Made by a program: the position numbers and the translations under genes. From contig NZ_CP027806.1 in the NCBI RefSeq assembly GCF_003353065.1, positions 3,616,501-3,680,500 on the forward strand: a stretch of 64,000 nt of DNA. Direction: 5' to 3'. Source of the DNA: Cyclonatronum proteinivorum. GTDB taxonomy: Bacteria > Bacteroidota > Rhodothermia > Balneolales > Cyclonatronaceae. This document shows, piece by piece, positions 1-64,000 of the stretch. The notes beneath the pieces were generated by a model that was given only the letters and a program-made list of their open reading frames with translations, was not told where the DNA came from and did no database searches. The stretch's first letter is position 1, and every line of letters starts with the position of its first letter.

Positions 1-2
1 AG

Positions 3-1040
3 GTTTCCTTTACGGTTGCCCCGGAGGAAATTTTCGCCATTCTCGGCCCCAGCGGCTGCGGGAAAACGACTACGCTGCGCATGATTGCCGGTTTTGAGCG
101 TACCGATGAGGGTTCCATTCAGCTGAACGGCAAAACCCTGGAATGTCCCTACACACACGTGCCGCCGGAGAAACGCGGCGTGGGCTTTGTTTTTCAGGAT
201 TACGCCCTGTTTCCGCACCTGAATGTGCTGGAAAACGTCAAGTTTGGCCTAACCCGCCTTTCCGGGAGTGAACGGTCCTACCGCGCCCTTGAAATGCTGG
301 ACCTTATCGGGATGAAGGCCTTCCACAAGCGTATGCCGCATGAGCTTTCAGGCGGACAGCAGCAGCGCGTTGCCCTTGCCCGGGCTCTTGCGCCGCGACC
401 TGCCATGCTGCTGATGGATGAGCCCTTTTCCAACCTCGATGCCGTGCTTCGGCAGTCAACGCGGAATGAGGTCCGCCGTATCCTGAAAGAAGCCCGCATG
501 AGCGCGGTACTCGTAACGCACGATCAGGAGGAAGCCCTCTCGGTTGCCGACCGCATCGGGGTGATGAACAAGGGAAAGCTCGTACAGATCGGGCGCCCCG
601 AAGATGTGTATTACCGTCCGCGGACTTCATTTGTGGCCACTTTCCTGGGACGTACCAACCTGTTTCCGGCACAGGCCTCCGGGCTCGAAGCCAGTTCCGA
701 AATCGGCACGCTCATGCTCGACAAGCCCGCCCGGGGCGACGTCATGCTGTCCCTGCGGCCTGAGCACCTCACCATAGAGCGCGCTACCCCGGCCAACAGC
801 AGCAATTGCTGCGGCCATATCAGCAGCCGTGAGTTCAAGGGGCATGATATCACCTACCATGTGAGCATGCGACAGGGCAACTGCATTGTGCACACCGATA
901 ACCGCATGCCGTTTGACATCGGCGACAATGTCGTGGTTCGGCCGCTTGAGCCCGCAGTCGTTCTCGAATATGAAGACGGCCGCGCCAGCCTGACCCCGAG
1001 CTTCATGCAGGACACCGACAATCCTGAGCGTCCGCTGTAG
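3..1040 (+). CDS. ABC transporter ATP-binding protein (PotA/CysA/FbpC type), 5' end outside window
   Basis: ATPase subunit of an importer, probably for an anion, polyamine or ferric iron; it would couple ATP hydrolysis on the cytoplasmic face to transport. The reading frame is open from the left edge, so the true start is missing. The Walker A motif GPSGCGKTT is read from nt 45. Also visible are the Q-loop (FQDYALFPH), the ABC signature LSGGQQQR, Walker B LLMDEP and the H-loop VTHDQEEAL. After the nucleotide-binding domain there is a C-terminal TOBE-like region with SLRPEHL, typical of the CysA/PotA/FbpC group. The substrate cannot be decided because permease and binding-protein genes would lie upstream, outside the window. 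The ATPase identity is firm; the substrate is open. Confidence 0.9.
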   Translation, partial: VSFTVAPEEIFAILGPSGCGKTTTLRMIAGFERTDEGSIQLNGKTLECPYTHVPPEKRGVGFVFQDYALFPHLNVLENVKFGLTRLSGSERSYRALEMLDLIGMKAFHKRMPHELSGGQQQRVALARALAPRPAMLLMDEPFSNLDAVLRQSTRNEVRRILKEARMSAVLVTHDQEEALSVADRIGVMNKGKLVQIGRPEDVYYRPRTSFVATFLGRTNLFPAQASGLEASSEIGTLMLDKPARGDVMLSLRPEHLTIERATPANSSNCCGHISSREFKGHDITYHVSMRQGNCIVHTDNRMPFDIGDNVVVRPLEPAVVLEYEDGRASLTPSFMQDTDNPERPL

Positions 1041-1124
1041 CCTGACGGTAAAGCGGAGGCATACCGCTGCCTCTGTCCCTCTCCGCTGCCTTCGTTAATC
1101 CCTGCAATTCATTATCTCTGTCCG

Positions 1125-2072
1125 ATGGTTCCGTCACCTGACGCTTCTTCCGCCCACAGCAGCGGACCGCCACGCTGCCCCCTAACAGGTTCGTATGAGG
1201 TGAAGCTGCGGTACCATACCCGCGATTACGGCTGTACGGGGGAAGCCTTCGGCGTATGGGAGTCAGAAATAAACGGGCTTTGCTTTACCTGGCCCGTCCC
1301 CGAAGCCGACGAGATGGCGCGGTATTACAACATGCCTGCCTACCTTTCCCACAATAGCGAACAGCGGGGATTATTCGCGGCCCTGTATCGCCGCGTACGC
1401 ACGCACATGCACGGCCGCAAGCTGAAGCTCATTCGGGCCTATGTAAAGCTGCGCAGCGCGAAGGTGCTGGATTTTGGATGTGGTTCCGGGCATTTCGCAG
1501 CTTATTTGCAGGCTTCCCGGCCCGGGTGGCAGGTGGCGGGCGTAGAGCCTCACGCAGCGGCTGCAGCCCATGCCCGTGAAGCCCATCAGCTAAGCGTATA
1601 TCCGGCACTCAGCGAATTGCCAGACGGCGAACACGAACGCCTAAGCCTGATAACCGCCTGGCACGCCCTCGAGCACGTGCACGATCCCCGGGAAACCCTG
1701 CTGCAAATGAACCAGCGGCTGGTACATCACGGCAAGCTCATCCTCGCCCTGCCCAACTATCTGAGCTACGACGCACAGGTTTACGGGCAGCACTGGGCCG
1801 GTTTGGATACCCCGCGCCATCTATTTCATTTTAGTCCGGCAGGCATCACCAAACTCGCAGCGGCCTGTGGCTTCAGCCTGGAGGAGAAACAGGGGATGCC
1901 GTTCGACGCCTTTTATGTAAGTCTGCTGAGTGAAAAATATGCCGGACATGGATTCACGGGTCCGTTGCGCGCCGGTATCACCGCACTGCTGTCCAATATA
2001 TACGCGGTGTCGAATGTTAACCGCAGCAGTTCTGTTATGTACGTGTTTACAAAAACAAGTGCGCTTTCATAA
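1125..2072 (+). CDS. class I SAM-dependent methyltransferase
   Basis: Predicted methyltransferase of 315 residues. The SAM-binding motif I, VLDFGCGSGHFA, sits near residues 112-123 and is followed by an acidic loop (VAGVEPH). The sequence AWHALEHVHDP near residue 175 matches the motif IV region of Methyltransf_11/23 proteins. The N-terminal 90 residues (GCTGEAFGVWE and on) look like the leader domain seen in Bacteroidota methyltransferases that act on polysaccharide or small-molecule substrates, but no complete zinc-finger cysteine set is visible. It lies 84 bp after the ABC ATPase gene and 69 bp before apaG, all on the plus strand. The substrate is unknown. Confidence 0.8.
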   Translation: MVPSPDASSAHSSGPPRCPLTGSYEVKLRYHTRDYGCTGEAFGVWESEINGLCFTWPVPEADEMARYYNMPAYLSHNSEQRGLFAALYRRVRTHMHGRKLKLIRAYVKLRSAKVLDFGCGSGHFAAYLQASRPGWQVAGVEPHAAAAAHAREAHQLSVYPALSELPDGEHERLSLITAWHALEHVHDPRETLLQMNQRLVHHGKLILALPNYLSYDAQVYGQHWAGLDTPRHLFHFSPAGITKLAAACGFSLEEKQGMPFDAFYVSLLSEKYAGHGFTGPLRAGITALLSNIYAVSNVNRSSSVMYVFTKTSALS

Positions 2073-2141
2073 GAAGCCTTCCCGCGGTATTTTAATTAAT
2101 CGGATTGTTCAACAGCCGTCAAAAATTACTCCCTCTTTGCC

Positions 2142-2525
2142 ATGACATATACTGAGATTTCCAACGATGTAAAGGTGAGCGTTAAGCCTGTTTTTATTGA
2201 AAATGAATCAGACATCATTTCAGGCAAGTACGTGTACGCCTATTTCATTACCATTGAAAACATAGGACCTGACCCCATTAAGCTGCTTACCCGGTACTGG
2301 CACATCTCAGATTCAACGGGTGATGTGTATGAGATTGAAGGGGAAGGTGTAATCGGCAGACAGCCCGTCATACAGCCGGGCAAGTCACACAGCTACAACA
2401 GCTACTGTGTACTCAAGTCGATGTCCGGCAGCATGAAAGGTTACTACCTCATGCAGCGCGACTCCGGCGAACGCGTAAAAGTAACCATCCCCGTCTTCCA
2501 GCTCCGGTCGCACTTGCTGAACTGA
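2142..2525 (+). CDS. apaG: ApaG family protein
   Basis: ApaG/DUF525 protein of 127 residues, the usual length for the family. It shows the conserved fibronectin-III-like core: YFITIENIGPDPIKLLTRYW, the central GEGVIGRQPVIQPG stretch and a C-terminal GYY segment. E. coli ApaG is linked to cobalt/magnesium resistance and diadenosine tetraphosphate metabolism, but its biochemical role is not settled. The ATG start agrees with the start of the family alignment. It is the last gene before a 1.9-kb non-coding repeat block. Confidence 0.92.
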   Translation: MTYTEISNDVKVSVKPVFIENESDIISGKYVYAYFITIENIGPDPIKLLTRYWHISDSTGDVYEIEGEGVIGRQPVIQPGKSHSYNSYCVLKSMSGSMKGYYLMQRDSGERVKVTIPVFQLRSHLLN

Positions 2526-2660
2526 AGGGAGATTGAAGGTTGAGGTGTTTCAAATTGTGATGGGATAAATTAATGCTATTCCACAGGTTCTTCGGATTTG
2601 CGGGAACCAAACAACTAGCAAAATTAATAGCTGACTACCCAAAACCCGAACTACACCCGA

Positions 2661-2772
2661 GCTACCCAATTCCCCTCTCGAGAGGGGTGGCCCCGGGACT
2701 AAATCATTCAAAGGCAACGGGTTAAAACAGCAATAAAATAAAAAAAGCCCCAGTGCTGGCGGGATGGGGTGT
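2661..2772. repeat. CTCGAG palindrome element, copy 1
   Basis: An approximately 112-bp element opens with the perfect 16-bp palindrome CCCCTCTCGAGAGGGG (2672-2687), continues through a conserved middle (aaatcattcaaaggcaacgg) and ends in ggcggga-ggggtgtg. Compared with copies 2 and 3 it carries several substitutions and is the most diverged copy. Confidence 0.8.
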
Positions 2773-3130
2773 GACGCAGATGTTTGATACATAACCAAAA
2801 TCAGATTTGGTCCGGGGCCAGGTTAAACCCATGCGTCAACAGACTACGGTATTGGAGTCAACATCGCCGATGTACGCACGCAGTGCGCACCCACGCACCG
2901 GTAGAAATGTTTTTTGAGTTGAATGATGAGGATGTGATTTTGAAAAACAGCGGCATGGGTATCGGGGTGGCTGACGCGTTTGGGGCGGGCACGTAGACGC
3001 CGCCCCTACGGGTGGGTTCGACGATATATCGCGGCGCGCTGGTGCGCGCGGCGTATTGATCGCCGGTTTATGGTGCCGAAAATGAACACCAAATTCATTG
3101 GCCGACCACCAAATTTCATACCACCTCCGG

Positions 3131-3243
3131 GCTACCTAATTCCCCTCTCGAGAGGGGTGGACCCGGGACTAAATCATTCAAAGGCAACGGGTTAGAACAG
3201 CAACAAAATGAAAAAAGGCCACGATGGTGGCGGGACGGGGTGT
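3131..3243. repeat. CTCGAG palindrome element, copy 2
   Basis: Same element as at 2661, with the palindrome at 3142-3157. It lies inside the 505-bp duplicated block (copy A). Confidence 0.8.
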
Positions 3244-3515
3244 GGAGATGTTATTAATGGCCACGAAATCCTGATGATGGTAGGGAGGCCTGCAGCTGGT
3301 TTCGGATTTATTCCGATGGCGGGATTGAGACGCCGAAATCGGGGTGCGTTCGCGGTTTTATCGCGGTGCGTTGGTGTGCGCCGAGTGGGGTTCGTGACGT
3401 AATTCTGGGGTGGCTGACGCGTTTGGGGCGAGCACAAGGCGTCGCCCCTACATTGCGGGTTCTACGTTATATCGCGGCGCGTTGGCACGCGCCGGCTGGG
3501 GTTCGTGTCGTGATT

Positions 3516-4020
3516 TCGGGGTGGCTGACGCGTTTGGGGCGGGCACGTAGACGCCGCCCCTACGGGTGGGTTCGACGATATATCGCGGCGCGCTTGTGCG
3601 CGCGGCGTATTGATCGCCGGTTTATGGTGCCGAAAATGAACACCAAATTCATTGGCCGACCACCAAATTTCATACCACCTCCGGGCTACCTAATTCCCCT
3701 CTCGAGAGGGGTGGACCCGGGACTAAATCATTCAAAGGCAACGGGTTAGAACAGCAACAAAATGAAAAAAGGCCACGATGGTGGCGGGACGGGGTGTGGA
3801 GATGTTATTAATGGCCACGAAATCCTGATGATGGTAGGGAGGCCTGCAGCTGGTTTCGGATTTATTCCGATGGCGGGATTGAGACGCCGAAATCGGGGTG
3901 CGTTCGCGGTTTTATCGCGGTGCGTTGGTGTGCGCCGAGTGGGGTTCGTGACGTAATTCTGGGGTGGCTGACGCGTTTGGGGCGAGCACAAGGCGTCGCC
4001 CCTACATTGCGGGTTCTACG
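3516..4020. repeat. 505-bp direct duplication (copy B; copy A at 2962-3466)
   Basis: Positions 2962-3466 and 3516-4020 match at a constant offset of 554 bp with essentially one visible difference (gctggtgcg versus gcttgtgcg near 3039/3593). The copies start and end inside the 111-bp unit, as expected from unequal recombination between units. The near-identity implies a recent duplication compared with the more diverged 111-bp units. Confidence 0.85.
3685..3797. repeat. CTCGAG palindrome element, copy 3
   Basis: Same element, with the palindrome at 3696-3711. It is identical by eye to copy 2 and exactly 554 bp downstream of it, so it arose with the 505-bp duplication and not by a separate insertion. 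Confidence 0.8.
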
Positions 4021-4429
4021 ATATATCACGGCGCAGTGGTGCGCGCCGGGTGGGGTTCGTGACGTGATTCCGGGGTGGCTGACGCGTTTGGGGCGAGCAC
4101 AAGGCGTCGCCCCTACATTGCGGGTTCTACGTTATATCGCGGCGCGTTGGTGCGCGCCGGGTTGGGTTTGTGACGTGATTTCGGGATGGCTGACGCGTTT
4201 GGGGCGGGCACGTAGGCGCCGTCCCTACGGCGGGTTCGACGATATATCGCGGTGCGTTGGTGCGCACCGGTTGGGGTGGTCGTGACGTGATTCCGGGGTG
4301 GCTGACGCGTTTGGGGCGGGCACGTAGGCGCCGCCCCTACGGCGGGTTCGACGATATATCGCGGCGCGTTGGCACGGGCCGGCCCTGCATGCGGGTTCCC
4401 GGATGTTGTGTTGCTGACGCCCTGTTTTG

Positions 4430-5320
4430 TCAGGGATGTTGGTTTTGTACGAGTTTGGCGGCGGGGTAGGCGATGATGAGGCGGGATTGGGCTACGGTTG
4501 CTGCTTCGGCGCTTTCGTAGGGGCCGAAGAAGACGGAGAGGGCGTTGTTGTAGCGCATGATGCTGTGCCCCGGAAAGCCTTCGCGGAAGGCGAGGTAGTA
4601 GTAGTTGAAGATGTCGGTAAAGGTCTGCTGTGCGCGGGATTCCGAAACAAAGCTGCCGACCGCTACGAAGTAGCCCGGCTCCAGCTCGGGGAAGCCGACC
4701 GTGTCGCTTATCTCTGAAACGTAGGGCGGGATGACCCGATCCATTACTTCGGGCTGTGTCTCCATGACGCGCAATTCCATCATGAAGCCGACTTCATCAT
4801 ACAAATCCCGCATTTCTTCGCTGAACTGCCGCGCATTCCAGAGGGCCTGCACAGCGGAGGGCGTGTCTCCGGCAAAGGTGTGGAGGTAGGCTTTCAGAAG
4901 GAAGATTTCCTCGGTGGGCTCAAGCTCGGCGGAGCGCTCCGCGAGGTGCAGGGCGAGCGGAAGTTTGTTGTCGGCAAACGCACGCTGCGCCATCACGTAG
5001 TAGCCCATCATGTAGTTTGATACGGTGCGGTAGAAGCCCTCGAAGGTTTCTTCGAGCGTGGCATCGCTGAACAGCTGATTCAGCTCCGCCTCAATCAGGG
5101 CTGATTCACTGCTGCCGTTTGGGTCTGCCTCGTCCTGCTGCGCTGCTTCTGCCGCCGCCGGATCAGCTTCATCTTCCGCGGCCCCGTTTGCGCCGCCAAG
5201 AGCCGCACAGCCGCCCTGCAGCAGTCCGAATGCGAGCAGGGTGAGCAGAAGTACAGATGTGTACATGCGCCTGCGCAGGGATGTTGGGATTACTTCAGTA
5301 AAATAATTGATGCCCGTCAT
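4430..5320 (-). CDS. SPOR domain protein with TPR-like middle, exported
   Basis: Protein of 296 residues with an N-terminal export signal: SLRRR at residues 14-18, then a hydrophobic stretch ending LLQGGC at Cys38. The box is not a perfect lipobox, so a lipoprotein anchor is possible but unproven. An acidic, low-complexity linker follows. The middle (ALHLAERSAELEPTEEIFLLKAYL) resembles tetratricopeptide helices. The last 80 residues, from GYFVAVGSFVSESRAQQTF to the end, fit a SPOR fold, which in other proteins binds denuded peptidoglycan glycans. The upstream ATG was preferred to the one at residue 19 because it keeps the basic n-region. It is the last gene of the minus-strand usher cluster, 35 bp after its neighbour. 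A role in anchoring the surface system to the wall is inference. Confidence 0.72.
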   Translation of the reverse strand: MTGINYFTEVIPTSLRRRMYTSVLLLTLLAFGLLQGGCAALGGANGAAEDEADPAAAEAAQQDEADPNGSSESALIEAELNQLFSDATLEETFEGFYRTVSNYMMGYYVMAQRAFADNKLPLALHLAERSAELEPTEEIFLLKAYLHTFAGDTPSAVQALWNARQFSEEMRDLYDEVGFMMELRVMETQPEVMDRVIPPYVSEISDTVGFPELEPGYFVAVGSFVSESRAQQTFTDIFNYYYLAFREGFPGHSIMRYNNALSVFFGPYESAEAATVAQSRLIIAYPAAKLVQNQHP

Positions 5321-5355
5321 GATTCCGCTGTTTTTTTAAAAATGAGGTGTAAACA

Positions 5356-6387
5356 TCAGGCCTTTTTTCTTTTTCCGGATGGCGCAGCTGAATCCGTGTT
5401 GCCGGCACTGCCGTTTTCGTCAGCTCCGGCTGCCGCCATTTGCGGCTGCATGCCTGTACGGTTACGGTTCAGGATCCAGGTGATCAGTACAACGGCTGCA
5501 ACAAGGACGCCGAAAATGAGCAGCAGCAAAATCTCCTGAAAGCTGAGCTGCTGAAAGAATCCGGCCTTTTGGGGATCATCGGTGGTGTCGGCAACGGCTG
5601 CGGTCAGGCCTAAGTCATCTTCCATTTCGTCGAGCCAGGCATCGATTTCATCCGAACTGCTGATCAGATCATCGCTCAGGGTATCGGCCCTGACTGCGCC
5701 GGAACGGCTGAGTACACTTTGCGGGAATCGGTGATGAATTACTTCCAGCTTATCCCCCCGGTCGGCCTGCAGTTTGGCTGTTGTGGTGATGATGAGGTTC
5801 ATGAAATCCAGCTCCTCATCGCCGAAGGCCTCATCAACAATCAGACGGATGGTGATGTTTTCGATTTCGATACGGGTGTATTCCGGGGTGCGGTTGTCTT
5901 CCATATCGGGGATGGCTTCCTGCAGCTGCCGGAAAATAAAGCCGGGCACGCGGGGAACACCCGGTACATCAAAGCGGGGGACGTCCTCTTCCTGCTGTGC
6001 CTCTTCCCGGGCCCGCTCCTGCTGCCGCAGTACGACAAGATAGCCCTCAATAAAGGTATCAACGACAAAACTTGAGGTGTTAAAGTAGCGCTCAAGTGCG
6101 CGGGAGATCAGCAGGTCATACTGCTGCTCGAGCATGGCAATTTCGAGCGGGCTGTCGACTTCAGCGAGGCGGAAGCCGTAGCTGAGTTCGGGGGTAAGCT
6201 GCGGCGCCTGCGGACGGACTTCCTGATCCTGACTGCGCACAACCTCAATTTGCCCCTGCTGCGCCTGCAGCGGGAGGGGTGTACCGAATAAAAGTAGGAC
6301 TACAAACAGCAGTCCTGCCAAGCTTACAAAACGGGTTTTCAATTTAAACCGCAGGGCTTGCCCTCCGGCACGGGATAAAGTATTCAT
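5356..6387 (-). CDS. hypothetical exported single-pass membrane protein
   Basis: Family not recognised. The 343-residue product has an N-terminal signal (residues about 20-42, ending LPLQAQ) and a C-terminal membrane helix (ILLLLIFGVLVAAVVLITWI, about residues 285-306) followed by a short basic tail GKRKKA. The region in between would lie outside the cytoplasm and contains a Glu/Gln-rich segment and a predicted alpha/beta stretch (IEIENITIRLIVDEAF). It lies between the usher fragment (91 bp, with a hairpin) and the SPOR gene (35 bp), all on the minus strand, so it is probably part of the same transcription unit. The topology suggests a periplasmic linker held by the inner membrane; that function is inferred from position only. 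Confidence 0.65.
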   Translation of the reverse strand: MNTLSRAGGQALRFKLKTRFVSLAGLLFVVLLLFGTPLPLQAQQGQIEVVRSQDQEVRPQAPQLTPELSYGFRLAEVDSPLEIAMLEQQYDLLISRALERYFNTSSFVVDTFIEGYLVVLRQQERAREEAQQEEDVPRFDVPGVPRVPGFIFRQLQEAIPDMEDNRTPEYTRIEIENITIRLIVDEAFGDEELDFMNLIITTTAKLQADRGDKLEVIHHRFPQSVLSRSGAVRADTLSDDLISSSDEIDAWLDEMEDDLGLTAAVADTTDDPQKAGFFQQLSFQEILLLLIFGVLVAAVVLITWILNRNRTGMQPQMAAAGADENGSAGNTDSAAPSGKRKKA

Positions 6388-6452
6388 CGCACAAGGTGGT
6401 TTTTCGGATTGGAGGATTTTTCAAAAAAAGCAGCGCAAAAGCCCCGCCCCTT

Positions 6453-6475
6453 GCCCGCCTGACAAGTAGGCAGGC
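6453..6475 (-). terminator. hairpin between usher and downstream gene
   Basis: An 8-bp stem (GCCTGCCT/AGGCGGGC on the minus strand, one mismatch) with a 7-nt loop lies directly after the usher stop codon. The U-rich run on the minus strand comes only about 25 nt later, so it may be an attenuator or an RNA-stabilising hairpin and not a full terminator. Confidence 0.4.
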
Positions 6476-6478
6476 GTG

Positions 6479-8956
6479 CTAACGGTTCAGCTCTTCGAGA
6501 ATGGCTTCCACATCGGGGATTTCGATATTGGGGTTGAGCCTGCGGGCACGCTGCCAGTACTGCATGGCCTGCTCCTGATCGCCGGTTTCAGACCGTTCGA
6601 GGGATTCGGTAACGACGCGCAGGGCCTGATCAAAATCGCCGCTGGTAAAGTGCTGCTGCGCAAAGGTAAACAGGCGCAGGGCTTCGCGGGCATCGCTGCG
6701 CAGCTGTCGCTCAAGCCGCGGCTGTTCGCCCAGCAGGGTCCGCACGGCTTCTATACGGGTACGGGCGTTTACCACAACTTCCTCGGCAAGCAGGCTTGGG
6801 ATCACTTCTTCGGTTTCTACCGGGAATAATTCTATATTTAAGCCGTCAACGTAGTCGCCAAAAGTAGTGGGTTTGATTTCGAAGGAATAAACATCCCCGG
6901 GCGCCAGACCTAATAAATCCAGCTGCGCTGAACTCACCTCCAGAAGGTAGCGCCCGGGGGGTATATTCATCAGGAAGAAATCTCCTGAGTTAAAGGTGCG
7001 AATGGTTTCGCGGAAACTGTTGTCCTGCCCTATCACTTCTAAACGCACTCCGCCTACACCGCGAGAGCCTTCAGGCCGTACGAGGGAAACCATGCCCTCA
7101 ATCGTACCGCTTTGGTAGAAGGGAATTTCAATACGCTTGTACTGATTGGGGTCGGCAATAAAGGAAAACTTATCCTGCGCAGGCACAAGGGTTGCGTTGG
7201 GAATCATGCGCTCGATAATTTCGAGGTTGTAGCGGGCGTAGCTTTGGAGCTGCGTGAGGCGCACGATCCCATCCCGGCCTACATCTCCCCGACCGCTGCC
7301 GCTCAGGCGAATGGCGTTATACGGCAGTATTTCATCACCTTCATCAAAAGTGCCGGAATTGTTTTTATCGATAAAAAGAATTACGCTTGCCGCGGCACGG
7401 CCGACCTGATTGCGGAAGGTAGGCTGTATGACGCCTGAACGCGAATCCAAGCCTAAGGAGCCGCGCACCGAATTTCGCATGCTGTAGCGCTCACGCTGAT
7501 ACGAATGCGAAGTAGTAACGGCAACTTTGTTGTCTAAACGGAAATTCAGGCTGAAGCGAAACACGGTGCGGCTACTGGCAAAAGCGTGCCCCATGGAAAG
7601 CTGCAGATTACCCTCGCCGAATATACGACGGCTGATTTGCACATCCATATCCCTGAATTCGCCTAAATCTATATCGTAGGTGCTGCTGATTCGGGCCGTA
7701 GTACCCGTCAGAATATCCATAAACTCAGGTAAACCCAGCCCGCGACGCACGCCATAACTCAGGCTTGTACGCAGGGTCTGATTGGTAAACTCAACGCCCT
7801 CATCCCCCCGGTCAAAAATGCGGGTACGATACTGTAGCTGGAAATTACTTGCAAACAGCCGGTAATTGGTATCCGCACCAAAATCATATTCCGAAAGCCC
7901 GTCGTTATAGGTAAGCGAACGAATCTGCAGACGAAGCGGCAGGGGCCGAACCGGCAGCCCGAGGCTCAGGCTGGATTCACTGCTTAGGTCACGGGTATTA
8001 AACACAGAAGCCCCGTCGTAGTACCGGTGCCGCGCATTCAGGCTAACATTATTGGGGTACACAACCGCAACGCTTCCCTCATAATACGCATCGGGTGCAA
8101 AATCGGCGTTGAGGAGATACTGAGAAAGTACGCGGGCTGAAAAGCCGCCATACACAAAAGGATCCGCATCTTCTACATAGTCAGTGCCGATGCGGGTTGT
8201 CAGCCATTTGGTGACCCCATAGGACAGGCGTCCCGAGCCCACAAAAAGACGATCCCGCCCGAGTAGTTCGGCACCCTGAATCTGATAGCCGCCATCTACG
8301 TGATAGGTCAGAACGCCCTGCGGCTGGAAACTGAACGGGGTCTGAATGCGAAGGGAACGACGCTCAATACGCCCGTCCGTAAAATAAAATACTTTTTCGA
8401 GCCGGGTCTGCCCGTAGTTGAGCGGGATGTCAAACTTATAGTAGCCCGTTGCATCAGCCGTTGTGAACTGTACGAGCTGATTGTTCATATAAAGTTCGAC
8501 CGTTGCGTCGGCTTCGGTTGTGCCGTCCTGACGGATGGTCCCAAAGAAGTAGCGCGCTTCGATCGGCTCGTTGGTAATGGCAGCCCCGCGGATATTACGG
8601 GCGCGCAGGCCGCCACTGCGGACTTCTCCGGCATCAATTCGGCTCAGCAAGCTTGATTCCGGTCGCGCGTATTCCCAGCGGATGTTTGAAAAGCCGGTAT
8701 TGATCTGCCCGTCACTTGAAAATCCATTGAGGCCTCCGCGAATGGCACCGCCAAGAAAAGCTGCACCGCCGTCAAAGTTGAAGTTTAAATTTTGTTGCTC
8801 AAAGTCTCCGGTTGAACTTATGGTATAATCTATGAATCCTACGTCAAAAAGCGGTCTGCGCTGCGGGTGTGTAAGGGGATAAAACTGACGCCCCTTCTGC
8901 ATTTCTTCGATTCTTGCACGCGCACGCAGCCGCTGTTCAAATTCTACAACAGGCAC
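6479..8956 (-). CDS. outer-membrane usher-like protein, main part (3' part of a frameshifted gene), with C-terminal TPR-like tail
   Basis: The 825-residue product resembles outer-membrane ushers (PapC/FimD-like): a long run of amphipathic beta strands for a barrel, and a plug-like domain (VELYMNNQLVQFTTADATG, then LNYGQTRLEKVFYF). After the barrel come two carboxypeptidase-regulatory-like beta sandwiches (about residues 520-690, including DKNNSGTFDEGDE and PPGRYLLEV). The last 100 residues are helical and TPR-like (ALRLFTFAQQHFTSGDFDQA), which is unusual for an usher. The listed GTG start is artificial: the frame is open upstream and encodes LTLSLETRLT, which continues the preceding reading frame. 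One missing base near 8980 separates the two parts. Either the gene is broken, the base is a sequencing error, or ribosomes shift frame. Confidence 0.72.
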   Translation of the reverse strand: MPVVEFEQRLRARARIEEMQKGRQFYPLTHPQRRPLFDVGFIDYTISSTGDFEQQNLNFNFDGGAAFLGGAIRGGLNGFSSDGQINTGFSNIRWEYARPESSLLSRIDAGEVRSGGLRARNIRGAAITNEPIEARYFFGTIRQDGTTEADATVELYMNNQLVQFTTADATGYYKFDIPLNYGQTRLEKVFYFTDGRIERRSLRIQTPFSFQPQGVLTYHVDGGYQIQGAELLGRDRLFVGSGRLSYGVTKWLTTRIGTDYVEDADPFVYGGFSARVLSQYLLNADFAPDAYYEGSVAVVYPNNVSLNARHRYYDGASVFNTRDLSSESSLSLGLPVRPLPLRLQIRSLTYNDGLSEYDFGADTNYRLFASNFQLQYRTRIFDRGDEGVEFTNQTLRTSLSYGVRRGLGLPEFMDILTGTTARISSTYDIDLGEFRDMDVQISRRIFGEGNLQLSMGHAFASSRTVFRFSLNFRLDNKVAVTTSHSYQRERYSMRNSVRGSLGLDSRSGVIQPTFRNQVGRAAASVILFIDKNNSGTFDEGDEILPYNAIRLSGSGRGDVGRDGIVRLTQLQSYARYNLEIIERMIPNATLVPAQDKFSFIADPNQYKRIEIPFYQSGTIEGMVSLVRPEGSRGVGGVRLEVIGQDNSFRETIRTFNSGDFFLMNIPPGRYLLEVSSAQLDLLGLAPGDVYSFEIKPTTFGDYVDGLNIELFPVETEEVIPSLLAEEVVVNARTRIEAVRTLLGEQPRLERQLRSDAREALRLFTFAQQHFTSGDFDQALRVVTESLERSETGDQEQAMQYWQRARRLNPNIEIPDVEAILEELNR

Positions 8957-8982
8957 CGTAAGCCGTGTTTCGAGGGATAGGG

Positions 8983-9465
8983 TTAAGCAAAAATATCGGG
9001 GGTAAAATGAAGCCCGAATACTTCCGAGAACAATTCCGGTGACAAAAAATAATCTGTCTCTGTTATCACAAAATGTTCAGGTCCATAGCTTTCAAACTGT
9101 GGACTTTGAGTACCGTCGAATGCAATCATATACCGGTCAAATACTATCTGATATGGGATATTCTGTTCGATGAAAAAACCCCGAATCATAAAATTCCCCC
9201 TGTCAATTTCCATGTTAATCATAAGTAAGCTAAACAGCTCGGCAACAGGAAGTAAAATACGATCGGAATCATAATCATATAGAATAGTCACAAACACGTG
9301 CCCTACAGCCTGATACCGGAAAGTAGCAAGTACTTCTTCGGTATCAGAAGCTGAGGACATAGCTGTAGTTGCCCTAATCTCCGTCGGCGTATGTAAGCAT
9401 AACATACCTACACAGCACAGCATCAAGATACGGCTGATTGTATGTACCCGCATGAATTGTGGCAC
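8983..9465 (-). CDS. usher-like protein, N-terminal part (5' part of the frameshifted gene)
   Basis: This 160-residue frame carries a signal peptide (MRVHTISRILMLCCVGMLCL, best start ATG at 9453; the longer frame begins with GTG at 9465). A beta-rich usher N-terminal domain follows (GHVFVTILYDYDSDRILLPV, DYFLSPELFSEVFGLHF). It stops at TAA just where the downstream frame picks up. Adding one T in gcttaacc would give gct-tta-acc and a continuous protein reading ALTLSLETRLTVPVVEF. It starts 11 bp after the chaperone stop codon, so chaperone and usher were translated together. In chaperone-usher systems the N-terminal domain recruits chaperone-subunit complexes; here it would be separated from its pore. 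Confidence 0.7.
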   Translation of the reverse strand: MPQFMRVHTISRILMLCCVGMLCLHTPTEIRATTAMSSASDTEEVLATFRYQAVGHVFVTILYDYDSDRILLPVAELFSLLMINMEIDRGNFMIRGFFIEQNIPYQIVFDRYMIAFDGTQSPQFESYGPEHFVITETDYFLSPELFSEVFGLHFTPDIFA

Positions 9466-9476
9466 AACGGTAAATT

Positions 9477-10334
9477 TTACGGAATTGTAATTTCCTGCTC
9501 AAAGATGACAGGCTCAGCTCTGATAATATCCGACGGGTTAAGGTCAGCTCGATCTGTCAGGAATTCAAATCTCACAATGTATGAGCCTGCTTCTAATGGT
9601 TCATCCAAAGGAATCGCAAGTCTGTTTAATATTTCAAAAGCAACGCCAACAGTTCCACTACCGGATACAACCGTTTGCCCCGAGCCGTTAATCAAAGAAG
9701 CTCGGAGGGTACCTAAAAAGGGACTGTTTCCGGTTCTTCTTAATGATGAAAACAATTGAATGTCGCTTTCATTTATCTGATAGTTGAAATCTTCAACAAC
9801 TATACCTGTCGTTACATTGCCTTTACGATAGTTGATTGAAAAGCCTTGGACGAATCGATAATTAATTCGCGTAACAAGCTCACCTTCCTGACGTTCTGCT
9901 TCAATTTCTTCAATAGTTCTGCCTGCTTCTTCAGAAGTTACCGTTAAACGGGCAAAATATGTCCCATCTTCTAAATCGGGTCCAGGAATAACCTGAATTC
10001 TGACTGTTCTTTGTTGTCCGCCTTCCAAGGTAAATCTTCTTGGGAAAATCCTGATTTTTTCTGAAAGATCGAATGCAGACGCATTGAAAGGATCGTCGTA
10101 CGTAACAGTTCTGTTTCCAACAGAATCAGAGATTACATACCCAAACAAAGATTCAATTGATACTTCTTGAGGCGCATCACCTCTGTTGCTTACAAAAAAT
10201 GATGTTGCGTTTTGCCTGTCACTAATAAAAATAGGAGTAGGTGCTACGCTTAGTTGTGCTTTAAGACTAACTGTTCCTAACCACAGCTGTCCAAAACGAT
10301 TTGAGATTTGGGAAATACCGGCTCCTCCGGCTAT
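9477..10334 (-). pseudogene. periplasmic pilus-assembly chaperone-like protein, 5' end lost at an IS insertion
   Basis: The frame encodes about 285 residues with a PapD-like immunoglobulin fold. It includes QLSVAPTPIFISDRQ after an apparent signal-peptide end (FGQLWLGTVSLKA), then SFFVSNRGDAPQEVSIES and IRIFPRRFTLEGGQQRTVRI, which match the first-domain strands that hold subunits. No ATG or GTG exists between the TAA at 10335-10337 and the mature region; the TTG at 10146 would remove the first strands. The start codon and most of the signal peptide were therefore probably displaced by the IS element next to it. The segment is visibly more AT-rich than the window average. It may be silent, or still expressed from an IS-borne start. 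Confidence 0.62.
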
Positions 10335-10363
10335 TTAGGACAGATTATATCGATTTTAGCAAA

Positions 10364-11548
10364 TCAATCCCCCCACTCAAATAAACTCATCTGTATGGGG
10401 GCTGTTTCAACAACGGTTTCTGGTGGTTTAAAAGGCTCGTTCAGCAGTTTTTGCAGATCAAACTTCACGAATAGGTTTACCCGAAGAAAGGCGACCATAT
10501 TGGACAAACACCAGCCATAGGTTGCGATGGCCTTCATGTACTTCAAGATCAGGATCGTAATCATCGCTGTCCAAATCTGAATGAGCACGGCATTGGTCGT
10601 TGTGCCCAGAAATGACTTGATTTTGAGCAGCTGCTTGATGTCTTTGAAGAACTGTTCGATATCCCAACGGGCTCTGTACAGCTCACTGATGGTGTTTGCT
10701 GTCCAGGAAAACTGGTTGGTGATCAGTTCGATGGTTTGATCTTTTTCGGCGTCATAAGCCACCACCCGTCGTAATTTAGCAGGATAGTTCTTATAGCTTT
10801 CAGGCTTGCTCAGTTCGACATATTCATCGATCAGTATGTGCTGATGGCGGTTGTCTGGCAGAGGTTTTTCGGCGAGCCGCTTGAACTGGACAGATTTTTT
10901 AAGGCGTATCACAAAATAGCTGCCCTCGGTTTTCCATCGGTACAAGGTCGGAAAATCAACATAAGCGCGGTCGGCAACGACTACTGAATCCGCTGGCAAC
11001 GACAATGTTTTGGCAACAGTGGAGTCGTGCGGCTTGCCATCGGTCATCTGTATTAAAACCGGCAGGCAACCGTCATAATCCAGCAGGGTATGTAGTTTTA
11101 TGGCGCCCTTCTTTTTGCGGAATTTGGCCCAATCGTACAGACCCAGACATAAACTGATGGTCGTTGAATCCAACAGCAGGATCTTGCTTTTGATCCTGAA
11201 GCGGGTTTGTCGGAAACGCCCCATTGCAGCCAGTTTCTTCATCATCACAAAGTAGTAGTCTTTGAAAAGGCCCCACTCGCGATGCTTATTTTGATAGGAA
11301 AGCGAGGATTTACAAGGTGCTCTGTTGACACCTAAATGGTTAAGATTGCCACTGGAGGATTTTAACCCGTTACAAACATCTCGCAGGGAACTTAACTTGG
11401 AGAACTGGCAAAACAGCATAGTCACCAAATGAGTCCAGCTGGTAATACCCTTAACATGTTTGTCTGAACTGTATTTTTTAACCAGCTTTTTGAAGCTTGG
11501 TCGGTCCAGGGTCTGCATAATCTGCGCAAATAACGTTACATTGGCCAT
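10364..11548 (-). CDS. IS4 family transposase (DUF4372 type)
   Basis: DDE transposase of 394 residues, apparently intact. The catalytic residues can be read directly: Asp127 in LLLDSTT, Asp193 in VVADRAY and Glu298 within the IS4 signature Y-x2-R-x3-E-x6-K (Tyr291, Arg294, Glu298, Lys305; YRARWDIEQFFKDIK). The N-terminal 75 residues match the DUF4372 domain found ahead of IS4 catalytic domains in Bacteroidota. The enzyme cuts and pastes its own element. It shares the direction of the chaperone-usher genes, so read-out from its promoter could reach the chaperone remnant. Confidence 0.92.
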   Translation of the reverse strand: MANVTLFAQIMQTLDRPSFKKLVKKYSSDKHVKGITSWTHLVTMLFCQFSKLSSLRDVCNGLKSSSGNLNHLGVNRAPCKSSLSYQNKHREWGLFKDYYFVMMKKLAAMGRFRQTRFRIKSKILLLDSTTISLCLGLYDWAKFRKKKGAIKLHTLLDYDGCLPVLIQMTDGKPHDSTVAKTLSLPADSVVVADRAYVDFPTLYRWKTEGSYFVIRLKKSVQFKRLAEKPLPDNRHQHILIDEYVELSKPESYKNYPAKLRRVVAYDAEKDQTIELITNQFSWTANTISELYRARWDIEQFFKDIKQLLKIKSFLGTTTNAVLIQIWTAMITILILKYMKAIATYGWCLSNMVAFLRVNLFVKFDLQKLLNEPFKPPETVVETAPIQMSLFEWGD

Positions 11549-11590
11549 AGTCAGTGATTTTTTAGGTTGGGTAGGACCTCCTAAAATAAC

Positions 11591-11612
11591 AAAGCCCCGG
11601 CTTCGGGGCTTT
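11591..11612. terminator. bidirectional terminator-like hairpin upstream of transposase
   Basis: Perfect 9-bp stem AAAGCCCCG/CGGGGCTTT with a GCTT loop, flanked by A/T on both sides. It sits 43 bp upstream of the transposase start, inside the probable IS end. Such hairpins often shield transposases from outside transcripts. Confidence 0.6.
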
Positions 11613-11710
11613 CACTGGCTACTTTTCAAACGTTTTGGACAGATGTGCATATATATATATATAGACCCATACGCTAAGTCACTGACCGATATTAAGTCAA
11701 TGCTTAAATA

Positions 11711-11993
11711 TTAAACTTACAAAGGGGCATTACTACGGTTTTCTGCTGCCTGAAATCAGCTTTTGTTACGAATCCAATGTTGTTTCACCTATTTTACGAA
11801 ATTACACCAATTATTCAAACCTGCTTTGCGCTTTTATACTTTACGTGTAACCTAACGTTTTACCATATTTTTAACTACTTCTACTATTTTCCGAACATCC
11901 TAAAAAACAAAAGGCTATCTGCGCTAAAGCAACAGAAAGCCTTGACCCCTTATGTATTAAATGTTTATTTAAGTTCGGTTTTTGTTTCCCGAA
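11711..11993. other. AT-rich intergenic stretch, no gene seen
   Basis: Strongly AT-rich sequence between the IS element and glutathione peroxidase. The open frame at 11777-12025 (plus) has no ribosome site or recognisable domain and overlaps the 3' end of glutathione peroxidase. This stretch could hold the original promoter and signal-peptide start of the chaperone gene; ATG (minus) at 11718-11720 begins MPLCKF but no join could be proven. Confidence 0.45.
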
Positions 11994-12554
11994 TTATTCA
12001 AGCAGCGCGTCAATACTTGCGGTAACATCCGTATGCATAGGGTTGGTCCTTGAGCCGAACCTACGGATGAGGTTGCCTTGCTGATCCAACAGAAATTTTT
12101 CAAAATTCCAGCGAATGTCCCCCTCTGTATCAGGATTAGGGCTGCTGGTTAACAGGGTAAATAAAGGATGCTGTTCTGCACCGCGCACGGAAATGCGGCT
12201 GAACATAGGGAAGGTTACCCCGAAATTGCGCTCACAAAAGGCTGCGATATCTTCATCGGCCTCAAACTCCTGTCCGCCAAAGTCGGCTGACGGAAAACCA
12301 AGAATGGTAAAGTCACGGTCAGCATAGGTTTCATACAACTGCTGAAGTTCCCTATATTGGGATGTAAAACCACACTTTGAAGCCGTGTTCACGATTAGCA
12401 CAACGGAGCCTTTAAACTGGCTCAAGTCTTTTTCTTCCCCGCTGAGGGTGGTCATGGTGAAATCAAAAATGCCTTTTTCAGGATTTTGATCAGAGCCCGC
12501 AGACGGGATAACTGTTCCGGAAAGCATAAGAAGTAAGAGTAATGTTGTCATCAT
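11994..12554 (-). CDS. glutathione peroxidase family protein, exported
   Basis: Thiol peroxidase of the GPx/BtuE family, 186 residues. The peroxidatic Cys61 lies in VNTASKCGFTSQY; the family motifs ILGFPSADFGGQE (usually FPCNQF) and WNFEKFLLD provide the Gln and Trp of the active site. The residue is an ordinary Cys codon, not selenocysteine. Residues 1-20 form a signal peptide (LLLLLMLSGTVIPSAG), placing the enzyme in the periplasm, where it would remove lipid or hydrogen peroxides, probably using thioredoxin-like reductants. The second conserved Cys of the NVNG-C loop is replaced by SADF, so the usual resolving mechanism may differ. Confidence 0.88.
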   Translation of the reverse strand: MMTTLLLLLMLSGTVIPSAGSDQNPEKGIFDFTMTTLSGEEKDLSQFKGSVVLIVNTASKCGFTSQYRELQQLYETYADRDFTILGFPSADFGGQEFEADEDIAAFCERNFGVTFPMFSRISVRGAEQHPLFTLLTSSPNPDTEGDIRWNFEKFLLDQQGNLIRRFGSRTNPMHTDVTASIDALLE

Positions 12555-12665
12555 ATTTCGGTTGGTTAACAGGTAGGCTTTGAAATTATACTGCTGTTCT
12601 TAACGTTCCGCACCATACCTTAGTCAGGCCCTTAAATTTCTTCCCTATCAAGCCTTTTTTAATTC

Positions 12666-13409
12666 ATGAAATCACCTGCAGCCCTGTTTTGTACGCTTTT
12701 ACTTGCCCTGCTTCTGGCTGACGACCTTCAGGCGCAAATGTTTTCTGTATCTGCCGGTACACAGCGGCAGCAGCTGCTACTCACTACCCCCAGCAGTGCC
12801 GGTACTTTTCTGGAGTTTGCCGATTTCTCCCTGTTTGGGAGCATTGCTGAGCATGCAAACATTCCTGACTACAGCTTCGACGGGGTACTTTACGGATTGT
12901 ATGTCCGCACCCCCGGGTTGGTTTTTCAGCTTGCTGACCGCACTTCGCTCGGCCCGGAAGAGGATATCAGGGCTACGTTTGCCAGTCTGGGCCTGCTCGC
13001 ACCAGCGACCATCCGTACCGGACGCACCTTCCGTATTGGTATTCCCTTTGGCCTGAGCACCGATTATACGCTGGTACGCACCCGGCAAACGGCCAACACA
13101 AGTGCCGAATTCGCCCAGAATTCGGTTTACATTTCGGCGGGGCTCGACTTTCTGTTTCAGCTCACGCAGCGGGTGCAGCTGCATGCGGTTTCGCAGCCGT
13201 CCATTGGTTTTACGGTGGGCTCGTACGGTGCGACCGGCGGCGCTTCCTACAAACTTACGCAGGATGTATTTTTCAATGTAACGCAGCTGGCCGGCATTTT
13301 TGGCCTGCAGGCGGGCTATACGGCCGCTTTCTACCGCTTCAGCAATTCCGATGCTGAATTCCGCTACGACTGGTCGTCGCACCGGCTTCGCTTAGCCCTT
13401 ACCTTTTGA
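12666..13409 (+). CDS. hypothetical outer-membrane beta-barrel-like protein
   Basis: Not assigned to a known family. Residues 1-24 form a signal peptide (ALFCTLLLALLLADDLQAQ, cut after QAQ, the usual form in this phylum). The mature part consists of alternating hydrophobic strands with aromatic girdles (SVYISAGLDFLFQ, AFYRFSNSDAEFRYDW) and ends LRLALTF, a terminal Phe strand typical of outer-membrane barrels assembled by BamA. It is a 247-residue single gene divergent from glutathione peroxidase, 26 bp upstream of the next small gene. The barrel assignment comes from strand pattern and C-terminus only. Confidence 0.62.
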   Translation: MKSPAALFCTLLLALLLADDLQAQMFSVSAGTQRQQLLLTTPSSAGTFLEFADFSLFGSIAEHANIPDYSFDGVLYGLYVRTPGLVFQLADRTSLGPEEDIRATFASLGLLAPATIRTGRTFRIGIPFGLSTDYTLVRTRQTANTSAEFAQNSVYISAGLDFLFQLTQRVQLHAVSQPSIGFTVGSYGATGGASYKLTQDVFFNVTQLAGIFGLQAGYTAAFYRFSNSDAEFRYDWSSHRLRLALTF

Positions 13410-13435
13410 GATTTTAAAAAGCTGATATTTGATTC

Positions 13436-13765
13436 ATGCGCTCCGAGAAACTTTTGATGGAACTTGAAGAACTGCTGCAACAGCTCGGCTATGTTGTGCG
13501 AAAAGAGCGGGGCAGTTTTAAAGGAGGATTTTGCCTGCTGGAAGGTGAGAAAATCATTATGCTGAACAAAAACCAGCCCCCCGACTATCTTGTTGGGGTC
13601 ATTGCCCGTTTTCTGATCGATAACAGCCACGATATTGAGCTCGACAGCCTGTTCATCAAACCCGCAACCCGTAAACATCTGAACGAGAGGATTCGGGCTG
13701 CCCGGCAGATTTCCGAACAAAAAGCTTCCGGAAGGCCCAACCCGCTCAGCCCGGACTACGCATGA
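13436..13765 (+). CDS. conserved hypothetical small protein
   Basis: A 109-residue soluble protein without signal or membrane segment. The pattern LEELLQQLGYVVRKERGSFKGGFCLLEGEKIIMLNK looks like a compact alpha/beta domain seen as an uncharacterised protein in Bacteroidota. The stop overlaps the ATG of the downstream hydrolase by four bases (ATGA), which indicates translational coupling. Function is unknown; the coupling suggests it works with, or is dosed like, the phosphodiesterase-type hydrolase. Confidence 0.72.
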   Translation: MRSEKLLMELEELLQQLGYVVRKERGSFKGGFCLLEGEKIIMLNKNQPPDYLVGVIARFLIDNSHDIELDSLFIKPATRKHLNERIRAARQISEQKASGRPNPLSPDYA

Positions 13766-14520
13766 AACTTACTTTTTTAGGCACCGGCACTTCCATGGGC
13801 GTACCTGTAGCCGGCGGCTTCGGTCGTGAAACCCCAACCGGCGACTCCCGTGATGAGCGCTACCGCACATCGGCCTGGGTCAAAACACCTGAATGCTCTA
13901 TCCTGATCGATACCGGTCCTGAGTTTCGGCTGCAAACCCTGCGCGCCGGCATACGCAACATTGATCTGCTGCTGCTCACCCATGAGCATACCGACCACAT
14001 TGCCGGTCTCGATGACCTGAGGCCCTACAACTATGCGCGCCGTGCCCCCCTGCCGGCCTACACGACCCAAAGCTGCATCGACGCCCTGCACCGCCGCTTT
14101 CACTACATGTTTCCGCCGCACAAAACACCGGGCTCCGTTGATCTGGACCTTCACGTTCTTGATCAGCCCCTTACCTTTGGGGACTGCACCATCACCCCCC
14201 TGCCCGTAGATCATACCGTAATGGATGTGCTCGGCTTTCGGATCAATGACCTTTCCTACGTTACCGATGCGAAGATTATTCCGGAGTCAACCCGTGAGCG
14301 CATTCGCGGCTCCAAAGTCCTGGTCCTGAACGGGCTGCGCTGGGAACCCGATCACCCAACGCACATCACTATTCCCGAGGCAGTTGAAATCGCAACCGAG
14401 CTGGAAATCCCTATGACCTATCTGGTTCATATCTCTTCCTATGTGATACACAAAGAAGTGACCGCAAAGCTCCCGTCACACGTTCAGCTGGCCTACGATC
14501 AGCTGACCATTGAGGTCTGA
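13762..14520 (+). CDS. metallo-beta-lactamase-fold hydrolase, PhnP-like
   Basis: Metal-dependent hydrolase of 252 residues, the usual length for the PhnP group, whose known member hydrolyses cyclic phosphate esters. The dinuclear metal site is visible as THEHTDHIAGLDDLRPYN, followed by a conserved His in PVDHTVMDVLGFRI, an Asp in YVTDAKII, and a late His pair in LRWEPDHPTHI. The N-terminal GTGTSMGVPV is characteristic of this subfamily. It is coupled to the upstream 109-residue gene. No phn genes are nearby, so the physiological substrate is not phosphonate-related by context. Confidence 0.85.
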   Translation: MKLTFLGTGTSMGVPVAGGFGRETPTGDSRDERYRTSAWVKTPECSILIDTGPEFRLQTLRAGIRNIDLLLLTHEHTDHIAGLDDLRPYNYARRAPLPAYTTQSCIDALHRRFHYMFPPHKTPGSVDLDLHVLDQPLTFGDCTITPLPVDHTVMDVLGFRINDLSYVTDAKIIPESTRERIRGSKVLVLNGLRWEPDHPTHITIPEAVEIATELEIPMTYLVHISSYVIHKEVTAKLPSHVQLAYDQLTIEV

Positions 14521-14699
14521 TTTTTGGGGGACGGCGGACGGCGGACCGCTGACCGCGGGGCAGGTTAATGACAGGAGTTCTTTGCTTTATCAGCTTTTTT
14601 TGGGTACCAGCTTTTTTTTGGTAAAGGCGTTGCGCCTGTTGGGAAGACTTTGAGCCCTTTACGCGCCGGCTTGCTGTGCTGCTGAAAAAAAGCAACGCC

Positions 14700-14780
14700 T
14701 TCATCTTTGACTTGGGAGCCCGGAAACTGTCACGAAAGACCGTGATGTTCTCTGCGTTTCCCCCAAAAATAAAAAAAGGC
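14700..14780. repeat. dispersed repeat, copy 1 (copy 2 at 40554-40636)
   Basis: An approximately 80-bp stretch shared with 40554-40636: ttcatctttgacttgggagc, then tgtcacgaaagaccgtgatg and a gcgttt-c-cccaaaa end. It contains a small TCACG/CGTGA stem. It lies in the 289-bp gap after the PhnP-like gene, which also has a simple GACGGCG-type repeat at 14528-14560. Confidence 0.7.
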
Positions 14781-14809
14781 GGGCTACCGCGGCAGCGGCT
14801 GGAGTCAGG

Positions 14810-15517
14810 CTACCGGAGCCGTGTTTCCGGGAATACTTCTTCAAAGCCGTGCGGCGGGCGGTCGAGGGTCCAGGTTTCGAAGTAAAAGAGGCGTTCGCTT
14901 CGGGCGCGTTTCCCGTTTATGCTGAAGTAGCGCAGCCCGGGTGAGCCGGTGAGGGGCTGGTAGCGTTCGAAGAAGGCTTCGTATATGTTGGCCTTTGAAA
15001 ACAGGTGCAGATCCAGGCCGTCGTGCGCCTGCTCGGTGAAGAGTACGAGGCAGCCAGCGTCGAGTACGGGCGTCATGTGCGCGATTTTTTCCCGCACACT
15101 GAGCGCAGGGGTAAAGAGGTCGGGGCTTATGTTGCTGCCTTCCCGGGCCCACTGTTCGGCCGCTTCCGTGCTGCATAAGACGAGGGTTTCGCCGGGTTTG
15201 GAGGGCTGCCAGGTCGCGCTGCTGTCTGCACCCGGCAGCATGCCGTTTTGCCCGATCCATAGCCGGGGAGCAATGGCTTTTAAGAAGCCGTCAAACAGGC
15301 GGTCGAAGGCCTGCAGTCGGGTGAATCCGAAGCGGGGCTCGCTGCCGTTTTCGAAGCATGTGCCCGTAAAGTAGAATTTGGAATAGACCGGTACGGGTTT
15401 GAGGAATTCTTCAAGGGTTGAGGCACGCTGCTGTTCCCGGCGCGGATCGGCTTCGCCGGAGAGCTGCTCAAGCCTGAGGTCATGTTCAAAGATGAGTTTA
15501 AAAATATCGGTATGCAT
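14810..15517 (-). CDS. conserved hypothetical protein
   Basis: No family recognised. The ATG at 15517 (MHTDIFKLIFEHD) is preferred to the upstream TTG at 15550, giving 235 residues. There is no signal peptide or membrane helix. The chain is a mixed alpha/beta soluble protein with several Trp and aromatic residues (LFYFETWTLDRPPHGFEEV). It sits 69 bp upstream of the start side of pth on the same strand and may share its transcript. Confidence 0.6.
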   Translation of the reverse strand: MHTDIFKLIFEHDLRLEQLSGEADPRREQQRASTLEEFLKPVPVYSKFYFTGTCFENGSEPRFGFTRLQAFDRLFDGFLKAIAPRLWIGQNGMLPGADSSATWQPSKPGETLVLCSTEAAEQWAREGSNISPDLFTPALSVREKIAHMTPVLDAGCLVLFTEQAHDGLDLHLFSKANIYEAFFERYQPLTGSPGLRYFSINGKRARSERLFYFETWTLDRPPHGFEEVFPETRLR

Positions 15518-15586
15518 GGCGGTAGGTCTGCGTTTTTTTATCGGCAGCAATCGCGGATGGCCCGCATGCTGGCTGCGCTTCGGGAT

Positions 15587-16150
15587 TTATGAAGCATTAA
15601 ATTGGTTCATGGTTTGCACCATTCCCTGCCGCACAAAGCACTGTACGCCTTCAGCGGCCTTTTCGAGACTCTCCTGAATAAGGGGCTCTTCGGCTGGTTC
15701 AAAGGGTGACAGGACGTAGTCCGCCTGCCGGCCGCGGGCGAAGGTGTTGCCAATGCCAAAGCGCAGCCGGGGAAAGCGCTGTGTTCCGGTTCGGGCGATG
15801 ATATCGGCTATGCCGTTGTGTCCGCCGGCTGAGCCTTTGTCCCGGAACCGGATTTTTCCTGGGGGCAGGTTGAGGTCGTCGTAGCAAATCAGGCATTTGT
15901 CGAGGCTCGTTTTGTGTACCACCAGCGCTTTTGTGACGGCGCTTCCGCTGCGGTTCATAAAGGTCTCGGGTTTCAGCAATACGAGCGGCTTGCCCTTAAA
16001 CCGGCCCGCTGCTTCGCGCCAGGGGCCTCTGCCGGGTTCGAAATCCAGTCCAAGCTCCTGCGCCAGAAGGTTGACGAGCGCGAAGCCGATATTATGACGC
16101 GTACCGTGATAATCCGGACCAATATTTCCCAATCCGATAATAATATGCAT
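15587..16150 (-). CDS. pth: peptidyl-tRNA hydrolase
   Basis: Recycles peptidyl-tRNA released from stalled ribosomes by cleaving the ester bond. The start MHIIIGLGNIG at 16150 was chosen because the upstream 18 codons have no family counterpart; this gives 187 residues, normal for Pth. Conserved sites are visible: GTRHNIGF with the catalytic His, the Asp in CYDDLNLPPGKIR, and GSAGGHNGI. Gene order prs-rplY-pth on the minus strand is the classic bacterial arrangement, although 401 bp separate pth from rplY here. Confidence 0.95.
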   Translation of the reverse strand: MHIIIGLGNIGPDYHGTRHNIGFALVNLLAQELGLDFEPGRGPWREAAGRFKGKPLVLLKPETFMNRSGSAVTKALVVHKTSLDKCLICYDDLNLPPGKIRFRDKGSAGGHNGIADIIARTGTQRFPRLRFGIGNTFARGRQADYVLSPFEPAEEPLIQESLEKAAEGVQCFVRQGMVQTMNQFNAS

Positions 16151-16551
16151 TTCCGGTGTACGGGTTATGTGCGGTTGTTCATCTGCAAGGGCGCATAGCA
16201 ACACGCAAGGTGCTGCGGCAGCTTATAATTTATTTGTTATGCGCTGATTGCAGAAAGAATCAGCCCAAAAGCTGCGGGCTTTACGGGCTTTTGCCTGAAC
16301 CTGCAAGCTACAGATGGATGGTCTTTAGTGAAGTGTACTGACTTAAATAAGCGCGTTTACGGTCCGAAACCGGGACGTAAGCGTACACGCCGCGTGTTTT
16401 CGGAAACGTTGCGCCTTTGCCGGGTCGCTGACGACCAGAAACAACAAGCGCCGCAACTCATGGAGTGCGGCGCCTGCCTAAAAACACTGCTTTTCAGCGG
16501 TAAAGAAAGGTTTTTAACGAACAGCAAGTGCCCGCAAACAGAAGCTTTGGT
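16151..16551. other. intergenic region between pth and rplY
   Basis: Apart from the hairpin at 16449-16474 I see no gene here. Short frames lack ribosome sites or domains. The pth promoter probably lies in this stretch, but no box is clear enough to name. Confidence 0.5.
16449..16474 (-). terminator. probable rplY terminator hairpin
   Basis: An 8-bp GC-rich stem, GCGCCGCA/TGCGGCGC, extended by CTC/GAG after one mismatch, lies about 80 bp downstream of the rplY stop codon. On the minus strand it is followed by ttgttgtttct, a weak U-rich tail. Confidence 0.5.
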
Positions 16552-17202
16552 TTAGGCTTCAGCGGTTTCTGCTGCAGCTGCTTCTGCGCCTTCTGCACCT
16601 TCATCATCATCATCATCATCAAGTTCGGAGATGGCAATTCCGGTCGCGCCTTTTGGCGGACGGATTACCACAATGGTACGTTCGCCCGGGGTGAGGATTT
16701 CAAGGTTTTTGGACTTGATCCGGCGGACCTTAAGGGTGTTACCAATTTGCATTTTCCCGATGTTCACCACAAACTCAGCGGGGATGTTTTCGGGAAGACA
16801 CTTGATCTGAAGATCGCGAAGCGGCTGATACAGACGTCCCCCTTCGGTTACGCCCGGAGGGTTGCCTTCGAGACGAATCGGCACTGTAATGGTGAGCGCC
16901 TTGTCAGGGGAGGTCGCGTAGAGGTCAACGTGAAGGGGACGGTCGGTAACGGGATGGAAGTCAACGTTCTGAATAATACATTTGCATTCCTTGCCATCGA
17001 CTTTGATAAGAAGGAACTCCTTCTCAACGACGCTTACCATTTTATCAACGTCAACTTCGGGCAGCGCAACATTGATATTCTCTTTAACACCCGGGCCATA
17101 GATTACAGCGGGTACCAGTTTTTCATTGCGAAGCTTACTGCTCGGTTTGCTGCCGCTTTCCCGGGCGTTCACTTCTAATTCTACGACTTTAGGGTTTTTC
17201 AT
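16552..17202 (-). CDS. rplY: 50S ribosomal protein L25 (long CTC type)
   Basis: Binds 5S rRNA in the large subunit central protuberance. The 216-residue product is the long form, with the N-terminal L25 domain (SGSKPSSKLRNEKLVPAVIY) and the C-terminal TL5/CTC beta domain (LHVDLYATSPDKALTITVPI). It ends in an acidic, Ala-rich tail with six Asp in a row. The ATG is preceded by AAGGAA. It starts 20 bp after prs, so the two are co-transcribed. Confidence 0.95.
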   Translation of the reverse strand: MKNPKVVELEVNARESGSKPSSKLRNEKLVPAVIYGPGVKENINVALPEVDVDKMVSVVEKEFLLIKVDGKECKCIIQNVDFHPVTDRPLHVDLYATSPDKALTITVPIRLEGNPPGVTEGGRLYQPLRDLQIKCLPENIPAEFVVNIGKMQIGNTLKVRRIKSKNLEILTPGERTIVVIRPPKGATGIAISELDDDDDDEGAEGAEAAAAETAEA

Positions 17203-17222
17203 AATGTTTCCTTGTAAGTTAA

Positions 17223-18152
17223 TTAATCATCAAACAGAGTACTGATCGAATCATCCGTGTAAATCCGGCGGATGGCGTCAGCGAAAATACCAGCTACACT
17301 CAGCACCTTTATTTTATCGGAATGACGCTGCAGCGGGATGGAATCAGAAACGAGGAGCTTATCAATGCAGGATTGTTCAATGCGCTGATAAGCTGGTCCT
17401 GAAAGAATCGGGTGTGTACCCGCAGCAACGACCGTTTTGGCCCCGCGGGCTTTGAGCGCGTCGGCGGCATTGGTGAGGGTTCCTGCGGTATCAATGAGGT
17501 CATCGACCATCAGAACGTTTTTTCCTTCTACTTCACCAATGACGTTCATGACTTCGGCGACGTTTTGCTGTGGCCGTCTTTTATCCACAAAAGCAAGTCC
17601 GGCACCGAGACGCTTCGAGTAGGAGCGCGCCATTTTGAGGCTGCCGACATCCGGCGCGACAACCACAAGGTCTTCAATCGGATTGCTTTTGAAGTAGTCC
17701 ACAAATATGGAGCCTGCATACAGGTGATCAAGCGGGATATCAAAGAAACCCTGAATCTGCGGTGCGTGCAGATCCATTGTGAGCACCCGGTCAGCACCTG
17801 CCGATGCAATCAGATTGGCCATCAGCTTGGCTGCAATGGATACGCGCGGCTGATCTTTGCGATCCTGCCGTGCATAGCCAAAATACGGTATTACAGCGGT
17901 AACGCGGTGGGAGGACGCCCTTTTGGCTGCATCTATCATGAGAAGGAGCTCAATGATACTGTCTGCCGTAGGCGTAGATTGAATGATATAAGTATCAACC
18001 CCCCGGATGCTTTCCTTAAACTTTACGTACAGTTCGCCATCAGAGAAATTTTTGATGGTGACCTCTCCCAAGGTACTGCCGTACTCCTCTGCAATGGCGC
18101 GGGATAATGACAGATTACTGCGACCTGCGAATATAGCGAGCGGCTTATCCAA
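17223..18152 (-). CDS. prs: ribose-phosphate pyrophosphokinase
   Basis: Makes phosphoribosyl pyrophosphate from ribose 5-phosphate and ATP for nucleotide, His and Trp synthesis. The 309-residue length is typical of class I enzymes. Motifs: FSDGELYVKF (substrate site), PYFGYARQDRK (ATP site), MDLHAPQIQGFFDIPLDHL (metal-binding) and the PRPP loop VDDLIDTAGTLTNAA. It lies between tRNA-Gln (upstream) and rplY (downstream) on the same strand. Confidence 0.97.
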   Translation of the reverse strand: MDKPLAIFAGRSNLSLSRAIAEEYGSTLGEVTIKNFSDGELYVKFKESIRGVDTYIIQSTPTADSIIELLLMIDAAKRASSHRVTAVIPYFGYARQDRKDQPRVSIAAKLMANLIASAGADRVLTMDLHAPQIQGFFDIPLDHLYAGSIFVDYFKSNPIEDLVVVAPDVGSLKMARSYSKRLGAGLAFVDKRRPQQNVAEVMNVIGEVEGKNVLMVDDLIDTAGTLTNAADALKARGAKTVVAAGTHPILSGPAYQRIEQSCIDKLLVSDSIPLQRHSDKIKVLSVAGIFADAIRRIYTDDSISTLFDD

Positions 18153-18181
18153 GGGTGATGCGGCTGAAGGTTATACGTAAT

Positions 18182-18214
18182 AAAAAAGGATGCACATCTC
18201 GCATGAACATCCTT
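18182..18214 (-). terminator. terminator downstream of tRNA-Gln
   Basis: A stem AAGGATG/CATCCTT (18186-18192 with 18208-18214) is followed on the minus strand by a run of T. It lies 12 bp after the tRNA and just before prs. Read-through would allow the tRNA and prs to share a transcript. Confidence 0.6.
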
Positions 18215-18225
18215 GAAAAAGAGTG

Positions 18226-18297
18226 TAGCCCGGGGAGGATTCGAACCCCCACTGACTGGACCAAAACCAGCTGTCCTGCCTTTAGACGACCGGGCTA
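18226..18297 (-). tRNA. tRNA-Gln (anticodon UUG)
   Basis: The minus strand folds into a full cloverleaf: acceptor TAGCCCG/CGGGCTA, anticodon stem GCTGG/CCAGT with loop TTTTGGT (anticodon TTG at positions 34-36), and a T-arm GGGGGTTCGAATCCTC. CCA is not encoded. It reads CAA and, by wobble, CAG glutamine codons. Confidence 0.95.
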
Positions 18298-18376
18298 ACT
18301 TTATTTAATAGATTCCAAATTTAGGGAGAAATGGTATCTGTGTCAACAAAAAAAATATTTCATTTCAGGCACACCC

Positions 18377-19534
18377 TTAGGCAGATGAAAGACCGGCTGA
18401 TTGCCCGATTGCGCAGTTTCCGCAGCGTTTAGGGGCACACCATTCGCGCTGCTGATGCACAATGCCCAAATGCGAAAGGGTGGCCTTCTGCGCAAAGCCG
18501 GCGGCCCTGAACGCCTCCGTAAACATGGCTTCGGGCTGATACTGATGCGAACGCCACAGCTCCAGGGCCTGCTGCTTCAGGCCTTCAGCCATCAGCTGTG
18601 TACCCAGAAGGTAAAAGGCAGGCAGCCAAACGATGAGCTCCAGTAAGTGTGTGCGCCTTCCCGCCGGCAAACCCCTGAACACCATTGCTGCGCAGACCGC
18701 GGGACCTTTGAGCATATCTGCACGGCCGAGCCGGTGCAGCCTTAGGGCAAGCGCCGCGAGCTGTGCAATGCGCTGTTCAGGCTTGTTGCCGGGCCGCGAG
18801 CCGCTCAGGTCCCAGTCGGTACGCTTCAGGCTGTCAGGTTCTGCCTGTTGCCCGTGCAAGCCGCTGCGCGCGAGAAGCCAGGCCGTGAGGTAGGCCTCGC
18901 TGGTTTCGGGCGGGAGGGTACAGGGAATGGTTTCCGCAAGCTTCACCATGGCTTCCCGGTTCCGGCTCAGGCCCAGTACAGAGGCGGAGGCCCTGAGCAC
19001 CATTTTTTTCCAAGCAGCCTCGATAGTAAGGGCTGGATCCCACCATTGAATAAGGGCATTCGCGCGGTTTTCAAAGTAATCCTGCCGCGCCTTTTCCAGC
19101 TGCGCATGCACAACTTCTGGCCGGATATAGCGGATGGCCGTTTCACAGGGAAGGACTTCATCCTGCTGTAAACCTGCAAACTGCCCGGGCGTAATAGCCG
19201 GGAGAAGGGAACAGCGCAGGGGCTGAACCCCGCTTTGCAGGCGTACAGGTTTTGCAGCCGGATGCAGAAATACGTGCAGGATGACCCCGTTGTAGGCCGG
19301 ATCGGTACTGTGCCCGTGCGCCTGCCATTGCTGTTCGTGCAGGTGAAGCTCTATATCGCCCCGGAGCAGGGTGCCGTCTGCAAAGCGAAGCGCACCCATC
19401 CGGAAATCAGGCCCGTCTCCGGCATTGTACGTTCCGGGGTCTTCTATCCGAAATGCCTGACCGCAGAGCGTGTGATGCCCCTGCCTGCCAAAGGCCAACG
19501 CTTTCCACAACTGCTGAAACCTGTATTCTTTCAT
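18377..19534 (-). CDS. DUF2851 family protein
   Basis: A 385-residue cytoplasmic protein of the DUF2851 family found mainly in Bacteroidota and relatives; its function is unknown. The start MKEYRFQQLW at 19534 fits the family start; 18 upstream codons are dispensable. Conserved features: GPDFRMGALRFADGTLLRGD and ELHLHEQQW near the N-terminus, and a C-terminal Cys cluster (CAPKRCGNC) with C-x4-C-x2-C spacing that may bind a metal. Its neighbours are tRNA-Gln and a small membrane protein, which give no hint of role. Confidence 0.82.
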   Translation of the reverse strand: MKEYRFQQLWKALAFGRQGHHTLCGQAFRIEDPGTYNAGDGPDFRMGALRFADGTLLRGDIELHLHEQQWQAHGHSTDPAYNGVILHVFLHPAAKPVRLQSGVQPLRCSLLPAITPGQFAGLQQDEVLPCETAIRYIRPEVVHAQLEKARQDYFENRANALIQWWDPALTIEAAWKKMVLRASASVLGLSRNREAMVKLAETIPCTLPPETSEAYLTAWLLARSGLHGQQAEPDSLKRTDWDLSGSRPGNKPEQRIAQLAALALRLHRLGRADMLKGPAVCAAMVFRGLPAGRRTHLLELIVWLPAFYLLGTQLMAEGLKQQALELWRSHQYQPEAMFTEAFRAAGFAQKATLSHLGIVHQQREWCAPKRCGNCAIGQSAGLSSA

Positions 19535-19695
19535 AGGAAATGATTGGGGTATAGCACACAGCACGCTTCTATGCCGCAGGTTGAGCACAAATTATGCAAG
19601 GAACCGGCCATGCGCCTTCAAGCCTAGGTGCACTATCTTTTCATCCGGCTCTGCCGTGCAGATGTTTTGCTGACGCCGGCACCGCCTTGCCGCAC

Positions 19696-19950
19696 TTAGC
19701 GGTTGCCCGGCAACAGGTCTTCTTCGGTGAGGCCAAGGTCTTCGGTAGCCTCATAAAGATCAGGGAAGTTTTTGGTTTTGAGACCTTTACCCGATTCCTT
19801 CACCTTGTTTTTCAGATCGCTTGTGCTGTCGCTGATCCAGCGGCGGTTGTCCGGGCCGGAGCGCGGACTTGACAGCCATGCAAAGAGGACACCGCCGGCA
19901 AACGCGCTTACGGCGGTTATGAGTAGCTGAGGCGTTGAAAATTTTGCCAT
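19696..19950 (-). CDS. small YtxH-like membrane protein
   Basis: The ATG at 19950 with GGAG nine bases upstream gives an 84-residue protein; the longer upstream frame is discarded. One membrane helix (LITAVSAFAGGVLFAWL, about residues 9-25) is followed by a basic, helical cytoplasmic tail (SDLKNKVKESGKGLKTKN). This layout matches YtxH-type proteins, small stress-associated membrane proteins of unclear mechanism. No operon partner is obvious. Confidence 0.7.
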   Translation of the reverse strand: MAKFSTPQLLITAVSAFAGGVLFAWLSSPRSGPDNRRWISDSTSDLKNKVKESGKGLKTKNFPDLYEATEDLGLTEEDLLPGNR

Positions 19951-20262
19951 TGTGGTTCTCCGTCGTTTTTTTGGTTGATTCAACTGAGCGTGCTGCCCTG
20001 ATCCCGGGCCTGAAATGAACCCTTTCAAGAGGCACATGCACGCCATCGTCCCCGGTTCCGGGGCTAAAAGTGTTATTTTTACTGTTTAAAGATACGAAGT
20101 TTTCAGCGAACACATACGTAAAACTTAACGGTGTTAACCCGTATTATTCACAGTATCACATAAACTACACAGCTGCAATCTGTTTAGCTGGATATGCAGT
20201 ATCAGGGCAATGGTGCTCCGCAGCTCACCCGGGAGGCCGGAGTACTTCCCCGTCACATCGGG
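19951..20262. other. intergenic region with a degenerate mini-element end
   Basis: No gene seen. TTAA followed by CCCGTATTATTCAC at 20134-20151 matches the terminal repeat of the mini-elements at 52018, 54670 and 59827 with one difference; the sequence after it does not continue the element, and no partner end is visible nearby. Confidence 0.55.
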
Positions 20263-21345
20263 TTACCGGTACTTGCGCCAGGGTTCTTCCTGCAGTTTGG
20301 CCACAATTTCACGTACATCCTGCGATTTTTCGATACGGCACACCATCAGCGCGTCATCCGTTTCTACCACGCCAATGCCGTCCAGGCCTACAAGGGAAAT
20401 CAGCCTGCCGCTGCGGCTGTAGACGTAGCTGTCTTTGCAGCCGGTCATCAGTACTTCAGCCGCATCGGTCACATTGCCAGCCTCATCTTTGTCTTGCAGC
20501 TCGTAAATCGCCTGCCAGCTTCCGACATCATTCCAGCCAAATTCACCCGGCAGCACGTGTACGGTCGACGCTTTTTCCATAATCCCGTAATCCACCGAAA
20601 CAGATGGCGCAGCCTGATAGAAGGCCTCTACATCGGGCACGGACATCCCCCCGGCCAGGGCTTCCTGCAGCGTGATGGCCAGACTGTGCAGCTCCGGCAG
20701 GTGCAGACGGAATTCATCAAGAATGACATCCGAGCGCCACACGAACATCCCGCTGTTCCACAAAAAGTCACCGGATTCCAGAAAAGAAACCGCGGTTTTC
20801 AGGTCCGGCTTTTCGGCAAACCGCTTCACTTCGTGCACCGGGTTGCCTTCCGCCATCTCGGATTTTTCCGCAACGGTCTGAATATATCCAAAACCCGTCT
20901 CCGGACGGTACGGGCGTATGCCGATGGTCACCAGGTTATGTCCGGCTTCTGCCTTGGCGAACGCTGACGCCAGAATGCCACAAAAGGTCGCCTCATCCCG
21001 GATGTAGTGATCAGAAGGCAGTACCGCCATGCTTGCGCCCGGTGTACGGGCCTCAATAATAGCCGCTGCGGCTGCGGCTACCGGCGCGGTGTTTCGCCCT
21101 ACCGGCTCCCCAATGATATTTTCAGCCGGCACTTCAGGCAGCTGCTGCTGCACCAGCGCTGTATAGCTTTTATTGGTGATGATGAGCACCCGCTCGGGCG
21201 GTACCATGCTGCTTACTCGCGCAACGGTTTGCTGAAGCATGGTTTTTTCTCCTACAAGGCGCAAAAACTGTTTTGGTTTGGCGACCCGGCTTTTAGGCCA
21301 GAAACGGGTACCACTGCCCCCCGCCATTATCACTGCGTATCGCAT
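20263..21345 (-). CDS. manC: mannose-1-phosphate guanylyltransferase
   Basis: Forms GDP-mannose from mannose 1-phosphate and GTP, feeding capsule, lipopolysaccharide or glycoprotein synthesis. The start MRYAVIMAGGSGTRFWP at 21345 places the nucleotide-binding loop at the N-terminus as in the family; the longer frame adds 29 unsupported residues. Further motifs are KPKQFL, NTAPVAAAA and FAEKPD. At 360 residues it is the single-domain form without a fused phosphomannose isomerase. It lies 110 bp downstream of the histidine kinase gene on the same strand and is bordered on both sides by degenerate mini-element ends. Confidence 0.93.
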   Translation of the reverse strand: MRYAVIMAGGSGTRFWPKSRVAKPKQFLRLVGEKTMLQQTVARVSSMVPPERVLIITNKSYTALVQQQLPEVPAENIIGEPVGRNTAPVAAAAAAIIEARTPGASMAVLPSDHYIRDEATFCGILASAFAKAEAGHNLVTIGIRPYRPETGFGYIQTVAEKSEMAEGNPVHEVKRFAEKPDLKTAVSFLESGDFLWNSGMFVWRSDVILDEFRLHLPELHSLAITLQEALAGGMSVPDVEAFYQAAPSVSVDYGIMEKASTVHVLPGEFGWNDVGSWQAIYELQDKDEAGNVTDAAEVLMTGCKDSYVYSRSGRLISLVGLDGIGVVETDDALMVCRIEKSQDVREIVAKLQEEPWRKYR

Positions 21346-21370
21346 AGTCAGATCGTTTAAAATTTGAAAG

Positions 21371-21406
21371 TTAGCCCGCATTGTTCGCCAGGGAAATTTC
21401 GCAGAC
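21371..21406. repeat. degenerate mini-element fragment
   Basis: TTAG then CCCGCATTGTTCGCC, followed by gggaaatttcgcagacc. The first part resembles the left end and the second the internal segment (gagaaatttcgcagtc) of the 226-bp element at 52018. It looks like a deletion remnant. Confidence 0.45.
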
Positions 21407-21455
21407 CCTGAACCATACGCCAATTTAGGCATTCAGCGCACGAAGCTAAAGTAAG

Positions 21456-22493
21456 CTATGCCTTTTTAAGGTAAAAACTGAACACCGAGCCTTGTCCGTA
21501 CACGCTTTGCGCCTGCAGGCTGCTGCCGTGCGACTCCAGTATGTGCTTCACGATCGATAAACCCAAACCGGTTCCCCCTTTGTCTCTTGACCGGGATTTA
21601 TCCACCCGGAAAAAGCGCTCCGTCACCCGTTCGAGATGCTCCGGGGCAATCCCGATACCGGTGTCTTCCACCGATACCTTCACCTTTTTGGCATGGTCCG
21701 GCGAGCGCTGTACCCGCAGCGTGACCTTTCCTCCCGGACGGTTGTACTTGATCGCATTCTCCACCAGATTTACCATCACCTGCCGCAGCTGATTCCGGTC
21801 GCCCATCACCCGGCAGTCAGGCTCATCGGTCTGTACGGAGAACGCAAGCTGCTCCTCCGCCGCCCGGTACTGCAGCGTGTCCTGCACCTCCTGCACACAG
21901 TCCGCGATATAAAACGGCCTGATGTGCGATTTGAGCTCGCCGGTCTCCAGCTTGGCGATTTCCATCAGGTCGTTGGTGAGAATGGTGAGCCGGTTCACGT
22001 TTTTCATGGCTTTCTCCAGAAAAACGCGGTTTACGTTTTCATCTTCGAGTGCACCGTCCAGCAAGGTCTCTACAAAACCCTGAATGGCAAAAATGGGGGT
22101 TTTCAGCTCGTGCGAAATATCACCGATAAACTCTTTGCGGTAGTTTTCCAGCCGCATCAGCCGGTAAAATTCCTGTTCGATGGTCTCGGCAGCGGCGGCT
22201 ACTTCCTGCAGCATCTGATCGATTTCGTCCGTGCCACTGCTCCGGACTTCCGGCAACTCATCAAAATGTTTTTCGGTGATGGCGCGCATCAGCCGGCGCA
22301 GGGCTTCGAAGCGGGCCGCCATCAGCCAGCGCATGCTCAGCCAGACCGTGCCAAATGCAACAGCGGCAGACAGCAGGGCAATGCCCGCCGATTCCGGTCC
22401 GCTCAGCCCGCTAATGCCCGCAAGCAGCACAAATACTGCAAACAGCACGGCCGCAAAGGTCAGCCCGCCCGCCTTTAGCCCGATCCCGGCCAT
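21456..22493 (-). CDS. sensor histidine kinase, PhoR-like
   Basis: Membrane kinase of 345 residues. Two helices (about 11-30 and 37-58) are separated by only a short loop, so there is no real extracytoplasmic sensor domain; it may sense within the membrane or through partners. The phospho-accepting His128 is in ISHELKTPIFAIQG. The ATPase domain shows the N box (NLVENAIKYNRP), G1 (VEDTGIGIAPEH) and G2 (GGTGLGLSIVKHI). The gene starts 24 bp after the PhoB-like regulator, its clear partner. Confidence 0.92.
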   Translation of the reverse strand: MAGIGLKAGGLTFAAVLFAVFVLLAGISGLSGPESAGIALLSAAVAFGTVWLSMRWLMAARFEALRRLMRAITEKHFDELPEVRSSGTDEIDQMLQEVAAAAETIEQEFYRLMRLENYRKEFIGDISHELKTPIFAIQGFVETLLDGALEDENVNRVFLEKAMKNVNRLTILTNDLMEIAKLETGELKSHIRPFYIADCVQEVQDTLQYRAAEEQLAFSVQTDEPDCRVMGDRNQLRQVMVNLVENAIKYNRPGGKVTLRVQRSPDHAKKVKVSVEDTGIGIAPEHLERVTERFFRVDKSRSRDKGGTGLGLSIVKHILESHGSSLQAQSVYGQGSVFSFYLKKA

Positions 22494-22517
22494 ATCAGCA
22501 TCCGTCCGATTTTATGT

Positions 22518-23195
22518 TCATTGCCGGAAGCGGTATCCCACCCCTTTTACGGTTTCTATGTAGGCCTCCCCGATCTTCTCCCGGATTTTACGAATGTGCA
22601 CATCAACGGTGCGGTCAATCACATAAATATTGTTGCCCCACACTTCATTAAGCAGGGTCTGCCGGTCAAGGACCTTGCCCTTCCGGCTTGCCAGGTAATA
22701 CAGCAGCTCGAACTCTTTTTTGGGAAGCTGATGCTCCGTGTCACCAATGGTCACCACGTAGCGGTCGCGGTCGATGAGCAGCTCGTGCACACTCAGCACG
22801 GCATCGGGCTTGTCGGCATTGCGGTAGCGCCGCAGCACCGCCTTGATGCGGCTCTTTAGTTTACTCGTGCTGATCGGCTTGGGCAGGTAGTCATCAGCGC
22901 CCAGATCAAGTCCCTGCACCTCTATTTTCTCATCCATCTTGGCCGTAAGAAACACCACCGGAATGTGCCGGAGGTCCTGATTCTGCTTGATGACTCTGCA
23001 GACTTCTATCCCATTCATACCCGGCATCATGATATCCAGCAAAATCAGATCCGGACGGTTCTCGCCCGCCATCTTAATTCCTGTTTCACCCTTATCGGTC
23101 GTCAGCACATCGTAGCCTTCTTTGCGCAGACTATAGCTGATAAACTCCAGCAGGTCTTCTTCATCATCAACAACAAGTATGGTTTGTTTCGGCAA
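22518..23195 (-). CDS. response regulator, OmpR/PhoB family
   Basis: DNA-binding regulator of 225 residues. Receiver domain: acidic pair in VVDDEED, phospho-acceptor Asp54 in LILLDIMMPGMNG, Thr in FLTAKMD, Lys in LPKPIS. The C-terminal winged helix (LNEVWGNNIYVIDRTVDVHI...KGVGYRF) is typical of PhoB. The paired kinase gene follows 24 bp downstream. Similarity to PhoB is family-level; phosphate control is not demonstrated by context. Confidence 0.93.
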   Translation of the reverse strand: MPKQTILVVDDEEDLLEFISYSLRKEGYDVLTTDKGETGIKMAGENRPDLILLDIMMPGMNGIEVCRVIKQNQDLRHIPVVFLTAKMDEKIEVQGLDLGADDYLPKPISTSKLKSRIKAVLRRYRNADKPDAVLSVHELLIDRDRYVVTIGDTEHQLPKKEFELLYYLASRKGKVLDRQTLLNEVWGNNIYVIDRTVDVHIRKIREKIGEAYIETVKGVGYRFRQ

Positions 23196-23448
23196 AACAG
23201 CGTGGTTTTAAAAAGGGTTATTTCATGACTATACCAATGTTAACCAAGTTCAGGCGAATCGCAAACCCTCCGGCTGTTAACAAATTATTATCCGTATGCG
23301 GCAGCCGTGTACGCTGGGTGTGTGAAGGGTGGGGAAGCGGAAGACATAGCATTATACATCTGCATTCAAGGCAGAATGCCATAAACTTCTTGCGACTATT
23401 ACAGCCATTCAGCACCAATCCGCGCCCGTTGTGAAGCCGGAACACATT

Positions 23449-24057
23449 TCAGCTCAGCTGACGCAGGGCCGCTTTAATCAGCGCCTGAGCATCAGCCGTA
23501 CTTCCCTCTTCTGTGCGGAGCACCGCCTGCAGGGCTTTTTCGGATACAGCACGGCGGTACCCGAGGGCCTCGAGGGCGGAAAGTGCCTCCGCTGCCGCTG
23601 TACCCGAGCCCCTTCCTTTCGTTCCGGTTTCAGCTGCCGTACTCAGGCCCTGAAGGTCCGTCATCTTGTCAGATAGTTCGAGGACAATGCGCTCCGCTGT
23701 TTTCCGGCCGATACCGGGCGCGGTGGAGAGGGCCCGCACATCCTGTGTTGTGATGCTGCGTACGAGCTGTTCCCCGTCGAGGGCAGAGAGCACGCCCAAA
23801 GCAACTTTCGGCCCGACGCCTTTCACCGTGATCAGCTTTTCAAAAAGCTGCTTTTCCACACTTCCGGCAAATCCAAAAAGCCGCTCATCCGCTTCCGTGC
23901 GGTGATGATAAATATCAAGCCGGATCTCATTTCCGGTTTCCGGCAGGGCCTCGAGGGTTTGGCTGCTCACCCCGGCGATATAGCCCACGCCCCCGGCTTC
24001 AACAATTACGTGGGCAGTGCCTTTTTCCGTAAGCAGGCCGCGCAGGTATGCAATCAT
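23449..24057 (-). CDS. ruvA: Holliday junction branch migration protein RuvA
   Basis: Tetrameric junction-binding subunit that loads the RuvB motor. The 202-residue chain has the N-terminal OB fold (MIAYLRGLLTEKG...YIAGVS), tandem helix-hairpin-helix motifs (VKGVGPKVAL and APGIGRKTAERIV) and the C-terminal domain III that contacts RuvB. It lies 49 bp downstream of ruvC. ruvB is not in the window. Confidence 0.95.
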   Translation of the reverse strand: MIAYLRGLLTEKGTAHVIVEAGGVGYIAGVSSQTLEALPETGNEIRLDIYHHRTEADERLFGFAGSVEKQLFEKLITVKGVGPKVALGVLSALDGEQLVRSITTQDVRALSTAPGIGRKTAERIVLELSDKMTDLQGLSTAAETGTKGRGSGTAAAEALSALEALGYRRAVSEKALQAVLRTEEGSTADAQALIKAALRQLS

Positions 24058-24106
24058 GGTCTGGAAAGTTAGATGATGGGTTTGGGGGACAATTTTTAGC
24101 TTGAGC

Positions 24107-24682
24107 TTACAACACGCGGTCGGGATTGCCGCTCACGAAATCACCCCAGGCAGAATGTCCGCGCCCCTGCCGCTTCAGCGGATGCTCGTTGCCCGGCTGA
24201 TCTTTACGCATGGCATGGCACCAGGCTACGGCCAGCGCGTCGGTGGCGTCAGCGGGCAGACTTTCGGCTTCTTCCCCCAGATTCAGCAATTTTGCCAGCA
24301 TGTAGGCCACCTGCTCCTTGGCGGCGTTGCCGTTTCCGGTGATGGATTTCTTCACGGCCTTCGGATAGTATTCGGCGACCTTGAGGCCGCCCCCGGTCAG
24401 AGCCAGAATACAGGCCGCCTGCGCCCGTCCGAGCTTGAGCATCGCCAGCGGATCCTTGCCATAAACAGGCGTTTCAATTGCGCAAAAGTGCGGCTTATAC
24501 TGTTTCACCAGCGCCTGCACTTCCTCAAACAAAAACTGAAGCCGCTTGGCATGGTCATCGAACTGCTCGGCGCGCAGAACGCCAATGGTCAGCGCTTCAT
24601 AGCGCGTCCCCCTGCGGCTGAGTACTGCGTAGCCGGTTCGCCGCGAGCCGGGATCTATGCCGAGAAAAATTTCAGCTTCCAT
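24107..24682 (-). CDS. ruvC: Holliday junction resolvase RuvC
   Basis: Nicks Holliday junctions symmetrically. The ATG at 24682 (MEAEIFLGIDPGSRRTGYAV) was chosen over the longer frame because the first catalytic Asp then falls near residue 10 as in the family; length 191. Catalytic carboxylates: Asp in GIDPG, Glu in AIETPVYGKDP, and the late Asp residues in DATDALAVAWCH. The C-terminal tail is slightly extended (HSAWGDFVSG). It is followed by ruvA. Confidence 0.94.
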   Translation of the reverse strand: MEAEIFLGIDPGSRRTGYAVLSRRGTRYEALTIGVLRAEQFDDHAKRLQFLFEEVQALVKQYKPHFCAIETPVYGKDPLAMLKLGRAQAACILALTGGGLKVAEYYPKAVKKSITGNGNAAKEQVAYMLAKLLNLGEEAESLPADATDALAVAWCHAMRKDQPGNEHPLKRQGRGHSAWGDFVSGNPDRVL

Positions 24683-24693
24683 AGTTGATGCGC

Positions 24694-24735
24694 AAAAAAA
24701 AGGGTGCAGGGCGAAGGACACATCACCCTGCACCC
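24694..24735 (-). terminator. strong terminator of fabI
   Basis: Perfect 10-bp stem GGGTGCAGGG/CCCTGCACCC (24702-24711 with 24726-24735), followed on the minus strand by eight T. It lies 58 bp after the fabI stop codon and ends just before ruvC, separating the two units. Confidence 0.85.
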
Positions 24736-24792
24736 CTATAAAATTATATCAGACTCAATCATGTAATGCGTCAGACGGGATGCCTGCCGGCC

Positions 24793-25650
24793 TCAGCTGT
24801 CCTCGCCGTTTTCGGCATCGCGGCGGGCATGCATTTCGAACAGATCGTTCATCAGCTCCTCGCTGATGCCGTTGGTCACAAAGCCGCCGTCGTGGAACAG
24901 GTTCTGCATGGTCACCTTGCGGGTCAGATCACTGAAGAGGGTCACGCAGTAGTCGGCGCAGTCGTCGGCGGTCGGGTTGCCGAGGGGCGACATCTTTTCT
25001 GCAAAGGTAAACATGCCGTCAAAACCCTTGATGCCCGAGCCCGCCGAAGTAATCGTCGGGGCCTGCGACACCGTGTTTACGCGGATGCCGCGCTTGCCGA
25101 GGCGGGAACCGTAGTTCCGAGCAATACTTTCGAGCAGCGCCTTAGCGTCGTTCATATCCGAATATTTCGAGAAAATACGCTGCGCTCCAATGTAGGAAAG
25201 CGCCACAACGCTCGCGCCGTCATTAAGAATCCCCGCCTTGTCGGCAAAGTGAATCACCTTGTGCAGGGAGATGGCCGAAATATCGAGCGACTGCTGAAAC
25301 CAGTTGTAGTTCAGGTCATCGTAAGGCTTGCTCTTGCGGATATTGGGCGACATGCCAATGGCATGCAGGATAAAATCGATGCTGCCCAGCTCGGCTTTTA
25401 CTTTCTCCATCATAGCCGCGACATCGTCTTCCTTCGAAACATCACAGGGGATAACCGCCGCGCCAGTCTCTTCGCTCAGCGCATTCAGCGCCCCCAGCCG
25501 CAGCGCTACGGGCGCATTCGACAATACAAAGGAAGCCCCTTCCCGTTTGCACGCCAGCGCAACGCGCCAGGCGATGCTGCGCTCGTCAAGTGCGCCAAAA
25601 ATAATTCCCTTTTTGCCTTTGAGCAGGCCATAACCTTCCGTGTAGTTCAT
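24793..25650 (-). CDS. fabI: enoyl-[acyl-carrier-protein] reductase (NADH), FabI
   Basis: Catalyses the last reduction in each cycle of fatty acid elongation. The 285-residue short-chain dehydrogenase has the FabI-type divergent cofactor site (GIIFGALDERSIAW) and the catalytic pair Tyr163/Lys170 in YSDMNDAK. Also conserved are LHAIGMSPN and SQAPTITSAGSGIKGF. A monocistronic minus-strand gene with its own terminator. It is somewhat longer than E. coli FabI because of a charged C-terminal tail. Confidence 0.94.
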   Translation of the reverse strand: MNYTEGYGLLKGKKGIIFGALDERSIAWRVALACKREGASFVLSNAPVALRLGALNALSEETGAAVIPCDVSKEDDVAAMMEKVKAELGSIDFILHAIGMSPNIRKSKPYDDLNYNWFQQSLDISAISLHKVIHFADKAGILNDGASVVALSYIGAQRIFSKYSDMNDAKALLESIARNYGSRLGKRGIRVNTVSQAPTITSAGSGIKGFDGMFTFAEKMSPLGNPTADDCADYCVTLFSDLTRKVTMQNLFHDGGFVTNGISEELMNDLFEMHARRDAENGEDS

Positions 25651-26166
25651 CTTCTGTAGTTTTGTTGTATAGGATGATGTGTTCCGTATCCGGCCCCGGC
25701 TTCCGTGCCGGATCAGCCTGTAAGCTGTTCAGGGCTTCGCCGGGCTTTGTTTAATAAGGCCCGACACCTCACCGGATAATCTCACAAATATCTGATTTAG
25801 TTGGCTTTAAAATATCATACCGGCCGGATCATTCCGCCTCCCGACCGTAGCGTTGTGAATATACACATTTAATTGACGAACCTTAAGCCGCATTCTGCAT
25901 CGGCAAGTTGTCATCACAGGCTATGCTTTCGCTGCTTTTTTTCATCTGCGCCCATATGGAGGTATCCTATGAGGGACTGTTTTCAAGGGCAATACAAATG
26001 ATCAACTACAGGCGCAAACGTCCGGCTGTGCCGCCGTAATTTTCCCGCCTCAATAAAACTGTTAAATTATGCTTTAGTTGAATACTTTTAATGAGTTCGG
26101 CGGGTTCAAATCCCATCCTTTATTGAAGATGCCCGCTTCCGCATTTCAAAAAATGAAAAGTCTGCT
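25651..26166. other. 516-bp intergenic region
   Basis: Divergent promoter region of fabI and the transglycosylase gene. It contains one possible small coding frame (25923-26039) and a tRNA T-arm-like piece (gggttcaaatccc at 26104-26116) without a full cloverleaf. No other feature seen. Confidence 0.5.
25923..26039 (+). CDS. possible small protein (27-38 residues)
   Basis: The frame runs from ATG 25923 (38 residues, hydrophobic start MLSLLFFICAHM) or from ATG 25956 (27 residues, MEVSYEGLFSRAIQMINY) to TAA at 26037-26039. The C-terminal end is basic and Pro-rich (RRKRPAVPP). An overlapping frame with a good GGAGG at 25958-25962 encodes only ten codons from ATG 25969. The frame could be a small protein, a leader peptide or chance; no homology is claimed. 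Confidence 0.22.
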   Translation: MLSLLFFICAHMEVSYEGLFSRAIQMINYRRKRPAVPP

Positions 26167-27456
26167 ATGTACATCTTTCGCTTACCGCTGGTTTTACTCT
26201 TGATCCTCAGCCTCCTGAGTACCATACTCCTCAATCCTGACACCGCTGCCGCACAGGACTTTGAAGAGTTTCTCCGCGCGCAGGAAGAGGCCCTTACGCG
26301 TTTTGAAGCGGCTCAAACCGAAGGCGTTTTTGCACAAATTGAGGCTTGGGAAGCATTTCGGCAGGTCGAACAAGCGCGGTTCGAAGATTTTCGCGAAGCC
26401 ATGACCGCCCGCTGGGGAAGCTTTCGCCAGCGCTCCCAAAAGCGCTGGGTTGAATACACCGACGAGGGCGACGCCCGCTGGGAAGTTGATTTTGAAGAAG
26501 GTGAAGTCGTGGTTGAGGTCGCACAAAGGCCGGGTGAAACCGACGAAGCGGCCCGGCAGCGGCTGCAGTCCGCACTGCGGGAGCTCGTCCGCAGCGGCGC
26601 TACGCAAACGGGCCTGCCCGGGGATGAAAGCCGCATATTAAGCGTACCGGTTCTGGAAGGACAGCTGCCACAGCTCACCGTCGAAAGCAGCGATGCAGCA
26701 ATCGAAGCCCTTGCACAGGGCGCCGAACGCGTAACCGTAAGCCCAGCCGATCATACAGATGAGGACACCGAGGCCCGCCCCCAAGCTGATCCTGATCCTG
26801 AGCCGGAAACCGAACCGGAAGCGCAGCCTGAAGCCGAAGCACAACCGCTGCCTGAGCCGGCTGAGGGGGTGCTCAGACTCAACCTCACCCTTGCCCCTGA
26901 TCACCTGCAGGTTCGTGCCGCGCGTATCCGCGAGGAGCTGCTTTATGCCGCCAACCGCTGGAACCATGATCCGGCCCTGCTGCTGGCCGTGGTTCATACC
27001 GAGTCGTACTTCAACCCTACCGCACGCTCGCATGCCAATGCCCTGGGACTCATGCAGATCGTGCCCAATACCGCCGGCCGCGACGTTTACCGGCACCTGA
27101 ACGGTAGCGACGGCATCCCCGGTCCTGACCTTCTGTTTGATCCGGCAGCCAACATGATTTACGGCGCTGTTTACCTTGATTTACTGCGCAGCCGCTATAT
27201 CCGCGGGGTGGAATCGGCTGCGGTACATGAATTTATGATCATCGCGGCCTACAACACCGGCGCAGGTAACGTTGCCCGCGCGTACACCGGCAGTACCAAC
27301 ATCAGCCGGGCAGCACAGCAGGCCAACCAAATGACCGCGGATGAAAACCTGCGTCACCTGCTCGATAACCTCCCCTATCAGGAAACCCGCGACTATCTCC
27401 CCAAAGTGCTGGAAAGGCGCGCCCAGTACCAGGCCTGGCTGAACGCCACTGAATAA
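26167..27456 (+). CDS. MltC-like lytic transglycosylase, exported
   Basis: Cleaves the glycan strands of peptidoglycan to form anhydro-muropeptides in the periplasm. Residues 1-30 are a signal peptide. The N-terminal half (FEEFLRAQEEALTRFEA, then KRWVEYTDEGDARWEVDFE) matches the DUF3393 domain of MltC. An acidic, Pro/Glu-rich linker (about 200-230) precedes the SLT domain, with catalytic Glu279 in VVHTESYFNP, then ALGLMQIVPNTAG and AAYNTGAGNVARAY. There is no lipobox Cys, unlike E. coli MltC, so it is probably soluble in the periplasm. Confidence 0.86.
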   Translation: MYIFRLPLVLLLILSLLSTILLNPDTAAAQDFEEFLRAQEEALTRFEAAQTEGVFAQIEAWEAFRQVEQARFEDFREAMTARWGSFRQRSQKRWVEYTDEGDARWEVDFEEGEVVVEVAQRPGETDEAARQRLQSALRELVRSGATQTGLPGDESRILSVPVLEGQLPQLTVESSDAAIEALAQGAERVTVSPADHTDEDTEARPQADPDPEPETEPEAQPEAEAQPLPEPAEGVLRLNLTLAPDHLQVRAARIREELLYAANRWNHDPALLLAVVHTESYFNPTARSHANALGLMQIVPNTAGRDVYRHLNGSDGIPGPDLLFDPAANMIYGAVYLDLLRSRYIRGVESAAVHEFMIIAAYNTGAGNVARAYTGSTNISRAAQQANQMTADENLRHLLDNLPYQETRDYLPKVLERRAQYQAWLNATE

Positions 27457-27627
27457 GAAGATTCAGGCTGACGGCGGGCGACAACATACACCGCGCCATA
27501 CACTTATCGGCGGGTTCAACAGGTTGACGGGAATTCTCTTACTTTCGTTATTGAGTTAGAAGGGAATAATCTGTATTTTTCGCAACTTTGCAATAATCTA
27601 AGCAAACCAGCAAAAAATACGCCCGTC

Positions 27628-28965
27628 ATGTTTGATGATCTTTCGTCCAAATTACAGTCCACATTTAAAAGCCTCAGCGGTCAGTCCAAAATTACGGACC
27701 TGAACATAGCTGAAGCCGTACGCGAAATCCGCAGAGCGCTGCTCGATGCAGATGTCAACTACGAGGTGGCCCGTGAATTTACGAAAAAAGTGAAAGATCA
27801 GGCCCTGGAGCAGGACGTACTCACGAGCGTATCCCCCGGTCAGCTGTTCACCAAAATTGTGTATGATGAGCTTACGCAGGTGCTGGGCGGTCAGAAAGAG
27901 GAAATCCGCTTTGCTTCTACCCCGCCTTCTGTTATTCTGATTGCGGGACTGCAGGGTTCCGGTAAAACAACCTTTACCGGTAAGCTCGCCAAGTATCTCA
28001 AAAGCAAGGGGCGCAACCCCGTTCTCGCTGCCGCTGACGTCTATCGACCCGCCGCGATTGAGCAGCTCAAAACCCTGGCCGAGCAGATAAAAGTACCCGT
28101 TTATTCCATTGAGGAAAAAAACGCGGTTCGCACCGCCAAGGAAGCCCTTCAGTTTGCGCGCAGCAACGCTCATGATGTGCTGATTATCGATACCGCAGGC
28201 CGCCTTCACGTTGATGAAAAAATGATGGCGGAAGTTTCCGAAATCAAAAAAGCGGTACAGCCCAACGAAATTCTTTTTGTGGTGGATTCCATGACGGGTC
28301 AGGACGCCGTCAACACCGCGCGCGAATTTGACAAAACCATTGATTTTGACGGCGTTGTGCTCACCAAGCTTGACGGAGATACCCGCGGTGGTGCAGCCCT
28401 TTCCATCCGGAACGTCGTAGAGAAGCCCATCAAGTTTATCAGCATGGGCGAAAAAATGGACTCCCTCACCCCGTTTTATCCCGACCGGATGGCGCAGCGC
28501 ATCCTCGGCATGGGTGACGTTATTTCGCTTGTAGAAAAAGCTCAGCAGGAATACGACGAGAAGGAAGCCAAGCAACTTCAGCAGCGCATTACCTCTGATA
28601 AATTTGATCTGGAGGATTTCCAGAAGCAGATTCATCAGATCAAGAAAATGGGTTCGCTTAAAGACCTTGCCGGCATGATACCCGGCGTAAGCCAAAAGCT
28701 GAAAGACACCGAAATTGAGGACAATGCGCTCGATCCCATTGAAGCCATCATCAGCTCTATGACGCCTGACGAACGCCGCAATCCGCAGCTGCTCAATGCA
28801 AGCCGGAAAAGACGAATTGCCGCAGGCTCGGGCACTTCCGTGCGGGCAGTTAACGATCTGCTCAAGCAGTTTGCTCAAATGAAGAAAATGATGAAGACAA
28901 TGACGAAGATGAGCAAAATGGGCCGCGCGATGCAGGGCCTGAAAAACCTCACCGGGCGCCCCTGA
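27628..28965 (+). CDS. ffh: signal recognition particle protein Ffh
   Basis: GTPase that binds signal sequences on nascent membrane proteins and delivers ribosomes to FtsY. The 445-residue protein has the N domain (residues 1-90), the G domain with P-loop GLQGSGKTTFTGKLA near residue 110, VYRPAAIEQL, DTAGRLH and TKLDGDTRGG, and the Met-rich M domain (QFAQMKKMMKTMTKMSKMG). It is the first gene of the ffh-rpsP-rimM-trmD-rplS operon. Confidence 0.97.
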   Translation: MFDDLSSKLQSTFKSLSGQSKITDLNIAEAVREIRRALLDADVNYEVAREFTKKVKDQALEQDVLTSVSPGQLFTKIVYDELTQVLGGQKEEIRFASTPPSVILIAGLQGSGKTTFTGKLAKYLKSKGRNPVLAAADVYRPAAIEQLKTLAEQIKVPVYSIEEKNAVRTAKEALQFARSNAHDVLIIDTAGRLHVDEKMMAEVSEIKKAVQPNEILFVVDSMTGQDAVNTAREFDKTIDFDGVVLTKLDGDTRGGAALSIRNVVEKPIKFISMGEKMDSLTPFYPDRMAQRILGMGDVISLVEKAQQEYDEKEAKQLQQRITSDKFDLEDFQKQIHQIKKMGSLKDLAGMIPGVSQKLKDTEIEDNALDPIEAIISSMTPDERRNPQLLNASRKRRIAAGSGTSVRAVNDLLKQFAQMKKMMKTMTKMSKMGRAMQGLKNLTGRP

Positions 28966-29057
28966 TTTATTCGTAACATCATGCCTGTTTCCGGGTCCGC
29001 CCAAGAACATGTTTCAACACACATAAAACGCAATACACGTATTAAGGAGAAATAATT

Positions 29058-29654
29058 TTGGTAAGAATCAGATTACAACGCCACGGGCGCAAAAGAGCGC
29101 CGTTTTACCATATCGTGGCAGCCGACAGCCGTAAAAAACGCGACGGTCGCGTTATTGAGCGCCTCGGACGCTACAATCCGGTAGCAACACCTGCAACAGT
29201 GGCTGTTGATACCGAGCGGGTGATGTACTGGATTAAAACAGGTGCACAGCCTTCAGAAACCGTTGAGCGTCTGCTCAGAAACGAAGGGATTTACTACCGC
29301 CTCCACCTTGAGCGCTGGAAAAAGTCTCCCGAAGAAATTGAAGCCGCTGTAAGCAGCTGGAAGGAGGAAAAAGCTGCAAAAGCCGGCTCTACCGTATCCA
29401 ACAAAGAGGCCAAGAAAGCTGCCATCGCCGCTGAGGAAGAAGCTTTTCAGGCAGAGCAAAAGAAACGTGCGGAAGAAGAAGCTAAAAAAGCTGAAGAAGC
29501 GCGCATTGCCAAAGAAAAAGCCGATGCAGAAGCCAAGGCCGCTGCGGAAGCTGCAAAAGCCGAGGCTGAAGCCGCTCCGGACACCGCTGCTGAAGCTGAT
29601 GCCCCTGCCGAAGAAACCGGCGACGCTCCCGCTGAAGAAACCAAAAGCGAATAA
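29058..29654 (+). CDS. rpsP: 30S ribosomal protein S16 with long charged C-terminal extension
   Basis: Small-subunit protein. The start is TTG at 29058: AAGGAG at 29044-29049 is correctly spaced, and the sequence [24 protein letters not shown] begins right after it. The S16 domain occupies about the first 85 residues; the remaining 110 are an Ala/Glu/Lys-rich, probably coiled-coil extension. Similar extensions occur in Bacteroidota S16. It lies 92 bp after ffh and 45 bp before rimM. Confidence 0.95.
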
Positions 29655-29699
29655 CCGCTTACGGTTCTCACATCCTCCTTCTCTGAACGCTGGTATTTC

Positions 29700-30233
29700 A
29701 TGTATCCGATTGGCTTCATAAAAAAGGCACACGGTATTAAAGGTGAAATCGTCCTGGTTCATGAGGAAGGCGCCCCGCCCGAAATGCACGGGCTGTTTTT
29801 TTTCAAAAGCAGCAGGGGTGATTATGAACCGGTTCGCATAGAAGCAATCCGCCCGAACGGCAGACCCGGCTCGGGCATGTTCTTTGTCTTATTTTCAGGT
29901 ATTACAAACCGCTCTGAAGCTGAAACCCTGCAGGGGCTCGTGCTGTATTCCTCCACTGAACCGGAAGCCATTGCGCAGCCGGATGAAGAAGAGGTCTATA
30001 TGCAGGAGCTGCACAGCTGCGAAGGCTATCAGATTGAAGACGCAGCTAACGGAATCAGCGGATACATCATAGATGTGATGGAAACGCCGGCGCATCCCGT
30101 GTTTGAAATTCAGCTGCCGTCAGCCCTCCTGCTCGTACCCGTAGTTGACGCCTACATCAGCACGATCGATCATGAGGAGCAGCAGGTTTCAGCACAAAAC
30201 CTCGATGCCTTTTTTGACACCGAGGAGTCCTGA
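29700..30233 (+). CDS. rimM: ribosome maturation factor RimM
   Basis: Assists 30S head assembly by binding S19. The 177-residue protein has an N-terminal RimM beta-barrel (YPIGFIKKAHGIKGEIVLVH) and a C-terminal PRC-type barrel (YMQELHSCEGYQI, PAHPVFEIQL, LLVPVVDAYI). Position between rpsP and trmD is standard. Its sequence is diverged in places (HEEGAPPEMHG), which is common for this protein. Confidence 0.92.
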   Translation: MYPIGFIKKAHGIKGEIVLVHEEGAPPEMHGLFFFKSSRGDYEPVRIEAIRPNGRPGSGMFFVLFSGITNRSEAETLQGLVLYSSTEPEAIAQPDEEEVYMQELHSCEGYQIEDAANGISGYIIDVMETPAHPVFEIQLPSALLLVPVVDAYISTIDHEEQQVSAQNLDAFFDTEES

Positions 30234-30251
30234 ACACCTTACTTCAAACCT

Positions 30252-30947
30252 ATGCTCAGAATTGACCTGCTTTCCGTTGTGCCCGACATGCTGCACAGTC
30301 CGCTGGATCACAGCATTATCCGAAATGCGCGTGACAAACAGCTTGCTGAAATCCATGTGCACAACATCCGGAAGTATTCCACGCATAAGCATCGCAAAGT
30401 GGACGACTACCCGTTTGGCGGCGGCGCAGGCATGGTACTGACCCCGCAGCCGGTCTTTGACTGCGTTGACGCGCTGAAAAGCGGCCGCACCTACGATGAA
30501 GTCATTTTTATGACGCCCGATGCTCCCGTTTTCACGCAAGATGACGCCAACCGCCTTTCGCTTTGCAGCAATCTCATGATTTTATGCGGGCACTACAAAG
30601 GCGTTGATCAGCGCATCCGGGACGAACTCATCACAAGAGAGTACAGCATAGGCGATTTCGTACTTTCAGGCGGTGAACTTCCGGCGCTTGTGGTAACCGA
30701 CGCCATCGTCAGGCTCCTGCCCGGCGTACTCGGCGATGCGGAAAGCGCGCTCACGGATTCCTTCATGGACGACCTGCTCGACGCGCCGCACTACACCCGT
30801 CCGGCCTCTTACCGCGGACTTGAAATACCTGAAATCCTACGCTCCGGCGATCATAAGCGCATTCAGGCGTGGCGTCAGCAGCAGATGGAAGACAAGACAA
30901 AACAGCTCAGACCGGATCTTTATAAACAATTTCTGAATAATCAATAA
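30252..30947 (+). CDS. trmD: tRNA (guanine-N1)-methyltransferase TrmD
   Basis: Methylates G37 next to the anticodon to prevent frameshifting. The 231-residue SPOUT enzyme shows the family signatures: DYPFGGGAGMVLTPQP, GHYKGVDQRI, and the knot loop YSIGDFVLSGGELPALV with PGVLGD. It is placed 18 bp after rimM and 24 bp before rplS. Confidence 0.97.
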   Translation: MLRIDLLSVVPDMLHSPLDHSIIRNARDKQLAEIHVHNIRKYSTHKHRKVDDYPFGGGAGMVLTPQPVFDCVDALKSGRTYDEVIFMTPDAPVFTQDDANRLSLCSNLMILCGHYKGVDQRIRDELITREYSIGDFVLSGGELPALVVTDAIVRLLPGVLGDAESALTDSFMDDLLDAPHYTRPASYRGLEIPEILRSGDHKRIQAWRQQQMEDKTKQLRPDLYKQFLNNQ

Positions 30948-30971
30948 AGCACAGTTCTAATCAGGCAAAAA

Positions 30972-31322
30972 ATGGAAAAGCTCAAATTAATTGAACAAAC
31001 TCAGGTGGGCGAAGTCGTTGACTTCAAGCCCGGCGACACGGTTAACATTCACTACCGTGTACGTGAAGGTGAAAAAGAGCGTATTCAGCAGTATGAAGGG
31101 GTTGTTATCAACATGCGCGGCTCTACTGCGAACAAAACCTTTACCGTACGTAAAATCTCCAACAACATTGGCGTAGAGCGTATTTTCCCGATGTACTCTC
31201 CCTTCATTTCCAAAATTGAAGTGAAGAAGCGCGGTAAAGTCCGTCGTGCAAAGCTTTTCTATCTGCGTGCCCTCCGCGGAAAAGCCGCCCGTATCAAAGA
31301 AAAAGCGCGCTTTACCCGCTAA
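30972..31322 (+). CDS. rplS: 50S ribosomal protein L19
   Basis: Large-subunit protein at the 30S-50S interface. The 116-residue chain includes [18 protein letters not shown], the conserved [10 protein letters not shown] and [12 protein letters not shown], and the basic C-terminus [20 protein letters not shown]. It ends the ribosome-associated operon and is followed by a hairpin and a terminator. Confidence 0.97.
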
Positions 31323-31380
31323 ATCACCGCGTTTACCTGCCGGCAAATCAGGCAGGTGCCCCGCGTTTTTATGTGTGATC

Positions 31381-31410
31381 GGCCATCCCCCAAAAGGGAT
31401 GGCCTTTTCT
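31381..31410 (+). terminator. terminator of the ffh-rplS operon
   Basis: Perfect 9-bp stem GGCCATCCC/GGGATGGCC (31381-31389 with 31396-31404) and a TTTTCTT tail. A second hairpin CCTGCC/GGCAGG lies just upstream at about 31336-31355. Confidence 0.85.
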
Positions 31411-31597
31411 TATATCGGGCAATCACAGGCTGCTTCCTCCTGAACCGGTCAGCCTGATCGTTCGGCTTAGCTGTTATGACATGTGCATTTACCCGGGGTG
31501 AGAAACGCTGTGCATATCATAGTTCTCCGGCAGATCTTATCTTCCAAACCTGCGTTACACGCCCGTATTTTTTGGTGCAGGCTTTATCGGGTCCGGC

Positions 31598-31936
31598 TTA
31601 TGTGGCCTGTTTTTCCTTTAGCCAGCGGCTTGTGCGCGACAAACGCGAGAAATGTCTAAAACCGTAAATCAGGCACACCAGCGCAACAAGCCCCCAGAGT
31701 AATACCGCAGTGAGTGCAGCGCCCCGCTCAGTTTCAATGTATTCGAAGAGCCTGAAAATACTGTTCATCAGGAAAATGGTACTGACCAATACCGTGATCA
31801 GGAGCATGAGCCAGCTGCGTTTTTTGATCCGGTTGGCAGCGGCTGCGTGATTGCCTTCTTTAACGTTGTCATAATCCGCCGCGGTAATAAAGGGACGGGC
31901 GTAATAGAGCGCTTTTTTTGCTTCTTCAGTAAGCAT
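31598..31936 (-). CDS. hypothetical two-helix membrane protein
   Basis: No family recognised. The 112-residue protein has a soluble N-terminus of about 40 residues, then two hydrophobic helices (WLMLLITVLVSTIFLMNSIF and ALTAVLLWGLVALVCLIYGF) and a basic C-terminal tail. It is a monocistronic minus-strand gene between the ribosomal operon and mrp. A function cannot be proposed. Confidence 0.62.
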   Translation of the reverse strand: MLTEEAKKALYYARPFITAADYDNVKEGNHAAAANRIKKRSWLMLLITVLVSTIFLMNSIFRLFEYIETERGAALTAVLLWGLVALVCLIYGFRHFSRLSRTSRWLKEKQAT

Positions 31937-32061
31937 GCTGTTAAAATAAAAAAGGCCGCGGTAAACGATGTGATACCGCTTTTCCGCGACCCGGATATGA
32001 AGGGTTCAGAAACAAAGCCGGGGCACCGGAACCAGGCTTCCGGAGCGTACCCCGCGCCTGT

Positions 32062-33159
32062 TTACTTAAATTTGATTTCGATTTTCTCGGTGGGATCCTG
32101 CATGGCATTCCGGATGGAAATCTGCTGCGCACTGCGGTTGGCAATTTCTTTGAATGAAATGGCAGCGGCACCTAAGTCATCCTGTGCGACGGCAGGTACG
32201 CCTTCATCCGCTCCTTCCCGAACCGTCTGCTCGAGCGGCACCTCTCCCAGGAAGGGCACGTCGAGCTTTTCAGCGAGATTACGGGCGCCATCCTTTCCAA
32301 AAATGTGGTATTTGCGGTCGGGCATGTCCGGCGGCGTGAAGTACGCCATGTTTTCGATAATACCCAGCACCGGCACGTTTACTTTCTGGAACATGGCAAC
32401 CCCTTTGCGGGCATCATCCAGCGCAACATCCTGCGGGGTCGAAACAATGATGGCTCCGGTTAAGGGCACCGTCTGCACAATAGTGAGCTGAATATCACCC
32501 GTGCCCGGAGGCAGGTCCATCAGAAGGTAATCGAGCTCGCCCCAGTCGGCCTCACTCAGAAACTGTTTAACCGCGCTTGAAACCATCGGGCCGCGCCAGA
32601 CGACCGCCTGATCCTGATCAACCAGCAACCCCATAGAGAGAAGCTTTACGCCAAACTTTTCCAGGGGGATCAGTTTACGACGGGTGTTGATGTTCGGACG
32701 CTCCCGCACGTTAAACATGGTCGGAATGCTCGGGCCGTAGATATCCGTATCTACAAGGCCGACTTTGGCGCCGGTCTGTGCCAGGGCAACCGCAAGGTTA
32801 ACGGAAACGGTTGATTTACCTACACCGCCCTTGCCCGAAGCAACCGCGATGATATTTTTCACGCCTGAAAGCGTGTCAGTCTGGGTTTCCTCAATCTTTT
32901 TGTTCTGTTGTACCTTTGAGCTCATGTTAGGCACGACCTCCGCTTCTGCGTCAACAAGGTGCTTTACCGCGTTCACGCAGGCGCGCTGAATCTGTTCCTT
33001 CATGGGGCAGGCGGGGGTAGTGAGGTTGACCGTAAAGCTCACCTTTTTCCCCTCAATCTGAATATCTTCAACCATATTCAGGCTTACGATATCCTGATTC
33101 AGGTCGGGGTCGATAACATTACCAAGTGCTTCTAATACTTTTTCGCTCGTAATTGACAT
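32062..33159 (-). CDS. Mrp/NBP35 family ATPase (iron-sulfur carrier) without CxxC
   Basis: P-loop ATPase that in related organisms (ApbC/Mrp) carries or delivers Fe-S clusters. The 365-residue protein has an N-terminal DUF59/MIP18 domain (residues 1-75, VIDPDLNQDIVSLNMV and TTPACPMKEQI) and the deviant Walker A SGKGGVGKST at 108-117. Also seen are VDTDIYGPSIPTMF and LMDLPPGTGD. The cluster-binding CxxC normally placed after IIENMAYF is replaced by TPPDMPDRKYHIFG, a form seen in Bacteroidota homologues. This argues against cluster binding at that site, although the DUF59 Cys51 remains. Confidence 0.9.
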   Translation of the reverse strand: MSITSEKVLEALGNVIDPDLNQDIVSLNMVEDIQIEGKKVSFTVNLTTPACPMKEQIQRACVNAVKHLVDAEAEVVPNMSSKVQQNKKIEETQTDTLSGVKNIIAVASGKGGVGKSTVSVNLAVALAQTGAKVGLVDTDIYGPSIPTMFNVRERPNINTRRKLIPLEKFGVKLLSMGLLVDQDQAVVWRGPMVSSAVKQFLSEADWGELDYLLMDLPPGTGDIQLTIVQTVPLTGAIIVSTPQDVALDDARKGVAMFQKVNVPVLGIIENMAYFTPPDMPDRKYHIFGKDGARNLAEKLDVPFLGEVPLEQTVREGADEGVPAVAQDDLGAAAISFKEIANRSAQQISIRNAMQDPTEKIEIKFK

Positions 33160-33239
33160 ACAAATAAATTCCGGTTTTATCTTGTCTGATAGTATCTTGG
33201 CAAATTAACACTCTTATATGAAATATCGTTGAAAGATTT

Positions 33240-34079
33240 ATGCATCAGCCTCCTGTAAAAACCGTTTCTGTGCTGGGCTGCGGCTGGTACGGACTTCCTC
33301 TCGCCTCGCGTCTCGTACGGGCCGGGTTTCAGGTAAACGGTTCAACAACTTCGGAAGAGAAGCGACCGCTGCTGCAGGCACAGCATGTTTCGGACTATGT
33401 GCTTGAGTTTACGCCAGGCCTTAAAAGTGCGCAAAGCCTGCATTCCTTCTTTGACGCGGATGTACTCGTACTTAACATCCCCCCGGGCCGCCGCAGGGAA
33501 AATCTGCGGTCTTGGTACCGCTTGCTTATAGATAACCTGATGCCGCACCTGCTTGCTTCGCCAATCAGTCAGGTTATTTTTATCAGCTCGACTTCCGTCT
33601 ATCCGGATGTGAACGGGGTGGTGCAGGAGGAGGACGCCGGCGCGGGTTCTGTTTCCGAATCGGGACAGGCTATGCTTGAGGCTGAGGCGGCGCTGCTTGG
33701 CCGGAGTGAGTTCGGAACGACCGTGCTTCGCTTTTCAGGGCTGTATGGCAACGGCAGGCACCCTGCGAAGTATCTCGCGGGCAGGACCAGACTGAAAAAA
33801 CCGGAAGCCCCTGTCAATCTCGTTCATCTCGAGGACTGTATTCGGGTTACGGAGCGGGTCATTCGCAGGCAGGTTAGCGGGGAAGTGTTCAGCGTGTGCT
33901 GTGATGAACATCCGAACCGGAAGACCTACTATACCGAAAGTGCGCGCCGAATGGGACTCGCGGTACCTGAGTTTGATCCGCCGCAGGAAACAGACAGCTG
34001 GAAACAGGTCAGTAGCCGGAAGCTGCGGGACAGCCTGGGCTATGCGTTCAGGTATAAATCGCCCTACGACGGCTACTGA
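33240..34079 (+). CDS. NAD(P)-binding epimerase-like protein (YeeZ-like)
   Basis: A 279-residue Rossmann-fold protein of the extended short-chain dehydrogenase group. The dinucleotide loop is VLGCGWYGLPLASRLV near residue 11. IFISSTSVYPD matches the strand with the catalytic Ser/Thr region, and VNLVHLEDCIR the C-terminal substrate domain. The canonical YxxxK is not evident, so catalytic activity is uncertain; YeeZ-type proteins share this feature. Divergent from mrp, with no operon partner. Confidence 0.78.
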   Translation: MHQPPVKTVSVLGCGWYGLPLASRLVRAGFQVNGSTTSEEKRPLLQAQHVSDYVLEFTPGLKSAQSLHSFFDADVLVLNIPPGRRRENLRSWYRLLIDNLMPHLLASPISQVIFISSTSVYPDVNGVVQEEDAGAGSVSESGQAMLEAEAALLGRSEFGTTVLRFSGLYGNGRHPAKYLAGRTRLKKPEAPVNLVHLEDCIRVTERVIRRQVSGEVFSVCCDEHPNRKTYYTESARRMGLAVPEFDPPQETDSWKQVSSRKLRDSLGYAFRYKSPYDGY

Positions 34080-34139
34080 GCTTTGCCGGTTTTTGGGTAA
34101 GGGAAAGCTGTGAGCGCTTTTACCCTGATGGGAAACGAA

Positions 34140-34571
34140 CTACATGATCCAAATGATGAGGGCGTAGCGGCCGATTCGAAGGCTGAACACGAGAAGGATA
34201 AAAGGCAGTAAAGGGAGGCGGAACAGCCCGCCGACAATGGTGAGCGGGTCGCCGATGAGGGGTGCCCAGCTCAGGAACATGCTCCACATGCCGTATTTTT
34301 TGGCCCAGATCAGTGATATCCGCCCGTAGCGGCTTTCCCGCAGCTTTTTCCGGGCCGGATGGTAGAAGAGGCGACCGAGTCCGTAGTTGAACAGACAGGC
34401 AAGACAGTTGCCCAGCGACGCCCAGAACAGGATGGGTGCCGGATCCAGCCCCGCTAACATAGCTGCTACAACCGCTGCTTCCGAACTGAACGGCAGAATG
34501 GTAGCCGCTGCAAAGGCAGTCGCAAAAAGCCCGAGATAGGGCCAGGCTATACCTGCAAAAAGCGGGGTCAA
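34140..34571 (-). CDS. YqaA-like small VTT-domain membrane protein
   Basis: Membrane protein of 143 residues with the SNARE-associated/VTT core: AAATILPFSSEAAVVAAMLAG, a reentrant-loop-like ASLGNCLACLFNYGLGR, and WAPLIGDPLTIVGGLFRLP. Family members (DedA/YqaA) act in lipid or envelope homeostasis, possibly as lipid flippases; the YqaA branch is less studied. It lies between an epimerase-like gene and the MFS transporter. Confidence 0.8.
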   Translation of the reverse strand: MTPLFAGIAWPYLGLFATAFAAATILPFSSEAAVVAAMLAGLDPAPILFWASLGNCLACLFNYGLGRLFYHPARKKLRESRYGRISLIWAKKYGMWSMFLSWAPLIGDPLTIVGGLFRLPLLPFILLVFSLRIGRYALIIWIM

Positions 34572-34597
34572 ATCAGTTCAGAGTGCAGAGTGAAGAG

Positions 34598-34732
34598 TTG
34601 TTGATTGTTGATTGTTGATGCCTAAATACGAGTGGTTGATGGTTTTGTGCTCTGTGCTCTTACTTCCGTCCTCTGTCTTCCGACTTTTGTCCTCCGTCCT
34701 GAGCCTCCCTCTTCCGTCTTCAGTCCTCTCAA
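34598..34732. repeat. simple-sequence tract between YqaA-like and MFS genes
   Basis: Three copies of an 8-bp GTTGATT-type unit (34598-34619) precede a pyrimidine-rich tract made of variants of CTTCCGTCCTCTGTC (about 34660-34732). The tract is non-coding and low-complexity. Confidence 0.7.
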
Positions 34733-34745
34733 TTGGCGCTCATTC

Positions 34746-36017
34746 TCAGCCGGAGGCGGGTTCAGAGCTGCTGCGGCCGCTTACGATGCGGTAGCCGATC
34801 CAGATGGTGAGGCCGATTACGGCGCCGGTGACGAAGAACGGGATGAAGGGGGAGATGCCGAAGAGGAATCCGCCCCAGGTCGGGCCTATGGTGCGGCCGA
34901 GGCCTGAGAGGCCCTGCGCGGTGCCCATGACGGTGCCGACCTGTGCAGGATCGGCTTCTTTGGAGATGAGGCTGTTCATCGTAGGCAGGTTGAGGCTGTG
35001 CCCGACGGCCATCAGGCCCAGGAACAAGGTTAACATCCAGACTTCGGTGGAGAAGCCGATGAGAGCCATGCCGATGGCCATAAGAATGTTGCCGACCAGG
35101 AAGATTTTTTCTTCCGCAAATTTGCGGGTGAGCGGGCGGATGAGGCCGCCCTGAATGACAACGGCAATGATGCCGATGTAGAAAAACTGCAAGCTCACCT
35201 GCTGCGCGTCCATGCCGAGGATGGCTTCGCTGAAGAGCGGGAAGGCGCTGTAGAGGTTGGATTGCCCGAACGACAGGATAAAGGCAGCGAACACCAGCAT
35301 GCCGAAAAAGGCGGTGCCTTTGGCTTTATTGTCGCTGAGGCGGTCCCAGAATGTTTTGGTGAATACGCCCCCGAATTTGAATTTGGGAAGGCTTTTGGCA
35401 CGCTCTTTATCAACGGTTTCTTCGAGGCGGAAGAAGACCCAGAGGAAGCTGCAAAACGACAGGAAGGCTGCGAAGAAGCCGGGCAGGGCGTATTTGTTGG
35501 CTTCGAGCCAGGCCGCGAGATCAGCGTAGCCGAGGTTGGCGAAGAAGCCCGCAAAAGCGGGGTTGATGAGTCCGGCAGCGAGCACCGGTCCCAGCACAAA
35601 TCCGATGCCGAATGCTGCGCCAATCAGGCCCATGCCGCGGGCGCGTTCTTCCGTTGTGGTGACATCGGCAATGTACGCCTGCGCGGTGGAAATACTGCCG
35701 CCCATGATACCGGCAAGGAGGCGGGAAAAGAGCAATACGCCCAGTGATCCCGCCAGCCCGAAGATGATGTAGGCGACCATCGAACCCAGGGTGCTGATTA
35801 TCATGATGGGGCGCCGCCCGATGCGGTCGGACAGGCTGCCCCATATCGGAGAGAAAATCAGCTGTGCAAACGAAAAGATGCTGTACAACAGGCCGATGGT
35901 TATGGCTGTAGCACCGAACTCCGAGCCGTAAAACGGCAGAAGCGGCAGCACGATGCCAAAGCCGATAAGGTCAATCAATACAACAAAAAAGACCGTAAAT
36001 AAGCGCCCCTTTTTCAA
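34746..36017 (-). CDS. MFS transporter, TetA-like drug:proton antiporter family
   Basis: A 423-residue inner-membrane transporter with about 12 predicted helices. The conserved loop motif GSLSDRIGRRPIM lies between helices 2 and 3, and LGPVLAAGL in helix 5 resembles the antiporter motif of the DHA1 family. The N-terminus is KKGRLFTVFFVVLIDLIGFGIVLPLLP, a TetA-like start. The stop of hemL and this start are two bases apart, so it is transcribed as the last gene of the heme cluster. Export of a tetrapyrrole intermediate is possible but unsupported beyond position. Confidence 0.88.
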   Translation of the reverse strand: MKKGRLFTVFFVVLIDLIGFGIVLPLLPFYGSEFGATAITIGLLYSIFSFAQLIFSPIWGSLSDRIGRRPIMIISTLGSMVAYIIFGLAGSLGVLLFSRLLAGIMGGSISTAQAYIADVTTTEERARGMGLIGAAFGIGFVLGPVLAAGLINPAFAGFFANLGYADLAAWLEANKYALPGFFAAFLSFCSFLWVFFRLEETVDKERAKSLPKFKFGGVFTKTFWDRLSDNKAKGTAFFGMLVFAAFILSFGQSNLYSAFPLFSEAILGMDAQQVSLQFFYIGIIAVVIQGGLIRPLTRKFAEEKIFLVGNILMAIGMALIGFSTEVWMLTLFLGLMAVGHSLNLPTMNSLISKEADPAQVGTVMGTAQGLSGLGRTIGPTWGGFLFGISPFIPFFVTGAVIGLTIWIGYRIVSGRSSSEPASG

Positions 36018-36019
36018 AC

Positions 36020-37327
36020 TCAGCCTTTGTGTTGTGCCTGTTGAATCAGTTCTTCGACGGTTTCGTCGGCGGCGTTGACCGTGTGATCGAGCTGCACCTG
36101 CGTGATGGCGTTGGAGAGGAACAGGCTTTCAAAAGCCGAAGGCGGCAGGTAAACGCCGCGTTTGAGCATGCCGTGGAAGAATTTACCGAAGAATTCAACA
36201 TCGGTTTTGGCGCAGCTTTCAAAGTCGGTGACCGGGCCTTCGCAGAAAAAGATGCCGAGCATGGAGCCGACGCGGTTGAAGCTGTGCGTGATTTCGTGAT
36301 GCTTGAATACGCGGTGCAGCCATTCTTCCAGATGGGCGGTTTTGTGCTCGAGCTCTTCGTACACTGAAGGATTTTTATGAAGCTCGGAAAGCAAGGCAAG
36401 TCCCGCGCTCATGGCGAGGGGGTTACCGGATAGGGTTCCTGCCTGATACACCGGCCCGACAGGCGAAACGACATTCATGATTTCTTCCTTTCCGCCATAG
36501 GCCCCGACCGGGAGACCGGCGCCGATGATTTTCCCGAAAGTGACGAGATCGGCCTGTACGCCGTACAGCTGCTGTGCGCCGCCGGGAGCAACGCGGAATC
36601 CGCACATCACTTCATCAAAAATGAGGATCGCGCCTTCCGCGGTGCAAATATCGCGCAGGCCCTGCAGGAAGCCATCGGCAGGGGGCACACAGCCCATGTT
36701 GCCGGCAATGGGCTCAATGATGAGTGCGGCAACCTGCCCTTTGTTTTCGGCGAAGAGCCGCTTCACATCTTCAATGTCGTTGAAGTTGGCGGTGAGGGTG
36801 TCCTGCGCGGTGCCTTTGGTAACGCCGGGGCTGCTGGGCGTGCCGAAGGTCATGGCGCCGCTGCCGGCCTTAATCAGGAAGGAGTCGCCGTGCCCGTGAT
36901 AGTTGCCTTCGAATTTGATGATTTTATCGCGCTCGGTGTAGCCGCGAGCGACGCGGATGGCGCTCATGCAGGCTTCGGTGCCGGAATTTACCATGCGGAC
37001 TTTATCGAGGCCGGGCACCATCTGTTGAATCAACTCGGCCAGCTCAATTTCGAGCTCGGTTGGTGCGCCAAAGGAGGTTGAACGTGCGGCGGCGTCCTGT
37101 ACGGCTTTCACGACCGGGGGCCAGGCATGCCCCAGGAGCATGGGTCCCCAGGAGCCGACGTAGTCGATGTAGCTGTTGCCGTCCGCGTCGTAAAGCACGG
37201 AACCTTCGGCCCGCTCAAAAAAAACGGGCGTTCCGCCCACTGCCTTAAAAGCCCGCACGGGACTGTTTACCCCGCCGGGAATGAATTGCTGTGCCCGTTT
37301 AAAAAGGACTTCACTTTTCTCGTACAT
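36020..37327 (-). CDS. hemL: glutamate-1-semialdehyde 2,1-aminomutase
   Basis: Converts glutamate 1-semialdehyde to 5-aminolevulinate with pyridoxamine phosphate. The 435-residue length is typical. Visible are GGVNSPVRAFKAVGG at the N-terminus, MVNSGTEACMSAIRVARG (phosphate site), FEGNYHGHGDSFL, IFDEVMCGFRV and the cofactor-binding Lys in FGKIIGAGLPVGAYGG. It lies near the 3' end of the heme cluster, two bases ahead of the MFS gene and 176 bp after the RsbW-like gene. Confidence 0.97.
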   Translation of the reverse strand: MYEKSEVLFKRAQQFIPGGVNSPVRAFKAVGGTPVFFERAEGSVLYDADGNSYIDYVGSWGPMLLGHAWPPVVKAVQDAAARSTSFGAPTELEIELAELIQQMVPGLDKVRMVNSGTEACMSAIRVARGYTERDKIIKFEGNYHGHGDSFLIKAGSGAMTFGTPSSPGVTKGTAQDTLTANFNDIEDVKRLFAENKGQVAALIIEPIAGNMGCVPPADGFLQGLRDICTAEGAILIFDEVMCGFRVAPGGAQQLYGVQADLVTFGKIIGAGLPVGAYGGKEEIMNVVSPVGPVYQAGTLSGNPLAMSAGLALLSELHKNPSVYEELEHKTAHLEEWLHRVFKHHEITHSFNRVGSMLGIFFCEGPVTDFESCAKTDVEFFGKFFHGMLKRGVYLPPSAFESLFLSNAITQVQLDHTVNAADETVEELIQQAQHKG

Positions 37328-37503
37328 ATAAAAAAATTGAATTTCGTTTAGTGACTCAGAACAGCGCTTTAAATCTTAAACCCGATTGTTTCGCTGTAAA
37401 TAACTTAAAATAGCGCAGACGCTTGAACAGGGTGTGAATCTTTCCAAAACAATTTGAACACGTCTTTATCTGCTGCATACCGCTGTTCACGAAAAATCAG
37501 GGG

Positions 37504-37932
37504 CTATGCATTTTTGCGCCAGTATTTTTTCAGCGTCAGGGTGTTGATATTTTCATGGGTATGATAGGAAATTTCATCCATCACGTTGTGCATGATGTTA
37601 AACCCAAAACCCCCTTCCGGCAGGGAATCAGGATCATTAATATCGATGGTAAGCTCTTTGGGTTCAATGCCGAGCATATTTGTGATGCCTTTGTCGGATA
37701 TGCTGATGAGCACATAGTCAAGGGTGAAGGAAAGGTATATGGAGATATCGCCGTTTTTATCACTCTTATAGGCGTGCTCGGCTACGTTATTCAGCGCTTC
37801 CACAACTACAAGGCGGATGTTGCAGGAGTTGGGACTGCAAATGTTGTTAACCAGGCACAGCTGCTGTATCCGCTCAGATACGGCGAGTATGTTGCTGGTT
37901 GTGCTCTTGATATGGAAGTCCCATGATCTCAC
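37504..37932 (-). CDS. RsbW/SpoIIAB-like serine kinase (anti-sigma type ATPase)
   Basis: A 142-residue HATPase_c_2 protein. The ATP-binding boxes are clear: N box VVEALNNVAEHAY, G1 ISDKG and G2 PEGGFGFNIMHNV. There is no phospho-accepting His, membrane segment or sensor domain, which fits RsbW-type kinases that sequester sigma factors and phosphorylate STAS antagonists. It starts 12 bp downstream of hemB and is thus embedded in the heme cluster. No sigma factor or STAS gene is adjacent. A receiver-PP2C phosphatase that could act on the same antagonist is encoded at 50835. Confidence 0.82.
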   Translation of the reverse strand: MRSWDFHIKSTTSNILAVSERIQQLCLVNNICSPNSCNIRLVVVEALNNVAEHAYKSDKNGDISIYLSFTLDYVLISISDKGITNMLGIEPKELTIDINDPDSLPEGGFGFNIMHNVMDEISYHTHENINTLTLKKYWRKNA

Positions 37933-37944
37933 TGTCGTATCCGG

Positions 37945-38967
37945 TCAGCTTAGGTCGGTTTGTGAAAGGAATGCAGCCGCTTCACGTGCAAAATATGTGG
38001 CAATCAGATCGGCACCCGCGCGCCGGAATGCGAGTAAAGATTCCATCATGGCCTGCTCTTCATTGAGCCATCCGCTTTGTGCTGCGGCTTTGATCATGGC
38101 ATATTCGCCTGAAACCTGATAGACGGAAACGGGCACGCTCACGCTTTCGCGAACGGCCCGCACCACATCGAGGTAGGGCATGCCCGGTTTCACCATTACA
38201 ATATCTGCCCCTTCCTGCTCGTCGAGCTGTGCTTCGCGGACAGCTTCGCGGATATTCGCCGGATTCATCTGATAGGTTTTTTTATCGCCAAAGCCCGGGG
38301 CCGAATCGAGGGCGTCCCGGAATGGTCCGTAGAAACATGAGGCGTATTTGGCGCTGTAGGCCATGATGCCGGTATGGATGAAATCTTCGGCTTCCAGGGT
38401 TTTGCGAATGGCTGAGATGCGCCCGTCCATCATATCGGAGGGTGCAACCACATCCGCGCCGGCCTGCGCATGGCTGAGTGCCATTCTTGACAGGATTTCG
38501 ACGGTTTCATCATTGATGATTTCTCCGCCTTCAACAACGCCGTCATGGCCGTAAACCGAGTAGGGATCGAGGGCGACATCCGTCATGACACACATTTCGG
38601 GCTGGATTTCTTTCACCAGCCGTATGCTGCGCTGCATGAGGCCTTCCGGATTTATGGCTTCTTTGCCCTGATTGTCTTTTAACTCTTCGGGCACTTTTAC
38701 AAAAAGGAGTACTGATCGTATCCCAAGGGCGTAAAGCGATGTAATTTCTTCTTTTAAAAGATCGGTGCTAAACCGGTAGTATCCAGGCATGGAGGGAATG
38801 GGATCCCGGACTTCTTTGCCTTCAACCACAAAAAGCGGCGCGACAAACATGGCCGGATGCAGATGATGCTCGGTCGTCATCGCCCGCAGAGAGGCTGACT
38901 GCCGCATTCTTCTGCCCCTTACAGCCGGAAAGGCGCCGAGTGGATTTGGTAAAATTCTAATGCTCAT
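37945..38967 (-). CDS. hemB: porphobilinogen synthase (magnesium-type)
   Basis: Condenses two 5-aminolevulinate to porphobilinogen. The 340-residue protein carries the two Schiff-base lysines in YSAKYASCFYGPFRDA and MVKPGMPYLD. The metal loop reads DVALDPYSVYGHDG, with Ala/Asp in place of the zinc-binding cysteines of the human and yeast enzymes, so it belongs to the zinc-independent, magnesium-dependent type like Pseudomonas HemB. It is followed after 12 bp by the RsbW-like gene. Confidence 0.96.
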   Translation of the reverse strand: MSIRILPNPLGAFPAVRGRRMRQSASLRAMTTEHHLHPAMFVAPLFVVEGKEVRDPIPSMPGYYRFSTDLLKEEITSLYALGIRSVLLFVKVPEELKDNQGKEAINPEGLMQRSIRLVKEIQPEMCVMTDVALDPYSVYGHDGVVEGGEIINDETVEILSRMALSHAQAGADVVAPSDMMDGRISAIRKTLEAEDFIHTGIMAYSAKYASCFYGPFRDALDSAPGFGDKKTYQMNPANIREAVREAQLDEQEGADIVMVKPGMPYLDVVRAVRESVSVPVSVYQVSGEYAMIKAAAQSGWLNEEQAMMESLLAFRRAGADLIATYFAREAAAFLSQTDLS

Positions 38968-39283
38968 AATTGTATCGTATTGGATTGTATGATAGCTTTT
39001 TTAGGCGCAGTTTCCAATTGCAAGTTTTACAATCCGGCCCCCTTCTGAGCCCAACAAACGGCTTCGAAATGCCCCATCCTGTACCATCACAAGTTGAGCC
39101 GAACGGCTACGTGATGATGGGATTTTGCCGTGTTTGTGTTAACAGACCGACAGCCAAAACAGCTGCGTTCCACATTGGTCCAGCATTTCCTGATTGTAGC
39201 CTGCGCAGGATTTTTCCGCTACCAGCCACACATTTCCCGGCTTCGCCTTGGGGGCCCGGAAATTTCGCGGTGAAAGCTGCAGG
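38968..39283. other. intergenic region between hemF and hemB
   Basis: No gene seen. An imperfect inverted repeat (atttcccgg and cccggaaat, about 39229-39259) lies near the hemF stop; it has no T run. A separate promoter for hemB could lie here. Confidence 0.4.
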
Positions 39284-40207
39284 TTAAAGCGCCCAGTCCT
39301 GCGGGTTTTGGAGGATATGCACCAGGCGTTCTTCTTCGCTTCCGGGGCGGACTACGGGGCTGTAGTCCCAGCGTACGCGCGGGGGCAGGCTCATCAGAAT
39401 ACTTTCGATGCGCCCGTTGGTTTTGAGTCCGAAGAGGGTGCCGCGATCGTGCACAAGGTTGAACTCGACATAGCGGCCCCGACGCAGTTCCTGCCAGTAT
39501 CGGTGCTCCGGCTCCCATGGCAGGGATTTGCGCCTTTCCGCAATCGGGATGTAGGCTTCGGTGAAGGCATTGCCGCAGTGCTGCGCGAGCCGAAACCAGC
39601 TTTCAAGGCCGTCGGTACTGTCCGCTTTGCGGCGGTAATCGTAGAAAATGCCCCCGATGCCGCGTGCTTCACCGCGGTGCGTGTTGTGGAAGTAGGTGTC
39701 GCACTGTTTTTTGAAAACCGGATACAGGGTAGGATCAACCTGATCGCAGGCGGCTTTATGGGTTTGATGGAAGTGACGGGCGTCTTCATCGAAAAGGTAG
39801 TAGGGCGTCAGGTCCGCGCCGCCGCCGAACCAGGCATCTTTGCGGGTACCATCCGGCGCGTCGTAGAGCTCGAACATGCGGTAGTTGGCGTGTACGGTTG
39901 GTACGAAGGGGTTTTCGGGATGAATGACCAGCGAGATGCCTGCCGCGAAAAACCAGCCTTCCGCGGTGCCGAACTGTTTTTGGATGAATTCGGGCAGTGC
40001 CCCGTGCACGACGGAGACGTTTACCCCGCCTTTTTCAAAAACAGCGCCGTTGGCGATCACGCGGGTTCTGCCACCGCCACCGCCATCCCGCTCCCAGAGG
40101 TCTTCCTGAAACCTGGCCTTTCCGTCCGTTTTTTCGAGGGCCGCACAGATGCGGTCCTGAAGGTCATAAATGTAGTCTGTAAACCGGTCTTTGAGTGCTT
40201 TTTGCAA
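39284..40207 (-). CDS. hemF: oxygen-dependent coproporphyrinogen III oxidase
   Basis: Decarboxylates coproporphyrinogen III to protoporphyrinogen IX using O2. At 307 residues it matches the family. Motifs: DGGGGGRTRVIANGAVFEKG, GVNVSVVHG, HANYRMFEL and WFGGGADLTPYY, with the conserved GARGIGGIFYDY variant RGIGGIFYDYRRK. It implies aerobic growth and the protoporphyrin-dependent route and not the coproporphyrin-dependent one. Confidence 0.97.
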   Translation of the reverse strand: MQKALKDRFTDYIYDLQDRICAALEKTDGKARFQEDLWERDGGGGGRTRVIANGAVFEKGGVNVSVVHGALPEFIQKQFGTAEGWFFAAGISLVIHPENPFVPTVHANYRMFELYDAPDGTRKDAWFGGGADLTPYYLFDEDARHFHQTHKAACDQVDPTLYPVFKKQCDTYFHNTHRGEARGIGGIFYDYRRKADSTDGLESWFRLAQHCGNAFTEAYIPIAERRKSLPWEPEHRYWQELRRGRYVEFNLVHDRGTLFGLKTNGRIESILMSLPPRVRWDYSPVVRPGSEEERLVHILQNPQDWAL

Positions 40208-40721
40208 CAGTTTTTTGCTTTACGATGAGGATTGGAAACTTTAATGAGGGATGAAAATAAAACATCTGCGGATGAACTGCACGCAAGGCCGTTCACTGCG
40301 CTGCCGTGTGTCTATCGGATGATCAGTGAAACCGAAAGTGCCGGATACACTGCCTGTAGGGAAAAGTCGTAGCGGGCGGCGGCTGTCACATAAAAAGATT
40401 GCAGGGTTTCGACGGCTTCATGCGCTCGTGTGTTTTTTTGTGGGTGATGCTGATGCGGGTTCAGCGCGGATTTGTCCTGACTCCGGGCTGATACGGCTGT
40501 GCGGGTTAACGCTCAGGCTGACCGTTACGGCACGGATCCCAAAAAGCAAGGGATTCATCTTTGACTTGGGAGCCCTAATCTGTCACGAAAGACCGTGATG
40601 TTCACGGCGTTTCACCCAAAAAAAAGAAAAACAGGCATACGCAGGGCTTTCGCTTCAGGCTTACCAACTGTTAATATGCCGCTGCGTTGCTGCTGAAACC
40701 TGCCCTTTGGTCCGGGCGGTC
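40208..40721. other. intergenic region between hemE and hemF with dispersed repeat
   Basis: A 514-bp gap inside the heme cluster with no gene seen. Apart from the dispersed repeat at 40554-40636 it holds no recognised site. It may carry a second promoter, for hemF. Confidence 0.5.
40554..40636. repeat. dispersed repeat, copy 2 (copy 1 at 14700-14780)
   Basis: Same approximately 80-bp sequence as at 14700, in the same orientation and with scattered differences. In both places an aaaaagcaa string lies shortly before the start. Confidence 0.7.
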
Positions 40722-41771
40722 TCAGGATTGGGGTTCCCAGCTTTTGACGGCTTCGAAGAAGGCGCGGGCGTGATCGACCGGCACGAAGGGCAGAATGCCG
40801 TGTCCGAGGTTGGCGATGTAGCGCTGCGCACCGAAACGGTCAATCATGCGGTGCACCTGCTTCGTGATGTCCGCGGGGGACGATAAGAGCCGGGCAGGAT
40901 CGAAATTTCCTTGCAGCGTTATTTCGTTGCGGGTGAGCTGACGCGCGTACTCCGGGGTGATGCACCAGTCCACCCCCAGCGCGGCGGCTTTGGTGCGGTA
41001 AGCGACACCTTCAAGCGCGTACCAGCTGCCTTTGGGGTACAGAATCAACGGTACTTCGGTGATAGCGTCGGAAATCTGCTTCAGGTAGGGGAACGCTATT
41101 TCGTTGAAGTCTTCGGGGGAAAGCAATCCGCTCCAGGAGTCGAACACCTGTACGGCCTGTGCACCGGCAGCGATTTGTGCTTTCAGGTACCGGATAGTCG
41201 TTTCTGCAATTACCGAAAGAACGTGTTTTGCCGCTTCCGGATGCTGAAAATAGAAGGCTTTGGCTTTGGCAAAGTCTTTGGAGCCGCGGCCTTCAACGAG
41301 GTAGCAAAAGAGGGTCCACGGTGCGCCCGCAAAACCGATGAGCGCAGCTTCGCCGTTAAGGGCGTGACGCGTGAGGGTGAGGGCTTCCATTACGTAGTGC
41401 AGGCGGTCGTGTACATCGGGTACCGCGAGGGCAAGGGCCTGCTCAGGCGTGGTGACCGGGGTAGGGATGCGGGGACCTTCGCCGGGATTGAGCGTGACTT
41501 CTACGCCCATGGCTTGGAGTACCACGAGGATGTCGGAGAAAATGATGGCGGCGTCAGGGGCGAAGCGGCGGATGGGCTGCATGGTGATTTCGCAGGCAAG
41601 GTCAGGCGTTTCGACCCGCTCGAAGAAGGTGTACTTTGCGCGGAGTTCCATGTATTCCGGCAGGTAGCGCCCCGCCTGTCTCATCATCCAAACCGGCGGA
41701 CGGCTTACTTCTTCGCCGCGCAGGGCTTTTAACAGCAAATCATTTTTGAGTTCAGGAAAAGGGTTGCTCAT
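40722..41771 (-). CDS. hemE: uroporphyrinogen decarboxylase
   Basis: Removes four carboxyl groups from uroporphyrinogen III. The 349-residue protein begins with the diagnostic PPVWMMRQAGRYLPEY and contains FSDILV, GFAGAPWTLFCYLVEG, FDSWSGLLSPEDF and LGHGILPFVP. It lies 102 bp after hemD on the minus strand. Confidence 0.97.
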   Translation of the reverse strand: MSNPFPELKNDLLLKALRGEEVSRPPVWMMRQAGRYLPEYMELRAKYTFFERVETPDLACEITMQPIRRFAPDAAIIFSDILVVLQAMGVEVTLNPGEGPRIPTPVTTPEQALALAVPDVHDRLHYVMEALTLTRHALNGEAALIGFAGAPWTLFCYLVEGRGSKDFAKAKAFYFQHPEAAKHVLSVIAETTIRYLKAQIAAGAQAVQVFDSWSGLLSPEDFNEIAFPYLKQISDAITEVPLILYPKGSWYALEGVAYRTKAAALGVDWCITPEYARQLTRNEITLQGNFDPARLLSSPADITKQVHRMIDRFGAQRYIANLGHGILPFVPVDHARAFFEAVKSWEPQS

Positions 41772-41873
41772 ACGTTAACAGTGGTTTTAGGATGGATGAC
41801 GGTTTTCGGATTTTTTGCGCGCTGACTGTCTTTGTGAGATGGCCTGATCAGCATGTTATAATGCAGACGGTTG

Positions 41874-42587
41874 TCATTGGTTAAAATAGTGATGAATGGC
41901 ACGTATTATGTGTGCGGTTGAGGGTTCTGCTGCTTCAAGTACGGGATTGAAGCGGGCTTCGCGCAGGGCCTGAGCCGTTGTGCTGCCGATGGCAAAAGCG
42001 GGCAGTGCTGCGCCGGGGCTGCCCGGAAGCTGTTGCCAGGCCTGTACGGCACCCGGGCTGTAGAAGGCAAGGGCGTTCAGGTTTTCGGGGATGTTCGCGG
42101 GTCTGAGTGCCTGCGCCCGATAACAGCTTATGTGGTAATAGCGGATGCCAGCTGCCTGCAGGATTTCGCGGGCTTCGGGCCGGGGCTGTGCGGCGGCAAA
42201 GTGCCAGACGTTTTCACCCGGTTTGAGGCGGGTTGCCATGAGCCTGCCGGTTGCGGTGCCGTGCTGTGCGTCCGCGGCGGGCTGTTGGGCTTGGATGCCG
42301 GCTTCGGCGAGCCGCTGCGCCGTTCGGGCACCAACTGCAAAAATGAGCGGCGGGAGGCTGATGTGCCGCTGAACGGGAAGAAAGGCTTCAACGGCATTCC
42401 GGCTGGTAAATAAAAAAGCTGCGGGCTTGGGAAGACTGCTGCAACGGGCCCGGATTTCATCACCCGAAAAGAAGGACAGCGCGGTTAGCGGTTCTGTCTC
42501 AGCCTGTATGCCGAGGGCGGCTGCCTGCGTGATTTCTGCTTCACTGAGGGCGCGGGTGAACCAAACCCGAACGGGCAGCTGTGCCAT
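41874..42587 (-). CDS. hemD: uroporphyrinogen-III synthase
   Basis: Closes and inverts ring D of hydroxymethylbilane. HemD proteins are poorly conserved; this 237-residue chain has the expected features FTSRNAVEAFL, AVGARTAQRLAEAG, YYHISCYRAQ, LAFYSPGAVQAWQQL and AFAIGSTTAQALREA. The start codon overlaps the hemC stop by one base (TAATG), so the two are translationally coupled. Confidence 0.9.
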   Translation of the reverse strand: MAQLPVRVWFTRALSEAEITQAAALGIQAETEPLTALSFFSGDEIRARCSSLPKPAAFLFTSRNAVEAFLPVQRHISLPPLIFAVGARTAQRLAEAGIQAQQPAADAQHGTATGRLMATRLKPGENVWHFAAAQPRPEAREILQAAGIRYYHISCYRAQALRPANIPENLNALAFYSPGAVQAWQQLPGSPGAALPAFAIGSTTAQALREARFNPVLEAAEPSTAHIIRAIHHYFNQ

Positions 42588-43516
42588 TACTCGGGATCTT
42601 TGCGGATTTCCGCGAGAATATCCATTACGGTGTCGCGCTCCATCATGGCTTCGGCAGCGCGGTCGGCCATGCTCGCCGCATGCTCGACCGGCATGTTCAT
42701 GGCGATTTCTTCACGACGGTGCCCGTCGAGGGAAGTCAGCACCGCTTTAAACTGCACCTGACCGCCGTACATTTCGGCAAAGGCACCGAGCGGGGCGGAA
42801 CAACCGCCTTCGAGTACCTGCAGAAAGCGGCGCTCTACCCGCGTGCACAGCGCGGTCGTAGCATGATGAAGAAGACCAATTGCGCGGTTGAGGTCAGGGC
42901 GGTTGTCGCGGGCCATTACGGCTACGGCTCCCTGCGCCGGGGCGGGAATCATCCAGTCAAGGTAGGCGGAAATGTTGCCGTCGAGGCCTACCCGCTTGAG
43001 TCCGGCGGCGGCAAAAATAGCGCCGTCCCAGTTGTTTTCGTTGAGTTTGCGCAGGCGGGTGTGCACATTACCGCGGATGTCGGTGAGGCGGTGTTTGGGG
43101 TACTGCCCGAGCCACTGTCCGCCCCGCCGGTGACTGCTTGTGGCAATGGTGGCGGTGTACTCAGGATCCGTCAGGAAATCAGCGTCTTTGCGGGCAACGA
43201 GCACATCGCGGGGATCTTCACGTTCGAGAATCGCGATTACGGCCAGCCCTTCGGGGGTTTGGGTCGGGATGTCCTTAAAAGAGTGCACGGCGATATCGAC
43301 TTCATCGCGGAGAAGGGCGTCGTCGAGGGCTTTGGTAAAAACGCCTTTGCCCCCGAGCAGGGGCAGCGGCGTATCCAACACCTGATCCCCTTCTGTTTTA
43401 ATAAACACCAGCTCAGTTTTGAACCCGTGCTGTTTGAGTCCGGCAGCAACATGCTCGGCCTGCCAGGTGGCCAGAATGCTATCCCGCGTGCCAATGCGTA
43501 TGGTCTTAAACCCCAT
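42587..43516 (-). CDS. hemC: hydroxymethylbilane synthase (porphobilinogen deaminase)
   Basis: Polymerises four porphobilinogen. At 309 residues it is of normal length. Motifs: RIGTRDSILATWQAEHV, KGVFTKALDDALL, DIAVHSFKDIPTQ and the dipyrromethane-cofactor Cys in LEGGCSAPLGAFAE. It lies three bases downstream of hemA and overlaps hemD. Confidence 0.97.
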   Translation of the reverse strand: MGFKTIRIGTRDSILATWQAEHVAAGLKQHGFKTELVFIKTEGDQVLDTPLPLLGGKGVFTKALDDALLRDEVDIAVHSFKDIPTQTPEGLAVIAILEREDPRDVLVARKDADFLTDPEYTATIATSSHRRGGQWLGQYPKHRLTDIRGNVHTRLRKLNENNWDGAIFAAAGLKRVGLDGNISAYLDWMIPAPAQGAVAVMARDNRPDLNRAIGLLHHATTALCTRVERRFLQVLEGGCSAPLGAFAEMYGGQVQFKAVLTSLDGHRREEIAMNMPVEHAASMADRAAEAMMERDTVMDILAEIRKDPE

Positions 43517-43519
43517 TAC

Positions 43520-44776
43520 TCAGACTTCGTCCCCGATTTTATACATATCGTGAATGATACGGGTAACTTCTTCGGTACGCCCCTGATTTTCTTTAAGATG
43601 CTCGATGGAGTGCGCTACAATTTTGTTGATGATGCGCTGCGTGAGATGTTCGACCTGCGTCATCGTTTCTTCATTCATCTTATGGCGGAACCGCTCAATT
43701 TCTTTACGCCTGATCTGATCGAACTTGGTGTTGATAGCCCGAATGGTCGGGACTACGCGCAGCTCTGACAGCCAGGTACACCATTGATCGAATTCTTCTT
43801 CGATGATGCGTTCTACATGCGGGATGTTGGCCTGACGTTCGCGGAAGGTTTCGTCGAGGGTATCACTGAGCATGTCCATGTTGATGAGGTGGACAAAAGG
43901 CATTTCCCCGACTTCATCAGCGATATTACGCGGCACGGATAAGTCGATCATCAGCTTTTCGCCGGCTTCGGGATCGCATAAATCCATGTGACCGTGATTA
44001 ATTACGGCATGCGAAGCGCCGGTAGCTACAATGATGAGGTCAGCCCGGGCAATTTCGATATCGATGTTTTTGATCGGGGCTACATTTACCGGAAAGCGCA
44101 TGCTTAGGCGCTCTGCACGGGTCATGTTCCGGTTGATGACTGTTACATCCGAAGCGCCCATTGCGATCAGGTTTTTGCAGGTCACCTTCCCGATTTTGCC
44201 TGCACCGACGAGCAACACTTTTTTGCCGGTCAGCTTTTTCATGCGGCGCTTGGCGAGCTGAACGGCTGCATAGGCCGTAGAAGCCGCGCCCATGCCGAGG
44301 CTGGTTTCGTTGCGGGTGCGCTTGTGCGTGCGGGTTACACTCTGCATGAGCCGGTGAATGACGGAATCAGCCAAACCGAGATCAGAAGACAGGCGGTAAG
44401 ATTCTTTCACCTGCTTGATAATCTGCAGGTCGCCCAGAATCTGTGCTTCCAGCCCGACCGCTACCCGGTAAAAATGCCGGAGTGCGTGTTCGCCATGGCG
44501 GATAAAGCCATACTCCTTGAATTCGCCCATCGAGCCTTTGGAATGCTTGCAAAAGAGAATGGAAAGCAATTCCGCGTCCGAGGTTGTGGCAAAGATCTCG
44601 GTGCGGTTACAGGTTGAGACGATAATCATACCGCTGATACCCTGTACTTTCGCGTCTTCGAGTAAGGTTGACTGCTCTTCCCACGAGAGGCTGAACTTCT
44701 CCCTTACCCGCACATCTGCAAGGTGATGGTTAATTCCGATAAGTGTAAATTTTTCTAACAGTATGCTTTTATCCAT
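43520..44776 (-). CDS. hemA: glutamyl-tRNA reductase
   Basis: Reduces glutamyl-tRNA to glutamate 1-semialdehyde, the committed step of the C5 route. The catalytic Cys56 lies in IIVSTCNRTEIF; the NADPH loop is VLLVGAGKIGKVTCKNL, followed by VINRNMTRAERL. The C-terminal helices mediate dimerisation. 418 residues. It lies 14 bp after hemH and three before hemC, hence the same operon. Confidence 0.97.
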   Translation of the reverse strand: MDKSILLEKFTLIGINHHLADVRVREKFSLSWEEQSTLLEDAKVQGISGMIIVSTCNRTEIFATTSDAELLSILFCKHSKGSMGEFKEYGFIRHGEHALRHFYRVAVGLEAQILGDLQIIKQVKESYRLSSDLGLADSVIHRLMQSVTRTHKRTRNETSLGMGAASTAYAAVQLAKRRMKKLTGKKVLLVGAGKIGKVTCKNLIAMGASDVTVINRNMTRAERLSMRFPVNVAPIKNIDIEIARADLIIVATGASHAVINHGHMDLCDPEAGEKLMIDLSVPRNIADEVGEMPFVHLINMDMLSDTLDETFRERQANIPHVERIIEEEFDQWCTWLSELRVVPTIRAINTKFDQIRRKEIERFRHKMNEETMTQVEHLTQRIINKIVAHSIEHLKENQGRTEEVTRIIHDMYKIGDEV

Positions 44777-44790
44777 AAACGATCTGAAGG

Positions 44791-45930
44791 TTAAGAAGCG
44801 ACCATCTCTGCGGGTGCTTCTTGGGATACATCCTGTTTTTGGGAGGTATCCAATACATGCGACATAATTTTGAGTGTTTCATCGGCCAGGGCTTTGATGA
44901 AGAGGGGGTGATTATTCAGCCCCGGCATAACTTCAAGCCCTTCAATGTGAAGGCCTTCTTCTTCGATATCTTCGCGGAGCTCGATATTCAGCTCCATAGC
45001 TGTTTCAATATGATCGGTTACAAAAGCTACCGGTACCATCAGCAAGTGCTTGATACCGTAGCGAATGAGCCGGAATACAAGATCTTCGGTGTTGGGCTGC
45101 GTCCATTTCTGAGGACCAACCCTGCTTTGGAAGCCGACCCAGTACTGCTTGTCCCGGCCGCGAAGCTTCATCACTGCTTCTACGGTTTCATTAATCTGAC
45201 GGGTGTAGGGGTCGCCGCTTTCCACTTCAATGAGCGGGGTTCCGTGTGCCGTAAAGACCAGGTGAACTTTATCGCGGTCTTCGGGCTTGAATCTTTCGAG
45301 CGCTTCGTTGATGCGGTCGTTCATGGCATGCAGGAAGTCGCTGTTCAGATGGTAATCTTTGACGATGTATTCCTGCCAGTCAACTTTCTTCTTCCAGGCT
45401 TTATGTTCTTTTTTCCAGTTCTCCCACTCGCGGAAACTGCTGCCTGAGGTCGTCCATGAAAACTGCGGGTAGAGCGGCAGGAGCACAACGTGATCCATAC
45501 CATCTTCGCGAATTTCATTCATGACCTGATCTGTGAAGGGGAGCCAGTAGCGCATGGCCGTGTACACTTTAAAATTGTGCTCGGGCACGTGCTCTTTGAA
45601 ATACTTCTCCAGGCTACGGCGCTGCAACTCTGTCAGTCCGTTGATGGGCGAACAACAGGTTGAGACCACTTTGTTCTGACGGTTGAAGCAATACTTACTG
45701 CCGGTGCACCCTTTTGTGCAGTAATTGATTTCCTGATAGTCTTCAACGATTTTTTTGGCCCGGATGGTCGAAATCAGCTTAGCCAGCTTATCTTGCCAAA
45801 ATCCACCGCCCAATCGAATAATATCGGGATCACGGAAGAGGTTATAGAGAAAAATTTTGATGTTATCCTCTGAAGTCGGACCTCCAAGGTTCATGATGAC
45901 TACGCCGATATTTTTCTTTGTTTCGCTCAT
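44791..45930 (-). CDS. hemH: ferrochelatase with internal cysteine segment
   Basis: Inserts Fe2+ into protoporphyrin IX. The 379-residue chain has the family N-terminus (VVIMNLGGPTSEDNIKIFL), the active-site His in LVFTAHGTPL and the C-terminal FVTDHIETAMELNIE. An insertion near residues 70-93 contains Cys71, 75, 81, 92 and 93 (CTKGCTGSKYC, then TCCSP). Ferrochelatases with four cysteines in one internal segment of about 20 residues are known, for example Myxococcus xanthus HemH, where they bind a [2Fe-2S] cluster; this protein fits that class. It is the first gene of the cluster, although heme formation is the last step. Confidence 0.95.
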   Translation of the reverse strand: MSETKKNIGVVIMNLGGPTSEDNIKIFLYNLFRDPDIIRLGGGFWQDKLAKLISTIRAKKIVEDYQEINYCTKGCTGSKYCFNRQNKVVSTCCSPINGLTELQRRSLEKYFKEHVPEHNFKVYTAMRYWLPFTDQVMNEIREDGMDHVVLLPLYPQFSWTTSGSSFREWENWKKEHKAWKKKVDWQEYIVKDYHLNSDFLHAMNDRINEALERFKPEDRDKVHLVFTAHGTPLIEVESGDPYTRQINETVEAVMKLRGRDKQYWVGFQSRVGPQKWTQPNTEDLVFRLIRYGIKHLLMVPVAFVTDHIETAMELNIELREDIEEEGLHIEGLEVMPGLNNHPLFIKALADETLKIMSHVLDTSQKQDVSQEAPAEMVAS

Positions 45931-46628
45931 TTATCCAGCTAAAAAATTTCAGTTTTGTGGTGTCAGATCAGGTGTTTTCAGGGGGTTTACCCTGTCTGAC
46001 AAAAGTTCACTTTTTATGTGAAGTGGTAATGAAGATTGATCGGGGTCCGCCTAATAATCTTATATTCGGATAAGAATATACGATTAGAGCGTCCTACAGA
46101 CAAGGCGCAGCCTGAAAATAGATTTATTCTACATTAGAGATGGCTTGGGATACGTGTCGAACCCGGAATAAAATGCTAAGATACGCTGCCGCAAAGGCCT
46201 CGCAGGAAAAGCACTGCTGTTTATTTTACGATTCGTAATGCAGGCGCTGCACTATTGCATAAAATCCGTACTTTTCTCAGGTTATACACGCGCTGTTCCG
46301 CGCAGTTTGATTCATTAGGCTGTTATGGGGAATCAGTTACTTTTACCATCCTGATCCGCTTTCTTACATCAGTTTTGTCAAGTCAGCTGCCGTGATTTAG
46401 TAGTAGGTCTTCGGCAGTATGCTGATATAGCGCCTTTTTTTTAAATCCCTTCGCCGCAAGGCGAGCCTATGCTTTCATGCACAGCCATTTCAGGGATGTC
46501 GGTATTCTGCCGTGAACATGCTATTATAGTGAACAGCAACTGAGCTGATCCCATTTTTACTACCCAATGCGAACAATCGGATTTTCTTTCTGCTTCTTAA
46601 CTGTATCTTCGACAGGAATATATTTGTC
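45931..46628. promoter_or_regulatory. 698-bp divergent intergenic region upstream of hemH and the propeller kinase
   Basis: No gene is visible. It holds two inverted repeats: GTCAGA...TCTGAC (45962-45967 with 45995-46000, partly extended by CAGG/CCTG) just upstream of hemH, and TATATTC-ggataa-GAATATA (46061-46080). Either could be an operator for the heme cluster. A short hairpin TCGCC-gcaa-GGCGA lies at 46449-46462. No promoter box is clear enough to call. Confidence 0.4.
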
Positions 46629-49600
46629 ATGACTAATTCCCAAACATATCGAAACAGCCTGCCCCCCGCGTTCAGCCTGCTGTTTTTCGCACTTAGCCTG
46701 TTCCTCATTTCCTGCGATGAACGCACCGCAGATGTGCAACAGGAGTTCGTTTCTCCGGTTTTCATGCAGGGCAGCGGATTCACACTCAATCCTGCTGAGC
46801 TCAATCCCCTGAATCCGGTACCGGTCAGCTTCAACAGTTTTGACCGCATAGAAACCGGGGAGCCGCCGGTGTTCCCGACAAAGACCAATATCTTCACCAG
46901 CGGCCGCCCCGACTGGATTCGCGCTGCAGCAAGCGGTGAAAATGGGGACGTCCTGACACTGGATTCAGAAACGGTTGCAGCTTCATTCACAACCCTTGCG
47001 GCGGGTGAGCCGGAAGTCGTTGTGGCACGTGATATGGCGAGCCGCGATCACAATCCAGCCAATATCAGTAGTTTTGGAAAACTGCAGGGGCTGCGGCAAA
47101 ACAACGTTGGTACCCTCACGCAGGATCAGGCCGGCAACCTTTGGTTCGGCACCGCCGGGGGCCTCACCCGCTTCGACGGATCGGCATTTTCCCACTTTGA
47201 TACCGATCAGGGCCTGCTCAACAACTTTGTGCGCTATCTTTTTATCGACAGCGGAGACAACCTGTGGATTGGCTCCGAAGGCGGTGTCAGCCGCTATGAC
47301 GGGCTTAGCTTTACACACTACACCGTTCAGGATGGTCTCACCCATAATGCGGTCATCAGCATAGCCGAAGACCCAAGCGGTCGCAAGTGGTTCGGCACGC
47401 GCGGCGGCGGACTAAACATTCTGGACGGGGATACTTTCATCCACTACACAACGGAGCACGGGCTGCCTTCCAACGTTGTATGGAATCTGCTTCAGGGCAG
47501 CACAGGGGCGATGTGGGTTGCCCTGCGCGGCGGCGGACTTCTGCACTATGAAGACGGCACCTTCACCCGCTACAGCACCGATAACGGACTGCCGCACAAC
47601 GCGGTGCTTTCTCTGTTTGAAGACAGTGGCAATCACCTTTGGGCAGGCACAGAGAACGGCGGGGTCACCCGGTTTGACGGGCAGTACTTCCATAACTACA
47701 GCACGGCACAGGGGCTTTCGAATGATGTTGTGATGTCCATCAGTGAAGACAGATCAGGCATCATGTGGTTCGGAACCCTGCAGGGGCTTACGCGCTACGA
47801 CGGCAACACCTTCACGCACATTAATGAATCGCACGGGCTGAAAAGCGACGTCGTGTTCACCCTTCTCACCGACGACTCCGGCAACCTGTGGATGGGTTCG
47901 CGCAGCGGCGGGCTGAGCCGCTACAACGGCGACGCGTTTGCGCATTTCACCACGCAGGACGGGCTCAGTATGAATATCGTGGTCAGTTCCCTGCAGGACA
48001 GCCGCGGCAGACTCTGGTTTGGTACTGAAGGCGGGGGCATCAGCCGTTTCACCAGGGCGCAGGACGGAAATCAGGCTTTTTTTGAGCATATCGGTCTGCA
48101 ACAGGGGTTGCGGTTTGATAACATCATGAGCCTGACCGAAGACCGCTTCGGCCGGATCTGGATCGGAACCGCAGGCGGGGGCACACATATTTACGACAAC
48201 ACCCGGCCCGACCGTGAGCCACAGATCCTGTTTGCAAGCGTACCCGAAGTCTCGCTGGGCTTTGTTTTTGATATGTATGAAGACCGCTCCGGCAACCTCT
48301 GGTTTGGGACTACCGGCGGAGCTGTGAAGTTCAGCCCGCGCGCCGGAAGCAACGGGCAGGCGGGCACCTTTACGCAGTTTGGGGTCGCTGAGGGTCTGAG
48401 TAGTGAAAATGTTTTCAGTATCACAGAAGACAGGCGGGGCAATATCTGGTTTGCCACAAGCGGCGGCCTGACCCGCTACGCGCCCGACCTTGAAGGTAGT
48501 AGCGGAAGCTTCACACATTTCACCATTGAGAGCGGACTTACCTCGAACCTGATCTGGCGGGTGTTTGAAGACAGCCGCGGTACGCTGTGGCTGGGAACGC
48601 AGAGCGGCATTACAGCCATGGTACCTGATTCACAGGCGACTGAAGGCAGCTATACCCTATATCAGATTACGGAACAAACCGGGCTGATTAACAATGATGT
48701 CAGAAATATTCTGGAAGACCGCAGCGGGAACCTCTGGTTTGGCAGTAGTTTTGGGTTGAGTTCCCTAACCCCCGAAAGAGCCAAAATGCTGCTCGAAGGT
48801 GTTGCGCAGGGCGGTTTACAGGCGGATAACGTTTTCTTCCGGAACCTCAGCTATGAAGATGGCTTTCTCGGCATCGGCAACTTCCGTAACACCATTCTGG
48901 AAGATTCGGACGGCCTGATCTGGATTGGTTCAGGAGACCGCCTAACCGTGCACCGGCCGGAGACCTTTGCTGGCGCGGAAAACCTGCCTGCTCCCAAAGT
49001 ACAGCTGACCGGCATTGAGCTGTTTAATCAGCGGATTGACTGGATGAATCCCGCTCTACAGGACGGTCGCACGTTGGAGCTGGCCAACGGCATTGAGATA
49101 CGAAATGTGCGCTTCAGCGGCCTTACCCCCTGGTACCCGCTCCCGCAACAGCTTAGCCTAGCCTTCAACAACAATTTCATGGGTTTTAACTATGCGGGGA
49201 TCAGCATGCATCAGCCGCACCTGGTTCGTTTTCGCTACAAGCTGGAAGGCATGGACGCAAACTGGAACCCGGTGACATCCCGCACGACAGCACCCTACGG
49301 TAATGTGCCGCCCGGCCGTTACACCTTCCATGTAAAAGCCATGAACAGCGAAGGCGTGTGGAGTGAAGCCTTCACCTTCCCCTTTGAAATACGCCCGCCA
49401 TGGTGGCAGACGGTATGGGCCTACTTGTTTTACGCCTTGTTTTTTGCCGGCACCCTCATCGCATTTGTGCAGTACGAGCGGCGGCGCCTCGTGGAAAAAG
49501 AACGGGAGCGCGCCCGTGAAAAAGAGCTCGAACAGGCACGCGAAATCGAGACCGCGTATAAAAACCTGAAAGCTACGCAGGAACAGCTCATTCAACAGGA

Positions 49601-50366
49601 AAAGCTGGCTTCTCTGGGTCAGCTTACAGCCGGTATTGCGCACGAAATAAAAAACCCGCTCAATTTCGTCAACAACTTTTCGGAGCTGAGCATAGAGCTT
49701 ATCGAAGAAATTTACGAAGAACTTGAACAGCTGGAAGCAAGTGAAGCCCGTGAAGAAGTTGAAGCCATTCTCGGCGACATCAAATCAAACCTTGAAAAAA
49801 TTCATCAGCACGGCAGCCGGGCCGATGGTATTGTGAAATCCATGCTGCTGCACAGCCGCGGCGGATCGGGTAAATCAGAGCCTGAAGACCTGAATGCCAT
49901 CATCAAAGAATACATGAACCTGGCATTCCACGGCATGAAGGCGGGCAAGAACCCCATCAACATCGGACTTCATCAGGAGCTTGATCCCGAAACTGGTGAA
50001 GTACCGCTCATTACGGAAGATTTTTCGCGGGTGCTTATTAATATGTACAACAACGCCTTCGACGCCATGCGCGAAAAGCTGCAGGCAGACCCCGACAAGA
50101 CATACAAGCCTCAGCTTACGGTGAGAAGCCGTAAATCAGATGGGTTTGCCCGTATCGAAATTGAAGACAACGGGCCGGGCATACCCGAAAGCCTCAAAAA
50201 TAAAATTATGCAGCCCTTCTTTACGACCAAAAAAGGCACGCAGGGCACCGGCCTTGGCCTTTCCATCACCAATGATATTATCAAGGCACACGGGGGCGAG
50301 ATTAGAATTGAAACCCCCGATGACGGAACCGGCACGCGCTTTGTCATTCTGATACCAGCACCCTAA
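46629..50366 (+). CDS. two-component regulator propeller histidine kinase
   Basis: A 1245-residue membrane sensor kinase. An export signal with lipobox-like LISC leads into 14 propeller repeats of the form GNLWFGT.GGL.RYDG (about residues 155-780), enough for two seven-bladed domains. A Y_Y_Y domain (FRYKLEGMDANWNPV), one membrane helix (WAYLFYALFFAGTLIAFVQY) and a coiled coil follow. The kinase core has His1005 in GIAHEIKNPLNFV, the N box NMYNNAFDAM, G1 EDNGPGIP and G2 GTGLGLSITND. Unlike Bacteroides hybrid systems it lacks fused receiver and AraC domains. The next two genes encode receivers, probably its targets. Such propellers usually sense glycans; the ligand here is unknown. Confidence 0.9.
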   Translation: MTNSQTYRNSLPPAFSLLFFALSLFLISCDERTADVQQEFVSPVFMQGSGFTLNPAELNPLNPVPVSFNSFDRIETGEPPVFPTKTNIFTSGRPDWIRAAASGENGDVLTLDSETVAASFTTLAAGEPEVVVARDMASRDHNPANISSFGKLQGLRQNNVGTLTQDQAGNLWFGTAGGLTRFDGSAFSHFDTDQGLLNNFVRYLFIDSGDNLWIGSEGGVSRYDGLSFTHYTVQDGLTHNAVISIAEDPSGRKWFGTRGGGLNILDGDTFIHYTTEHGLPSNVVWNLLQGSTGAMWVALRGGGLLHYEDGTFTRYSTDNGLPHNAVLSLFEDSGNHLWAGTENGGVTRFDGQYFHNYSTAQGLSNDVVMSISEDRSGIMWFGTLQGLTRYDGNTFTHINESHGLKSDVVFTLLTDDSGNLWMGSRSGGLSRYNGDAFAHFTTQDGLSMNIVVSSLQDSRGRLWFGTEGGGISRFTRAQDGNQAFFEHIGLQQGLRFDNIMSLTEDRFGRIWIGTAGGGTHIYDNTRPDREPQILFASVPEVSLGFVFDMYEDRSGNLWFGTTGGAVKFSPRAGSNGQAGTFTQFGVAEGLSSENVFSITEDRRGNIWFATSGGLTRYAPDLEGSSGSFTHFTIESGLTSNLIWRVFEDSRGTLWLGTQSGITAMVPDSQATEGSYTLYQITEQTGLINNDVRNILEDRSGNLWFGSSFGLSSLTPERAKMLLEGVAQGGLQADNVFFRNLSYEDGFLGIGNFRNTILEDSDGLIWIGSGDRLTVHRPETFAGAENLPAPKVQLTGIELFNQRIDWMNPALQDGRTLELANGIEIRNVRFSGLTPWYPLPQQLSLAFNNNFMGFNYAGISMHQPHLVRFRYKLEGMDANWNPVTSRTTAPYGNVPPGRYTFHVKAMNSEGVWSEAFTFPFEIRPPWWQTVWAYLFYALFFAGTLIAFVQYERRRLVEKERERAREKELEQAREIETAYKNLKATQEQLIQQEKLASLGQLTAGIAHEIKNPLNFVNNFSELSIELIEEIYEELEQLEASEAREEVEAILGDIKSNLEKIHQHGSRADGIVKSMLLHSRGGSGKSEPEDLNAIIKEYMNLAFHGMKAGKNPINIGLHQELDPETGEVPLITEDFSRVLINMYNNAFDAMREKLQADPDKTYKPQLTVRSRKSDGFARIEIEDNGPGIPESLKNKIMQPFFTTKKGTQGTGLGLSITNDIIKAHGGEIRIETPDDGTGTRFVILIPAP

Positions 50367-50424
50367 CCCAGCCCTGTCCGCAGACCATACGCAACTGACA
50401 CTTAATCCATCATTTTTTTGTATT

Positions 50425-50805
50425 ATGAAAATTCTCGTTGTTGATGATGAAAAAGACGTTGAAGTACTTTTCCGGCAGAAATTTCGCCGCGAGTTAAAGA
50501 AAGGACTGCTTGAACTTACGTTTGCTTTCTCGGGTGAGGAGGCCATGGAAAAACTCGCCGCGGAACAGGCCGCTGATACCGTTTACATTTTCAGTGATAT
50601 CAATATGCCCGGCATGTCGGGCCTTGAGCTGCTGGAAAAAGTAGGGGCAGCATACCCGGATATAAAAGTTAGCATGATCTCGGCTTATGCAGACAGCGGG
50701 CATTACGATCAGGCCATAGCCGCCGGCGCGCAGCACTTTTTCTCAAAACCCATCGATTTCACATCCATCAAAAAGGAAATAGAAACGCAGCTCGGAACTT
50801 CGTAA
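50425..50805 (+). CDS. single-domain response regulator
   Basis: A 126-residue receiver without output domain. Acidic pocket in LVVDDEKD, phospho-acceptor Asp58 in IFSDINMPGMSG, Ser/Thr in MISAYAD, Lys in FSKPIDF. It starts 58 bp after the propeller kinase and ends 29 bp before the receiver-phosphatase. It may pass phosphate on or compete for it. Its receiver is closely related to that of the next gene (SDINMP, KPIDF), which suggests duplication. Confidence 0.9.
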   Translation: MKILVVDDEKDVEVLFRQKFRRELKKGLLELTFAFSGEEAMEKLAAEQAADTVYIFSDINMPGMSGLELLEKVGAAYPDIKVSMISAYADSGHYDQAIAAGAQHFFSKPIDFTSIKKEIETQLGTS

Positions 50806-50834
50806 AGGAACCGGGACTGCATACTCCGTAGTTT

Positions 50835-52010
50835 ATGACCGACAGCTGTTCAAAAATTTTAGTTGTGGACGATGAACCCGATCTGCAGCTTTTAATGAAA
50901 CAAAAATTCCGGAAGAAAATCCGCAATTCGGAATACGCTTTTTTCTTCGCAGAAGACGGCCTGCAGGCCCTTGATATTATTCGAGAAGAGCAAGAAATCC
51001 ATCTTATTCTCAGTGATATCAACATGCCCAATATGGACGGGCTTACCTTTCTGAATGAAGTACAGAAATTAAACCGCCGGGAATTAAAAACCGTGATGGT
51101 TTCCGCTTACGGAGATATGGAAAACATCCGTACGGCCATGAACGGCGGGGCCTACGACTTTGTGACCAAACCCATCGACTTCAGGGATTTGGAAACGACG
51201 ATTGAAAAAACCCTGAGCGAAATTGAACAGTATCTTAGTGCACTTGAAGCCCAAAAACAGCTGGAAGCCCTGAGCTATGATCTCGATATGGCTGCGCGCA
51301 TACAGCAAAAGCTGCTGCGCAAAGACTTTCCGGTTTACACCGATGATACGCGCTTTGAGATTTATGCAAAGATGATTGCCGCGAAATATGTGGGTGGCGA
51401 TTTTTACGGCTTCTTCAAATTCGACAAAGATCACCTTGTGTTTTACACAGGTGATGTTTCCGGGAAGGGTATGCCGGCTGCGATTTATATGGCCGTTTGT
51501 CAGACCATGCTCAAAGCCATCGGTTCACAGGTACTGAGCCCTGCCGAAGCACTCACCCAAGTGAACCGCATGCTGATTCCGGAAAGTGACATCAGCACTT
51601 TTGTGACCGTCTTTTACGGCGTGCTGAATGTTTCAACCGGCACTTTTGCCTACTGTAACGGCGGCCACAACCTGCCCTGTCTGCTGAAGGCAGACGGCAG
51701 CGTTTCTGAGCTTGAAGACGTTGGCGGACTGCTGCTCGGCAAGTTCGACGGCATGCCTTATCTCGAGCAAACCATACAGCTGCACCCCGGCGATCAGATC
51801 GTGACCTTCACCGATGGTGTAACCGAAGCCGAGAACCCTTCCGGGGAAATGTACGAAGAAGAACGGCTCATCAGCTTCCTTCAGAACAATGCCGGTTCAG
51901 GGACCGACACGCTCGTAAATGCACTCTTCAGCGAAGTACAGGGTTTTGCCGGCGAAGCGCCCCAATCGGATGATATTACCGTGCTCGCTGTGCGGTTCGG
52001 GCGGGATTAA
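50835..52010 (+). CDS. receiver-PP2C (RsbU-like) serine phosphatase
   Basis: A 391-residue regulator. The receiver (residues 1-125) has Asp61 in LILSDINMPNMDG. After a helical linker (about 130-160, MAARIQQKLL) comes a SpoIIE/PP2C phosphatase domain with metal-binding GGDFYGFF, TGDVSGKGMPAAIYM, YCNGGHN and FTDGVTEAENPSGE. Such proteins dephosphorylate STAS anti-sigma antagonists. The RsbW-like kinase at 37504 is a possible opposing enzyme; no STAS gene is in the window. The gene closes the kinase cassette and ends 7 bp before a mini-element. Confidence 0.9.
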   Translation: MTDSCSKILVVDDEPDLQLLMKQKFRKKIRNSEYAFFFAEDGLQALDIIREEQEIHLILSDINMPNMDGLTFLNEVQKLNRRELKTVMVSAYGDMENIRTAMNGGAYDFVTKPIDFRDLETTIEKTLSEIEQYLSALEAQKQLEALSYDLDMAARIQQKLLRKDFPVYTDDTRFEIYAKMIAAKYVGGDFYGFFKFDKDHLVFYTGDVSGKGMPAAIYMAVCQTMLKAIGSQVLSPAEALTQVNRMLIPESDISTFVTVFYGVLNVSTGTFAYCNGGHNLPCLLKADGSVSELEDVGGLLLGKFDGMPYLEQTIQLHPGDQIVTFTDGVTEAENPSGEMYEEERLISFLQNNAGSGTDTLVNALFSEVQGFAGEAPQSDDITVLAVRFGRD

Positions 52011-52017
52011 GCCCTAG

Positions 52018-52243
52018 CCCGCATTATTCACCAAGAAATTTTCTTGCTGGCAAGGCGAAGCTGAAAACTCAGCGGAAGGGTACCTAAGTACCCTGAGCAT
52101 GAGTTTTCAGCTTCAACGCAGCCAGAGGAGAAATTTCGCAGTCTTTACACCACTCTCAAATTTGAGCTACCGGTGTTTTTCGCTAAGCCAAATTTTAGCT
52201 TACACTTAACAAATAAATTCTGTTTAATTGTGAATAATGCGGT
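52018..52243. mobile_element. miniature inverted-repeat element, copy 1 (226 bp)
   Basis: Ends CCCGCATTATTCAC and GTGAATAATGCGGT (13 of 14 bases inverted-complementary), bordered by CTAG on each side (52014-52017 and 52244-52247). It encodes no protein. Inside, CTGAAAACTCA (52061) pairs with TGAGTTTTCAG (52100-52110) around GGGTACctaaGTACCC, giving a strong hairpin. Confidence 0.85.
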
Positions 52244-52252
52244 CTAGTGCAA

Positions 52253-53461
52253 TCAGCCGCGTGACGAAATAGTCCGCGGATTCACCCCACCTTTCAGAAG
52301 CATATCAGCATTCCGGAAACCTGCCCGCAAAAAAGGGTACCAGGGCACTGAAGCCATCACCTGAAGGTCTTCGGTAAAAGTTGTTTGCTCATCGATAAAG
52401 CGCAGCACACGCTCGATCGGATTGTTGGCAAACAGGGCCTCAAAAACCGGCACAATTTGCCCGAGATCGCGGCTCAGAATATCCAGAAGCATGAGATCAT
52501 ATATGCGAAACCGTGCAGATGAATCGGCTTTACGCCGGGGCACCTCAGCGGCAGACAAGGCGTCAGCAATTTGACGGGCCTGCCGGTGTATGCGGGAAAA
52601 CGCATAGCCGGTTGAAGCTTTCGGAATTCCCGAAGCCGTCCCGATCAGCTGAACCCGCGCGCCTTGTGTTGCCTGATGAATGCTGTCTGCCATCGGAATA
52701 ACCCCCGTTTCGGATCGCGTGATGTGATAGCTGCCGGGTTCGATTCCGAAATACCGGGTGATATAATCCGCAATAGCGGTGTCATAGGCCGCCTCGGCAA
52801 GTACGGATGGCGAAAAAAGGGTGTATTCGATCAGGGCCTTGTTTTCTGAGAAAGGCAGCACGTAAACAAATGTAGCGCCGTCCTGTTGCGGCACGCGAAA
52901 ATCCATCATTCGTGCCGTTAGGGGATCAAAGACTGCTTTCTTTGTTTCTATTTCTATACCCTTAAAATGCTGCAGTAACTTAAAACGGGCACGACTTAAA
53001 TCCGGCTTGCCAAACGATTTAAAAAAACATGAAGCCGAAAAGGATTTCCCTCCTACATCAATTTTTACCCCCCGGGCGGTTTCCCCATATCCCTTAATGC
53101 TCCCCCTGATTACATCCACCGCCTCAAATTCACTAAGCTTTTTGCTCATGCGCGCAAAATAATCGCCGCCCTGCACGCAGTAGTACCCCATTTTTTCCAA
53201 AGGCGCTGTAAGGGCCGTATGTCCGGCGAAAATTTCAAGCTTGTGCCAGCTATGCCGTATCGGAACCGGTTCAGGCAGCCCGTCTTTTGACCAGAAACAC
53301 CACGTTTTACTTTGAGCATTTTGCTCATCGTCAGGAGACTCAATCAGGGCGATTGTTTTATCCTGCAGGCCTGGGTGTGTTGCAATGTGCCAGCATAACG
53401 ACAATCCGGACAACCCGGCGCCACCTATGATATAGTCGTAATGACGCTGGGAAAAAGACAT
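52253..53461 (-). CDS. crtY: lycopene beta-cyclase (CrtY/CrtL type)
   Basis: Closes beta rings on lycopene in carotenoid synthesis, a membrane-associated flavoprotein reaction. The 402-residue protein has the dinucleotide fold (YDYIIGGAGLSGLSL), QSKTWCFWSKDG, the FRVPQQDGATFVYVLPFS region, GVIPMAD and GTASGIPKASTGYAFSRI. No other carotenoid gene is near. It implies a pigmented cell. Its stop lies about 10 bp from mini-element copy 1. Confidence 0.9.
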   Translation of the reverse strand: MSFSQRHYDYIIGGAGLSGLSLCWHIATHPGLQDKTIALIESPDDEQNAQSKTWCFWSKDGLPEPVPIRHSWHKLEIFAGHTALTAPLEKMGYYCVQGGDYFARMSKKLSEFEAVDVIRGSIKGYGETARGVKIDVGGKSFSASCFFKSFGKPDLSRARFKLLQHFKGIEIETKKAVFDPLTARMMDFRVPQQDGATFVYVLPFSENKALIEYTLFSPSVLAEAAYDTAIADYITRYFGIEPGSYHITRSETGVIPMADSIHQATQGARVQLIGTASGIPKASTGYAFSRIHRQARQIADALSAAEVPRRKADSSARFRIYDLMLLDILSRDLGQIVPVFEALFANNPIERVLRFIDEQTTFTEDLQVMASVPWYPFLRAGFRNADMLLKGGVNPRTISSRG

Positions 53462-53499
53462 TTGATCAATAAGTATTGTTCAGCTGTCGCGGATGGGGA

Positions 53500-54327
53500 T
53501 TAGTGGGGCAGCATGGCAGCTAAAATTCTGCCGTCATGTTCAAAAATGCCCGCATACCAGACATCATCCCACTTCCAGGAGACGACGTCATGGCCATTAA
53601 ATTTTTTGATGAAGACATCATTGTGCGCATGAATATTTCCAAACGCTTCATCCAAAGGGTTGAGACCGGGGTGCGTATCAAGGTTATGCAGTTCTGACGC
53701 AAATATAAAAATTGGATCACCCTCAACCGTATGGTACTTTAAAAGCGGTGTATGGAAGCCTTCAAAAAAATCAGTGTAAAAAACCCCGACAAGTTCTGCT
53801 GCGAATATTTCAGGAACTGTGATATTGCAGCCATAGGCATCGCGCAGATAGGTTTGTGCTTCTGATACAGAATTCGGCCTGCCTTCGGGCTGAACAAAGG
53901 CACCGGCATGGTTCGTGAAATGAAGGTAAGTCAGCTCTTCAAAGGAGTGTGCAGCTTCTGAAGACGTACCAAACGGACTGTATTGCTGAACAAGAAACAG
54001 AAAGGCGGACAGGATTAAAATGGCTGCGAGCGGCATCCAGTACTTGTTGGGCTTGGTTTCTGCCTGACTGTTTTCCCGCAGGTAAGCTTCCACTTCTGCC
54101 TGCTCAGCCTGAAGCTTTTCTCGGATGATTTGATGAAGGTGCTGTGGCGCAGGTTCTTTTTTATAGTGAAGCTGCACAGTCTGTTTGGTACGCTTCTCAA
54201 TAGTTATGGCTTTTTCAATAGCCGGATCGCGTTCCGCAAGGTCTTTGAGCTTTTTCTTCTCATCTGCCGTCAGTTCGCCATCAGCAAAAGCCGTGATGAG
54301 TTCGCTCAGATTTTTTTTGTCCATCAT
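53500..54327 (-). CDS. membrane anti-sigma-like protein
   Basis: A 275-residue single-pass protein. The cytoplasmic N-terminus (LSELITAFADGELTADEKKKLKDLAERDP) matches the anti-sigma-domain/zinc-finger-like start of RsiW-type factors but lacks the His-x3-Cys-x2-Cys zinc motif. One membrane helix follows (WMPLAAILILSAFLFLV, residues 97-113), then about 160 periplasmic residues with no recognised fold. No ECF sigma gene is adjacent, which is unusual. It lies 38 bp upstream of crtY on the same strand, so regulation of or co-expression with pigment synthesis is possible. Confidence 0.65.
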   Translation of the reverse strand: MMDKKNLSELITAFADGELTADEKKKLKDLAERDPAIEKAITIEKRTKQTVQLHYKKEPAPQHLHQIIREKLQAEQAEVEAYLRENSQAETKPNKYWMPLAAILILSAFLFLVQQYSPFGTSSEAAHSFEELTYLHFTNHAGAFVQPEGRPNSVSEAQTYLRDAYGCNITVPEIFAAELVGVFYTDFFEGFHTPLLKYHTVEGDPIFIFASELHNLDTHPGLNPLDEAFGNIHAHNDVFIKKFNGHDVVSWKWDDVWYAGIFEHDGRILAAMLPH

Positions 54328-54669
54328 AGTAGGTACTACAAATTTCTGGTGTGTTTAATATCAAACAGCTCCCAAACACCGCGAAATTTATGGGCGGAAG
54401 CTATCAGACCTATAACAGCTATGTTGTGCCTGCTGTTCCTCAAACTGCTTTTTTATTTTCGGATAGCAATATGCTATTTCCACACGCCTCAAACCTGCAT
54501 ATTAAACTGACTGCGTGCCATATAGTAAACCAATTCACAAATCGTGAATCTTCAGCATTAGAAAAGTCAGGATTTACCCTTTGCTTACCATTCGTTGGCA
54601 GGTATTTCCGGACGCTTTGTTAAGCAAGATCCTGACGATTGATTCCCCCTACACAGCCGGTCGTCCTAA
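54328..54669. other. intergenic stretch upstream of the anti-sigma-like gene
   Basis: No gene seen; the plus-strand frame at 54351-54623 has no domain or ribosome site. Likely promoter region of the minus-strand anti-sigma-like gene. Confidence 0.4.
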
Positions 54670-54895
54670 CCCGCATTATTCACCAAGAAATTTTCTTGCT
54701 GGCAAGGCGAAGCTGAAAACTCAGCGGAAGGGTACCTAAGTACCCTGAGCATGAGTTTTCAGATTCAACGCCGCCAGCGGGGAAATTTCGCAGTCTTTAC
54801 ACCACACTCTATTTTGGGCTACCGGTGTTTTTCGCTAAGCTTATTATAGTCATATATTTAATAAACACATCCTGTTGAATTGTGAATAATGCGGG
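54670..54895. mobile_element. miniature inverted-repeat element, copy 2 (226 bp)
   Basis: Perfect 14-bp ends CCCGCATTATTCAC/GTGAATAATGCGGG with the direct repeat CTAA at 54666-54669 and 54896-54899. Because CTAA is not palindromic, the matching copies are good evidence of target duplication on insertion. The left two thirds are nearly identical to copy 1, the right third more diverged. Confidence 0.88.
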
Positions 54896-54940
54896 CTAAC
54901 ATCGACCCGTGTATTTAAGCGCGCTAATGTACATTGGACG

Positions 54941-54976
54941 AAAAAAAGCCCGCCTGACCTGTATGGTTAAGCGGGC
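54941..54976 (-). terminator. terminator of the TPR gene
   Basis: Stem GCCCGC/GCGGGC (54948-54953 with 54971-54976), followed on the minus strand by seven T. It lies 36 bp after the TPR-protein stop codon. Confidence 0.8.
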
Positions 54977-55011
54977 CTTAAATGCCGGTTTTCACTTCGT
55001 TGGTTTAAAAC

Positions 55012-55926
55012 TCAGGCTTCTGATTTACTCAGTTCGTCTACTTCTTTGAGACGCGCTTCGAGCAAATCAAAAAGCTCCATCGCATAAAAATTGCCTTCCT
55101 TACGGGTCTCCAAATCTGCAACGATTTCGCGCAACCGCTGAATGAGCCGGTCGGATTCGAAATCTTCAGACATTTCAACATAGCGGCTCAGCAACTTGCG
55201 GTCCTTGCGAAACGCCTTTTCGAAGTGCCGGAAAGCCTGTTTTGTGTAGTCGGGAAGGGCGCTCATAATCAGGCCCATGTTAAACTCCGACACCACACTT
55301 CCGGACTCCAGAATGCGGGCTTTTTTGATGTCACGCAAAGCGGCCTCCGCATCTCCCTCAAAAAAGTAAGCGAGCCCTCTCGATGACAGCGCCTCGACCT
55401 GCTGCGGGTCTTCTTCCAAAATGCTCGTAAATGCCGCAATGGAATCGGCATACCGGCCCGCATCATAGAGTAATTTTGCTTTTTGAAGCTGCGCAAAGTC
55501 GTTTTCCGGATCATTTGCAATGGCTGCTTCGGCATCACTTAAGGCCTTATCCCATTCCTTAGCGTTGCGAAGAAGCATGGCGCGGACGAGATAGGCCTCG
55601 GCATAGGTGCTGTCAAGTTCAAGTGCTTTATTGATATCCTCAAGCGCAGACGCCGGATCCTGCAGGGTTACATGGGTTTCTGCCCGGAATTTATAGGCAG
55701 CTTCAAAATCCGGATTCAGCTCTACAGCAAATGTAAAGGCGTCAAGCGCCTCCTCGTAATTTTCATCCCGCTGCTCTGAAACACCCAAAATGAACCAGTC
55801 TTCGGCATCTTTATCATCATTGCTTTTGGCTATGATTTGCCGGCAAAGTGTCTTAAGGGCCTTTTGCTGCGATTTGTTGAGTTCCCTGTTATCAAGGAGC
55901 CAGGGCAGCAATGTTTCTTTCGTCAT
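55012..55926 (-). CDS. tetratricopeptide repeat protein
   Basis: A 304-residue cytoplasmic protein without signal or membrane helix. At least four or five TPR units can be seen, e.g. YEEALDAFTFAVELNPDFEA, ASALEDINKALELDSTYAEA, WDKALSDAEAAIANDPENDF and YADSIAAFTSILEEDPQQVE. TPRs are protein-protein docking surfaces; the partner is unknown. Monocistronic with its own terminator. Confidence 0.85.
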   Translation of the reverse strand: MTKETLLPWLLDNRELNKSQQKALKTLCRQIIAKSNDDKDAEDWFILGVSEQRDENYEEALDAFTFAVELNPDFEAAYKFRAETHVTLQDPASALEDINKALELDSTYAEAYLVRAMLLRNAKEWDKALSDAEAAIANDPENDFAQLQKAKLLYDAGRYADSIAAFTSILEEDPQQVEALSSRGLAYFFEGDAEAALRDIKKARILESGSVVSEFNMGLIMSALPDYTKQAFRHFEKAFRKDRKLLSRYVEMSEDFESDRLIQRLREIVADLETRKEGNFYAMELFDLLEARLKEVDELSKSEA

Positions 55927-56254
55927 ATTAAAATTTAGGGTTGTGTCGTGTGATGGTTATTTTTGCCCATGCCAGTTACGATTCGCCTGCAGCATAAGCA
56001 AAAGACGTTTTCTTACTGTATTTCATTTGGCCCCTAAGTTATCTTAACCCGCATTATTCCCCAAGAAAATTTCCGGTGCCAGACTAATACAGAAAAGAAA
56101 GCCGATCCGTAACGGCATGCACTCAAAATTGTGAGCTTCCATACCCGTGACCGCGGAACCTGACAGCACCAGGCTTATTCTCATCTGAACTTCAGTGCTG
56201 CAACTGTAGCGTAACACATACCCATTCGCAGCACATATTTACACCCGCTTTATA
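55927..56254. other. intergenic region with a degenerate mini-element end
   Basis: Promoter region of two divergent genes. TTAACCCGCATTATTCCCC at 56044-56062, continuing ccaagaaaatttc, resembles the left end of the mini-element, but no opposite end follows. Otherwise nothing recognised. Confidence 0.5.
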
Positions 56255-57127
56255 ATGCGGATTGAATCCCGTACTCCTGTCCCCATCTATTTTAATATGA
56301 ATAATCTCCCGGCAATCGCAGAAAAAGAAACAGGTACTCCCCTTCCGCGTTTTGGACTAAAAACAGCCGCCTGCTGTCTTGTGTTGCTTTTTTTGTACAT
56401 CGCAGATCTTCGACCGGCCTCCGCGCAGGTGCTCAACATCGAAAGCCTGCGCATGGACGCGGATACCTCCAAAACCTGGGCCGGCAGCCTTACTTTTGGG
56501 TTTTCCGCCTCAAAGAACGACAGTGAAACTATTCAGCTCAGCAACGACGCCACCCTCGTTCATCTCGGCCAAACCCACTCCTACCTCCTGCTCAGTAGCC
56601 TGAATCTGATTTCCATTGATGATGAGCTCGTCAATAACGGGCACATCCACCTGCGCGGCACGCTCGGATACCGGCAGCGCTGGTCGCCGGAGCTGTTCAC
56701 CCAGCTTCAGTACAGCCGGGACTGGGGACTCAAACGCCGGGCACTGCTTGGTGGCGGCATCAGGCACAACACCTTTCAAAAAGAACATTTTAGAGCCGGT
56801 ATCACTACGGGACTGATGTTCGAGCATGAAGTCTGGCACCCCGAAGAAGCCCCGCGCGCTGAGTACAATCGCCTAAAAAGCACGACTTCACTGCTCACCC
56901 GCGGTAAGCTGACAGAAAGCACCAGCCTTTATATTGTGGGCTACTATCAGGCTGAACCGGAGCGTTTTCTCAGTCCGCGCCTGACAGCAAATGTAGAGCT
57001 TAGGTTTACAGTTAGCCGGTATGTCCGCTTCAATGCGCAGTTCAGCACCACCTACGACTACAACCCGGTCCCTGATGTCGAAAGCTGGATTTACAGTTTC
57101 CGCAACAGCTTTACCATTGTCTTTTAG
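56255..57127 (+). CDS. DUF481 outer-membrane-barrel family protein
   Basis: Exported protein of 290 residues (276 if the ATG at 56297 is used). The signal peptide is TAACCLVLLFLYIADLRPASAQ. The mature part matches DUF481: TWAGSLTFGFSASKNDSETI, TLGYRQRWSPELFTQLQYSRD and a C-terminal WIYSFRNSFTIVF with terminal Phe, typical of BamA-assembled barrels. Function of the family is unknown. It lies 196 bp upstream of the thioredoxin lipoprotein gene. Confidence 0.82.
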   Translation: MRIESRTPVPIYFNMNNLPAIAEKETGTPLPRFGLKTAACCLVLLFLYIADLRPASAQVLNIESLRMDADTSKTWAGSLTFGFSASKNDSETIQLSNDATLVHLGQTHSYLLLSSLNLISIDDELVNNGHIHLRGTLGYRQRWSPELFTQLQYSRDWGLKRRALLGGGIRHNTFQKEHFRAGITTGLMFEHEVWHPEEAPRAEYNRLKSTTSLLTRGKLTESTSLYIVGYYQAEPERFLSPRLTANVELRFTVSRYVRFNAQFSTTYDYNPVPDVESWIYSFRNSFTIVF

Positions 57128-57323
57128 CGCGCAAGCTGCCGGTTGTTTACGAAAGGATTGCTTCCGTCCTGTTGACCACGACCTTCACCCCGTCCGGTCT
57201 CTTACTTATTTAGCTTAAAAAGCATTATCTTGGTTAGTTATACGGGCAACTACAACCTCACATCGGTGGCTGCCTTCTTCATCAACATCTTTCCTGAGAC
57301 CTCAGATACACCTACACAACCCT

Positions 57324-57866
57324 ATGAAGTTCAAATTTATCTTCCTGCTACTCGTCATTCCTGCGCTCCTGCTGGCGTGCAGTCCGCCTGAAGTAGAGCG
57401 CCGCATTCCCAGCGAGTTTTTGGGCGGTGAAAAGTTCGTACCGGAAAATGCTTTCACAAACTGGCTGGATCTTGAAGAAGCCATCGAAAAAGCGCAGCAA
57501 GCCGATAAAAAAATCCTGATCGATGTGTACACCGACTGGTGCGGCTACTGCAGACGTATGGACGCAGAAACCTACACCAGAGACCGCGTTCAGACCGCCA
57601 TCAATGATCACTTTTACGCTGTACGGATCAATGCCGAATCTTCTGAGCGGGTAAATTATCTGGGGCAGGTCATGAGCATGAGTGACTTTGCCATGAGTCT
57701 GGGCGTTACGGGCTTTCCAACAACAATCTTTCTCACGAATGAAGGCGAGCCGCTCGGCTTCCAGCCCGGATTTATTGATTTCAACACCTTTGAAAGGTTG
57801 CTGGTGTACGTAGGCACGGAAGCTTACGAGCAAAACATTTCTTTTGACGCCTTCACGCTTGACTAA
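57324..57866 (+). CDS. thioredoxin-fold lipoprotein
   Basis: Periplasmic thioredoxin-like protein of 180 residues. Lipobox LLLAC with Cys19 predicts a lipid anchor. The redox motif is WCGYC (residues 72-76) in VYTDWCGYCRRMD, and the cis-Pro is in GVTGFPTTIF. It stops 10 bp before dsbD, so the two are co-transcribed; DsbD is the likely electron source. Substrates may be cytochrome c apoproteins or oxidised outer-membrane proteins. Confidence 0.88.
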   Translation: MKFKFIFLLLVIPALLLACSPPEVERRIPSEFLGGEKFVPENAFTNWLDLEEAIEKAQQADKKILIDVYTDWCGYCRRMDAETYTRDRVQTAINDHFYAVRINAESSERVNYLGQVMSMSDFAMSLGVTGFPTTIFLTNEGEPLGFQPGFIDFNTFERLLVYVGTEAYEQNISFDAFTLD

Positions 57867-57876
57867 CCCCTGAATC

Positions 57877-59706
57877 ATGAACCCATTTTCCCTCGAGCGT
57901 TTACTTAGGCTATCCGTTAAAAGCATGCTCCTTTTGGTGCTTTTAGCCGTATTTCCCTTTGAAAATACAACTGCTCAGTTTATTTCAAGCGGTGACAAAC
58001 TCAACCTTGCGACGGCCCTCAATGTGGATCAGGTTGAACGCGGAGCTGAGTTCAAAGCGGTTGTTGAGCTCAACCTCGAGTATCCCTGGCACGTTAACGC
58101 GCATATCCCTACGCTGGAATGGCTGATCCCTACAGAGCTGCAGCTGCGCCGTTCAGATCACATTATTCTGACAGATATCCGGTATCCGCCACCGCTAACC
58201 ATGACCTTCGGTTTTGCGGATGAGCCCCTTGATGTATACGAAGAAACCTCACCCATCTATCTGAGCCTGCGCACCTCTTCGTCAACGCCCCTGGGAGAAT
58301 ACATCCTCCGGGCAGACCTTACCGTGCAGGCCTGCGACGACATGCAGTGTCTGGCGCCGGCAACTGTTGAAGTGGAAATTCCCATCTCAATTGTGGAAGC
58401 CGGCAGCGGCATGACGCCTGTCAATGAAGCGCAGTTTCTGGCTTTCGACGACGCGCAAATCAGTAGCGGCACACAGGGCGATATTTCTGCACTTTTTGAC
58501 GGCGGCCTGTGGCTGGCTTTTATCGGGATTTTCCTCATTGGTCTTGCCCTTAACCTGACCCCCTGTGTGTATCCGATGATTTCGGTAACCGTCTCGCTTT
58601 TCGGCGGGCAACAGGATTCAAACACACTGCGGGTATTTGGTAAAGCTGTTGTGTACGTTCTCGGTATCGCGACCATGTACTCGGTTTTGGGAGTCATTGC
58701 AGCGCTAAGCGGCGGCCTGTTTGGCAGCTGGCTTCAAAGTCCCTGGATGCTGGGCTTCATCGGTTTTCTGATGTTCGGGCTGGCCCTGAGCATGTTTGGG
58801 CTGTATGAAATTCAGATGCCCTACTGGCTTACCAGCAAGCTCGGCGGCAGCGGTAACACAACCGGACTGATCGGCCTGTTCATATCAGGCCTTGTCGTAG
58901 GAATTTTTGCTGCACCCTGCGTAGGTCCGCCCATCATCGCGCTGCTGGCCTATGTTGGTACCGTTGGAGACCCCGTATTTGGATTTTGGGTATTCTTCGT
59001 TTTGTCCCTCGGTCTTGGCTTACCCTATCTTATACTTGGTACTTTTTCCGGACTGATGCAGAAACTGCCGAAATCAGGCACCTGGATGATTTGGGTGAAG
59101 AAACTCTTTGGTATCGTGCTGATTGGCGTTGGCGGGTTCTATCTTGGTCTTGCACTTTTCCCGCAACTCGTTGAATGGGTGATAGTAGCCACGCTGCTCA
59201 TTGGCGGAATCTACATCGGCTTCCTGGAGCGCAGCGGCAAAGGCAACACCGGTTTCCTTGCGACCAAATACGCTACCGGCCTTGTGTCGGTAGTTCTTGC
59301 TGCTATGTTCTACATGAACCTGCAGAAGGAAGGTATTATCTGGGAAACCTACTCTGAAGATAAGCTTGAAATTGCCCTCGAGCGCGGTCAGCCTGTTATG
59401 ATCGATTTCTACGCTGACTGGTGTATACCCTGCCTCGAACTCGAGCGTATCACCTTCACCGATGAAACCGTAGTCAATGCCACACAGGATATGATGCGGC
59501 TTAAGGTGGACCTTACCAACTTCGATTCGCCGGAATCAGAAGCCCTGCGACAACAGTACAATATTGCCGGTGTGCCTACGATTGTGTTTATCGACGATCA
59601 GGGCAACGAAGTAACGCAGGCACGGGTCATCGGCTTCCTCCGGCCCAACGATTTTCTCGACAGGGTTGCGATGGCCATGCCTTCTGAACTCACCCTGCAC
59701 GAGTAA
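57877..59706 (+). CDS. dsbD: thiol:disulfide interchange protein DsbD
   Basis: Moves electrons from cytoplasmic thioredoxin across the membrane to periplasmic thiol proteins. Of 609 residues, the N-terminal alpha domain (about 30-175) contains CDDMQC, the middle has a CcdA-like eight-helix domain with NLTPCVYPM and FAAPCVGPP carrying the membrane cysteine pair, and the C-terminal thioredoxin domain has DWCIPCLELE near residue 515 and AGVPTIVFI. A signal peptide precedes. All six functional cysteines are present. It is the second gene of the operon, followed by a terminator. Confidence 0.93.
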   Translation: MNPFSLERLLRLSVKSMLLLVLLAVFPFENTTAQFISSGDKLNLATALNVDQVERGAEFKAVVELNLEYPWHVNAHIPTLEWLIPTELQLRRSDHIILTDIRYPPPLTMTFGFADEPLDVYEETSPIYLSLRTSSSTPLGEYILRADLTVQACDDMQCLAPATVEVEIPISIVEAGSGMTPVNEAQFLAFDDAQISSGTQGDISALFDGGLWLAFIGIFLIGLALNLTPCVYPMISVTVSLFGGQQDSNTLRVFGKAVVYVLGIATMYSVLGVIAALSGGLFGSWLQSPWMLGFIGFLMFGLALSMFGLYEIQMPYWLTSKLGGSGNTTGLIGLFISGLVVGIFAAPCVGPPIIALLAYVGTVGDPVFGFWVFFVLSLGLGLPYLILGTFSGLMQKLPKSGTWMIWVKKLFGIVLIGVGGFYLGLALFPQLVEWVIVATLLIGGIYIGFLERSGKGNTGFLATKYATGLVSVVLAAMFYMNLQKEGIIWETYSEDKLEIALERGQPVMIDFYADWCIPCLELERITFTDETVVNATQDMMRLKVDLTNFDSPESEALRQQYNIAGVPTIVFIDDQGNEVTQARVIGFLRPNDFLDRVAMAMPSELTLHE

Positions 59707-59732
59707 CATTAGTCAAAAAACATTTATCTTTA

Positions 59733-59768
59733 GGCAGCTCCTCTTTTGGGGGGCTGCCTTTTTTTTTG
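59733..59768 (+). terminator. terminator of the dsbD operon
   Basis: Stem GGCAGC...GCTGCC with flanking CC/GG pairs (59733-59758) followed by ten T. It lies 27 bp after the dsbD stop. Confidence 0.88.
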
Positions 59769-59826
59769 GAAACCGTGATTGCAACAATACTATTTTTTTG
59801 ACCACTACCGCGGGTGATATTATTAA

Positions 59827-60006
59827 CCCGCATTATTCACAATTAAACAGGATTTATTTGCTATAATGTGTGTTTGACTTTGGCTTAGTAAAATACACAG
59901 GTATCCCAAATTTGAGTTTGGTGTAAAGACTGCGCACCGAGCGTAGCGATTCCCGCGCAGCGAAATTTCCCCGCTGGCAAGAAAATTTCTTGGTGAATAA
60001 TGCGGG
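59827..60006. mobile_element. miniature inverted-repeat element, copy 3 (180 bp, inverted, internally shortened)
   Basis: Perfect 14-bp ends with TTAA on both sides (59823-59826 and 60007-60010). Inverted relative to copies 1 and 2: its right part ccgctggcaagaaaatttct matches their left end. About 46 bp of the central hairpin are missing. The 5' end of the phosphodiesterase gene overlaps its right end. Confidence 0.88.
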
Positions 60007-61574
60007 TTAAGGCCAGATCAGGCACAAACCGCACAGAACTATTTGATAAGATGTTAGCTAATACTTTTAAGATTTTACCAGGACAGCCTCCCACCCCTCA
60101 TTTTTATTCAACTTGCGCTTCTGAATACTGTTTAAGGGTTTTGTTCATCCTATTTTTGCTTCTAACCTTTCCGCTCAGCCTTTCCCCAGCCAAAGCCAAT
60201 GCGCCGCAGGCAGAGCATTCTTCTGAAATTCGCCCGGCCCATGTCGTTGTGATTAGTATTGACGGTTTTCAGGCAGACATGCTTGAAACCTACGAAGGGC
60301 TGCTCCCCAACCTTACGGCTCTTGCTGCCAAAGGCGTTATGGCTGACGGCTTCATCCCCACAAACCCATCCCTGACCTGGCCCAATCATACCAGTATGGT
60401 TACGGGAACAGGTTCGCGTGATCACAGCGTCATCTTCAACGGCATGGTTGAGCGAACCGGGAGCGGACTTCCGCTTAGGTTTGAAGCAAACCTCCATCAG
60501 CACCAGCTTGTGGCTACCGGCACCATTTATGACGCGCTGTACGAAGCCGGTCTTAGAACCGCTGCCATAAACTGGCCCGCAACCGCCGGCAGCACCACCA
60601 TTGCTGACAATATACCGGATGTTCCCGATCCGATTGGTGAAGCAACAGAAGACTTTTTGTGGGATTTATTTGATGATGAGCTGCTCGATGACTTCACCAG
60701 CTTTGCTCTGTGGCAGTATGATCACGCGGGACGCGATCAGTTTTGGACAAACGCGGCAGGATGGCTCATCCACAACCGTATGCCCGACCTGCTTCTGCTC
60801 CATCTGCTGCAGCTCGACTCCATGCTGCACCGAAACAGCACAGATTCAGATGAAGTGCTTGGAGCGCTGTCCAATACAGACGCCCTTATCGGTAAGATGG
60901 TTTCCGATTTAAAAGAAGCGGCGCTGTACTATCAGACAGCTCTTTTCATCGTATCTGATCACGGCATGGTAAATACCCCCCAAACCCTGCTGCCCAATCG
61001 TCTTTTACAGCAAAACGGCATGCTTGAAGTCTCCGAAGACGGGCAGGCCATTGGGGGTTCCGCTCAGGTACACGCTGTTGGTGGGTTTGGGATGGTATAT
61101 TTTCAGGATCCGGAAAACGATGGTTTTATTGAAGAAGTAGCTGCCCTCTTTGCACAAACCTCAGGCATTGCCAGGGTTTTACGGCAGGATGAGTTTGAGC
61201 GCTACGGCTTGCCGAACCCCGGGACACATCCGCATGCGGGACAACTCGCCTTGTTCAGCGAATGCGGAACTTCGATGAACATCGCCCTGCGCACGCAGAC
61301 ACATCCGCACGATACCATTGTGCCGAGTATTGAAAATGATTTTGCACTTGCTCATCACGGTTTTTTTAATGAGTGTGCTTCCATGAGCGGGCTTTTTATA
61401 GGGTATGGTCCCGGATTACAAACGGAGACGACGGTTCCCGCCATTTCCATAAAAGACCTCGCACCAACCCTTGGCCTTTTGCTCGGCGTCCCGTTCGAAA
61501 CACCCGGATCTTCCCCCCTGTATGAAGTGCTTCATCCCTCCCTGCGTCATGGGCAAGTACAGGAGAACCCGTGA
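60000..61574 (+). CDS. type I phosphodiesterase/nucleotide pyrophosphatase family protein (alkaline phosphatase superfamily)
   Basis: Exported metallo-hydrolase of up to 524 residues. Metal-site residues: Asp in VVVISIDGFQADML, the Thr nucleophile region PSLTWPNHTSMVTG, SDHGM and HHGFF near the C-terminus, matching the NPP pattern. The hydrophobic segment VLFILFLLLTFPLSLSPAKA looks like a signal peptide, but about 45 residues precede it in the longest frame. ATG 60000 lies inside mini-element copy 3; ATG 60051 is an alternative. The original start may therefore have been altered by the insertion. Likely substrates are nucleotide or phosphodiester compounds in the periplasm. Confidence 0.82.
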   Translation: MRVKARSGTNRTELFDKMLANTFKILPGQPPTPHFYSTCASEYCLRVLFILFLLLTFPLSLSPAKANAPQAEHSSEIRPAHVVVISIDGFQADMLETYEGLLPNLTALAAKGVMADGFIPTNPSLTWPNHTSMVTGTGSRDHSVIFNGMVERTGSGLPLRFEANLHQHQLVATGTIYDALYEAGLRTAAINWPATAGSTTIADNIPDVPDPIGEATEDFLWDLFDDELLDDFTSFALWQYDHAGRDQFWTNAAGWLIHNRMPDLLLLHLLQLDSMLHRNSTDSDEVLGALSNTDALIGKMVSDLKEAALYYQTALFIVSDHGMVNTPQTLLPNRLLQQNGMLEVSEDGQAIGGSAQVHAVGGFGMVYFQDPENDGFIEEVAALFAQTSGIARVLRQDEFERYGLPNPGTHPHAGQLALFSECGTSMNIALRTQTHPHDTIVPSIENDFALAHHGFFNECASMSGLFIGYGPGLQTETTVPAISIKDLAPTLGLLLGVPFETPGSSPLYEVLHPSLRHGQVQENP

Positions 61575-61594
61575 TTACCCGAATTTTTATGGTT

Positions 61595-61642
61595 AACCGT
61601 GAAAATTAGCCCTATATTTTAATGATCAACCGTAAAAATTAG
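61595..61642. repeat. paired 15-bp direct repeat upstream of the DUF4143 gene
   Basis: aaccgtgaaaattag (61595-61609) and aaccgtaaaaattag (61628-61642), 33 bp apart and ending 11 bp before the DUF4143 ATG. Two similar boxes about three helical turns apart could be an operator for autoregulation. Confidence 0.5.
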
Positions 61643-61653
61643 AGATCGCACTC

Positions 61654-62805
61654 ATGCACATCAAACGCAGGCTTTTTGAACCGGTTAAGGAAAAGCTCCT
61701 ACATTCAGGTAAAATCGTATTACTGTATGGCCCGCGTCAGGCCGGCAAAACAACCTTAGGCAAGGAAATTGCAAAAGCAACCGGTCTCAGATACCTCTAC
61801 ATTAATGCCGATCAGTTAAGATATATTGATGTAATTTCAAGTCGTGATCTAAACAAGCTTCGCGATCTTACCTCGGGGTACGAACTGCTTTTCATTGATG
61901 AAGGACAACGGGTACCTGATATTGGACTGAATCTGAAAATCCTGCATGATGAACTGCCTCAATTAAAGGTGATGGTTACAGGATCTTCTTCATTCTTGCT
62001 ATCGGGACGCGTGAACGAATCTCTGGCCGGAAGAAAAAAAGTTTTCACGCTTCTGCCCCTTTCCACAGGAGAACTCCTTCAGCACTACAACCCTTTTGAA
62101 CTCAGCGAACAGCTCACTGACCGACTTATTTTTGGTTCTTATCCTGAAATCCTGAATCTCCGTTCGACAGCGGATAAACTGGAGTATCTTCGGGATGTAT
62201 CCACTTCATACATTTTCAAAGATATTCTTGAACTTGAAAACATCCGTTACCCATACAAAATCAATGACCTGCTAAAGCTGCTTGCATGGCAGACCGGTGC
62301 TGAAGTATCGATTCACGAACTGTGTCAAAAACTATCCCTGAACCGGGAAACGGTGGAGCGCTACCTTAACCTGCTTGAACAATCCTTTATCATTTTCAAA
62401 CTGCGTGCCTTCAGCCGTAATCCCAGAAAAGAAATCAGTAAATCCGTCAAATATTATTTCTATGACACCGGTATCCGAAATGTTCTGATTGATAACATGA
62501 ACCCACCGGATCAGAGAAATGATATCGGTGGGTTATGGGAAAACTATTTGATTGCTGAACGAAAAAAATATCTCCTTTTTGAAGGCATTCATGCATCCCA
62601 ATGGTTTTGGCGCACCTATAGCGGGACTGAAATAGACTATATTGAAGAAAGGGATGGAAAACTCTTCGCCTATGAAATTAAGTACCGGCAAAAAAAAGCT
62701 TCAGCACCGCCCAGCTGGAAGGAAAACTATGGCCATCACTTTGAGTCCGTTAACAGCGCCAACTACACCGGTTTTCTAAACCCGAAAAAAGACCCGGACC
62801 AATAA
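61654..62805 (+). CDS. AAA ATPase with DUF4143 domain
   Basis: A 383-residue protein with Walker A LYGPRQAGKTTLGK (residues 24-37), Walker B ELLFIDEGQRVPD and a C-terminal DUF4143 domain with a nuclease-like core (SGTEIDYIEERDGKLFAYEIKYRQ), whose Asp...Glu-x-Lys pattern recalls the PD-(D/E)xK fold. Family function is unproven, and such genes are often patchily distributed. The gene is AT-richer than its neighbours, suggesting transfer. The middle resembles a winged helix (KINDLLKLLAWQTGAEVSIH). Confidence 0.85.
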   Translation: MHIKRRLFEPVKEKLLHSGKIVLLYGPRQAGKTTLGKEIAKATGLRYLYINADQLRYIDVISSRDLNKLRDLTSGYELLFIDEGQRVPDIGLNLKILHDELPQLKVMVTGSSSFLLSGRVNESLAGRKKVFTLLPLSTGELLQHYNPFELSEQLTDRLIFGSYPEILNLRSTADKLEYLRDVSTSYIFKDILELENIRYPYKINDLLKLLAWQTGAEVSIHELCQKLSLNRETVERYLNLLEQSFIIFKLRAFSRNPRKEISKSVKYYFYDTGIRNVLIDNMNPPDQRNDIGGLWENYLIAERKKYLLFEGIHASQWFWRTYSGTEIDYIEERDGKLFAYEIKYRQKKASAPPSWKENYGHHFESVNSANYTGFLNPKKDPDQ

Positions 62806-62830
62806 GCACCGTTTGACCCGTAGCGCCGAA

Positions 62831-63877
62831 TCAATCCGGCTTGAGTGCCCGGGACCATTCCATCATTACCCGATAGGCTTCATTTCGTACGGATTCGCGG
62901 GAGAGAATGAGATCATGCATGCCATTTTCAATTTCGGCCAGCTGCAGATCCGGTGTTTGCAGGTTCCGGGCACCGGCTTTGATGTGCGCAACATTCAGCA
63001 CGGCATCCCCGGTAAAGAGAATCTCATTCATTTCGTTTTCCGGCACCGTTTTATCGGAATGCATAACCAGAACCGGTACGTCAAGACGGAGTCCGCGGCC
63101 TACGCGTTTATGGCCCAGCCGGATGGCACGTATCCATCCGTAGTTGATACGCACACCCGAACCTTTCCAGGCGGTATCGAAATCCCATTCGCCTTCTTCT
63201 CCCGCATAAATACTTGCCCCGTAAAAGCCCGGTGCCCCCTCAGGCGTCAGCTTATCCGGGTTTGATTTTCCGCGCCATGAAATAAAGGGAATGACGACAC
63301 GGCGCATGAAAAAGCCGGCATTGAAATCGTAAAAAGGACTGTTAAGCAACAGCGCTTCGAACATGCCCTCCCCGTAGCGGTCGGCAGCATAAAGGGTTGT
63401 GGTGAGTCCGCCGGTTGAATGACCTTTGAGAATAATATGGCCGGCACCGGCTCCACGTATGTAATCCAATGCCTTGTCGAGATCTGCGTAGTACTCAGCC
63501 AAATCGCGCACATTGGTTATTTTCTGATGAGATCGCCACGAGCGGCCATATTTCCGGAGATCAACCGCATAAAAATCAATCCCCTCCGCATTAAAGCGCC
63601 CGGCCATTTCTGTCTGAAAGAAATAGTCGTTGAATCCGTGCACATAGAGCACTGCGCGCGCGGCAGCTTCCTCCGGATTAACCAAACTGCGAACAAGGGT
63701 TATGAACACCTCCCCCTCATAATCGGGATCCATTTCAAAAGTACGCTGCTCGAAAGGTGCGCCAAGCACATCGGTTACCCAGCCGTCTTCCGGAGAAGCC
63801 GCCTGAACCGCGGAATGTGTTATAATTACAGACAGGCCTGCAGTGATAAACATCAGCTTCAGAATCCGGCTATTCAT
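62831..63877 (-). CDS. alpha/beta hydrolase, exported
   Basis: A hydrolase of 348 residues from ATG 63877. The signal peptide is LMFITAGLSVIITHSAVQAA. The nucleophile elbow is GHSTGG in HIILKGHSTGGLTT; Asp and His candidates are in VLVMHSDKTVP and NGMHDLIL. RAVLYVHGFNDYFFQTEMAG fits a serine aminopeptidase/lysophospholipase-type lid family (Hydrolase_4). Substrate unknown. Convergent with the DUF4143 gene. Confidence 0.85.
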   Translation of the reverse strand: MNSRILKLMFITAGLSVIITHSAVQAASPEDGWVTDVLGAPFEQRTFEMDPDYEGEVFITLVRSLVNPEEAAARAVLYVHGFNDYFFQTEMAGRFNAEGIDFYAVDLRKYGRSWRSHQKITNVRDLAEYYADLDKALDYIRGAGAGHIILKGHSTGGLTTTLYAADRYGEGMFEALLLNSPFYDFNAGFFMRRVVIPFISWRGKSNPDKLTPEGAPGFYGASIYAGEEGEWDFDTAWKGSGVRINYGWIRAIRLGHKRVGRGLRLDVPVLVMHSDKTVPENEMNEILFTGDAVLNVAHIKAGARNLQTPDLQLAEIENGMHDLILSRESVRNEAYRVMMEWSRALKPD

Positions 63878-64000
63878 TGGTGAGAACAATTGTTTTTTAA
63901 GGAATTCAGGAAAACCATGCACCGCATTGCAGCATTAAAGTTGCGCATTTTGCGGCTTAAAAATCAGGCGTTTCAGGATCAGCATAAAATACGGCAACCA

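Follow-up and report, generated by a model that had tools for sequence, protein, structure and literature searches.

Three MITE copies of 226, 226 and 180 bp lie in the window, the stretch of 64,000 nucleotides of Cyclonatronum proteinivorum that was analysed (positions 3,616,501-3,680,500 of a genome consisting of one contig of 4,294,247 bp, or 4.29 Mb). Their coordinates and lengths agree with those given in an earlier note on this DNA, and relic ends of the same type were recognised beside them. In window positions, the features are:

20134-20151, + strand: solo relic end, TTAA + CCCGTATTATTCAC; the end starts at 20138
21371-21420, + strand: degraded relic, TTAG + CCCGCATTGTTCGC, then a MITE-like GAAATTTCGCAGACC stretch; the end starts at 21375
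52014-52017: left target duplication CTAG of copy 1; the right one is at 52244-52247
52018-52243, + strand: MITE copy 1, 226 bp; ends at 52018-52031 and 52230-52243 (13/14)
52032-52138, + strand: conserved hairpin of copy 1 (model R1, 117.2 bits)
54666-54669: left target duplication CTAA of copy 2; the right one is at 54896-54899
54670-54895, + strand: MITE copy 2, 226 bp; ends at 54670-54683 and 54882-54895 (14/14)
54684-54790, + strand: conserved hairpin of copy 2 (model R1, 122.7 bits)
56044-56074, + strand: truncated relic end, TTAA + CCCGCATTATTCCCCAAGAAAATTTCC
59823-59826: left target duplication TTAA of copy 3; the right one is at 60007-60010
59827-60006, - strand: MITE copy 3, 180 bp, reversed, with the hairpin mostly deleted and one 28-bp repeat unit
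59937-59954, - strand: core of the 28-bp repeat unit (GGGAATCGCTACGCTCGG) of copy 3
59961-59992, - strand: remnant of the hairpin base of copy 3 (model R1, 23.8 bits)

The shared 14-bp inverted ends described earlier, CCCGCATTATTCAC, were found in all three copies with one deviation, the right end of copy 1 (ACCGCATTATTCAC), which agrees at 13 of the 14 positions. The identical 4-bp flanks CTAG, CTAA and TTAA were likewise seen at all three. A fourth end, truncated, occurs at 56048 (TTAA followed directly by CCCGCATTATTCCCCAAGAAA) within the interval covered by the earlier note, and end-like sites with at most three mismatches number 15 in the window, against 6.4 +/- 2.4 expected. Folding of the whole 226-bp copy 2 (MFE -96 kcal/mol, z = -9.3) bears out the long hairpin claimed for the 226-bp copies, and the longest open frame entirely within a MITE copy has 32 codons, in keeping with the view that these elements lack coding capacity and are non-autonomous.

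It was also observed that the frame of the gene downstream of copy 3 (window 60000-61574) reaches back to an ATG within the right end of that copy (AATAATGCGGG); the insertion may supply the start codon of this gene.

A genome-wide family and its target site

Ends with at most one mismatch occur 217 times in the whole genome (107 + 110), compared with 0 + 0 for a reversed-pattern control, so that further copies are present beyond the window. In a BLAST search with a 226-bp query, 40 of 138 candidates were scored, and the full-length copies that matched at 84% identity or better number at least 40. From fetched stretches that cover 371 kb of the genome, 70 elements could be paired. These range from 74 to 282 bp, with 226 bp the most frequent size (31/70) and further classes near 254 and 282 bp; a 28-bp tandem repeat, ACTTCGTGGGAATCGCTTCGCTCGGTGC, accounts for the three sizes, with no unit in the first, one in the second and two in the third. 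Sites spaced by exactly 28 bp come up repeatedly both here and in a relative (G008). Nearly every unpaired end of this genome belongs to a MITE that has been truncated or interrupted, and the reading of these ends as halves of a long IS was rejected. The MITE query had zero matches in plasmid and phage collections, a literature search with the end sequences returned nothing relevant, and a description of the family was not found in the literature searched. These elements form a true MITE family, which belongs to the class Balneolia and has about 100 copies in this genome. The earlier note was correct in its essentials; the genome-wide scale, the conserved hairpin and the 28-bp unit lay beyond its view.

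Identical 4-bp flanks were found in 52 of the 70 paired elements, a count that carries a small bias from the preference for matching flanks where the pairing left a choice, as against a mean of 16.3 and a maximum of 28 in 2000 permutations of the right flanks. Since only one of the 70 pairs matches over 5 bp, the duplication is 4 bp long. The duplicated 4-mers are TTAA (24), CTAA (12) and TTAG (11), along with GTAG, TCAG, ATAG and CTAG, and the pattern YTAR, previously drawn from the window copies, fits 48 of these 52 duplications. An IS630-like duplication of TA over 2 bp is ruled out, as all four bases match and the fifth does not. The spread over TTAA, CTAA, TTAG and others departs from the strict TTAA target of a piggyBac-type element.

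An empty site in the same genome was also available for comparison. One copy (C1:1703146-1703371) is nested within the arm of an older MITE (...GATGAC CTAA, the MITE, CTAA ATGTTAGTTTAAATTT...), whereas the homologous arm near C1:1662.5 kb is unoccupied (...GATCAC CTAA AGTATAGTTTAAATTT...); CTAA is thus present once when the site is empty and twice when it is filled, as the earlier note would have it. Joined reading frames of at least 150 aa contain only two of 45 copies, compared with 125 of 225 control points placed in the same flanks. Intergenic insertion with a 4-bp duplication is shown by these data. The genes on either side of the copies are tandem in 24 cases, convergent in 9 and divergent in 9, and within the tandem pairs the two orientations number 13 and 11. 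No orientation bias relative to neighbouring genes was therefore found, and a cis-regulatory role with fixed orientation is unsupported.

The central hairpin across the order

Several genera of the order have MITE-type ends in abundance. In one relative (G040) the elements are 228 bp long, with ends CCCGGATTATTCAC/CCCGAATTATTCAC, and their copies are 97-99% identical among themselves, which points to recent spread in that genome; such ends were also found in G058 (CCTGCATTATTCAC), G008, G006 and G048. Two of the relatives, G008 and G009, match Balneolia MAG contigs (L282, L280). When a covariance model of the hairpin was run over 296 genomes of the phylum, 13 were matched, 12 of them within the order. 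Several genera have a single hairpin copy (E 1e-13 to 1e-22); because most of these single copies, at 212-230 bp, still have YTAR-like flanks and the MITE ends, they are regarded as relic insertions and not as a cellular gene. Two further members of unusual composition were noted, namely a 476-bp member in G058 (L146 332-807) with a TTAG duplication, whose MITE ends enclose additional sequence of about 250 bp, and a MITE end in G008 (L090, 652 onwards) that directly abuts a fragment of RHS-like coding sequence.

The central hairpin, 107 nt between the MITE ends, is conserved by structure across the order. Alignment A2 (19 hairpins, five genera) was made without structure, and 94.6% of its cells are paired, compared with 33-46% for slid structures; two-sided change is seen in 18 of its 43 pairs, a number that none of 500 shuffles reached. 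In A5 (18 hairpins, eight genera), which was aligned to the model and hence leans towards structure, two-sided change is found in 26 of 43 pairs (127 cells), again reached by 0 of 500 shuffles. Conservation in A5 is higher in the unpaired columns, that is the loops (92%), than in the paired columns of the stems (76%), and the conserved loops read CAAGGCG, CGGAA/TGAGCA and CAACGC. It is this structure-conserved central hairpin, with compensatory changes in its stems and near-invariant loops, that is new here. At the gathering score Rfam gave one tRNA only in the window and nothing credible for the MITEs. An asymmetry of G-U over A-C pairs is weak as proof of an RNA role at positions with a Watson-Crick majority (23 vs 9; 16 vs 11).

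This conservation most likely reflects selection that acts on the element. As the copies have no fixed orientation to host genes, the hairpin is inferred to benefit the element itself; compensatory changes would keep its shape, and the shape may aid transposition, or tolerance of the element as DNA or RNA. Paired changes in palindromes can also arise through template switching, and it is conceivable, if rather doubtful, that quasi-palindrome correction of this kind keeps the arms complementary without any selection on the hairpin. Rearrangements between arms do happen, as seen in a copy (C1:969750-969975) that has its hairpin tip in the opposite orientation to the rest of the family, and many of the two-sided changes fall among copies of one genome. 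Correction would, however, be expected to erase mismatched internal loops, yet the loops are the best conserved part across the eight genera, which argues against template switching as the sole source of the paired changes. What lies between the ends of a bacterial MITE is often dismissed as an unimportant leftover; with its shape conserved in eight genera, selection on bacterial MITE hairpins, and its purpose, becomes testable.

A different possibility, to which we would give about the same modest weight, is that the hairpin is a functional module of structured RNA (or single-strand DNA), belonging to a widespread superfamily and captured between transposon ends in Balneolales. The sole covariance-model match outside the order belongs to another order (G190; L257, hairpin 1501-1598) and has different outer arms. 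BLAST with this sequence led to intergenic hairpins in Proteobacteria, and the MITE model scored 42.8 bits for one from Comamonas (L278, 237-335), beside 40.8 bits for L257. Repeats from the rlmL-ycbX and pheM-pheS intergenic regions of E. coli (L277, L279), which may be box C, scored about 17 bits each with R1 and share the tip GGAG-CGTAC-loop-GTACG-TGAG. The Comamonas hairpin, around which no MITE ends were seen, matches Rfam sX9 (RF02228) on the opposite strand at 40.9 bits, slightly short of the cut-off of 44. The MITE, L257 and L278 hairpins share GCAAGGCG, CGGAR-stem-TGAG and CAACGC, and the E. coli repeats resemble them weakly; this likeness across phyla may reflect common descent, convergence or chance. 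If the hairpin were such a module, a mobile element would be spreading a conserved RNA structure, and the possible tie to the hairpins of Proteobacteria (sX9 and the E. coli repeats) suggests that repeats known under separate names may have one structural module in common.

Candidate transposases and comparison with known systems

The full-length IS with the same ends that the earlier note had implied was not found: no longer element with both the MITE ends and a transposase was present in the searched stretches of the genome or of its relatives, several of which are drafts. Multicopy IS often drop out of draft assemblies. In this genome the IS1380 family (PF13701) is represented by six elements, whose ends, CCT(G/C)AATCCGTGA, differ from those of the MITEs and rule them out as the parent; one of these copies has a 5-bp duplication, TCAAT. 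In relatives, IS1380 ends read CCCAAATCCGTCA (G008), CCTAAAATCCGCA (G058) and CCCARATAATGCAG (G009). When species genomes were scanned with an IS1380 alignment, six loci came up, and the closest likeness was found in one of these, an IS1380-type element of 1483 bp from a Bacteroidota MAG (L281), which encodes 442 aa and has the ends CCCAGATTGTTCA / CCCAGATTTGTCA, the second also written CCCAGATTTGTCATTAGAAATTTTCTT. Measured against the MITE end consensus (CCYGNATTNYTCA, 11 informative positions), these ends fit at 10/11 and 9/11 positions without being identical to it, IS1380 ends of relatives fit at 7-10/11 and those of three other IS types from this genome at 5-7/11, the best-scoring IS1380 ends having been chosen after several had been inspected. 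The right end of L281 also has GAAATTTTCTT in common with the MITE left arm (shuffle p ~0.007, eight ends), and its duplication is 5 bp (ATAAT) compared with 4 bp in the MITEs. The IS1380 part of the resemblance suggested earlier thus holds in part, by virtue of L281 and not of the resident elements, and an IS1380-type transposase for the MITE ends is favoured, not shown.

It seems unlikely that the parent was instead an IS5-group or IS701-type element and that the CCY start in common with IS1380 is a coincidence. Duplications of 4 bp at YTAR are recorded for both of these families, in agreement with the pattern of exactly 4 bp found here, and this genome has several DDE_Tnp_1 and IS701-type elements. 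Against this, MITE ends bound none of 28 DDE_Tnp_1 matches in this genome (G000), none of four in G040 and none of nine IS701-type (DDE_5) matches, and the lower fit quoted above is that of three such IS. In both genomes the PF01609 and PF13546 elements are all ruled out as the parent, none having MITE ends; the MITE ends near DDE_Tnp_1 and IS701-type elements belong to separate or interrupted MITEs. Among 60 relatives, none of the unusual (non-MITE-like) ends opens a transposase where examined.

The window itself contains an IS (about 10281-11649) that encodes a 394-aa DDE_Tnp_1 transposase and is present in three genome copies of about 98% identity. Its ends, ACAGCTGTCCAAAACG, rule it out as the parent. 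IS701-type elements (C1 at about 327.6 kb and about 385.4 kb; L210-L215), with ends CTGGAGTTTGGCTAAGTTCT, are situated at palindrome tips. Two of them sit nested in a MITE, at the hairpin tip, and others are at hairpins such as CCCTGTAGGG or CCCTGAAAGGG; these elements seem to target hairpins.

RAYT proteins are held to act in the service of REP/REPIN sequences. That a single-copy, non-mobile (domesticated) transposase without flanking ends moves the present elements in a similar manner is very improbable: the ends do persist across the order though the autonomous copy was not found, but a gene for such a transposase was not identified, the single relic copies in several genera look like extinction and not upkeep, and the 4-bp duplication points to a DDE enzyme rather than RAYT.

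The preferred account is that of a MITE family moved in trans by a transposase, most likely of the IS1380 type, with a hairpin that benefits the element, and taken as a whole we hold it to be probable, if by no means secure. A cut-and-paste (DDE) transposase would bind the 14-bp ends CCYGNATTNYTCAC and insert the element at YTAR with a 4-bp stagger, which would leave the 4-bp duplication. The enzyme, most likely of the IS1380 family, may since have been lost from the genome or have diverged.

Other bacterial MITEs such as Correia/NEMIS and RUP (PMC2229807, PMC10969869) resemble this family in that they are short, without transposase, bounded by inverted ends and flanked by a duplication; they are also intergenic, and their transcripts would form stable stem-loops. 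IS630-Spn1, whose ends match those of RUP, has been proposed as its parent (PMC2229807), whereas here the parent was not found, the target is YTAR, 4 bp long, and covariation of the internal hairpin extends over an order. With IS1380 elements (PF13701) the MITEs share the CCY start and further end positions, L281 being the best match, but the IS1380 elements seen have a transposase, which the MITEs lack, other end sequences and duplications of at least 5 bp where readable. The Xanthomonas sRNA sX9 (RF02228) has a near-cut-off match only to the Comamonas hairpin, and the MITE hairpins reach no Rfam family. ERIC/IRU, the 127-bp enterobacterial repeat (PMC2229807), is likewise mobile and intergenic, with an imperfect hairpin that is long and conserved, and is set apart, by description, by its 5'-TA termini and other host range. 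The BrickBuilt MITE of Porphyromonas gingivalis (PMC4596501), also compared by description, has 19 copies and contains a short tandem repeat, of 23 nt compared with 28 nt here; in the present family the tandem unit is optional and stands beside a conserved hairpin.
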